Shown piece after piece: positions 1 through 34,498 of a stretch of DNA of 34,498 bases. The stretch is from Syntrophomonadaceae bacterium. GTDB lineage: Bacteria; Bacillota; Syntrophomonadia; Syntrophomonadales; Syntrophomonadaceae. Under the pieces are notes generated by a model. That model was not told the origin of the DNA, did no database searches, and saw nothing but the letters and a program-made list of their open reading frames with translations. Within the stretch, counting starts at the first letter, position 1. Every line of letters begins with the position of its first letter. Where the stretch lies: assembly GCA_012718855.1 (NCBI GenBank), contig JAAYBS010000179.1, positions 1-34,498 of the forward strand. Direction: 5' to 3'. Made by a program: the position numbers and the translations under genes.

Positions 1-360
1 AAAAATCGTGATTTATCTGATGATGCTAAAGCCAAAGTTAAAATACAGATTGATCGCAAACGCAATAATGTAGCCCGTATTTTTGAAGAGGATTATCATG
101 CCTGGATTAATTATGAATCCCAGGGTTTATTGCGGTTAAATAAAGTAGCAAGAAACATTATGTTTAAATACTGTCCCTTTGCTGCTCCCATAAGGGCCAA
201 CCTGCTAAAGCATCCACTTTATAGTTCTTTAATCACTGCTTTTGAAGCAGAGCGGGAAAGACATTCCAGAATTTTGCGTGCTCATTATGCTAAAATCTGC
301 AAACCTGATCAAACTGTTGATAGTATTCTGCAGGAAAATCTTGCGTTTTATGAAGGATGA
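1..360 (+). CDS. C-terminal part of an unrecognised protein (5' end outside window)
   Basis: The reading frame is open from base 1 and ends at a TGA at 358-360, so 119 C-terminal residues are visible. An internal ATG at 130 is possible but has no ribosome binding site, and the coding character continues upstream of it, so this is a gene cut by the window edge. The visible part is basic and probably helical (RNNVARIFEEDYHAWINYES, then an HPLYSSLI segment and an EAERERHSRIL helix). It has no membrane segment and no motif I recognise. A strong terminator follows 24 bases after the stop, so the gene ends a transcript. Family and function are unknown to me. Confidence 0.7.
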   Translation, partial: KNRDLSDDAKAKVKIQIDRKRNNVARIFEEDYHAWINYESQGLLRLNKVARNIMFKYCPFAAPIRANLLKHPLYSSLITAFEAERERHSRILRAHYAKICKPDQTVDSILQENLAFYEG

Positions 361-383
361 TACAAAAATAATTTTATACATAA

Positions 384-425
384 AAAATCAGGCGTCACCC
401 GGGGGAGGGAGACGCCTGATTTTAA
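384..425 (+). terminator. Rho-independent terminator of the first gene
   Basis: A perfect 13-bp stem (384-396 with 411-423, core ATCAGGCGTC/GACGCCTGAT) has a 14-base G-rich loop. Its 3' arm ends in a T-run. It ends the partial gene at 1-360. The matching A-run on the left arm could make it work in both directions. Confidence 0.85.
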
Positions 426-528
426 TAGGAGGGGCATATAATTTTCAAAATAATCTGACTCTATGTTCATAATAAATAATTTATTGAATTATGTCAATAA
501 GAGAAGTTTTATGTCTATTTTATTAATC

Positions 529-535
529 TGTCGAA
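529..535 (+). promoter_or_regulatory. Candidate Spo0A box
   Basis: TGTCGAA matches the 0A-box core exactly and lies in the 560-base gene-poor gap before the crotonase at 989. The rest of 426-650 is AT-rich and shows nothing I can name. A single 7-mer is weak evidence. It is listed because a second perfect copy precedes the histidine kinase gene at 17785. Confidence 0.2.
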
Positions 536-651
536 GTTATAATATTTTCAATAGAAATTTTTGATTTGGAAATAATCATCATGGTCATTATACAATATTA
601 GGATTATAATTGCCTTAGAATATTTAATTATATTAAGTCTGCTGTAAACTT

Positions 652-849
652 AAGGAGATATTTATAATCAGCCACTGCTCAGTTAACCCCCACGCAAAAG
701 TCTAATAAGCGTGTAATTCTTAAAGATTATGCTGAGCTGATAGATTCTCTTTACTAGTTTTGACCAATTGGATTTCAAGCTATAAAATATTAATAGCAAT
801 AGCAGGAAGAGATTACGAAAATACTGTTAATCTTTTTTCCCAACTGTAA
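652..849 (+). pseudogene. Possible decayed or frameshifted small gene
   Basis: An AAGGAG at 652-657 looks like a ribosome binding site but no ATG, GTG or TTG follows at the right distance. From 668 to 757 one frame reads protein-like sequence (TAQLTPTQKSNKRV, then ILKDYAELIDSLY) up to TAG. From 736 to 849 the next frame continues with LTNWISSYKILIAIAG, then RDYENTVNLFSQL up to TAA. The two pieces overlap around DSL/SLL and could be joined by one frameshift, giving about 60 residues. This would be a small gene that has lost its start codon and its frame. Chance open frames in AT-rich DNA remain a real alternative. Confidence 0.3.
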
Positions 850-988
850 AAACTGACGTTATGCTTTTAACCGGACATCGGGTCAATTATTTTTCAGGGG
901 GTGAATCATTTTAAGCATTTGGTAATGGTATTAAGGTGTACCGGTGTCGGAAAGCATTCAAACATTATTAATTAAGGGAGATGTGTGT

Positions 989-1756
989 ATGTCGTACGAA
1001 TATGTCATTGAAGACAATATAGTGATATTTAAGTTTAAACATGGCAAAGTAAACTCAATTCCAATGGAAACTTTATTAGGTCTCAGTGAAGTGGTTGATC
1101 GGGTAAATAATGAACAGGAACTGAAGGGAATTATCCTGACCGGAGAAGGACGCTATTTTTCCGGTGGTTTTGATCTGAAGACCTTTACCACTTTTGAAAG
1201 TGGAGAAGCTGTTATTAAATGGTTTGAAGTGGAAGAAGAAGTGTTATTGAAAGTCTTTACCTGCTCCAAGCCGGTTGTAGCTGCCATTAACGGCCATGCT
1301 ACTGCTGCAGGAATGATTTTATCCATGGCTGCAGACTCCTGCATCGCTATAGATCATCCTAAAATTAAACTGGGTATGACCGAAATCAAAATTGGTCTGG
1401 CCCTGACTCCGGCGGAAATGGAAATTATGCGTTTTGGTCTGGATACAGCTAAAAACTTCCGCGATGTTATATATAAAGGTGAATTATTTGCACCGGCGCA
1501 GGCCCTGGAAATGGGTATATTTGACGAACTGGCTGAAAATGAAACGGTACTTATGGAAAAGGCCAAGGCTAAAGTGGTATCCCTTATAGATACACCGGGC
1601 CGTCCCTTTATCATGCTTAAGAAAATGTATCGGGATCCTTATGCTCGTGAAATTCAAAACGGTATCAATACTTATGATTTTGGATTATTGGTGGATACCT
1701 TTACCAACGAGCAGGTAGTTGGCACCCTGAAAATGGTACTGGCTGCTATCAGTTAA
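989..1756 (+). CDS. Enoyl-CoA hydratase/isomerase (crotonase) family protein, divergent active site
   Basis: A 255-residue crotonase-fold protein, expected to act on an acyl-CoA thioester in the cytosol. ATG 989 is chosen because AAGGGAG sits 8 bases upstream. A GTG at 944 in the same frame has no such signal. The CoA and oxyanion-hole region is present as SGGFDL (58-63), and the second conserved block reads NGHATAAGMILSMA (101-114). In classical hydratases that block carries a catalytic Glu in a GGGxE-type context. Here the position is occupied by Met or Ile. The second catalytic Glu seems kept in GMTEIKIG (E132). One missing Glu argues against a normal syn-hydratase and for an isomerase, a decarboxylase, a thioester hydrolase or an unknown reaction. 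It is monocistronic, with its own terminator. The other crotonase in this window (11027) has both Glu residues. Confidence 0.85.
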   Translation: MSYEYVIEDNIVIFKFKHGKVNSIPMETLLGLSEVVDRVNNEQELKGIILTGEGRYFSGGFDLKTFTTFESGEAVIKWFEVEEEVLLKVFTCSKPVVAAINGHATAAGMILSMAADSCIAIDHPKIKLGMTEIKIGLALTPAEMEIMRFGLDTAKNFRDVIYKGELFAPAQALEMGIFDELAENETVLMEKAKAKVVSLIDTPGRPFIMLKKMYRDPYAREIQNGINTYDFGLLVDTFTNEQVVGTLKMVLAAIS

Positions 1757-1772
1757 TAATTTTAAAAATATT

Positions 1773-1809
1773 AAGCCGGAGATGCGTAAAAGCAACTCCG
1801 GCTTTTTTA
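1773..1809 (+). terminator. Rho-independent terminator of the divergent crotonase gene
   Basis: A perfect 9-bp stem AAGCCGGAG (1773-1781) with CTCCGGCTT (1796-1804), 14-base loop, followed by a T-run. It lies 16 bases after the stop codon at 1756. The 180 bases that follow, up to the next gene, show no clear promoter. Confidence 0.85.
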
Positions 1810-1996
1810 TTTGGAGAGTATTAATTATCCGGATGCTGTTTCTGCCATGCTCGTCTACGGCTCCCAATGTTTATTCATCCAAATCAGCGCATTATACCTT
1901 TTTGCAGTGGAATCATATATTGGACAAAGCTGATTTTGAAAGTTTATCATGAAGGTAGCGTATTAAATATCAATAAGCCAAAAGGAGGAAATGTTC

Positions 1997-2383
1997 ATGA
2001 CAATAAAACAACGCGGGCGGATTTTATTAATTATGATTGCCATTATTGCTTTAGTAGCCGGATGTGGTGATAAGGTTACTGATATAAACAAGTCTCCGGA
2101 TAATACTAAACCTAATCCTCAGACGCAGGTAAAGGACCCGGAATTGGTTAAGGCAACTGGAATATACACTGGCCGTATCGATAATAACTCGGTTGAAATA
2201 CAGATTACCGAAGATGGCAAACCAGTTGTATATGGTGCATTTAAATTAAGTGAAGAATTAAAAGCCAAGTTTGATCAGGAAGGTTTTATTCAGGATGGTG
2301 ACAAAGTGGAGTTTGAATATATCCCCGGTATCAGCGGAGAACGCCAGCCTGATCTCATTTCCATAACTCCAATTAAACCGTAA
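1997..2383 (+). CDS. Small lipoprotein of unknown function
   Basis: 128 residues. ATG 1997 is chosen over ATG 1991 because AAAGGAGG (1981-1988) lies 8 bases from the former and only 2 from the latter. The N-terminus is a typical lipoprotein signal: a basic start, a hydrophobic run (ILLIMIAIIAL) and the lipobox VAGC with Cys23 as the predicted lipidation site. A Pro/Asn-rich linker follows, then a small domain rich in charged residues and beta-strand patterns (GIYTGRIDNNSVEIQI, KVEFEYIPG). It should be anchored on the outer face of the membrane. I do not recognise a named domain. No terminator is obvious; the gene is followed by a repeat-rich spacer and a convergent gene. Confidence 0.8.
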   Translation: MTIKQRGRILLIMIAIIALVAGCGDKVTDINKSPDNTKPNPQTQVKDPELVKATGIYTGRIDNNSVEIQITEDGKPVVYGAFKLSEELKAKFDQEGFIQDGDKVEFEYIPGISGERQPDLISITPIKP

Positions 2384-2422
2384 AGCTGACATAAGAGGGA
2401 CACGGGGGTAAAAGAACTATCT

Positions 2423-2490
2423 GAAACCATTGAAAAAGTATCATAAATGTCATCCCGAGGAGCTGCAGGTGACGAAGGATCTCTTTTAGA
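2423..2490. repeat. Dispersed intergenic repeat, left copy
   Basis: Contains GAAACCATTGAAAAAGT (2423-2439) and ATGTCATCCCGAG (2447-2459), then a GTGACGAAGGATCTC stretch. The first 17-mer recurs with one mismatch at 4478-4494, and the 13-mer recurs inverted with one mismatch at 4504-4516. GTCATCCCGAG-type sequences with a nearby GACGAAGGATCTC are familiar as dispersed intergenic repeats in clostridial genomes (from memory). Confidence 0.5.
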
Positions 2491-2538
2491 AGCTGCAACA
2501 TTAGTTGTGAACGATAGTGAACATCAGCTACCTTATAA

Positions 2539-2592
2539 ATACCCGGAAGGGTATATCGGTAGTACCCGCAGGGTGTAGTCCTGTAAGGGACA
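2539..2592. repeat. Run of three small hairpins
   Basis: ATACCC-GGAA-GGGTAT (2539-2554, perfect), then ACCC-GCA-GGGT (2564-2574), then GTCC-TGTAA-GGGAC (2578-2591). They follow each other with short gaps in the spacer between two convergent genes and probably belong to the same repeat element as 2423-2490. Confidence 0.45.
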
Positions 2593-2634
2593 ATTTCTGA
2601 CTTGACCTGACGGTTTTTTATTATTGAATTACAG

Positions 2635-2680
2635 GACCAGGGGATGACAAAAGTAAGATGTCAGCCCTCTGGTCAGCTTT
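2635..2680. terminator. Hairpin between convergent genes, possible terminator
   Basis: An imperfect long stem: GACCAGGGGATGACA (2635-2649) pairs with TGTCAGCCCTCTGGTC (2659-2674), followed on the plus strand by AGCTTTCTTT. It sits a few bases before the stop of the minus-strand gene that ends at 2683. The T-run is weak on both strands. Confidence 0.4.
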
Positions 2681-2682
2681 CT

Positions 2683-4335
2683 TTATCTATCGCTATTTAT
2701 ATATTGGTACATAATATATCCGCCACTGATATTTTTGGCTTTATAACCGGATTGTTTCAGGATACGGGCAGCTATATAGCTTCTTAAACCGGTTCGGCAA
2801 TAAACCAGAATATCTTTGTCTCTCGGTAATTCTGAGATTCTTTCCCGCAGATTATCTACCGGTATGTGATAAGAATAAGGAACCTTGCCGGCTTTAACTT
2901 CCATCTGGGTACGAGTATCCAACAGAAAAGCTCCATTAGATAGCAGTTCATCAACTTTATTCCAGTGAACCACTTCAACATCACCATTTAAAATATTGGC
3001 AGCAGCATAAGCAGTTAGATTAACCGGGTCTTTAGCTGAGGAAAAGGGAGGAGCATAGGCCAGTTCAAGATCCTGTAAATCATATACAGTTAACCCAGCT
3101 CTGATAGCTGTAGCTATCACATCAATTCGCTTATCTACTCCGTCGCGGCCAACTATTTGTGCTCCCAGGATACGCCCCTGGTCGGGATCGAATAAAAGCT
3201 TTATATGCATTTGGGTGGCTCCGGGATAATAGGTGGCATGAGAAAAGGGAGAAGTGTGGACCGCCAGATAAGGTTGATTAGCCATGTTCAGAGCATATTC
3301 ATTATTACCCGTAACCGCAACGGTTAAATCCCCGATTTTCAGTATAGAACTACCCTGTACTCCTTTATAGGGCAAAGAACGGCCACAAATGTTATTGGCT
3401 ATCAGCCAGCCTTGCCGGTTGGCAGGGCCTGCCAGAGGTACCAGAGTATCCTGCCCGGTAATGTAATTCTTTACTTGTACAGCATCACCGGCCGCATATA
3501 TATAAGAGTCAGAGGTTCTTAGGTATTCATCTACCAAAATACCGCCGGTTTTGCCTATTTCAAGATCGGCAGCAGCAGCCAGCGCAGTAGCCGGTCTGAC
3601 CCCTACTCCCATAATAACCATATCAGTTGCCAGTTCTCCATTATTTAAAATTATTTTTTCTACCCGACCACTTCCTATGAAACGCTGGGCGGCAGTATTT
3701 AATTTCAAGTCAATACCAGCCTGGCGGAGATAGTAATGAACTATAGAGGCCATATCCGGATCGAGTGGTTTAATTACTTGCGGTGATGCCTCAACCAGCG
3801 AAACTTTTAACCCCATACCATACAGCATTTCCAACATTTCCAGTCCGATAAATCCGGCACCGATAACAGTAGCATGGGCTGGGTTTTGGGAATATATATA
3901 CTGTTTAATCATATCGCTGTCAGGTATGTTGCGTACGGTAAATACATTAGGAGCATTTACACCTTCAATGGGTGGTACAATAGGATCTGAACCCGGGCAT
4001 AGAACCAGGTAATCATAATTTTCACGGTAGGTCTCATCAGTCAGGTGATTATAAATTTCAACTTGTTTTTCCTCACGCAGGATTTTAGTTGCTTCATTTT
4101 TAATGCGTACATCAATACGGAATCGAGCGTACATGGATTGGGGAGTCTGAACCAGCAATTCGTCACGTCTTTCAATTACTCCGCCAACGTAATAGGGCAG
4201 ACCACAATTGGCAAAGGATATATATTCTCCCTTTTCCAGAATAACAATTTCCGCCTCTTCATCCAGTCTGCGCAGACGGGCTGCAGTACTCGCACCTGCT
4301 GCCACTCCACCTACAATAAGTATTTTTTTGCTCAT
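2683..4335 (-). CDS. CoA-disulfide reductase-like FAD/NAD(P) oxidoreductase with C-terminal rhodanese domain
   Basis: 550 residues of the CoADR-RHD type. The N-terminal FAD-binding motif is ILIVGGVAAGASTAARLRR (5-23). The single redox-active Cys lies in SFANCGLPY (C44), as in CoA-disulfide and polysulfide reductases. A second nucleotide-binding motif is ATVIGAGFIGLEM, and the FAD-closing motif is YIYAAGDAV. The last ~100 residues form a rhodanese domain with active loop CRTGLRS (Cys near 513). Family members reduce CoA disulfide, CoA persulfide or polysulfide with NAD(P)H. The rhodanese suggests sulfane-sulfur handling. I chose the start at 4335, where MSKKILIVGG aligns with family starts and a weak AGGT lies upstream. 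An in-frame ATG at 4368 would add 11 residues, with no ribosome binding site. It appears monocistronic. Confidence 0.88.
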   Translation of the reverse strand: MSKKILIVGGVAAGASTAARLRRLDEEAEIVILEKGEYISFANCGLPYYVGGVIERRDELLVQTPQSMYARFRIDVRIKNEATKILREEKQVEIYNHLTDETYRENYDYLVLCPGSDPIVPPIEGVNAPNVFTVRNIPDSDMIKQYIYSQNPAHATVIGAGFIGLEMLEMLYGMGLKVSLVEASPQVIKPLDPDMASIVHYYLRQAGIDLKLNTAAQRFIGSGRVEKIILNNGELATDMVIMGVGVRPATALAAAADLEIGKTGGILVDEYLRTSDSYIYAAGDAVQVKNYITGQDTLVPLAGPANRQGWLIANNICGRSLPYKGVQGSSILKIGDLTVAVTGNNEYALNMANQPYLAVHTSPFSHATYYPGATQMHIKLLFDPDQGRILGAQIVGRDGVDKRIDVIATAIRAGLTVYDLQDLELAYAPPFSSAKDPVNLTAYAAANILNGDVEVVHWNKVDELLSNGAFLLDTRTQMEVKAGKVPYSYHIPVDNLRERISELPRDKDILVYCRTGLRSYIAARILKQSGYKAKNISGGYIMYQYINSDR

Positions 4336-4382
4336 TTTATTGACCTGGTACAAAAGTTTATCTTGCATAAACCATAATAAAC

Positions 4383-4396
4383 CAGGTGTTCACCTG
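4383..4396. promoter_or_regulatory. Inverted repeat in the leader of the CoADR-like gene
   Basis: CAGGTG-TT-CACCTG, a perfect 6-bp inverted repeat 48 bases upstream of the start at 4335 and downstream of the putative promoter at 4434-4442. It could be an operator or a small leader hairpin. Confidence 0.3.
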
Positions 4397-4433
4397 CCTT
4401 TCAAAATGTTTATAGGCTAATGAGATTAATCTG

Positions 4434-4442
4434 ATTATAGCA
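4434..4442 (-). promoter_or_regulatory. Extended -10 promoter for the CoADR-like gene
   Basis: On the minus strand this reads TGCTATAAT, a perfect -10 with the TGn extension. The -35 region (near 4457-4462) does not match consensus, which is usual for extended -10 promoters. Transcription would start near 4427. Confidence 0.5.
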
Positions 4443-4477
4443 TAGTACGCAGGATACGGGGATAAAGAGGAGGGTTC

Positions 4478-4516
4478 GAAAACATTGAAAAAGTGCTCGT
4501 CTACTCAGGATGACAT
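4478..4516. repeat. Dispersed intergenic repeat, right copy (partial)
   Basis: GAAAACATTGAAAAAGT (4478-4494) matches 2423-2439 at 16 of 17 bases in the same orientation. CTCAGGATGACAT (4504-4516) is the reverse complement of 2447-2459 at 12 of 13 bases. A small hairpin (AATCTCG 4535-4541 with CGAGATT 4552-4558) follows. The two copies bracket the CoADR-like gene. Confidence 0.5.
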
Positions 4517-4561
4517 ATATGGAACTTTATTAGTAATCTCGGTCGGTTCTACGAGATTTAA

Positions 4562-4590
4562 TTGATAAATAAAGTAAGCTTTATTATACT
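4562..4590 (+). promoter_or_regulatory. Sigma-A promoter of ilvE
   Basis: TTGATA (4562-4567), a 17-base spacer and TATACT (4585-4590). Predicted start near 4597 gives a leader of about 40 bases, too short for a T-box, so no amino-acid-sensing attenuator is visible. Confidence 0.75.
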
Positions 4591-4637
4591 GAAAAGATAG
4601 TAGGGAGGGTTGACCCCCAAGAAGGAGTGTAAAAACA

Positions 4638-5705
4638 ATGCTTGAAATCAGTACGGAAAAAACATCAGCGCCGAAAACCAAGCCAGATCAGAATAATCTG
4701 GTATTTGGCAAGAACTTTACCGACCACATGTTTATAATGGATTACACTGAGGGTCGCGGTTGGCATGATCCCAGGATAATCCCTTATCAACCTTTGGTAA
4801 TGGAGCCTTCATCCATGATATTACATTATGGACAGGCAATATTCGAAGGATTAAAGGCGTATAAAGCCAGTGATGGGAGGGTTCTATTATTTAGACCTCA
4901 TCAGAACATGGCACGCGTAAATGTCTCCAATGAAAGACTATGCATTCCCCCAATTGATGTGGATGATATGGTAGAAGCCATCAAAGCTGTAGTTAAAATG
5001 GATCGTGACTGGATACCGGAAGCGGAAGGAACCTCACTTTATATAAGACCATTCATTATTGCCACTGACCCATATTTGGGGGTCCGTCCTTCCAATACTT
5101 ATAAATTTATGATAATTCTATGTCCGGTTGGAGCTTATTATCCTGAGGGAATTGATCCGGTTAAGATTTATGTTGAAAATAAATATGTACGGGCAGTAAA
5201 AGGCGGGATTGGTTTTGCCAAGACACCGGGAAATTATGCTGCCAGCCTTAAAGCTCAGATGGAAGCACAGGCAAAAGGATATACCCAGGTTTTATGGTTG
5301 GATGGTGTAGAACGTAAGTATATTGAAGAAGTTGGCACCATGAATGTATTTTTCAAAATTGATGGTGAAGTTATTACGCCGGCCCTGGAAGGCAGTATTC
5401 TGGCTGGAATTACCCGCGATTCAACTATCGACTTACTAAAAGATTGGGGAATACCGATAACTGAAAGAAGACTTGGCATTGAAGAAGTTTATGAGGCTCA
5501 TGCCCGGGGCAAGCTGGAGGAAGCTTTTGGGACCGGTACCGCAGCAGTTATATCACCTATCGGTGAACTAAATTGGGATAATCAGATTATTAGTATTAAC
5601 AACGGTCAGACCGGAGAGCTTTCCCAAAGAATTTATGATACTATTACCGGTATCCAGAGCGGGGAACTGGAAGACAAGTTTGGCTGGACGGTTGAAGTAA
5701 AATAG
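4638..5705 (+). CDS. ilvE: Branched-chain amino acid aminotransferase
   Basis: 355 residues, the usual length of the type II (BCAT2-like) branch of fold-type IV PLP enzymes. It transfers the amino group between Leu/Ile/Val and 2-oxoglutarate in the cytosol, the last step of their synthesis. The PLP lysine is K195 in FAKTPGNYAASL. The cofactor phosphate region (VERKYIEEVGTMNVFF) and the C-terminal GTGTAAVISPIG are intact. The early HYGQAIFEGLKAY and SLYIRPF motifs are also typical. ATG 4638 has AAGGAG (4622-4627) upstream at 10 bases. The gene has its own promoter and terminator, so it is not in an ilv operon here. In a fermenting syntroph it could also serve amino-acid breakdown. Identification is confident. 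Confidence 0.96.
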   Translation: MLEISTEKTSAPKTKPDQNNLVFGKNFTDHMFIMDYTEGRGWHDPRIIPYQPLVMEPSSMILHYGQAIFEGLKAYKASDGRVLLFRPHQNMARVNVSNERLCIPPIDVDDMVEAIKAVVKMDRDWIPEAEGTSLYIRPFIIATDPYLGVRPSNTYKFMIILCPVGAYYPEGIDPVKIYVENKYVRAVKGGIGFAKTPGNYAASLKAQMEAQAKGYTQVLWLDGVERKYIEEVGTMNVFFKIDGEVITPALEGSILAGITRDSTIDLLKDWGIPITERRLGIEEVYEAHARGKLEEAFGTGTAAVISPIGELNWDNQIISINNGQTGELSQRIYDTITGIQSGELEDKFGWTVEVK

Positions 5706-5730
5706 GCAGTAAAAATATATCCGTTTATAT

Positions 5731-5769
5731 AACCAGCTTTTATAAAAGTAAAAGCTGGTTAATTTTTTT
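5731..5769 (+). terminator. Rho-independent terminator of ilvE
   Basis: A perfect 12-bp stem AACCAGCTTTTA (5731-5742) with TAAAAGCTGGTT (5749-5760), then a run of seven T (5763-5769). Confidence 0.9.
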
Positions 5770-5902
5770 ATTCATTATTTAAAATCCTTTTACGGTAAAA
5801 CAAGGAAAAGGCAATGTAAATATAGAAGTATACCGGCAACAATTTGTTAACCTTAATGGTGGGCAATAATGTAATGGGGAAAAAAGAAAGGGAGGGTCTA
5901 TA

Positions 5903-6604
5903 TTGGCAGGGAGAAAAGGGTTAATAGCATTATTAACAGTTATGATTCTGGTATTGGGTATGTTAATTGGGTGCGGAGGAGATGAGCAGACGGCTGCACC
6001 AGGTGACAAGGTTCAGACCAGCACCCCGACTGCCAGTGACGAAAACGACCTGGCTAAATTATTTGCCAAGGCAGAAAAGGTTCCCGGAATATACTATGAA
6101 TTGGTAATGACCAGTCCGGAAATGGATGAACAAATGACCGGAAAGTTCTGGATTAAGGGTGAAAAAGTCAGAACCGAATTTACGTCGCCCGATGGTGCCG
6201 GCACCATGGTTAATATTATGAACAGCAAAGAAGCCTTTATGGTGATGGAATCACAGGGAATAGCAACACGCCTGGATATATCTCAGTTTAATGAAGCCGA
6301 TAATACTCCTAAAGATGCCATGAAGGATTTGGCTGAGGAAGATGCAAAACTGATCGGCAAGGAAACCATCGACGGTAAGAAGTGCCTGATTTATGAAAGC
6401 AAGACGGCAGAAGAAAGTTATAAGGCCTGGATATGGGAAGAGTATGGGGTTCCGGTAAAAGTTGAAACAACTGCTGCTGATGGAAAGGCAGTTATTGAGT
6501 TCAAGAATATAGCCATCAAAGATATTCCTGATAGTATGTTTGAATTGCCGGCAGGAGTACAGGTTATGGATTTTGATATGTCACAGATCCCCCAGATGCC
6601 CTAA
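5903..6604 (+). CDS. LolA/DUF4412-like lipoprotein
   Basis: 233 residues with a TTG start; GGGAGGG ends 6 bases upstream and no better start is available. The signal peptide (basic MAGRKG, hydrophobic stretch) ends at lipobox LIGC with Cys24. After a Thr/Ser/Pro linker the mature domain reads as a LolA-like fold: GIYYELVMTSPEMDEQMTGK, then WIKGEKVRTEF, LIGKETIDGKKCLIYES and YKAWIWEEYGVPVKVE. Such extracytoplasmic proteins of Gram-positives are thought to bind lipids or hydrophobic ligands, but their roles are mostly undetermined. It is Met-rich near the end. It is transcribed alone, with a terminator 30 bases downstream. Domain assignment is by pattern, so moderate. Confidence 0.75.
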   Translation: MAGRKGLIALLTVMILVLGMLIGCGGDEQTAAPGDKVQTSTPTASDENDLAKLFAKAEKVPGIYYELVMTSPEMDEQMTGKFWIKGEKVRTEFTSPDGAGTMVNIMNSKEAFMVMESQGIATRLDISQFNEADNTPKDAMKDLAEEDAKLIGKETIDGKKCLIYESKTAEESYKAWIWEEYGVPVKVETTAADGKAVIEFKNIAIKDIPDSMFELPAGVQVMDFDMSQIPQMP

Positions 6605-6632
6605 ATATTTGTTTGCAGTGATCACCTATGAG

Positions 6633-6668
6633 AAGGGATTATTCCTGCCGGGATAATCCCTTCCTTTT
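6633..6668 (+). terminator. Terminator between convergent genes
   Basis: A perfect 10-bp stem AAGGGATTAT (6633-6642) with ATAATCCCTT (6653-6662), followed by CCTTTTAT. It serves the lipoprotein gene. The tail overlaps the stop codon of the minus-strand ATPase gene. Confidence 0.75.
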
Positions 6669-7365
6669 ATGTAACCGCAGCCTGGGTCATCAACTGTAAC
6701 ATCCGAGCTTCCAATTGCAATAAGCGGGGTGAAAAAATACTGCGCTGTGCTTCCAGGTCTATTTCAATATCATGACTTATTTGACCGGTTGAGGAGTCAA
6801 GAATAACTGCCCGGTCAGCCATATATAAACCTTCTTTTAAATCATGAGTTACAGATATTATCGTAAAGCGATTATTCTGCCATTGTTTCATTAAATCATC
6901 CAGGATACTCATTTTTACCGGCGGGTCAAGGGAGGCAAAGGCTTCGTCCAAAAGCAATAAAGCCGGTTTAATTATTAATGCCCGTGCCAGATTAACCCTT
7001 TGTTTCATACCTCCGCTTAACTGTGCCGGATAGTAGTTTTCAAATCCTTTTAATCGCAGCTGTTCCAATAACCGCTCAACTTCGCCCTGCCGATTGACAA
7101 ACAGCAGATTTTCCCGGACGGTACGCCATGGTATTAACCGTGGTTCCTGAAAAACAAAGCCGATACGCTGTGCAGCTACTTCCAAAAAGCCTGACCCAGG
7201 ATAGTCCAATCCTGCAATTATGCGCAACAAAGTAGTTTTACCTGAACCGGAGGCACCCAGTAAAACCAGACGCTCACCGGCATCAACTTCAAGACTCAGA
7301 CCAGATAATACAGACAGGTTTTCAAATGATTTGGTTAAGTCACGGGCTATAACGCACTTAGCCAT
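6667..7365 (-). CDS. ABC transporter ATPase, nitrate/sulfonate/taurine type
   Basis: 232 residues. Walker A is GASGSGKTT (37-45), the Q-loop VFQEPRL, the signature LSGGMKQR and Walker B LLLLDEAFASLD, with the switch His in VTHDL. The short form and the EPRLIPWRTVRENL segment are typical of the SsuB/TauB/NrtD family that powers uptake of nitrate, sulfonates, bicarbonate or thiamine precursors. It is the last gene of a three-gene minus-strand operon and overlaps the permease gene by 19 bases. Its ribosome binding site (GGGGAGGG, 10 bases before ATG) lies inside that gene. Substrate cannot be read from the ATPase. Confidence 0.9.
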   Translation of the reverse strand: MAKCVIARDLTKSFENLSVLSGLSLEVDAGERLVLLGASGSGKTTLLRIIAGLDYPGSGFLEVAAQRIGFVFQEPRLIPWRTVRENLLFVNRQGEVERLLEQLRLKGFENYYPAQLSGGMKQRVNLARALIIKPALLLLDEAFASLDPPVKMSILDDLMKQWQNNRFTIISVTHDLKEGLYMADRAVILDSSTGQISHDIEIDLEAQRSIFSPRLLQLEARMLQLMTQAAVT

Positions 7366-8096
7366 CGCTTTGATACCCTCCCCAATGAAGATTTTAGCAT
7401 TCGTTCGGTGGTGATTCCCAGGATTACAGCCAGCAAAGTAATTGCATATAACTTTACCGCGTTAACTTCATAGCGGGCCGATAAAATCATTACTCCCAAA
7501 CCACTGTCACCAGCCAGATACTCGGCTACCAGAATTACTTTCCACGCTTGTCCAATGGTTACATCAATGATGGCAATAATAAAAGGCAGCAGGCTGCCGA
7601 GATAAATATCCTTAATAATAGACAATCGATCTACCTTATAAAGTCGGGCCATTTCCAACAGCTCCAGGTCAAGATTCTGAACACCTGAAACTGTAGTAAG
7701 AATAGCAATAGGAATGAGTGAAAGAAAGGCAATAAAGACCGGACCTTCCCAACCGGGGCCCCAGGTGAAAAGAACCAGAGTAAGCCAGGAAATAACCGGA
7801 ACTGCTTGAATAACCATAATTATGGGACGGGAACAATCACGCAGAGTCTCATTAACACCCAGGAGCAGTCCGGTTGAAACTCCTGCCAGCAGTACTAATA
7901 TCAGTGCCAATAAAACCTTCCACGCAGTTTCCAAAGCAGCAATCCATACCAACCGATTGGTTAACTGCCAGGCTAATTCGGTAAATACCCGGGCAGGTGC
8001 CGGGAGAATAATTGACTTATTAATTAGCAATGATGCCACCTGCCAGATGGCAATAAAAACGAGTATACCGATTAACCATCGCAACGGTTTGTTCAT
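7347..8096 (-). CDS. ABC transporter permease, nitrate/sulfonate/taurine type
   Basis: 249 residues, about six membrane segments starting with LRWLIGILVFIAIWQVASLL. The EAA loop that contacts the ATPase is ELLEMARLYKVDRLSIIKDIYLGSLLP. It is of the SsuC/TauC kind, normally a homodimer. Its start overlaps the stop of the binding-protein gene in an ATGA junction, and AAAGGA lies 11 bases upstream, so translation is probably coupled. C-terminal helix residues RVSKRW are cytosolic and basic. Confidence 0.9.
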   Translation of the reverse strand: MNKPLRWLIGILVFIAIWQVASLLINKSIILPAPARVFTELAWQLTNRLVWIAALETAWKVLLALILVLLAGVSTGLLLGVNETLRDCSRPIIMVIQAVPVISWLTLVLFTWGPGWEGPVFIAFLSLIPIAILTTVSGVQNLDLELLEMARLYKVDRLSIIKDIYLGSLLPFIIAIIDVTIGQAWKVILVAEYLAGDSGLGVMILSARYEVNAVKLYAITLLAVILGITTERMLKSSLGRVSKRWLSAL

Positions 8097-9073
8097 TGAA
8101 TATAAAATCCTTTGTCAGGCAGAGTTTTAATACCTTCCGGATAAAGCTGCTGCATTTTTTGCAAGTAAGTTTCGACTTCAGATTGACATTTATCGATCGG
8201 AATAAAATAGAAGTCGGTTCTTTGCAGGGAGGCTTTCATAGCTGGCGCCGGAATCGGCAGAATATCCTGGTTTATGAGCAGTGCTTCATCAATATTATTA
8301 TTTGACCATTCGATGGAATCCTTAAACTGACTTACTATATCATTAGTTGCTTGTGGATTGGCTGCTAAATAAGCAGTTTTGACAAATAACCCGGCAATAG
8401 GGATGCGGGGGGCAGATTGATTTAAATCTCCCCAGTATTCCTGAAAATCAACAGCAATACGAGCCTTATTATCAGCCATGGCCAGAGTTACAAAAGGTTC
8501 CGGCAGAGCCGCAAAAAATGCTTTATCCGCTTTGAAAAGAGCCACTATTTCCTGAGGGGGAGCATAAACAAACTTTACATCCTGATCCGGTACCAGTCCG
8601 GCATCACTAAGGGCTGAACGCAATAATAAATCGACGGTTGTGCCTTTGCCAACGGCCACATATACTTCTTTACCCTTCAGAGACTGCCAGTTATCAAACC
8701 CGGCTTGATTAGCAGCCACGAGATAAAATACTTTCCATTCGTGAACACCTAACAAAGATATTTTTATGCCATTAGTATAAATGTTGGCGGCAGTTGTAAT
8801 TGGCAGAACAGCAAAATCAGCTTTTTCAGCAGACAAGGCAGCTATGGCTTCATCAGTGGTTTTCCAATACTTTATCTCAATAGGAACATTACCGGTTATT
8901 TTACCGCCGGCAATACCTGATAAAGGTATAACCGTTGGACCGGAAGGGTTCATTAGTGTAACCGGCTTAACCATATCTGTGGGTACGGTATCTTTTTCCG
9001 GTACCGGCCATAATCGCCATACCAGCACCCCTAACAGAACAACTACCAGCAGGATACGAATCCACTTTGACAT
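8093..9073 (-). CDS. Membrane-anchored substrate-binding protein, NMT1/SsuA-like
   Basis: 326 residues. ATG 9073 is chosen because AAAGGAG lies 10 bases upstream; the in-frame ATG at 9082 is only one base from it. The N-terminal hydrophobic segment (WIRILLVVVLLGVLVWRLW) is not followed by a lipobox Cys and has no clear signal-peptidase site, so it may act as an uncleaved anchor. This is unusual for a Gram-positive binding protein. The mature part has two-lobed NMT1/SsuA features: ADFAVLPITTAANIYTNG, KGKEVYVAVGKGTTVDLLL and FFAALPEPFVTLA. The substrate may be a sulfonate, a pyrimidine precursor or another small organic molecule. No TPP or other riboswitch is seen upstream, so the ligand stays open. 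Confidence 0.85.
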   Translation of the reverse strand: MSKWIRILLVVVLLGVLVWRLWPVPEKDTVPTDMVKPVTLMNPSGPTVIPLSGIAGGKITGNVPIEIKYWKTTDEAIAALSAEKADFAVLPITTAANIYTNGIKISLLGVHEWKVFYLVAANQAGFDNWQSLKGKEVYVAVGKGTTVDLLLRSALSDAGLVPDQDVKFVYAPPQEIVALFKADKAFFAALPEPFVTLAMADNKARIAVDFQEYWGDLNQSAPRIPIAGLFVKTAYLAANPQATNDIVSQFKDSIEWSNNNIDEALLINQDILPIPAPAMKASLQRTDFYFIPIDKCQSEVETYLQKMQQLYPEGIKTLPDKGFYIQ

Positions 9074-9145
9074 TATTATCATGCTCCTTTCTGATTAACT
9101 GGAGAAAAACATATTAATCATAGTAATAACGGGGATTACGTCTAT

Positions 9146-9239
9146 TTAACTATAACAAATAATAGCTTTATTTACCAGAGAATAAAATAAATAACTGACT
9201 GCCAACCCATGACATTAAAATAACAAAATCTGCTATAGT
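9146..9239. promoter_or_regulatory. Divergent promoter pair
   Basis: The 205-base gap between the ABC operon and the kinase gene holds TTAACTATA at 9146-9154, whose complement gives a minus-strand -10 TATAGT (9149-9154). It also holds TGCTATAGTTAA at 9231-9242, with a plus-strand extended -10 TATAGT (9234-9239). The two -10 regions form a 9-bp inverted repeat about 80 bases apart. The -35 elements are poor on both strands. Confidence 0.45.
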
Positions 9240-9278
9240 TAAGAGAAAAAGCATATGGCAAAATGGAGGGACATATCG

Positions 9279-10931
9279 ATGGGCTCCGGAAAAAGAATAA
9301 TCAGATTGAAGCGTTATCATCAAATTATTAAGGTCTTGCTCACTCATGGATTAGGCTATTTGGTTAAACGCATGGGCTGGGAAAAATTAACTCCGGCAGT
9401 TCAGCGTGCTGAATTAAACAGCTGTATATATGAACCGGATTATCAAAAGGCAGTTAGATGGCGGGAGGCTCTAACTGAATTGGGTCCGACTTTTGTCAAG
9501 CTGGGGCAAATCCTAAGTACGCGTCCTGATTTATTACCTCCGGCGTATATAAAAGAATTGGAAAAACTTCAGGATAAAGTAACCCCGATGACTGAAGAAC
9601 AGGTTATAAAACAAATAACTGCTGCTATTGGTGATCCGGATATAATTTTCGCTCAGTTTGACCGTCAGCCATTGGCCTCAGCTTCAATAGGGCAGGTACA
9701 TAGGGCGAAATTAAATACCGGTGAACAGGTTATTATAAAAGTGCAACGTCCTGATTTGGAAGAGACGGTAAAAAAAGATCTGGAAATCATGCGAGGGCTG
9801 ACAAGACTATCTGAGCGTCGTTCAGCAGAGGCTAAACGAATTGGTCTGGTTGCATTGATTGATGATTATGCCCGTATGCTTTTAAGAGAATTGGATTATG
9901 AAAGGGAAGCCCGCAATACTGAGAGAATTTATTATAGCTTCAAAGATGACCCTCGCGTTATCATACCTCGGGTTTACAGGGAATACAGCACCAGAGTGGT
10001 TTTAACTGAAGAATACATAGAAGGTGTAAAACTAACTGATATAAAAGAAATTAATGCCCGGGGATGGGACCGGAGCAAACTATCGCGTCTGGGAACGGAA
10101 GCGTTTCTTTCCCAGGTAATTCTGCACGGCTTTTTCCAGGCCGATCCTCATCCGGGTAATATCTTAATTATTGATGAAGAACACATCGCCTTTATAGATT
10201 TTGGTCAAATGGGTACCATTACAGAAACCCGCCTGGTATACCTGGGTGAACTATTGCTGGGAATCAGCAATGGAGAAACTGATCGGGTAATTGCTACTAT
10301 GCGTGATATGGATATTATTGACCGGGACATTAAAAATGAAGAAATCGAAGAAGATTTTGTTGATTTAATTGAACATATATCCTCAACCAGTATCGGTAAA
10401 ATTGACATGAACCGTTTGCGGGTGGAACTGATGGATATAGCTTACCGGCACCAGCTGAAAATACCGTCTTATCTGACTGCTCTTATGAAAGCTCTAATAA
10501 CTGTTGAGGGGGTAGGTAAGAAACTGGATCCTACTTTTGATTTTATGGAAATAGCGCGGCCATTGGCAGATAAAGTATATAAGGAACGGTTGAAACCTAA
10601 CAATGTAACTAAATACATCCGGCGTCGTTATTATCAGGATATTAAACCCTTTAAAGATTTTCCGGCTGATTTTCACCAACTGGTGCGTAACTACCGTGAC
10701 GGTAAAGTTAATCTTCATATTAGTTTCAGCCGACCGGCTGAGCGCAAAATGGAACAATTGGTCAGTCGGCTGGGGGTCAGTCTGGTGATTGCAGCCGCTT
10801 TAATCAGTTCAGCTTTAGTAATACGGTCCGCAGATAACTCTGCAAATTATGTAAATTTAATCGGGGTGGGAGGATTTGTAGTAGCTGTTTGTGGACTGAC
10901 TGTTTTTCTGCTCAGGTCCTTGCGTTCGTAG
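9279..10931 (+). CDS. ABC1/UbiB/AarF-family atypical kinase-like protein
   Basis: 550 residues. ATG 9279 has GGAGGG 8 bases upstream; the ATG at 9255 would leave almost no leader after the predicted promoter. Family motifs are in order: the KxGQ motif (KLGQ 74-77), the Ala-rich loop PLASASIGQVHRA (131-143), the invariant Lys in VIIKVQRP (K154), ELDYEREARN, the catalytic loop ADPHPGN (near 288-294) and metal-binding IDFGQMG. Two C-terminal membrane segments (LVIAAALISSALVI and IGVGGFVVAVCGLTVFLL) tether it. In proteobacteria UbiB supports ubiquinone synthesis as an ATPase. In Firmicutes without ubiquinone the role is uncertain and may concern isoprenoid lipids or menaquinone. Monocistronic; no terminator is visible in the 95-base gap that follows. 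Confidence 0.9.
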   Translation: MGSGKRIIRLKRYHQIIKVLLTHGLGYLVKRMGWEKLTPAVQRAELNSCIYEPDYQKAVRWREALTELGPTFVKLGQILSTRPDLLPPAYIKELEKLQDKVTPMTEEQVIKQITAAIGDPDIIFAQFDRQPLASASIGQVHRAKLNTGEQVIIKVQRPDLEETVKKDLEIMRGLTRLSERRSAEAKRIGLVALIDDYARMLLRELDYEREARNTERIYYSFKDDPRVIIPRVYREYSTRVVLTEEYIEGVKLTDIKEINARGWDRSKLSRLGTEAFLSQVILHGFFQADPHPGNILIIDEEHIAFIDFGQMGTITETRLVYLGELLLGISNGETDRVIATMRDMDIIDRDIKNEEIEEDFVDLIEHISSTSIGKIDMNRLRVELMDIAYRHQLKIPSYLTALMKALITVEGVGKKLDPTFDFMEIARPLADKVYKERLKPNNVTKYIRRRYYQDIKPFKDFPADFHQLVRNYRDGKVNLHISFSRPAERKMEQLVSRLGVSLVIAAALISSALVIRSADNSANYVNLIGVGGFVVAVCGLTVFLLRSLRS

Positions 10932-11026
10932 TATTTCTTATTACTTTTACCTTAATGAGCAGGAAAACAAAATATAAGATAGAATTGCTAAATTATCGAC
11001 AATAATATCTTAAGGGGGAAGGTTTA

Positions 11027-11824
11027 ATGGAATGGTATAAGGGAAAAGAGTACAAAAATTGTTTAGTCTGGGCGGAAGACGGCATTGGTTATGCACAGCT
11101 GAACCGCCCCAAAGCTTTTAATGCTTTAAATGAAGCCCTGATGGATGAAGCTTACGAGGTAATGAATCTCTATTCAGAAGATCCGGATATCAAAGTTATT
11201 ATTATTTGTGGTGATGAAAATGCTTTTGCCGCCGGTGCGGACTTAAAAGCAGTTGCCAACCATAATCCTTTTGAAGCTCGTAACTTCCTGGATAAAGTTC
11301 ATCGCACCCTGTTCGCAGTTGAAGATAACCACAAACCAACTATTGCGGCAGTTCGCGGCCTGGCACTGGGCGGAGGACTGGAATTAATGATGGCCTGTGA
11401 CATTCATATCATTTCCGAGACAGCTACCCTGGGACTGCCGGAAATTAATCTGGGTATTTTCCCGGGTGGCGGGGGAACCCAAAGAATGCCGCGTCATACT
11501 TCCATCTGCAATGCTAAACAATATATCTTCACCGGCGATTTCTTTGATGCTGCTACCGCTTATCGTATCGGTCTGGCTAATATGGTAGTACCTGCTGATC
11601 AGGTTATGGAACAAGCCAAGAAAATGGCTAGAAAATTATCCAGAAAAGGACCTCTGGCCTTAAGGGAAGCCAAAGCATGCGTAAATAACTCAATGAATCT
11701 GGATATCAAGTCTGGTTGCCGGGCTGAGCAGATTGCCTGGTCTATGTTATTCTCTTCCGAGGATCAAAAGGAAGGTATGAATGCTTTCCTGGAAAACCGC
11801 AAAGCCGAATTTAAAGGTAAATAG
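11027..11824 (+). CDS. Enoyl-CoA hydratase (crotonase)
   Basis: 265 residues with all hallmarks of an active enoyl-CoA hydratase: oxyanion-hole block FAAGADLKA (68-76), GLALGGGLELMMACD with catalytic Glu119, LPEINLGIFPGGGGTQR with catalytic Glu139, and the C-terminal FLENRKAEFKGK. It hydrates trans-2-enoyl-CoA to L-3-hydroxyacyl-CoA. In a syntrophic butyrate oxidiser this would be the crotonyl-CoA step of beta-oxidation. ATG 11027 is preceded by a purine-rich GGGGGAAGG. The gene stands alone, with a strong terminator 16 bases after the stop. No beta-oxidation gene is adjacent, so the physiological substrate is inferred. Confidence 0.93.
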   Translation: MEWYKGKEYKNCLVWAEDGIGYAQLNRPKAFNALNEALMDEAYEVMNLYSEDPDIKVIIICGDENAFAAGADLKAVANHNPFEARNFLDKVHRTLFAVEDNHKPTIAAVRGLALGGGLELMMACDIHIISETATLGLPEINLGIFPGGGGTQRMPRHTSICNAKQYIFTGDFFDAATAYRIGLANMVVPADQVMEQAKKMARKLSRKGPLALREAKACVNNSMNLDIKSGCRAEQIAWSMLFSSEDQKEGMNAFLENRKAEFKGK

Positions 11825-11840
11825 TCTTATTAAAAACAGC

Positions 11841-11870
11841 AGCGCCGGGGTTTCACCCCGGCGCTTTTTA
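11841..11870 (+). terminator. Rho-independent terminator of the enoyl-CoA hydratase gene
   Basis: A perfect GC-rich 11-bp stem AGCGCCGGGGT (11841-11851) with ACCCCGGCGCT (11855-11865), 3-base loop, then a T-run. Confidence 0.92.
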
Positions 11871-11887
11871 TTACTAATTTATTTTTA

Positions 11888-12025
11888 GACGCGGGTATCG
11901 CGGAATACAAGGATTTCCGCTGTTATTTTATTAAAACTGAATATGAGGAGGTTATCAATGATGTGAATTATATTATGAATAAATATTTTAAAAAATTTTA
12001 TCTTAAATTTACTGATTCTGATTAA
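11888..12025 (+). pseudogene. Possible C-terminal gene remnant
   Basis: A 45-codon open stretch after the terminator reads protein-like sequence: AGIAEYKDFRCYFIKTEYEE, then VINDVNYIMNKYFKKF, up to a TAA at 12023. No start codon with a ribosome binding site fits at its head. GAGGAGG at 11945-11951 is followed by ATG ATG TGA in another frame, so nothing is translated from there. It could be the tail of a lost gene. In AT-rich DNA a chance open frame of this length is also possible. Confidence 0.25.
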
Positions 12026-12080
12026 ATCAACCTGAGAATTAATTGAGAGTTTACATAGCTGGAATTGTTGTATATTCAAA

Positions 12081-12156
12081 AATAATTCACACTATATATA
12101 TTAAGAATCTGAGTAAATCAGCGTCCGATGGGTCTGCGTAATCTGCGTGAATTATT
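12081..12156. repeat. 76-bp element with perfect 10-bp terminal inverted repeats
   Basis: AATAATTCAC (12081-12090) and GTGAATTATT (12147-12156) are exact reverse complements. Between them is an internally repetitive stretch (AATCAGCGTCC, then TCTGCGTAATCTGCGTG). The CTGCGTAATCTGCG motif resembles a short dispersed repeat seen in intergenic DNA of many bacteria. It lies just after the 3' end of minC, in a gap with no other gene. Confidence 0.5.
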
Positions 12157-12188
12157 AAAATACCCTAAAACGATTTGGAACACATCTT

Positions 12189-12824
12189 CTATGAGCGGCC
12201 CAGATTTTCGCGGGAATTATACTCTTTGATAATAATGCCTTCATCATCACAGAAGGCAATTTCAGCGACATTGCGGCTGCTGTCATTACCGGATGCACGG
12301 GAAATGCGATTACCAATACGAATCTGACTGGGAATAAGGTTTAGAGCAAAAACAATGGTGTTGGTGTCTCCGTAACAACCTGCATGGGCAATTCCGGCCA
12401 GTTTACCTAAAACAATGATATCGCCGGCAGCAATAATCTCAGCACTTTCATGGACGTCTCCCCATACTACAACTGAGCCTTCCGACCGTATCTTTTGCCC
12501 GCTGCGTAGATTACGATGTATAAACAAATCAGTATTGGTATCAGCGTTAACCTGCATCGGAGGCTGAGCAGCGGCAGCAGTTTTTTTCAAGGGCAGTTCA
12601 GTATTGTTTAATATAGCACCATAGTCCAAACATAAGCGCTGTAAAGATATTAATTGTTCATGAGTAAAATTATCCAAACCGCGGCCGGTGAAAATAACGC
12701 GGGCACCACTTAAGAGCTGATGGTTGTTTTCAAACTTATCCTGCAGAAACTGGTATTGTTCAATAAAATTATCCGATTCAAAATAAAAAACCAGCTTACC
12801 ATTAACACCTTTAATTTTAATCAT
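12189..12824 (-). CDS. minC: Septum site-determining protein MinC
   Basis: 211 residues, the normal length. The N-terminal domain (about 1-75, IKIKGVNGKLVFYFE and the FTGRGL turn) inhibits FtsZ assembly. A Lys/Ala/Pro linker (KKTAAAAQPP) leads to the C-terminal beta-helix (about 103-200) that dimerises and binds MinD: the RNLRSGQKI start, VVVWGDVHESAEIIAAGDIIVLGKLAGIAHAG and the IRIGNRISR end. It acts with MinD at the poles to block misplaced septa. The gene is last of three on the minus strand, 7 bases after minE, with a weak GGCAGGT upstream. Finding minC last is unusual. No terminator is apparent downstream. Confidence 0.93.
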   Translation of the reverse strand: MIKIKGVNGKLVFYFESDNFIEQYQFLQDKFENNHQLLSGARVIFTGRGLDNFTHEQLISLQRLCLDYGAILNNTELPLKKTAAAAQPPMQVNADTNTDLFIHRNLRSGQKIRSEGSVVVWGDVHESAEIIAAGDIIVLGKLAGIAHAGCYGDTNTIVFALNLIPSQIRIGNRISRASGNDSSRNVAEIAFCDDEGIIIKEYNSRENLGRS

Positions 12825-12831
12825 AAATTAG

Positions 12832-13083
12832 CTAAGACCTGCCTTTTAAAGGAATACTGATGTCAAGAGCCGCATGTCTTCCTTCAGTAATCAACCTTAC
12901 ATCAGGGACACCATCAATTTCCATATGGCTGGCAATCAACTCAATAATTTCCCCTTTTAATGTCTCCATAATCTTCTCATTCATATCGAGACGATCGTGC
13001 GTAAGCACCAGGCGTAAGCGACTATTGGCTTTAGTACGACTATTATCTTCCCGTGAGTAAATTTTTTTAAGAAATTCTAACAT
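12832..13083 (-). CDS. minE: Cell division topological specificity factor MinE
   Basis: 83 residues. The N-terminal amphipathic membrane-targeting segment is MLEFLKKIYSRE. The anti-MinCD strand is SRLRLVLTHDRLDM, where the Arg and THDR are conserved. The C-terminal dimerisation domain includes IIELIASHMEID and the ending ALDISIPLKG. MinE stimulates MinD ATPase and drives pole-to-pole oscillation, so this organism has the oscillating system and not only the DivIVA-anchored one. AAGGAGG lies 6 bases before ATG, and the gene starts 11 bases after minD ends. Confidence 0.95.
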   Translation of the reverse strand: MLEFLKKIYSREDNSRTKANSRLRLVLTHDRLDMNEKIMETLKGEIIELIASHMEIDGVPDVRLITEGRHAALDISIPLKGRS

Positions 13084-13094
13084 AACGACCCTCC

Positions 13095-13916
13095 TTATTT
13101 GCTCGAAAACAGATTACGCCCCAGTAGCTTAAAACGATCCCAAAAAGAAGAATCTTCAAAATTAGGGAACTCAACATCTTCACCTAACAAACGGCGGGAT
13201 ATATTGGTAAAAGCTGTACCGGCAACAGCTCTGTTATTCATAATAATTGGTTCACCGCGATTAGTCGAAATGACTACATTTTTATCTTCGGGAACAATTC
13301 CTAACAGATCAATACATAAATGCTCCAATAAATCATCTATGCTGAGCATATCGCCTTGCTTAACCATGTCAGGTCTAAGACGGTTGACCACTAGTTTAAT
13401 ATCCTTAAACCCGGCTGATTCAAGCATGCCAATAATTCGGTCAGCATCACGAACGGCTGATACTTCAGGATTGGTAACCACAATAGCATCATCGGCAGCA
13501 GCTATGGCGTTACGAAATCCCTGTTCAATTCCAGCCGGGCAATCGATAAAAATAAAATCAAAATCAGGACGTAGTTCATCGCACAGAGCCTTAACCTGTT
13601 CCGGAGTGATTTCATCTTTATTACGGGTTTGAGCTGCAGGCAGCATATATAAATCCGGAAAACGCTTGTCCTTTACCAAGGCTTGCTTCAGTGTGCATTC
13701 ACCTTCAATTACCTGAATAATATCGTAGATTACCCGGTTTTCCAAACCAAGAATCAGATCGAGCTTTTTTAAACCTATATCCAAATCCATTACAACTACC
13801 CGGTGTCCCATGCGGGCCAACGAAGTACTTACATTGGCTACAGTTGTGGTTTTGCCTACGCCCCCTTTTCCTGAGGTGACAACTATTACTTTAGATTCCG
13901 GTTTTCCATTTTCCAT
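13095..13916 (-). CDS. minD: Septum site-determining ATPase MinD
   Basis: 273 residues from the ATG at 13916, which has GGGAGGG 9 bases upstream. A start at 13943 would run through that ribosome binding site. The deviant Walker A is SGKGGVGKTT (15-24), the switch I region VVMDLDIGLKKLDLILGLE, Walker B DFIFIDCPAGIEQGF and the base-contacting VVNRLRP. The C-terminal amphipathic membrane-targeting helix is SSFWDRFKLLGRNLFSSK. MinD binds the membrane as an ATP dimer and recruits MinC. It heads a minD-minE-minC transcript. No convincing promoter can be picked upstream. Confidence 0.95.
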   Translation of the reverse strand: MENGKPESKVIVVTSGKGGVGKTTTVANVSTSLARMGHRVVVMDLDIGLKKLDLILGLENRVIYDIIQVIEGECTLKQALVKDKRFPDLYMLPAAQTRNKDEITPEQVKALCDELRPDFDFIFIDCPAGIEQGFRNAIAAADDAIVVTNPEVSAVRDADRIIGMLESAGFKDIKLVVNRLRPDMVKQGDMLSIDDLLEHLCIDLLGIVPEDKNVVISTNRGEPIIMNNRAVAGTAFTNISRRLLGEDVEFPNFEDSSFWDRFKLLGRNLFSSK

Positions 13917-14082
13917 TCCCGAAGGCCCTCCCTTTATTAGCAAATACTTCTCGTTTTTAGTCCATACTTTGACATAAATAGAGTTGTCTATTCTATTGTA
14001 TAGTATAAATCGTGGTGAATAAATGCTAATATTGGAATTTCTAAGAATAACCCGAATTGTTGCAGGAAAAAACTCGAAAAAT

Positions 14083-14108
14083 ATATGAGCCCCTGGCAGG
14101 GCTCATAT
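14083..14108. other. Strong orphan hairpin in the minD / radical SAM spacer
   Basis: A perfect 10-bp stem ATATGAGCCC (14083-14092) with GGGCTCATAT (14099-14108) and a 6-base loop. On the minus strand it is followed by ATATTTTTCGAGTTTTTT, like a terminator, but no gene on that strand ends here. It could end a small RNA or sit in the minD leader. The rest of 13917-14471 is AT-rich, with a good TATAAT at 14413-14418 before the radical SAM gene and nothing else I can name. Confidence 0.5.
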
Positions 14109-14471
14109 GGAGAGGGAATGTGATAGTATATATGTCTATTTGGGGGGGTGAAGGTTAATCTAATAATACACAATAAGTTTATTGTTTGCAATAGTCTGAA
14201 TATTAAAAATTGTTTATTTTAATATATTAATATTAAATAGCAGGGACACAATATATGGCTAATTCACTTGTTAATGCTTAGATAATGGTATAGGACCAAA
14301 GGGAAATAAGCCGGTATGGTTAAAATTACCACCAGATTTTAAGCTTGTTTACAAAAATATAAGTAATTTTAGCCGCTAAGAACAATACTCACCTTTTGTT
14401 TATAGAAACAGGTATAATTAATACGACAGATTACCCGCTATGGATATTTTAGTAAACAAGGAGAATTGGGC

Positions 14472-15350
14472 ATGCGTTATGAAGGAAATATATTCAGACC
14501 ATTTAGTGAAGCCAACAGTTATTTATTGCAATGTACGATAGGGTGTTCCCATAACCAGTGTACCTTTTGCGGTATGTATAAGGATAAAAAATATCGGATT
14601 CGTTCCCTGGAGGATATAAAAACTGATATCAGTATGGCAAAACAACATTATGTTGATGTAGAAAAAGTATTTTTATGTGATGGTGATGCCCTGGCTATCG
14701 ATACCGAAATTCTGCTGGAAATATTGTATGAATTACGGCAGGCATTTCCTTCCCTCAGACATGTAGGTACTTATGCCGGTCCGCGTAGTATTCTGGATAA
14801 GGAAATGACTGAATTGACAGCTTTACGGGCAGCTGGACTCGGTAAGGCTTATCTGGGCGTGGAAACCGGAGATGACGAGTTATTACGAACGGTTAAAAAA
14901 GGCGTTACTGCAGATGAAATGTTACTGGCCGGACAAAGATTGATACAGGCAGGGATCAACTTATCGGCTATGGTGCTATTAGGTTTAGCCGGACCCGGTG
15001 AACCTTCACACCGGCATGCTCTGGCTACAGCAAAAATTTGTAATGAAATGAAGCCGCATTATCTGGCGGCACTTACAGTGACTCCAGTTCCCAACACGGT
15101 GCTTTATCGTCAGGTTCGGGACGGTAAATTTACAGTATTAAATCCATTTGAAACCCTGGAAGAAATGAAGATTATGTTGGAGAATTTGGAGGTTAGGGGT
15201 TTAAAATTTGTTGGGGCTCACGCGTCCAATTATTTACCCCTATCAGGAACTTTACCGGAAGATCAGATGAAAATGATAAATATAATAGACCATGTGCTAA
15301 CCACGCGGGACAGTAATTTATTGCGCCATGAGAACATGAGGGGACTATAG
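14472..15350 (+). CDS. Radical SAM protein
   Basis: 292 residues. ATG 14472 has AAGGAG 8 bases upstream; the in-frame TTG at 14466 is too close. The cluster-binding region is CTIGCSHNQCTFCGMY with Cys at 21, 25, 30 and 33. The last three give a Cx4Cx2C spacing, not the usual Cx3Cx2C. The SAM-binding glycine-rich region VGTYAGPRSIL and the YLGVETGDDELLRTVKKG segment place it in the HemN/Elp3-like (COG1032-type) branch seen widely in clostridia with no assigned reaction. There is no B12 domain, no membrane segment and no substrate gene nearby. It is alone on its strand. I call the superfamily with confidence and the function not at all. Confidence 0.88.
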   Translation: MRYEGNIFRPFSEANSYLLQCTIGCSHNQCTFCGMYKDKKYRIRSLEDIKTDISMAKQHYVDVEKVFLCDGDALAIDTEILLEILYELRQAFPSLRHVGTYAGPRSILDKEMTELTALRAAGLGKAYLGVETGDDELLRTVKKGVTADEMLLAGQRLIQAGINLSAMVLLGLAGPGEPSHRHALATAKICNEMKPHYLAALTVTPVPNTVLYRQVRDGKFTVLNPFETLEEMKIMLENLEVRGLKFVGAHASNYLPLSGTLPEDQMKMINIIDHVLTTRDSNLLRHENMRGL

Positions 15351-15373
15351 ATCGGGGGTCAAACAGGAATATA

Positions 15374-15493
15374 CTAAAGTTTGTCCCACCAGTCTGTATT
15401 AGTAAATAAAAATAGTCCTACCAGGGACATAACCAAACCAACTCCCAAGCATAGAACTACTATTACTATTGCGGTAGTTTCTGAAACATCCAT
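15374..15493 (-). CDS. 39-residue single-pass membrane peptide
   Basis: A small gene on the minus strand: ATG at 15493, stop TAG at 15374-15376. AGGTG lies 6 bases before the start, within a good GAGGTGATCAGG leader. The peptide begins MDVSETT, has one long hydrophobic helix (AIVIVVLCLGVGLVMSLVGL, then FLF) and ends in a polar aromatic tail TNTDWWDKL. It has one Cys in the membrane and an acidic N-terminus. A 9-bp inverted repeat lies just upstream. It is convergent with the radical SAM gene and divergent from the protease gene. I know no family for it. The coding call rests on the ribosome binding site and the clean transmembrane design. Confidence 0.6.
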   Translation of the reverse strand: MDVSETTAIVIVVLCLGVGLVMSLVGLFLFTNTDWWDKL

Positions 15494-15517
15494 CCTGATC
15501 ACCTCATTACCTTACCG

Positions 15518-15539
15518 CTTTTAATGATAACATTAAAAG
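15518..15539. promoter_or_regulatory. Inverted repeat upstream of the 39-residue peptide gene
   Basis: CTTTTAATG (15518-15526), ATAA, CATTAAAAG (15531-15539): a perfect 9-bp inverted repeat about 25 bases upstream of the start at 15493, between this gene and the divergent protease gene. It could be an operator or a leader hairpin. Confidence 0.4.
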
Positions 15540-15663
15540 TCAGCTTTGGGTAAACATTTTATCCGTTTAGTTGGACGGTAAAATAGAAAATTCGGTTAAT
15601 ATGAGCGGATAGTGGCAACATATTAGCTCTTTTTGCTTACTATATAGCGAGGAGAGTGATTAT

Positions 15664-16629
15664 ATGCGAATAAAACCGATTCCAATATCGGGGGTTTTTA
15701 ATCATACCCTGAGTGAAACGCCCTGGGCTCCGCCAGGAATAGAACTTATGAAGGCTCCATATATATGGACCCAAACCAGGGGCAGCGGCATTGTAGTTGC
15801 CGTTATCGACACCGGTATTGATTATACCCATCCTGACTTGCAGAAGAATGTCATTGGGGGAAAAAGCCTGGTCTCAGGAGAGTCAGATTATCGTGATATG
15901 AATGGACATGGTACACATGTAGCCGGTATTATAGCAGCCAACGGTAAAATATTGGGAATGGCACCGGAGGCAAAGTTGTTGGCGGTAAAAGTTCTAAATC
16001 GCTTTGGGTATGGCTCCAATGCCAGTATAAATGCCGGCATAGCCTGGGCTAGACAGTGGCAGGGGAAAAACGGAGAATCGGTCAATGTTATTAATATGAG
16101 TCTGGGAGGCCCCCTTCCCAATAAGTCTATGCACGATGAGATTATTAAAGCAGTTAATCAGGGAATTATTGTAGTTTGTGCAGCCGGAAATTCCGGAGAT
16201 GGTAATCCGGATACCTCAGAAATATCATTTCCCGCTTATTATCCCGAAACTATAGGGGTAGGAGCTGTTGATCTTAAAACCGGTATAGCTGATTTTAGTA
16301 ATTCCAATAATCGTATAGACATTGTAGCTCCCGGAGTAAATACCTACTCTACTTATCTGGAGGGCAAATATGTGGAGTTGTCAGGAACATCTATGGCTGC
16401 CCCCCATATATCCGGAGCGGTAGCCTTAATTATTGCTGCCCATCGTATTCAATATGGAAATAATCCAACCCCTGAGGAAGTTCGTCAATATCTGTATGAT
16501 CACTCTATTGATTTAGGAGAGCTGGGTTTTGATAATTTATATGGTTATGGAATGTTCACATTTAATAATGATGGTGGCAAGTCATTGAAAAAAGTGATAA
16601 AAAGAATGAATCAGCGGTTAGTATCTTAA
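15664..16629 (+). CDS. Intracellular subtilisin-type serine protease (S8 family)
   Basis: 321 residues, close to the length of Bacillus intracellular subtilisins. There is no signal peptide. The N-terminus MRIKPIPISGVF resembles the short LIPY-type inhibitory segment that those enzymes clip off to activate. The catalytic triad is Asp49 (VIDTGID), His82 (NGHGTHVAG) and Ser243 (GTSMAAPH), with oxyanion Asn176 (CAAGN). Segments such as NVINMSLGGPLP, ADFSNSNNRIDIVAPG and the NPDTSEISFPAYYPETIGVGA region also match that group. It is expected to degrade cytosolic proteins in stationary phase or sporulation. GAGGAG lies 8 bases before ATG. It is transcribed alone and divergently from the 39-residue peptide gene. 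Confidence 0.9.
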   Translation: MRIKPIPISGVFNHTLSETPWAPPGIELMKAPYIWTQTRGSGIVVAVIDTGIDYTHPDLQKNVIGGKSLVSGESDYRDMNGHGTHVAGIIAANGKILGMAPEAKLLAVKVLNRFGYGSNASINAGIAWARQWQGKNGESVNVINMSLGGPLPNKSMHDEIIKAVNQGIIVVCAAGNSGDGNPDTSEISFPAYYPETIGVGAVDLKTGIADFSNSNNRIDIVAPGVNTYSTYLEGKYVELSGTSMAAPHISGAVALIIAAHRIQYGNNPTPEEVRQYLYDHSIDLGELGFDNLYGYGMFTFNNDGGKSLKKVIKRMNQRLVS

Positions 16630-16778
16630 CAAAATATCAAACCCAAATTTTTAAATAAGCATTGATGATGACCAAGAGCTGACTGGATAGTTTAAAAAAG
16701 AGGAAAAACCAGCTGCACTATAGAATAAACATTATAGTACCTACAAGTTTTTTAGGAAGAGAAGAGGGGGATGATTAT

Positions 16779-17606
16779 ATGTCAGATAAACTACACATAT
16801 TTGCTGTATCTGATTCAGTAGGTGAAACTGCTGAAAAGATTGCTGTGGCATCGGTTTTACAATTTAAAGTTGAGCGTAGTATTACCCGCTTCTCACGGGT
16901 TACCAAGGAAGAACAAGTAGACCGGATCATTGAACAGGCAGTAAACGAGTCTGCTATTATTATCTACACAGTTGTAAAACCTGAGTTATCTGAGTATATT
17001 GACCGACAATCCCGGGAAAAGGGAGTGATGTCAGTAAATCTTATGGCGCCGTTATTTGAAATCATAGAGCAGAAAACCGGGCTGAAACCGGCCTATATAT
17101 CAGGCCTTACCCACACCCTCGATGATCAGTATTTTAACCGCATGCAGGCCATTGAATTTACAATTGAACATGACAATGGACAGAACCTGGATACTTTCAA
17201 GGATGCTGATTTAATAATACTGGGTATGCCCAGAACCTCGAAGACCCCCTTATCCATGCATCTGGCCAATTTGGGTCTTAAGGTAGCCAATTATCCCATT
17301 CTGGTGGATACCGAAATTCCTGAGCAAATATTGGATTTGAAGGGAAAAGTCCCTATGGTTGGGCTGACTATCGATATGGAGACCTTAATGGCGTTACGTA
17401 AAGAAAGATTAAGAAGTTTTGAAATCTCCGAAGACCATGAATCACTTGATGAAATGGTTGCTGAGGAACTGGATAATGCTTATCGTATTTATGCCCGGCT
17501 AAAATGTCTGGTAATAGATGTTACGCTGGATGATGTAGGTGAAGTTGGAAACACCATTACCCATAAGTTTAACCTGCCCCTGAGGGTTACTCATCACAGA
17601 TTCTAA
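16779..17606 (+). CDS. Pyruvate, phosphate dikinase regulatory protein (bifunctional kinase/phosphorylase, DUF299)
   Basis: 275 residues of the PPDK/PEP-synthase regulator family. These enzymes inactivate PPDK or PpsA by ADP-dependent phosphorylation of a Thr next to the catalytic His, and reverse it by phosphorolysis. The start IFAVSDSVGETAEKIA is a family signature. The nucleotide loop is GMPRTSKTPLSM (149-160), followed by NYPILVDTEIPEQI, VGLTIDMETLMALRKERL and the C-terminal DVTLDDVGEVGNTI. GAGGGGG precedes ATG. Its dikinase partner is not in the window. In a syntroph it would set the direction of pyruvate/PEP interconversion. Members of this kind are called yqfL in Bacillus and ppsR in E. 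coli. Confidence 0.93.
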   Translation: MSDKLHIFAVSDSVGETAEKIAVASVLQFKVERSITRFSRVTKEEQVDRIIEQAVNESAIIIYTVVKPELSEYIDRQSREKGVMSVNLMAPLFEIIEQKTGLKPAYISGLTHTLDDQYFNRMQAIEFTIEHDNGQNLDTFKDADLIILGMPRTSKTPLSMHLANLGLKVANYPILVDTEIPEQILDLKGKVPMVGLTIDMETLMALRKERLRSFEISEDHESLDEMVAEELDNAYRIYARLKCLVIDVTLDDVGEVGNTITHKFNLPLRVTHHRF

Positions 17607-17638
17607 GTAAGCAACAGTTTAATAAAACTACATTGATT

Positions 17639-17671
17639 AAGGCGGTCCTTTTGGGACTGCCTTTTATTTTT
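17639..17671 (+). terminator. Rho-independent terminator after the PPDK regulator gene
   Basis: AAGGCGGTCC (17639-17648), a TTTT loop, then GGGACTGCCTT with one G-T wobble, followed by TTATTTTT. Confidence 0.8.
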
Positions 17672-17681
17672 GGGTAATATA

Positions 17682-17688
17682 TGTCGAA
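17682..17688 (+). promoter_or_regulatory. Candidate Spo0A box before the histidine kinase gene
   Basis: TGTCGAA (17682-17688) matches the 0A-box core exactly. A one-mismatch copy AGTCGAA lies at 17746-17752. Both are in the 110-base leader of the kinase gene at 17785. No convincing vegetative promoter is present, so a regulated promoter is plausible. Confidence 0.35.
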
Positions 17689-17784
17689 ATAATCTATTCT
17701 AATAGACTATTTGACGATATTTTCCCGAAGGAACCAGGACAATATAGTCGAAACTATAAAATAATTAGAATAGAGGATAGGTGA

Positions 17785-19791
17785 ATGTTGAAAGAATTAC
17801 CAAAAACCGAATTGGAAAAAATATCGCTGGAAGTTTTGTCCGATTGCAATAACGATTATATACCAGGGGGAAATTCAGTTCTGGAAAGGGTCAATTTACC
17901 GCTGGTTATAAGTGATCTTTCGGGTAATATATTAGATATCAATCAAGCCGGCCTAAATTTGCTTGGTTATAATTATAAGCAATTTATATCGATAGTTTTT
18001 GAACCCCTTATAATTTCATCACCGGAAAACTATCATTTATCAAATCACCCTTTTGAATATGGTGTTTTGTATCTGCCCGATATACAGGGACAGGTACATT
18101 ATTTTTGGGTAGAAATACTAAAGAATAAAAACTTTAATATAAATTTACTGATGCCGGCAGACAATTATCCGGGAGGAAAAAAGTTTCTGTCAAGTTTATA
18201 CCTGAATCAACTACGAAAATTAGAACTTGAACATAGAAAAAGGCTGGAAGCTTTTCATACCGCAATAGATTTAAGCCTTGCTGAAGCGGGGCTTTATGAT
18301 GGCAACCAGTTAATATATGTAACTGAAAGTTTATGTAAAGCTACTGGTTATAAAAAAGAAGAGTTATTGGCAATGGTAAATCTGGAATGGATTGCTCCCG
18401 CTTCCCGTCGTTATATTAACGCTATAATTGAACAAGTTATCAATAAGGAAGTTAACAACCGAAAATATCAGGCTATGATTATTACTGCTGATGGACAGCG
18501 TATACCTTATGAATTTAATATTTTCTCCCTTTACTATATAGATTCTACGGTAGCCATGTTAATTGGGCGCGATATTAGCCAGTTAAGGGAACAGGAATTA
18601 ATTAAACGCCGTAACCGGCGAAAGGCAAATGTGGTTAATCGTATCATGCGTATTCTGGCAGAAACTCAAGGAGTTGAAAATGCCATAGGTACAATACTGC
18701 AATGTTTTAGGGAGGAATTTTCCGGTTTTGGCTTTGAGATTGGGTTATGGGATACTGATAAGCATATCAGCATGTATTCATGTGTTAATGGGATTAACAG
18801 AAACTATATGCTCCTGGCTGAATCCAACCATAGATTATGGACGGCAATAAATCAACACCGAACTATTTCACATGTAATTGAGCCCAGCTTTTTTGATGAG
18901 GAACGTATCTACTGGGAACTTGGCTACCGGAGTATAATTCAAATCCCTATAAAAGGATTGGCTCAACCCTTTGGGATTTTTCGCTGTTTAATAACTGATG
19001 CTACTTTGGAAACCAACCTGATAGAAGAAATTGTAGCTGAAATTGTTCTGGCCCTGCAGACCTTTTTATACCGGGAGAAAATTGCCCAAATCAGTCGTGA
19101 AGCTGCCGAACAGGAAGTAAATGTTTTACTGAGCAAGTTTTCGCTTATTGGTGAAATGTCAGCCAGTATTGCTCATGAAGTGCGTAATCCTATGACTACA
19201 GTCAAAGGCATGGCACAGTTGCTGGAAATGGAACACCCCGAGAAAGCCGAGTACTATCAATTAATGATAGAGGAAACTAACCGGGCTAATGAAATTCTAA
19301 CTGAATTTCTAAGCTTATCAAAAAATTATTATAGTAAACCTGCTCAGGTTAATTTAAAGGAAATATTAGACCGGGCTGTTGATTTACTATATGCAGAAAT
19401 ACTTCATCATGCAGTAAATACAGTCTGTGAGCTTAATCCGGATATTTGGGTATTTGGTGATGAAGAAAAACTTAGACAGGCATTTCTTAACATCCTGATT
19501 AATGCGGTTGAAGCCAGTCAATCTGGTAATACGATAACAATTAAAACCAGAATGGAAAAGGGAACAGTATTTCTGACTATTTCAGACCAGGGAGTGGGAA
19601 TGACTGAATCCGTTATTAAACATATAATGGAACCATTTTTTACAACCAAGGAGTATAATACCGGTCTGGGTTTATCGGTGAGTTACAAAATAATTAAAGA
19701 CCATGGGGGAAATATTAGTATCACCAGTCGTCTGCACCATGGTAGTACAATTGAAATTCAGCTTCCAATCGTAAAGCCAAAAAAATCTTGA
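17785..19791 (+). CDS. Cytosolic PAS-PAS-GAF sensor histidine kinase, sporulation-kinase-like
   Basis: 668 residues without membrane segments. In order: a PAS-like domain (about 30-110, LPLVISDLSGNILDINQAGL), a coiled linker, a second PAS domain (about 150-270, from LEAFHTAIDLSLAEAGLYDG, GRDIS end), a GAF-like domain (about 285-430, EFSGFGFEIGLWDTD and IIQIPIKG), then HisKA with phospho-acceptor His464 in IAHEVRNPMTTVKG. The HATPase domain has the N box with Asn573 (NILINAVEAS), G1 DQGVGM (Asp601) and G2 GLGLSVS (near 627). It should autophosphorylate on an internal signal. With no adjacent response regulator it is an orphan kinase, like those feeding Spo0F/Spo0A. Upstream 0A boxes fit that view. 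Start ATG 17785 has GAGG 8 bases upstream. Confidence 0.9.
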   Translation: MLKELPKTELEKISLEVLSDCNNDYIPGGNSVLERVNLPLVISDLSGNILDINQAGLNLLGYNYKQFISIVFEPLIISSPENYHLSNHPFEYGVLYLPDIQGQVHYFWVEILKNKNFNINLLMPADNYPGGKKFLSSLYLNQLRKLELEHRKRLEAFHTAIDLSLAEAGLYDGNQLIYVTESLCKATGYKKEELLAMVNLEWIAPASRRYINAIIEQVINKEVNNRKYQAMIITADGQRIPYEFNIFSLYYIDSTVAMLIGRDISQLREQELIKRRNRRKANVVNRIMRILAETQGVENAIGTILQCFREEFSGFGFEIGLWDTDKHISMYSCVNGINRNYMLLAESNHRLWTAINQHRTISHVIEPSFFDEERIYWELGYRSIIQIPIKGLAQPFGIFRCLITDATLETNLIEEIVAEIVLALQTFLYREKIAQISREAAEQEVNVLLSKFSLIGEMSASIAHEVRNPMTTVKGMAQLLEMEHPEKAEYYQLMIEETNRANEILTEFLSLSKNYYSKPAQVNLKEILDRAVDLLYAEILHHAVNTVCELNPDIWVFGDEEKLRQAFLNILINAVEASQSGNTITIKTRMEKGTVFLTISDQGVGMTESVIKHIMEPFFTTKEYNTGLGLSVSYKIIKDHGGNISITSRLHHGSTIEIQLPIVKPKKS

Positions 19792-19915
19792 TTAATATAC
19801 CGGGATTAGAGCTTTATTGATAAACTTTGACACTATAGCCCTGCATTTAATTTGCCTTTCTACTATTCATGTGATTTATTTAAAGATAAGAAAAATACAA
19901 AAGGAATAATACAAT

Positions 19916-20161
19916 ATGCCATATGTTTATATTTTACGCTGCATCGATCAAACCTATTATACCGGTTATACAACTGACTTAACCCGCCGGGTTGACCAGC
20001 ATAATCAGGGCATCGCCAGCCGCTATACCCGGGGCAGAAGGCCGGTAGAACTGGTTTACAGTGAAGAATTATCCACTAAAAGTCTGGCCCTAAAACGAGA
20101 AATCGAAATAAAAAAATTAAAACGCCCTCAAAAAGAAAAATTAATCGCTTCATATACTTGA
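19916..20161 (+). CDS. GIY-YIG domain protein (UPF0213/YhbQ-YazA family)
   Basis: 81 residues, standard length. The two-part GIY-YIG motif reads YVYIL and YTGYTTDL. The conserved Arg follows in TRRVDQH, and the metal-binding Glu is in KREIEIKKLKRPQK. The fold is that of small endonucleases. YhbQ-type members have been linked to DNA repair, but their biological role is unsettled. AAGGAA lies 9 bases before ATG. It is alone, followed by a spacer with two weak hairpins. Confidence 0.9.
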   Translation: MPYVYILRCIDQTYYTGYTTDLTRRVDQHNQGIASRYTRGRRPVELVYSEELSTKSLALKREIEIKKLKRPQKEKLIASYT

Positions 20162-20263
20162 GGATTTGGCATAATTCCAGAATCCTGCCATATTGTCACT
20201 CTTCACGAAGTAAAGAGTCTCAGTTGGCTTTGAGATTCCCTCCAAACCTTTACATAAAAACAG

Positions 20264-20308
20264 GTTCCTGCGGGAAAAGCTAAGAAAAGCGTAAAAGGAG
20301 GCAGGAAC
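20264..20308 (+). promoter_or_regulatory. Inverted repeat enclosing the ribosome binding site of the small-protein pair
   Basis: GTTCCTGC (20264-20271) and GCAGGAAC (20301-20308) are exact reverse complements. The right arm touches the AAAAGGAGG ribosome binding site (20293-20301) of the gene at 20315. The stem would leave the start codon outside but hold the ribosome binding site in or next to the hairpin, so translation could be controlled by folding or by a protein bound to the stem. Confidence 0.4.
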
Positions 20309-20314
20309 AGTTTT

Positions 20315-20590
20315 ATGAAAAAAGGCACAATTATGAACAAAGCTGACTTTTTGAAAAAAGGTGATTATGCCAAGGAAGAGTATGAAGGGTTAATCGTTTG
20401 TGCAGATAACAGTACCGGAAAGTATAATCTGGGAGTAGAAATTGATGATGAAAATATAGTAATAATTGACCAGGCTACCCCTGAACAGGTAAATCAACGC
20501 GTACAGGAACTATCAGCTAAAGTCCCCGAAATTCAAAAACAATATCAGACTGGCAGCCATATTTACCATACCAGTTCAGAAATGGAGTAA
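20315..20590 (+). CDS. Small acidic protein of unknown family, first of a tandem pair
   Basis: 91 residues, soluble. From ATG 20315 the ribosome binding site AAGGAGG is 13 bases away, which is long. An in-frame ATG at 20333 (MNKADFLKKGD) is an alternative start but has only a weak AAAGG before it. The core is YEGLIVCADNSTGKYNLGVE, then IDDENIVIIDQ. A predicted helix follows (EQVNQRVQELSAKVPEIQKQY). The same pattern recurs in the next gene, so the two are paralogues from a local duplication. The GKYNLGV / GYYNIGI turn and following I-D-x-x-x-V strand suggest a small beta-sheet with a C-terminal helix. I recognise no domain. The stop is 4 bases before the next start. Confidence 0.75.
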   Translation: MKKGTIMNKADFLKKGDYAKEEYEGLIVCADNSTGKYNLGVEIDDENIVIIDQATPEQVNQRVQELSAKVPEIQKQYQTGSHIYHTSSEME

Positions 20591-20594
20591 GAAT

Positions 20595-20876
20595 ATGGGC
20601 GATGTATTCAGTTATGAAACTCCTATTTTAAGCATTGATGAATTCAGCATTGGATTGCTGGAAAAAGATCGCGTTGATGGATTATTAATTCGTTGTGATG
20701 AAAATGGCTACTATAATATTGGCATTCAAATAAATGACAAAGAAGTGGTAAAGGTCGACTCTGCCGCGGAAGACGACGCCATGCGCAAGATTCAATACTG
20801 GGCGGAAAGAGTTGAACAGGTACGCCAGCAATATAAAAGCCGTGAACCACAACTCGGGCCGTTTACAGATCAATAG
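20595..20876 (+). CDS. Small acidic protein of unknown family, second of a tandem pair
   Basis: 93 residues. The ribosome binding site GGAG (20584-20587) lies in the end of the first gene, 7 bases before ATG 20595, so translation is likely coupled. Its core VDGLLIRCDENGYYNIGIQI, then NDKEVVKVDSA and the helix RKIQYWAERVEQVRQQY, aligns along the whole length with the preceding protein at roughly 30% identity by eye. The N-terminal 20 residues differ (ETPILSIDEFSIGLLEKD). No signal peptide or membrane segment. Function unknown; two related subunits made together may form a heteromer. Confidence 0.78.
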   Translation: MGDVFSYETPILSIDEFSIGLLEKDRVDGLLIRCDENGYYNIGIQINDKEVVKVDSAAEDDAMRKIQYWAERVEQVRQQYKSREPQLGPFTDQ

Positions 20877-20913
20877 CCGCCAATAATTAAGCCTGACCAT
20901 CCCGACCTCAATA

Positions 20914-20942
20914 TTGACTAGAAAGTATTTTCCTGATAAGAT
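20914..20942 (+). promoter_or_regulatory. Promoter of tRNA-Pro
   Basis: TTGACT (20914-20919), a 17-base spacer and TAAGAT (20937-20942). The predicted start is about 5 bases before the tRNA. Confidence 0.65.
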
Positions 20943-20953
20943 ATTGTTTGCGT

Positions 20954-21030
20954 CGGGATGTGGCTCAGCTTGGTAGAGCGCTTGGTTCGGGACCAAGAGG
21001 CCGCAGGTTCAAATCCTGTCATCCCGACCA
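20954..21030 (+). tRNA. tRNA-Pro, anticodon CGG
   Basis: A full cloverleaf of 77 bases: acceptor CGGGATG with CATCCCG (7 bp), D arm GCTC...GAGC, anticodon stem CTTGG with CCAAG around loop TTCGGGA (anticodon CGG, reads CCG), T arm GCAGG TTCAAAT CCTGT. The discriminator is A and the CCA end is encoded (21028-21030). A promoter and a terminator bracket it. Confidence 0.97.
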
Positions 21031-21049
21031 GTTATAATTAGCATAAGAA

Positions 21050-21078
21050 CGGGGGACAGTTGTTGTCCCCCGATTTTG
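21050..21078 (+). terminator. Rho-independent terminator of tRNA-Pro
   Basis: CGGGGGACA (21050-21058) pairs with TGTCCCCCG (21064-21072), followed by ATTTTG. Confidence 0.85.
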
Positions 21079-21115
21079 TTATAATTAGAAATATAGCCTG
21101 CAGGTTGACTTTTCT

Positions 21116-21994
21116 TTATTCACCCGAACGACTCTTTTTACGGCGGCGATACAGGTATCTGATCAGGTAGAAAATTAATCCAAATACAACTACCCAGGGC
21201 AGGATTACCACCAGGAATACCACTAAACCGCTGCCAAAATCAATCAGCGTATTAAGACTGTTGATCAGTCCCTGCCAGGCTTTACCGATGGTACCCTGCG
21301 GAGCTTTCAGACTGCCGGGCAGTGCTTGTTCCAGAGTTATGTTTACTGTGCTGTAACTGGTAGCGTTGTTCAAGTATTTCAGACGCCCTTTGATTACCTC
21401 TATGTCGCTGCGAACAGCTCCCAATTCCTTTTCCACACTGACAATATCTGTAATAGTGTTGGCTTTCTCCAATAGAGCCAACAGCCTCGCTTCTTTGGCT
21501 TCCAGTACTTTCAATCGGGCTTCGGCATCGTAATACTCCTCAGTGACATCTTCAGTGGAAATGGTCTTATCGGTTAGTTCTCCATACCCGGATATGGTTT
21601 CCACCATGGAGGTTAATTTATCTGCCGGAACTTTTACTGATAAACTGGCTGATATTTTATCTTCGTAGCGGTATTGCCGGCTATTAACCAGATAACCACC
21701 CATCCTGGCAGTCAGATCAGTAATTTGGTCAACCGTGGCGGGAACATCTTTTACCTGTAGAGTAAGGTCAGCGTTTTGAATAATCTTACGCTCCATGCTC
21801 GCCGGAGTCCTGATTTCGTTATCAGCGGGGAGCTTAAACTGTCCGCTTGGGGCAGCATTTTCTGAAAGGTTGGCATCTTTGGTATTGCTTCCGCAACCGG
21901 AAAACATTCCCAGCAGCAAACATAATACCAGTAACAGCAACAAGTTATTGAATACTGACATTGGTCTTCCCGGGAAAGGTTTAATATTGGGCAT
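21116..21994 (-). CDS. DUF4349 lipoprotein with coiled coil and C-terminal membrane anchor
   Basis: 292 residues from ATG 21994. An upstream in-frame ATG at 22006 directly abuts the GAGGGGAG ribosome binding site and is less likely. The signal peptide ends at lipobox FSGC. The DUF4349 domain begins near ERKIIQNADLTLQVKDV and runs through MGGYLVNSRQY and LSVKVPADKL. A coiled-coil hairpin follows (EARLKVLEAKEARLLALLEK, VEKELGAVRSDIEVIKGRLK), then NNATSYSTVNITLEQ. A final membrane helix (GLVVFLVVILPWVVVFGLIF) and a basic tail (RRRKKSR) put the C-terminus in the cytosol. The protein would thus be held at both ends of its external domain. DUF4349 proteins are common in Gram-positives with no assigned function. 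Confidence 0.85.
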   Translation of the reverse strand: MPNIKPFPGRPMSVFNNLLLLLVLCLLLGMFSGCGSNTKDANLSENAAPSGQFKLPADNEIRTPASMERKIIQNADLTLQVKDVPATVDQITDLTARMGGYLVNSRQYRYEDKISASLSVKVPADKLTSMVETISGYGELTDKTISTEDVTEEYYDAEARLKVLEAKEARLLALLEKANTITDIVSVEKELGAVRSDIEVIKGRLKYLNNATSYSTVNITLEQALPGSLKAPQGTIGKAWQGLINSLNTLIDFGSGLVVFLVVILPWVVVFGLIFYLIRYLYRRRKKSRSGE

Positions 21995-22120
21995 TTTGTC
22001 AATCATCTCCCCTCAAAAATAGGTGGCGGCATCATGGAGTGGCTATAGCTGCTAATCAGTATAATTTAATCTTACAATATAAACCCTATACCGGACATAC
22101 GAAAATATTTATAAATCCTG

Positions 22121-22180
22121 TCATGGGGCTTCCCAATCTTTAACAACAATACTGATAACCCCTAACCGTTTATCACTCAT
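22121..22180 (-). pseudogene. Truncated relic resembling the TM1266-type iron-only hydrogenase system regulator
   Basis: On the minus strand, ATG at 22180 is preceded at 8 bases by GGAG and opens a frame reading MSDKRLGVISIVVKDWEAP before TGA at 22121-22123. The N-terminus of TM1266-family proteins (about 80 residues, ferredoxin-like fold, found beside [FeFe]-hydrogenase or maturase genes) has this KR-x-G-V-x-x-I-x-V-E pattern, from memory. It lies just downstream of hydA. The following ~110 bases do not continue the family clearly in any frame, so I read it as a degraded copy. A translated 19-residue peptide is a less likely alternative. The rest of the 22007-22325 gap holds the hydA terminator and a TATACT -10 (minus strand) for the DUF4349 gene. 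Confidence 0.45.
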
Positions 22181-22194
22181 GTTGCCATCTCCGA

Positions 22195-22231
22195 AACGAA
22201 AATATAGCCGCTCTCCGATCAGAGAAGCGGC
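22195..22231 (-). terminator. Terminator of the hydCBA transcript
   Basis: On the minus strand the stem is GCCGCT (complement of 22226-22231) with AGCGGC (complement of 22207-22212), extended by CTC/GAG with one bulged base, then TATATTTTCGTTT. It lies about 95 bases after the hydA stop. Confidence 0.65.
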
Positions 22232-22325
22232 ATATAAAATAATTGTCTGTCCCCGCTAATTCAGCTACCTGTCTTATTATCAGGGATATTATCTATACCC
22301 AATATCATATGGTACATAAATACAA

Positions 22326-24050
22326 TTATAAATATCTTTTGTTTTTAGCATGATAATGAGTATGCAGTAACTCATGAGATTTATGTCCCAGAGGTTCATG
22401 CAGGAACTCATCATAAATAATCTTGACTTCCGGATTTTCATGGGATTTACGGATGGGCATACCTTCATCTTCAACATAGATGGCCTCAATGCGTTCCGCC
22501 CGTTTCTTGTTGGCTTTGGTAAGTGGCTGGCCACCGCCGCCTATACATCCACCCGGACAGGCCATAATTTCAATAAAGTGATAAGGGGATTCTCCTGACC
22601 GTACCTGATCCATCAGTTTGCGGGCATTACTGAGACCATGAGCTATAGCTACTTTAACCTCGGTACCATTCAGATCAACAGCGGCTTCCTTGATTCCTTC
22701 CATACCGCGTACTCCGGTAAAGTTAACATCTTTCAGTTCCTGCTCAGTAACTACTTCATATACGGTACGCAGAGCCGCTTCCATAACTCCGCCGGTAGCG
22801 CCAAAGATAACTGCTGCTCCGGTATATTTACCCATCCAGGAATCAAAATCTGAAGGGGGAAGCTGATTGAAATCCATGCCGGACATACGGAACAGGCGGC
22901 CTATTTCACGCGTAGTAAGCACCAGATCAACGTCCCGATAACCACTGGAGTTCATTTCCGGACGACTGGCTTCGTATTTCTTGGCTGTACAGGGCATGAT
23001 GGAAACCGAGTAAATCTTTGCGGGGTCAATACCCATTTTTTCAGCCCAATAAGTTTTCACTAATGATCCAAACATCTGCTGTGGAGATTTGCAGGTCGAT
23101 AAATTATCCAGCAGATCCGGATAAAAAGTCTCACAGAAATTAATCCAGCCCGGACTGCAGGAAGTAAACATGGGCAGAGTACCGCCTTCTTTCAGACGGT
23201 TTAATAATTCATTGCCTTCTTCCAGAATAGTCAGGTCGGCGGTAAAGTTGGTATGCAGTACATGGTCAAAACCCATCTGGCGCAAACCGGTAACAAATAC
23301 TTCCATGGGCAGTTCTCCGGTATTCATGCCCACTTCTTCACCAATAGCCAGACGAATAGCCGGAGCTATCTGGGTTACTACAATTTTGTCCGGGTCAGCA
23401 ACGGCTGCCAGGAACTCATCAATTTGTTCATTTTCATAGATGGCCCCAACCGGGCAGGCATGGATACACTGACCGCACAAAACACAGGGGCTTTCCATTA
23501 GAGGTAATCCCATCGTTGGTACCACCATGGAATTAACCCCGCGTCCTTCTACTCCCAAAGCAAACACTGACTGTGTAACGCTGCAGGCATCAATACACCG
23601 GCGGCACAAAATACATTTATCCTGGTCACGTACTATCGAAGGTGTGGAGCGGTCCAGTTTGTAACCGCGAACTTTCAGCTCAAAAGGATTGTCGCGGATC
23701 ATATATTCATTGGCCAGGTCCTGCAGTTCGCAGTTCTGATTACGAATACAGTTGAGACAATCCTGCGGATGGTTGGATAAAATAAGTTCCAGAATAGTTC
23801 TCCTGGCTTCTATTACCTGCGGGGTTTTGGTTTTAACTACCATGCCTTCAGTAACCGGTGTTGAACAACCGGCCTGCAGGAGTCGGTTACCCTCTACTTC
23901 GCAAACGCAAACCCGGCAGTTGGCTTTAACTGCCTGGTCGGGATGCCAGCAAAGGGTAGGCAGATATATACCAACTTCTCTGGCTGCCTGCAGGATAGTT
24001 GAGCCCTTGGAAACTGAAACATTAATTCCGTCTATAGTCAGGTTAATCAT
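22326..24050 (-). CDS. hydA: [FeFe]-hydrogenase catalytic subunit, NADH-linked type
   Basis: 574 residues. The N-terminal [2Fe-2S] domain has Cys 34, 45, 48 and 62. The His/Cys [4Fe-4S] site is HPQDCLNCIRNQNC (His94, Cys 98, 101, 107). Two [4Fe-4S] clusters are bound by CILCRRCIDAC and CVLCGQCIHACPVGA. The H-cluster domain carries L1 TSCSPGW (near 296-302), L2 MPCTAKKYE (Cys354) and L3 EIMACPGGCIGGGGQP (Cys 498, 502). It makes or takes up H2 in the cytosol. L1 has Ser where most hydrogenases have a second Cys (TSCCP). The tail HKSHELLHTHYH is typical. It is the last gene of hydC-hydB-hydA, 23 bases after hydB, with GGAGGG before ATG. The maturases HydEFG are not in the window. Confidence 0.96.
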   Translation of the reverse strand: MINLTIDGINVSVSKGSTILQAAREVGIYLPTLCWHPDQAVKANCRVCVCEVEGNRLLQAGCSTPVTEGMVVKTKTPQVIEARRTILELILSNHPQDCLNCIRNQNCELQDLANEYMIRDNPFELKVRGYKLDRSTPSIVRDQDKCILCRRCIDACSVTQSVFALGVEGRGVNSMVVPTMGLPLMESPCVLCGQCIHACPVGAIYENEQIDEFLAAVADPDKIVVTQIAPAIRLAIGEEVGMNTGELPMEVFVTGLRQMGFDHVLHTNFTADLTILEEGNELLNRLKEGGTLPMFTSCSPGWINFCETFYPDLLDNLSTCKSPQQMFGSLVKTYWAEKMGIDPAKIYSVSIMPCTAKKYEASRPEMNSSGYRDVDLVLTTREIGRLFRMSGMDFNQLPPSDFDSWMGKYTGAAVIFGATGGVMEAALRTVYEVVTEQELKDVNFTGVRGMEGIKEAAVDLNGTEVKVAIAHGLSNARKLMDQVRSGESPYHFIEIMACPGGCIGGGGQPLTKANKKRAERIEAIYVEDEGMPIRKSHENPEVKIIYDEFLHEPLGHKSHELLHTHYHAKNKRYL

Positions 24051-24073
24051 TTATTTCCCTCCTCTGCTCTTTC

Positions 24074-25297
24074 CTACAATATTTTAGCCTGATAGTCGGC
24101 CATAAAATGTTCAATCGTGGTTATTACCGGCGCGGGTGCTGCCTGTCCCAGACCACATAGGCAGGAAACGGACATAACCCGTCCCAGTTTCTTTAATAAA
24201 GCCAGGTCAGACATTTCTCCGAAACCATCATTTATATTCTCCATAATTTCGGCAATACGCGCCGTGCCTTCACGGCAGGGAGCACATTTGCCACAGGATT
24301 CATGTTCAAAAAAGCCTGCTATTCTGGCGGCCACATCTACTATATCCCGGGTTTCATCCACAACAAACACTGCGCCTGAACCCAGTGTGGCACCAATGGT
24401 ACTCATATTATCAAAGGCTACCGGAGTATCAAGTTGTGATTCAGGTATAAAGGCTCCTGAGGTTCCGCCAATCTGAACCGCCTTAAATTTTTTACCGGCC
24501 GGAATTCCACCACCGAATTTGTAAATAAGTTCTCTGATAGTGGTGTTGGTGGGTACTTCAAAAAAGGTGCAGTTATTTACATCACCAGTTAGCGTAAATA
24601 TTTTTGTGCCTGGATAAGAAGGAACGCCTATGGAAGCGTACCAATCAGCTCCATTCTCAACAATAGCAGGAAGGTTGGCAAATGTTTCTACATTATTTAC
24701 AATGGTTGGTTTTCCCCAAAGACCCTGGGAAGGTGGATAAGGTGGTTTGAAGCGGGGTTCACCCCGGCTGCCCTCGATGGACTCAATTAAAGCAGTTTCT
24801 TCACCACATACATAAGCTCCGGCACCGCTGCGTACTTCGATGGCAAAATCAGCTAATACGCCTTTGGTTACAGCTTGTTCTATAGCCTGATTTAATATTT
24901 TTATTACCTGGGGATATTCACCCCGGCAGTAAATATAGCCCTGTTTAGCCCCAATGGCATAAGCGCAGATAGCCATTCCTTCCAGCAGAGCCTGGGGGTC
25001 ATTCTCCATTATAAGCCGGTCCTTGTAGGTCCCCGGTTCCCCTTCATCAGCATTACAGACTACATACTTGATATCTGACTCCGCTCCGTAAGCAAAAGAC
25101 CATTTCTGACCACAGTTAAAACCGGCACCTCCGCGACCGCGAAGATTGGATTTTTTTACTTCAGCAATCAAATCCGATTGACTCATACTGCGGGCTTTTT
25201 CCAGAGCCTTATAACCGCCCTGGGCTATATAATCCTCAATTTTTAAAGGATCAATCTTACCGTAATTGCGCAGGACGATGCGCATTTCCTCAGCCAT
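24074..25297 (-). CDS. hydB: NADH-binding flavoprotein subunit of the [FeFe]-hydrogenase (NuoF-like, minimal form)
   Basis: 407 residues. The FMN/NADH site includes GRGGAGFNCGQKW (54-66), CNADEGEPGTYKDR (81-94), GAGAYVCGEETALIESIEG and GGTSGAFIP. A [4Fe-4S] cluster is bound by ESCGKCAPC (Cys 335, 338, 341) and a Cys in CLCGLGQ. It oxidises NADH and passes electrons toward HydA. It lacks both the N-terminal thioredoxin-like [2Fe-2S] domain and the C-terminal 2[4Fe-4S] ferredoxin domain that Thermotoga-type HydB has. A similar short HydB occurs in the Syntrophomonas wolfei enzyme that, as I recall, uses NADH without ferredoxin. GGAGGG lies 9 bases before ATG. Confidence 0.95.
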   Translation of the reverse strand: MAEEMRIVLRNYGKIDPLKIEDYIAQGGYKALEKARSMSQSDLIAEVKKSNLRGRGGAGFNCGQKWSFAYGAESDIKYVVCNADEGEPGTYKDRLIMENDPQALLEGMAICAYAIGAKQGYIYCRGEYPQVIKILNQAIEQAVTKGVLADFAIEVRSGAGAYVCGEETALIESIEGSRGEPRFKPPYPPSQGLWGKPTIVNNVETFANLPAIVENGADWYASIGVPSYPGTKIFTLTGDVNNCTFFEVPTNTTIRELIYKFGGGIPAGKKFKAVQIGGTSGAFIPESQLDTPVAFDNMSTIGATLGSGAVFVVDETRDIVDVAARIAGFFEHESCGKCAPCREGTARIAEIMENINDGFGEMSDLALLKKLGRVMSVSCLCGLGQAAPAPVITTIEHFMADYQAKIL

Positions 25298-25366
25298 TTA
25301 TAAATGCCCTCCTTTCGTAATCAATTGTAAAAGCAATAACTTTCACATTTGTCAGGACAAAAAAAC

Positions 25367-25810
25367 TTAGCGATATTTTGCCAATATTCCAGGGATCGTG
25401 GCTGCATTTACATCCAAATAGGGCTCGCCATTTATAGTGATAACCGGTGTCGCCTGACATTGACCGACACATTCAGTAAATTCAAGTGCAAAAAGACCAT
25501 CAGCAGTACTCTCACCCATAAAAATGCCTAATTCCCGTTCCAGAGCCTGGACAACTTCAGCGGCACCCGCAACATGACAAGGAGCACTTTCACAAATCCG
25601 GATGATGTTTTTACCCCGTGGTTCAGTAGAAAACATTGAATAAAAACTTGCCACCCCATAAGCTTCTGATACCGGGATATTAAATACCTGGGCTGCTTCG
25701 GCAATTACCTCCCGCGGCAGGTAACTGAGTTGAGATTGTACTGCATGAAATGCTTCGATAATACCTCCGGGTTTATCAGCATAACTGGCAATAATCTCTT
25801 TGTAATCCAT
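25367..25810 (-). CDS. hydC: [2Fe-2S] subunit of the NADH-linked hydrogenase (NuoE-like)
   Basis: 147 residues of the NuoE/HydC type, thioredoxin-like fold. Four Cys bind the [2Fe-2S] cluster: CESAPC (Cys 73, 78) and CVGQC (Cys 114, 118). The helical N-terminus (FHAVQSQLSYLPREVIAEAA) and GVASFYSMFSTEPRGKN are standard. It completes the HydABC complex that links NADH to proton reduction. It is first in the operon. GGAGGGAGGAG precedes ATG 25810, and a 69-base gap separates it from hydB. A TATATAT-rich -10 candidate lies near 25855-25865 within an imperfect palindrome (CATG...CATG). Confidence 0.95.
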   Translation of the reverse strand: MDYKEIIASYADKPGGIIEAFHAVQSQLSYLPREVIAEAAQVFNIPVSEAYGVASFYSMFSTEPRGKNIIRICESAPCHVAGAAEVVQALERELGIFMGESTADGLFALEFTECVGQCQATPVITINGEPYLDVNAATIPGILAKYR

Positions 25811-26073
25811 TCTATTTCTCCTCCCTCCGTTCTTTAATCCTGATTGTCCATGCTATATATATGACATGAACACTCTTGGCTATGCTAAAGATAATACATG
25901 TCTTTCCCATTAATAAAGCTGCAGATTAAACGGAACAATCGCCTTATTCAAAAATTTCGGACATATGCTGTATATATTTCAAAATTGGTTAGAAATACAT
26001 AACTTAAATTTATAGACTATTAACAAGATCAAATTTATTGTTTAACTAACCGAAGAAAAATTACCATTAAAAA

Positions 26074-26091
26074 TTGTTTAGGAATTAACCG
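26074..26091. promoter_or_regulatory. Weak Rex-like operator in the hydC / flavodiiron spacer
   Basis: TTGTTTAGGAATTAACCG matches the Rex pattern TTGTTAA-N4-TTAACAA at 11 of 14 defined bases. It lies about 265 bases upstream of hydC. The 758-base spacer 25811-26568 is very AT-rich (especially 26090-26400) and holds no gene I can support. A redox-sensing operator here would make sense for NADH-linked genes on both sides, but the match is imperfect. Confidence 0.2.
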
Positions 26092-26568
26092 GAAATAGTG
26101 ATTAATAATATCCTAATACGCATATAAAAACACGCCAACAGGTAAAATACATACAAACAATGCATAAATATACAAGCGAATAAAATATACAAAAATGTAG
26201 AATATGCTGTACTGGAAGAAGTAACTTTTAAAAATACCAAAAATAACATATTATAAATGGTAATATATAATATCGACACAATTATACGAATAGTTATAAA
26301 AAACATAAAATATAATTATAGGGTATGGTTTTGCAGGCTCATAAAAGCGATATTATAGTATTTTGCTTCCAAATATTACTTGATTAATAATTTAAAGTTA
26401 TATTTTCCGAAGAGTTTACAATTGCAAATAAAATCTTTATGCAGGGACAGGATAATTATTAATAAATTACCAACTGGCAGTTTGACGACCACATAATAAT
26501 GGCTTGCTCTTCCCCGGTTATTGCCATAATATTAGGATTAGAATTATAAAAAAGAAGGGGGTTTTTTA

Positions 26569-29184
26569 ATGTCGGCAGTAAAAATAGTTGATGATGTGTT
26601 CTGGGTTGGGGTGCAGGATTTTGATCTACGCATATTTGATATTGTAATGGTTACCGAATACGGTACCAGCTATAACGCATATGTAGTCAAGGGCAAAGAT
26701 AAAACCGCCATAATTGAAACGGTTAAAGTTAAGTTTTTTGATGAGTATCTGCAAAGACTGCAGGAAGTTGTAAATCTAAAAGATATCGATTATTTGATTA
26801 TGAATCATACTGAACCTGATCATGCCGGTTCTATCGAATTACTTCTGGAAAAAAACCCTGATATTACTATTTTAGCCAGCCCCACCGCGATAACGTTTTT
26901 AAAGGATATTACCAATCAAAATTTTAAATATGAGGAACTAAAGCATGGTGACAAGTTGGATTTAGGCGGTAAGACCCTGGAGTTTATCAATGCCCCATTC
27001 TTACATTGGCCGGATTCAATGTTTACTTATTTGCCGGAAGAATCCATACTGTTTAGCTGTGACTTTTTAGGCAGCCACTATGCCGGCAATGAGATTTTTA
27101 ATGACCTGGTCAGCAAGGATTTAATGAATGCTTATAAATACTATTATGATATGATACTAAGTCCATTTAAACCTTATGTACTGGAAGGTTTGGATAAAAT
27201 TAAAGACCTGAAAATTGATTTTGTCTGTACCGGACACGGACCGGTTCTAAGGCAGGATATACCCAAATATATGGAACTTTACCGGGAATGGTCCACTCCT
27301 GAAAAACTTCCCGATGTAAACCGCCCCACCATAGTGATGGCCTATGTCAGTGCTTATGGATATACTGAAATGCTGGCCGAAGCCATTGCTGAGGGTATTA
27401 CTGCGCAGGGGGAATTTGAGTTTTTAAAATATGATCTGGTCTACAGCGATTTACAGGAAGTGTTAGCTTCCATTGAACAGGCCAGCGGAATTTTAATTGG
27501 TTCTCCTACGATAAATGGAGATGCATTGCCTCCTATCTGGCAATTATTAATTAACCTTTCTCCGATTGTACATGGTGATAAAATAGCCATGGCCTTTGGA
27601 GCCTATGGCTGGAGCGGGGAAGCCGTTCCCAGTATTGAGGCGCGCCTGCATGCTTTGCGTATGAAAGTTCTGGCGGGAATGCGGGTAAAATTCAAACCTT
27701 CACCGCGTGATCTGGAGGACGCTTTCCAAAAAGGAGTAGATTTTGCCAAAGAGGTTATACAAAAAAACCAGGATAAATCCAAAATGAAATGGCGCTGCAT
27801 GGTATGCGGGCATATTGCGGAAGGTGCTGAGCCCCCCGAGGTATGTCCAGCCTGTGGAGTTGGCAAAGAGAATTTTGAATTGATGCCGCTGGAAGATGAA
27901 TTTAATCGTGACAGCGACGAAAAGTTCCTTATTATCGGTGGCGGAATTGCGGCGGTATCGACTGCCAAAGCTATACGGGAAAGAAACAAAACTGCTGCGA
28001 TTACTATGCTGACGGAAGAAAAAGCACTTCCATATTACCGCCCCATGCTGTCTGATTTGTTGGGTGAAGAATTAAGTGATGAAAGGCTGTATTTATATAA
28101 CCAACAATGGTATGAAGAACAGCAGATAACAGTTAAGACCAATACACGGGTAACCGGCATTGATGCTGCCGGTCATAAGGTTTTAGCTGATAGCGAGTCT
28201 TACACTTATAATAAGTTAATCATTGCTACCGGTGCCCGCAGCAATGTGCCACCCATTAAAGGGGCAGAACAGGAAAATGTCTATACGATGCGCAGTCTGG
28301 AAGATGCTCTGCAGTTGAAACAGGCTATGAAAGGTGCTGCCCGGGCTGTAGTTATCGGTGGGGGAGTGCTGGGTCTGGAAGCGGTTGCGGAAATGGTTGA
28401 TGCCGGCCTTACAGTATCAGTATTAGAGCATGGTTCCCGGCTCATGTCCCGTCAGCTTGACCCGGACGGATCAGCTCGCTTGGAAGAGTTGTTAAAGTCA
28501 AAAGGAGTAAAGCTGTATTTAGGAGCATCTACTGAAGAAATAACCGGTGATGGCAAAGCTACCGGAGTAAAGATAAGTACGGGTGAAGTACTGGAGGCCG
28601 ATTTTGTTCTTCTATCTACCGGGGTTAAACCTAATATTGAATTGGGTGCTGAAGCCGGGGTGGAAATTGCTCAGGGGATTATAGTTGATGCCGGTATGCG
28701 TACTACGGTATCAGATATCTATGCAGCCGGTGATGTGGCCCAGTTTGGTGAACGGGTAATTGGTCTGTGGCCGGTTTCCATGGAGATGGGGAGAATTGCC
28801 GGTGCCTGTGCAACCGGAGATTGGGTAGAGTATAAGCCGCCCACCCTTTCCACTTTGCTGTCCATCTTTGATATAGAGTTCTTCTCCATAGGGGATGTAA
28901 ATCTTCCTCCGGAGGAACTAAGGATAATTGAGATAAATGACCCGGTCGCCTTCTATTTTAAGAAGACCTTTTTACGCAATGGAGTTCAGGTAGGCGAACA
29001 AATTATTGCCCGTCAGGTTGACACTACTGAATCCATGAATAAACTGGGTACTGATGATAGTGGTAATAAAGTATACAATAAATGGAAATGCCGGCTATGT
29101 GGATATATCCATGAAGGACCGGAGCCACCAGATGAATGTCCGGTTTGCGGAGCATCAAAGGACATGTTTGACCCGGCTGATTAA
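26569..29184 (+). CDS. Five-domain flavodiiron protein: diiron-flavodoxin-rubredoxin-rubredoxin reductase-rubredoxin
   Basis: 871 residues. The metallo-beta-lactamase-like diiron domain (1-250) has ligands His80, Glu82, Asp84, His85 (NHTEPDHAG), His146 (LHWPD), Asp165 and His223 (TGHGP). The flavodoxin domain is about 255-395 (YVSAYGYTEMLAEAIAEG, GSPTINGDALP, FGAYGWSGEA). Rubredoxin 1 is 406-440 (Cys 410, 413, 426, 429), with only 12 residues between the CxxC pairs. The FAD/NADH rubredoxin-reductase-like domain is about 450-830 (IIGGGIAAVSTAKA, VVIGGGVLGLEAVAE, IYAAGDVA). Rubredoxin 2 is 838-871 (Cys 841, 844, 857, 860), also short-spaced. One chain could move electrons from NADH to O2, peroxide or NO, protecting the hydrogenase. 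It is divergent from hydCBA. Such fusions are known in clostridia and, as I recall, a five-domain one in Syntrophomonas wolfei. Confidence 0.95.
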   Translation: MSAVKIVDDVFWVGVQDFDLRIFDIVMVTEYGTSYNAYVVKGKDKTAIIETVKVKFFDEYLQRLQEVVNLKDIDYLIMNHTEPDHAGSIELLLEKNPDITILASPTAITFLKDITNQNFKYEELKHGDKLDLGGKTLEFINAPFLHWPDSMFTYLPEESILFSCDFLGSHYAGNEIFNDLVSKDLMNAYKYYYDMILSPFKPYVLEGLDKIKDLKIDFVCTGHGPVLRQDIPKYMELYREWSTPEKLPDVNRPTIVMAYVSAYGYTEMLAEAIAEGITAQGEFEFLKYDLVYSDLQEVLASIEQASGILIGSPTINGDALPPIWQLLINLSPIVHGDKIAMAFGAYGWSGEAVPSIEARLHALRMKVLAGMRVKFKPSPRDLEDAFQKGVDFAKEVIQKNQDKSKMKWRCMVCGHIAEGAEPPEVCPACGVGKENFELMPLEDEFNRDSDEKFLIIGGGIAAVSTAKAIRERNKTAAITMLTEEKALPYYRPMLSDLLGEELSDERLYLYNQQWYEEQQITVKTNTRVTGIDAAGHKVLADSESYTYNKLIIATGARSNVPPIKGAEQENVYTMRSLEDALQLKQAMKGAARAVVIGGGVLGLEAVAEMVDAGLTVSVLEHGSRLMSRQLDPDGSARLEELLKSKGVKLYLGASTEEITGDGKATGVKISTGEVLEADFVLLSTGVKPNIELGAEAGVEIAQGIIVDAGMRTTVSDIYAAGDVAQFGERVIGLWPVSMEMGRIAGACATGDWVEYKPPTLSTLLSIFDIEFFSIGDVNLPPEELRIIEINDPVAFYFKKTFLRNGVQVGEQIIARQVDTTESMNKLGTDDSGNKVYNKWKCRLCGYIHEGPEPPDECPVCGASKDMFDPAD

Positions 29185-29200
29185 GTTAAAGAGTTTACTG

Positions 29201-29237
29201 ACCCCGGTAGTCAAGTGCTTACCGGGGTTTAATTTTT
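29201..29237 (+). terminator. Rho-independent terminator of the flavodiiron gene
   Basis: ACCCCGGTA (29201-29209) pairs with TACCGGGGT (29220-29228), followed by TTAATTTTT. Confidence 0.85.
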
Positions 29238-29258
29238 AAATGCTAAAAGGAGAAAATA

Positions 29259-30035
29259 ATGCTGGACTACATTATTACCCTTCTGGTAGGGATAGTGGCT
29301 GGTGGTTTGGGGTCAATCCTGGGGGTTGGCGGGGGAGTAGTCATGCTGCCGGTTTCCGAACATTTGCTGGGATTAAATACTCCCATGGCAGTTGGCACAA
29401 CCCTGTTTGCCGTAATGTTTACGGCTATGACCGGAGCATTAGCCCATTATCGCCAGGGAAATGTTCAGATAAACAATGCACTGCTACTGGCTGCCGGCGG
29501 GTTACTGGGTGTATTTTTCGGTTCTCATATTTTTAATCTCTATCTGAGCAAAAATACAGTATGGTTAAGTTTGTTGCTGGGCTTTCTTTTTCTAACCATG
29601 GCTTATCGGATGGGTAAAGAAGCTTTTAACAATGAACAGCCTGAAATTACCGGGCAGCAGAGCAAGTATTCTGCCCTGGTATTAATGCTGTTAGGAGTAA
29701 TAATAGGCATTTTAACCGGGGTAGCAGGCCTGGGGGGTGGATTTCTGATGGTTCCGGCGATGATTTGGTTAACCGGTGCGACTCCCTTTCAGGCAGTTGG
29801 AACTACTTTGCTGGCTATGTTCCCGACTGCTGCCGTTGGGGCATTTACTAAATTATCTCAAGGCTATGTTGATTTACCGGTTGCTTTATTAATGGGAGTA
29901 GGAACAATTATCGGAACCCAAATAGGAGCTCGAACTCTGCATTTAATAAACCAGCGTTTATTTCGAATAATATTTACTATTTTATTATGCTATCTGGCAA
30001 TAAATTATTTATATACCGGCGTTTCAGGGTTATAG
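29259..30035 (+). CDS. TauE/SafE-family membrane permease
   Basis: 258 residues, about eight membrane helices in two homologous halves. Each half starts with a Gly-rich motif: GIVAGGLGSILGVGGGVVMLP and GIILTG-like IGILTGVAGLGGGFLMVP. Each is followed by AVGTTLFAVMF / AVGTTLLAMFP. Members export or import sulfite, sulfoacetate, taurine or other organic anions. The substrate is not readable here. AAAGGAGA precedes ATG. It may help in sulfur-compound traffic, together with the CoADR-rhodanese gene elsewhere in the window, but that link is guesswork. Confidence 0.9.
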   Translation: MLDYIITLLVGIVAGGLGSILGVGGGVVMLPVSEHLLGLNTPMAVGTTLFAVMFTAMTGALAHYRQGNVQINNALLLAAGGLLGVFFGSHIFNLYLSKNTVWLSLLLGFLFLTMAYRMGKEAFNNEQPEITGQQSKYSALVLMLLGVIIGILTGVAGLGGGFLMVPAMIWLTGATPFQAVGTTLLAMFPTAAVGAFTKLSQGYVDLPVALLMGVGTIIGTQIGARTLHLINQRLFRIIFTILLCYLAINYLYTGVSGL

Positions 30036-30100
30036 TCATGTAAAGTCCAGTTATCTTTTTAACGATAGTTTAATAATAGATAGCCTGAGAGGTGTATACT

Positions 30101-31864
30101 TTGAACCAATCTACAGAGTTTATAACCAGTTTAAAACAAAATCCGGGGACCATTATGTTAATGTGGGCTTTACTGCTGCTTAATATAATGGTTATTTACG
30201 GGCTTATAAAAGGCTTTACTGTTACGGCAGTAATTGTTTTTGCAATTATATGTGCTATGGGAATATTGTTAATCAGTTTCCTGGGTAAAATAAACCCGGA
30301 AAACGAACAGAAACATAAACAATATCAGGCCAGGCTGAACAATTTAATGCAGGAAATTCGGCCATTATGTGATGATATTTATGAGCGCCAATTGAACAAT
30401 ACGATACATACTTTGCAAACAAATAGTTATGATGAATTTGCCCGGGGATTGTCCTGGCTATGGGAGCAAGTGGACGATTTTTACCTTCAGGTTGAAACAG
30501 AAATGACCAAAGGGCGTACCATATATCAATTCCTTAACTCGATAAATAATAGCAGAATTCGTTTGGTGCAAAAAGTACAGCGTCATCAGGATGAAATAGA
30601 TATTATTTTAATTAAAATTAATAATAGCCGGGAAAAATATGAACATTACCTTAATAATAGTATTGAAAAACGAATTGATAGTTTTAAATATAGTATTGAA
30701 AATGAAAAAGAATACTTTTACGAATACGTTTATAAATTATTAAGTGAACAAATTAACTTTAATAATGAAGATACTGATATATTGGAATATTTTAATATTA
30801 ATAAATTAGGTGAACAATTTGCAGTAACTATAACAAAATCAATTGATAATCGGCTAACCGCTTTTCAGGAGTTGCTGGTCCTGGACATGGAAAACCTTTC
30901 CGCTGAGGTTGTGGGTAGTATGCAGAAATATACTATGCAGCTAATGAATCATTTTCATGAGATGCAAGACGGACTGGAACAATTGATGGATAGGTATAAA
31001 ATAGATGAGACCCTTCCTTTATTGCGCATTAGTGAATATCGGGATATAGTATCCCAATTACATGAAAAAACCGGAGAAATTCTGATTACTTTAGCCTGGC
31101 AGGATATAATGATAGAGCGTCAATGGCATGAAGTACAGCAAAAATTGCTGGTGGTCAAGGACCAGGTAATGGATAGCATAGACGAAAAAATACCAACTTA
31201 TATCGAAGAGATATTAAAAGATGAAATACCAGGCTTTATTTCGCTGGAGCGGACTCCGGAAAATGCCCTGTTTTATAAAGCAGTTATTGATGCTGAAGTG
31301 ATTTATCAGGTATTTATGGGTAACAAACTACCGGAAACACTAACTGACGGAGTATATAGTTTACTGCAATTTATAAGACCGTTGGAAATACTGGTAAGTA
31401 AAACTGTACGTTTAACTGAGCAGGGTAATAATCGTCGTAAAAATCTCAAATCTGAACTTAAGTCAGGTAATCTGCAAATATACTTTACCCAGGTACAGGA
31501 AAGCGTACCGGATCAACGATTAAGCCAATATTTAAAGGGATTATTCCCACGCTATTTTCTATCTTATTGCAGTAATCCTTATTTGAGGCTTAAACCGGAA
31601 AGTCTTGAACAAGCAGCCTGGGCAGTATTTTTGTTGCTAATTGATAATCCTGATGAACAAAATAAAGATTTACCGTTTCTGATAGCCTTATTACTGATGG
31701 CTCATCAATTACGTAATCGGCATATAAATCCTCTAAAAAATATACCGATTGAATTGGATAACCCGGATAAATTAACCGATATGCGTTATATTTGTTACCA
31801 GGCTATTTCGATTCTTATAAAGACCAATGTTGATGGTATAACCAAAATTGGACTGAAAAGTTAG
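30101..31864 (+). CDS. Membrane-anchored coiled-coil protein of unknown function with a CheZ-like segment
   Basis: 587 residues. TTG 30101 is preferred because GAGAGGTG lies 6 bases upstream; a GTG at 30092 would overlap that site. Two membrane helices lie near the N-terminus (about 18-38 and 41-63). A long cytosolic part follows, rich in Glu, Gln, Asn and Ile and largely helical or coiled coil. Around 323-345 it reads GEILITLAWQDIMIERQWHE. The placement of E-x7-QD recalls the CheZ phosphatase helix, but where CheZ has Gln four residues after Asp335 this has Glu. A C-terminal helical domain (EQAAWAVFLLLIDNPDE, FLIALLLMAHQL) is unlike anything I know. No neighbouring chemotaxis gene is present. 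It is followed by the rhomboid gene after 50 bases, possibly in one transcript. Confidence 0.8.
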   Translation: MNQSTEFITSLKQNPGTIMLMWALLLLNIMVIYGLIKGFTVTAVIVFAIICAMGILLISFLGKINPENEQKHKQYQARLNNLMQEIRPLCDDIYERQLNNTIHTLQTNSYDEFARGLSWLWEQVDDFYLQVETEMTKGRTIYQFLNSINNSRIRLVQKVQRHQDEIDIILIKINNSREKYEHYLNNSIEKRIDSFKYSIENEKEYFYEYVYKLLSEQINFNNEDTDILEYFNINKLGEQFAVTITKSIDNRLTAFQELLVLDMENLSAEVVGSMQKYTMQLMNHFHEMQDGLEQLMDRYKIDETLPLLRISEYRDIVSQLHEKTGEILITLAWQDIMIERQWHEVQQKLLVVKDQVMDSIDEKIPTYIEEILKDEIPGFISLERTPENALFYKAVIDAEVIYQVFMGNKLPETLTDGVYSLLQFIRPLEILVSKTVRLTEQGNNRRKNLKSELKSGNLQIYFTQVQESVPDQRLSQYLKGLFPRYFLSYCSNPYLRLKPESLEQAAWAVFLLLIDNPDEQNKDLPFLIALLLMAHQLRNRHINPLKNIPIELDNPDKLTDMRYICYQAISILIKTNVDGITKIGLKS

Positions 31865-31914
31865 TAACCAGGGGGACGGTTCTCCTGGTCTAAAAAAGTA
31901 AAGGAGAATAGCTA

Positions 31915-32586
31915 TTGTTTCCACTCAGAGATAGCACGCCCAGCAACAGTTTTCCAATAATGACCGTAATGCTAATAGTGGTAAATGTATTTATTTTCAT
32001 ATATGAAGTGTCTTTAGGTCCGGACGGAATGGAATATTTATTCTATATGTTTGGTATCGTTCCGGCTAATTATAGTGGTGCGGCACTGGCTCCAATCGGT
32101 TATATACCCTTTGTCACTTCCATGTTTTTACATGGCGGATGGATGCACCTGATAGGCAATATGTGGATATTATGGCTGTTTGGCGATAATGTTGAGGACC
32201 GTATGGGACATGTAAAATTCCTGATATTCTATCTGATATGTGGTATCCTGGCAGGCTTGAGCCATTTTTATATCAATGCCTATTCTGACATTCCGGTTGT
32301 AGGTGCTTCCGGTGCAGTTGCAGGTGTAATGGGAGCCTACTTCCTGGTATTTCGCCATGCTAAGGTGCTGACCTTTATACCACCATTTTTCCTGCTTAAC
32401 TTGCCGGCCTGGATCTATCTGGGCTTTTGGGCCGGTTCCCAGTTGTGGTCCGGTGCAGTAGATACATTTGCGGGCAATTCAGGAGAACAAATAGCCTTCT
32501 GGGCACATGTAGGCGGCTTCGCCGCCGGTATGCTGCTGGTATTTATCTTCATGACCCCTTCCCAGGAATATTCCGAACTGGAGTAG
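31915..32586 (+). CDS. Rhomboid family intramembrane serine protease
   Basis: 223 residues, TTG start with AAGGAG 8 bases upstream. Six or so membrane helices. The family motifs are FLHGGWMHLIGNMW (loop 1 and helix 2), the catalytic Ser132 in GASGAVAGVMG and the catalytic His198 in AHVGGFAAG. The dyad is complete, so an active enzyme is expected that cleaves membrane-spanning substrates. In Gram-positives the substrates are mostly unknown. The first extracytoplasmic loop is long (EYLFYMFGIVPANYSG...). It follows the coiled-coil membrane protein gene closely. Confidence 0.92.
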   Translation: MFPLRDSTPSNSFPIMTVMLIVVNVFIFIYEVSLGPDGMEYLFYMFGIVPANYSGAALAPIGYIPFVTSMFLHGGWMHLIGNMWILWLFGDNVEDRMGHVKFLIFYLICGILAGLSHFYINAYSDIPVVGASGAVAGVMGAYFLVFRHAKVLTFIPPFFLLNLPAWIYLGFWAGSQLWSGAVDTFAGNSGEQIAFWAHVGGFAAGMLLVFIFMTPSQEYSELE

Positions 32587-32633
32587 GGTAGCCAGTCTCA
32601 CCCGTTAACACTTCTTATATTAAATTTATTTAT

Positions 32634-32649
32634 TCACCCGTTTGGGTGA
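32634..32649 (+). other. Small hairpin between the rhomboid and lipoprotein genes
   Basis: TCACCC-GTTT-GGGTGA, a perfect 6-bp stem, without a T-run. It may weakly terminate the rhomboid transcript or lie in the leader of the next gene. Nothing else is visible in this 127-base gap. Confidence 0.35.
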
Positions 32650-32713
32650 TGTGATTTATGCACGATTAAAGTTATGATTTAATTAAAATTAGCACTGGAA
32701 AGGTGGAGTCAAT

Positions 32714-34498
32714 TTGAGGAGAGGCAAAGGGTTTAGACTTCTGTCGTGTCTGATAATAGCAGTGTTTTTGCTGAGCGGCTGTGGAGGCAGCAGTGGTGAC
32801 ACCAATTGGGAGTATGAAAAAACTATCTCAAACCCTCTGAAAGCAACCTGCTCAAATAGTGAAGTGAAACTCGGTAACCTGGATAAGGAAGGGGTGGAAG
32901 TGACCATTCCGGCAGGTACTTTTAACCAGCCAACTGAGGTTAGCCTTATTAATCCGGATAAAGCCCCCAAATATGAGAGTAAAGAGATGACCGGCTTTGG
33001 TGCACCGATTGAGATTTCAGCCGGAGAAAAACCGGTTCGTTTGCAACAGCCGGTTACAATTAAGATGAAATTCAATCCTGCCGCTCTGGGAGGTGGCGAC
33101 CTGGAATCGGGTTCTCTGTACCTGAGTTATTTCAACGGCAAGCAATGGCAGTACATAAAACCGGTAGTAGACCGGGAAAACAATATCATGACTTTCACTA
33201 CCAGCCACTTTTCGCTATTTGGTCAGTCCAAGCTCACCGTTGACCAGAGGATTGAGCAGTATACAAAAAATAAAGCTCTGGCCGACTGGGCACAGGACCA
33301 GAGTGATGAGATGACCAATGCAGCAGCTGAAAAAGTCATTGACCATATATTACAGGATAAACTGGGTATTTCTGATGAAACCACGAAAGGCAAAGTATTA
33401 GGCAGCCTTTTGAAGGACGATGAATGGGGCGGGATGCTAAAAAATTTGGCTAATGGTGATGTTGAAGGATTTAATCAGGATTTGCAGGTTCTGGCCGGTA
33501 AGAAGATTGTGGAAAATGTGCCCAAATCAACCTTATCCAAAGCCTTGGGTGGCTTAACTTCAGATTTTGGTACTGAAACGGTAGCCAAGGCCAGTGAAGC
33601 AGCCGGTTATCTGGCGGAAGGACGGGCTAAAGATGCTGCCAGAATACTGGGTGAACATATTGCTGACCAGTTTATGATAACCACGGCAGGAAAAATTGCT
33701 GTTGCAGCTATCGAAAATAAGATAGCTTCCTGGAAGAACGAAGAAGTTGAAGCTGCTTATAAGGCATATAAAGATGGAGCCGGTAGTAAAGTTCCCTGGT
33801 GGGGTTACCAGGTGGAAAAGGGTAATTTTGATGATGTGTGGAGCCAAATGGGGGGTGCTGCCCGGCAGTTGGAAATAGAAGCGATTGGCGCCCAGGAACA
33901 GGTTCGGGAAGATGCAGGTATGCCGCCATTGGATGAACGCGAAAAGGAAAAAATCCGCACTATGGTATACAAAGACCTGAAAAAACAATTTGAACAGCGG
34001 GTTAAGACCGATGCTGAAATCGAAAAGAAAAAAGCTGAATATGATTTGATTATGGGTATGTACAAAGAATCGGGATTTATAGAGAAAGGCCGCTGGGGAT
34101 GGGAAAAAGGTTATGAACTGGAACAACGACTGGACATATTAACGCATTTTAAAGATAAATTATTACGGGATACCGGACGCAGTTTTATTAAAGATGGCAA
34201 TGGACATACCAAAGAGGCCATTTCCGTTAATGAACTGAAATTAATCGCCATGAATTGGTTTGGTACTGATGATCCGGCGGAAAGACAGAAGAAGTATGTT
34301 GAGTATCTGAAAAAGGAATTTGGAATCGTACTTAGTCCCAAAGCCGAATTATTAAATGGACAGTGGTCATCCGCTTCCTTGACCATAACCGAGTTTGACC
34401 TGGGACCGGCACCGGAACCCAGTGAAAAGTCAGAGTCCGAGTCCGAGTTAGGTTGTGATCTGGACGACCTGGATATTTATAATGCGATTAAGGCTAAT
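32714..34498 (+). CDS. Large lipoprotein, ZU5-like N-terminal domain, 3' end outside window
   Basis: The frame is open from a TTG at 32714 to the last base, 595 codons without a stop. GGTGGAG lies 7 bases upstream. The signal peptide MRRGKGFRLLSCLIIAVFLL ends at lipobox LSGC (Cys23), so the protein is an extracytoplasmic lipoprotein. Residues about 50-170 look like a ZU5-type beta domain: GVEVTIPAGTFNQPTEVSLI, FGAPIEISAG, QQPVTIKMKF, GSLYLSYFNGKQWQYI and FTTSHFSLFG. A long helical, Lys/Glu-rich region follows (about 175-540), then a new beta segment (LNGQWSSASLTITEF), an acidic Ser/Glu tract and LGCDLDDLDIY. Its length and full architecture cannot be judged. Function unknown; a cell-surface or secreted-substrate role is a guess. 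Confidence 0.85.
   Translation, partial: MRRGKGFRLLSCLIIAVFLLSGCGGSSGDTNWEYEKTISNPLKATCSNSEVKLGNLDKEGVEVTIPAGTFNQPTEVSLINPDKAPKYESKEMTGFGAPIEISAGEKPVRLQQPVTIKMKFNPAALGGGDLESGSLYLSYFNGKQWQYIKPVVDRENNIMTFTTSHFSLFGQSKLTVDQRIEQYTKNKALADWAQDQSDEMTNAAAEKVIDHILQDKLGISDETTKGKVLGSLLKDDEWGGMLKNLANGDVEGFNQDLQVLAGKKIVENVPKSTLSKALGGLTSDFGTETVAKASEAAGYLAEGRAKDAARILGEHIADQFMITTAGKIAVAAIENKIASWKNEEVEAAYKAYKDGAGSKVPWWGYQVEKGNFDDVWSQMGGAARQLEIEAIGAQEQVREDAGMPPLDEREKEKIRTMVYKDLKKQFEQRVKTDAEIEKKKAEYDLIMGMYKESGFIEKGRWGWEKGYELEQRLDILTHFKDKLLRDTGRSFIKDGNGHTKEAISVNELKLIAMNWFGTDDPAERQKKYVEYLKKEFGIVLSPKAELLNGQWSSASLTITEFDLGPAPEPSEKSESESELGCDLDDLDIYNAIKAN

Follow-up and report, generated by a model that had tools for sequence, protein, structure and literature searches.

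The window, i.e., the whole stretch of 34,498 nucleotides that was analysed, contains the genes of a [FeFe]-hydrogenase, which are followed on the minus strand by an open reading frame of only 19 codons. This raised the question of what the short frame is and how it came to lie there. The hydrogenase genes, all on the minus strand, are hydC (NuoE-like, 25367..25810) and hydB (NuoF-like, 24074..25297), both assigned by family search and by the gene order in relatives, and hydA (22326..24050, 574 codons). HydA scored 886.8 bits with the model for [FeFe]-hydrogenases of group A6 (NF040763, cut-off 765), the NADH-dependent type, and its H-cluster motifs TSCSPGW, MPCTAKK and ACPGGC are found at positions 296, 352 and 497. 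Judged from its sequence, hydA is apparently intact and under constraint; its dN is not raised, being 0.109 relative to the outgroup L063 as against 0.113 for L060.

The short frame (22121..22180, minus strand) begins with an ATG 145 bp past the hydA stop codon, is preceded at a distance of 8 nt by the Shine-Dalgarno sequence GGAG (22189..22192, minus strand), and is translated to MSDKRLGVISIVVKDWEAP followed by a stop. The initial annotation had read it as the ribosome binding site and the first 19 codons of a gene of the TM1266 family, which is catalogued as a putative hydrogenase regulator. A position-specific matrix was built from the TM1266 N-termini of 25 relatives, and all six frames of the window were scored. 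The stub peptide was ranked first among 68,890 positions with 32.8 bits (z = 10), while the runner-up reached 11.2 bits, and on this score the stub is therefore left over from a TM1266 gene rather than being a fortuitous ORF. Its residues 1-19 align with the TM1266 N-terminus, and the N-terminal strand motif RLGVIGIVxEDR is recognisable, with the three substitutions G10S, E14K and R16W (numbering of the family alignment). Among the 25 relatives, G10 varies in none, E14 in one and R16 in four. Each of the underlying codon changes (GGT to AGT, GAA to AAA and CGG to TGG) could have been reached by one G:C to A:T transition.

Scans of the stub peptide with Pfam and NCBIfam yielded no match, because 19 residues are too few for the family HMMs, and the full TM1266 domain (about 76 positions, TIGR03959 cut-off 60.8 bits) is absent at this site, where the frame stops at residue 19. 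By its sequence, the stub is the remnant of a family member and not itself a member. A continuation of TM1266 as a frame-shifted pseudogene past the stop was considered and rejected: the next 1 kb corresponds to the sequence that follows hydF and includes the DUF4349 gene in a sister genome, and when the stub was joined by hand to a frame-shifted continuation, neither Pfam nor NCBIfam gave a match.

The gene order of relatives was used to determine what had once been present at this site. The nearest relatives in which the locus was assembled share the order hydC-hydB-hydA-TM1266-hydG-orf95-hydE-hydF (L060, L061 and L048/L062; gene families confirmed), and a similar order was found in Thermosyntropha (L063 and L066). 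The stub thus occupies the position at which relatives carry a full-length TM1266 gene, directly after hydA, in line with the proposal that an ancestral hyd locus had carried the gene at this place. The order in this genus had to be deduced from other genera, because the hydCBA-TM1266-hydG part of the same-genus sister G001 is unassembled. Between hydG and hydE the relatives have a conserved ORF of 95 amino acids (L048:6092-6379, minus strand) that belongs to no NCBIfam family. It is probably the counterpart of the domainless 348-bp SWOL_RS05185 in Syntrophomonas wolfei.

The other side of the locus was revealed by contig C204 of the sister, which carries the 3′ end of hydE, hydF, a DUF4349 gene, a tRNA-Pro, two small ORFs, a GIY-YIG gene and a histidine kinase gene, and which is collinear with positions 22125-19092 of the window. 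The identity of 85% stops exactly at 22125, at the stop codon of the stub, which on the sister's side is 57 bp past the hydF stop codon. The junction can therefore be placed at 22121..22126 (minus strand), with sister homology (21116-22125) on one side and TM1266 homology on the other. The DUF4349 gene (21116..22006, minus strand), which follows hydF in the sister, was assigned by family search and by this comparison. As codon 19 of TM1266 is joined to post-hydF sequence, two ends of one operon are fused in the window. Short dispersed repeats at 1866-1921, 2431-2472 and 4500-4542 of the window also occur directly past the sister's DUF4349 gene.

These results point to the following scenario. 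A full-length TM1266 gene would once have stood directly after hydA and headed a maturation operon TM1266-hydG-orf95-hydE-hydF. A single deletion, for which a comparison with the coordinates of L060 and L062 suggests a size of about 4.4 kb, would have begun near codon 19 of TM1266 and reached to 57 bp beyond the hydF stop codon. It would have fused the stub to the sequence before the DUF4349 gene, in which CATGACAG supplies the stop codon, and would have left behind as an orphan the leader upstream of TM1266, a conserved hairpin with an intrinsic terminator. We consider it highly probable that the stub is the 5′ end of TM1266 left by such a deletion, and that the leader was orphaned by it. One event is inferred, and the junction rests on one assembled bin that is 82.7% complete. 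The initial annotation was right about the loss of TM1266, but the gene did not vanish alone: the breakpoint relative to the sister indicates that hydG, hydE and hydF, i.e., all three H-cluster maturases, are gone as well, most likely through the same deletion. Gene loss in itself is ordinary, and the relic is a genuine by-product of the loss of the maturation operon.

The leader was recognised in the gaps between hydA and TM1266 of 16 relatives, which are essentially unalignable outside one block. In 23 sequences this block forms a hairpin of nine pairs that is interrupted by an internal loop, G[AC]/[GA]A; pairing is seen in 93.7% of the cells, and five pairs are changed on both sides. This covariation was matched by none of 500 shuffles and by none of six slid registers. 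In the window the hairpin core CCCUGAUAAUAAG...AGCUGAAUUAGCGGGG lies at 22251..22285 on the minus strand (22285-22251, CCCTGATAATAAGACAGGTAGCTGAATTAGCGGGG), within a match to the covariance model R1 at 22289-22248 that scored 47.3 bits. At the gathering score no Rfam family was found in the leader region of the window or in four loci of relatives, and a TM1266-linked or hyd-linked RNA motif was not found described in the open-access literature, subscription journals lying outside the scope of the search. The conserved, TM1266-linked leader of hairpin plus terminator is the new part of the findings; besides the window (22285-22199, minus strand) it was noted at L060-L101, L123 and further loci. 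Two positions, the second G in the AAGG motif and the A that precedes GGGG, are altered in the window copy alone among the 23 sequences. Together with the substitutions in the stub, which also lie at invariant or nearly invariant positions, these changes are as expected of unconstrained DNA, and from the sequences they look like decay after the loss of the genes that had been served.

They also bear on the possibility of an assembly or strain artefact, in which the start of TM1266 was misjoined to post-hydF sequence and the living genome has an intact operon. The bin is a fragmented MAG (2.09 Mb in 231 contigs), the sister bin breaks inside hydE at the same locus, the two bins share one almost identical hydrogenase contig, so that binning is imperfect, and hydA looks constrained. 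However, a false join of intact pieces should have left stub and leader unmutated, while G10S, E14K, R16W and the two leader changes are at positions that hardly or never vary in relatives. The changes thus argue against a false join, and an artefact is unlikely. Even less probable is an insertion or translocation of the DUF4349 block into TM1266, with the maturation operon moved elsewhere intact. The operon does move, as TM1266-hydG-hydE or hydF are found away from hydA in several relatives, but the collinearity with the sister, which runs from DUF4349 past tRNA-Pro as far as the histidine kinase gene, comprises a whole neighbourhood and not one gene, and the sister's neighbour of the DUF4349 block is hydF, the last gene of the very same operon. 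That the 19 codons are a functional short gene or a leader peptide can practically be dismissed in spite of the ribosome binding site and the start codon, since the sequence is the start of an 80-amino-acid domain family, substituted at conserved positions, the TM1266 genes detected in relatives keep an open frame across the full domain with no short version in any of them, and homology to the sister begins only at the stop of the stub.

A deletion of the maturation operon raises the question of how HydA would be matured. In the assembled bin, which is 82.7% complete, no TM1266, HydG, HydF or HydE was found; the best match for HydF (2.6e-16) was at the level of other GTPases, and that for HydE (2.4e-4) was a distant radical-SAM match. 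The suggestion that TM1266 was lost owing to another copy elsewhere was thus not supported within the assembled part; a relocated copy may be hidden in the portion of the genome that is missing from the assembly. An unused hydA should carry stop codons if the stub has drifted so far, yet it has none, and its unraised dN fits poorly with a long-standing loss of the maturases. It therefore appears more likely that maturases are still encoded in the unassembled part, or that the loss is young. The deletion would provide a natural example of a bacterium of the syntrophic type whose [FeFe]-hydrogenase genes are intact while no H-cluster maturases are visible, and it bears on the question whether electrons are passed on by such strains as formate rather than hydrogen. 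In the relative G011 (99% complete) a hydA with 79% identity was found at G011:C6:1286-3007 and no HydF; this may be either a further hydrogenase that lacks visible maturases or a problem of binning.

In comparison with known systems, the stub shares the [FeFe]-hydrogenase/maturase operon setting of the TM1266 family (TIGR03959; PDB 2NZC), but keeps only 19 of about 80 residues. In S. wolfei, hydE and hydG, with a short ORF in between, adjoin hyd1ABC (PMC5626996), which encodes the same kind of NADH-dependent trimeric hydrogenase as hydCBA of the window. In contrast to the window, S. wolfei retains the maturases, with hydF elsewhere, and in contrast to the closest relatives TM1266-hydG-hydE is upstream of hydCBA (L123). 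The three [FeFe]-hydrogenases of Clostridium thermocellum were disabled by removing only hydG (PMC4355364), which shows that the loss of a maturase disables all [FeFe]-hydrogenases at once and gives the question of maturase loss physiological weight; that case is an engineered removal of a single gene, whereas the window would represent a natural loss of the whole set.

The distribution of the leader was determined by running R1 over the whole genomes of relatives. Among the 48 matches listed, 43 share the strand of a TM1266 gene at a distance of 23-251 nt, 30 of them upstream of it and 13 just downstream; for the latter, hydG is next in most of the loci examined. The remaining five comprise the window, the 3′ end of one hydA at the edge of a contig (G007:C189), and three weak matches away from hyd genes that were judged to be chance (G026:C1:588625, inside a MogA-like gene; G001:C188, between folB and folK; and G007:C22, before a MerR-like gene). 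Of 41 genomes, 26 have TM1266 and the element, four TM1266 only, ten neither, and one, that of the window, the element only (Fisher P ~9e-6). When 42 hydA loci with a sufficiently long 3′ flank were compared, the element was present in 15 of 16 with TM1266 next versus one of 26 without (P 2.5e-9), the local matches being partly by construction because most model sequences came from the same loci; the genome-wide exclusiveness of the element to TM1266 is not by construction. The exception was L086, a contig that carries the label Desulfosporosinus sp. Tol-M, in which the element (L086:11788-11828) is found before a second hydA. At L086:12000-12420, upstream of this second hydA, two nearly identical segments in tandem look structured and are probably RNA elements.

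Between the hairpin and the stub lies an intrinsic terminator (22199..22236, minus strand; hairpin 22236-22203, -16 kcal/mol, then TTTT). A terminator within 100 nt past the element was found for 28 of 30 copies, compared with 1-3 of 30 in dinucleotide shuffles. In five of 24 distinct copies (expected 0.04) 8-9 bases in the 5′ arm of the element are perfectly complementary to bases in the terminator's 3′ half, for example CCCTGATAG/CTATCAGGG in L063 and CCCTGATAA/TTATCAGGG in L066. The longest complementarity between element and terminator was 5.2 nt, versus 3.7 nt with base-shuffled terminators, and the effect was modest when partners were swapped (two of the measures gave P 0.008 and 0.0009). 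These pairings hint at a possible antiterminator. No such pairing is visible in the window copy, and a uniform pairing for all leaders was not found, as the pairings differ between copies. The constant orientation of the element relative to TM1266 fits an RNA, and we propose that the leader would act on TM1266 and the maturases by attenuating transcription. It would share with riboswitches and protein-controlled attenuators a short conserved structured RNA followed by an intrinsic terminator and a gene, and, in some copies, the complementarity between element and terminator; it differs from them in lacking an Rfam match, in having only nine pairs, and in being tied to TM1266/hyd genes.

A mode of action of TM1266 was not found in the open-access literature searched. 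The protein was predicted to have a beta-alpha-beta-beta-alpha-beta, ACT-like fold (pLDDT 90), which matched 2NZC (Thermotoga maritima TM1266) and then the regulatory domain of NikR (TM-score ~0.8). With 86 residues there is no room for the DNA-binding domain of NikR, and a regulator without such a domain beside an RNA leader makes control at the RNA level an attractive idea. TM1266, or its ligand-bound form, would set the leader to terminate or to read through, and would thereby control itself and hydGEF by attenuation; a metabolite riboswitch is an equally open reading. That the leader represents a new class of RNA which regulates [FeFe]-hydrogenase maturation and on which TM1266 acts, with the window as a natural knock-out whose leader is decaying, is a tentative and rather doubtful proposal. 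The element, found almost only beside TM1266 and together with terminators, is a concrete target for probing the putative regulation by TM1266.

A second [FeFe]-hydrogenase cluster was observed on G000:C94 (L191) and on G001:C182 (L032). It encodes a HydA, a small subunit with a possible Tat signal and a cytochrome b-like protein, and the two copies have identical ORFs and are 99.2% identical over 3.1 kb, whereas other orthologues of G000 and G001 are about 85-91% identical. This similarity suggests either a mis-binned contig or a recent transfer.
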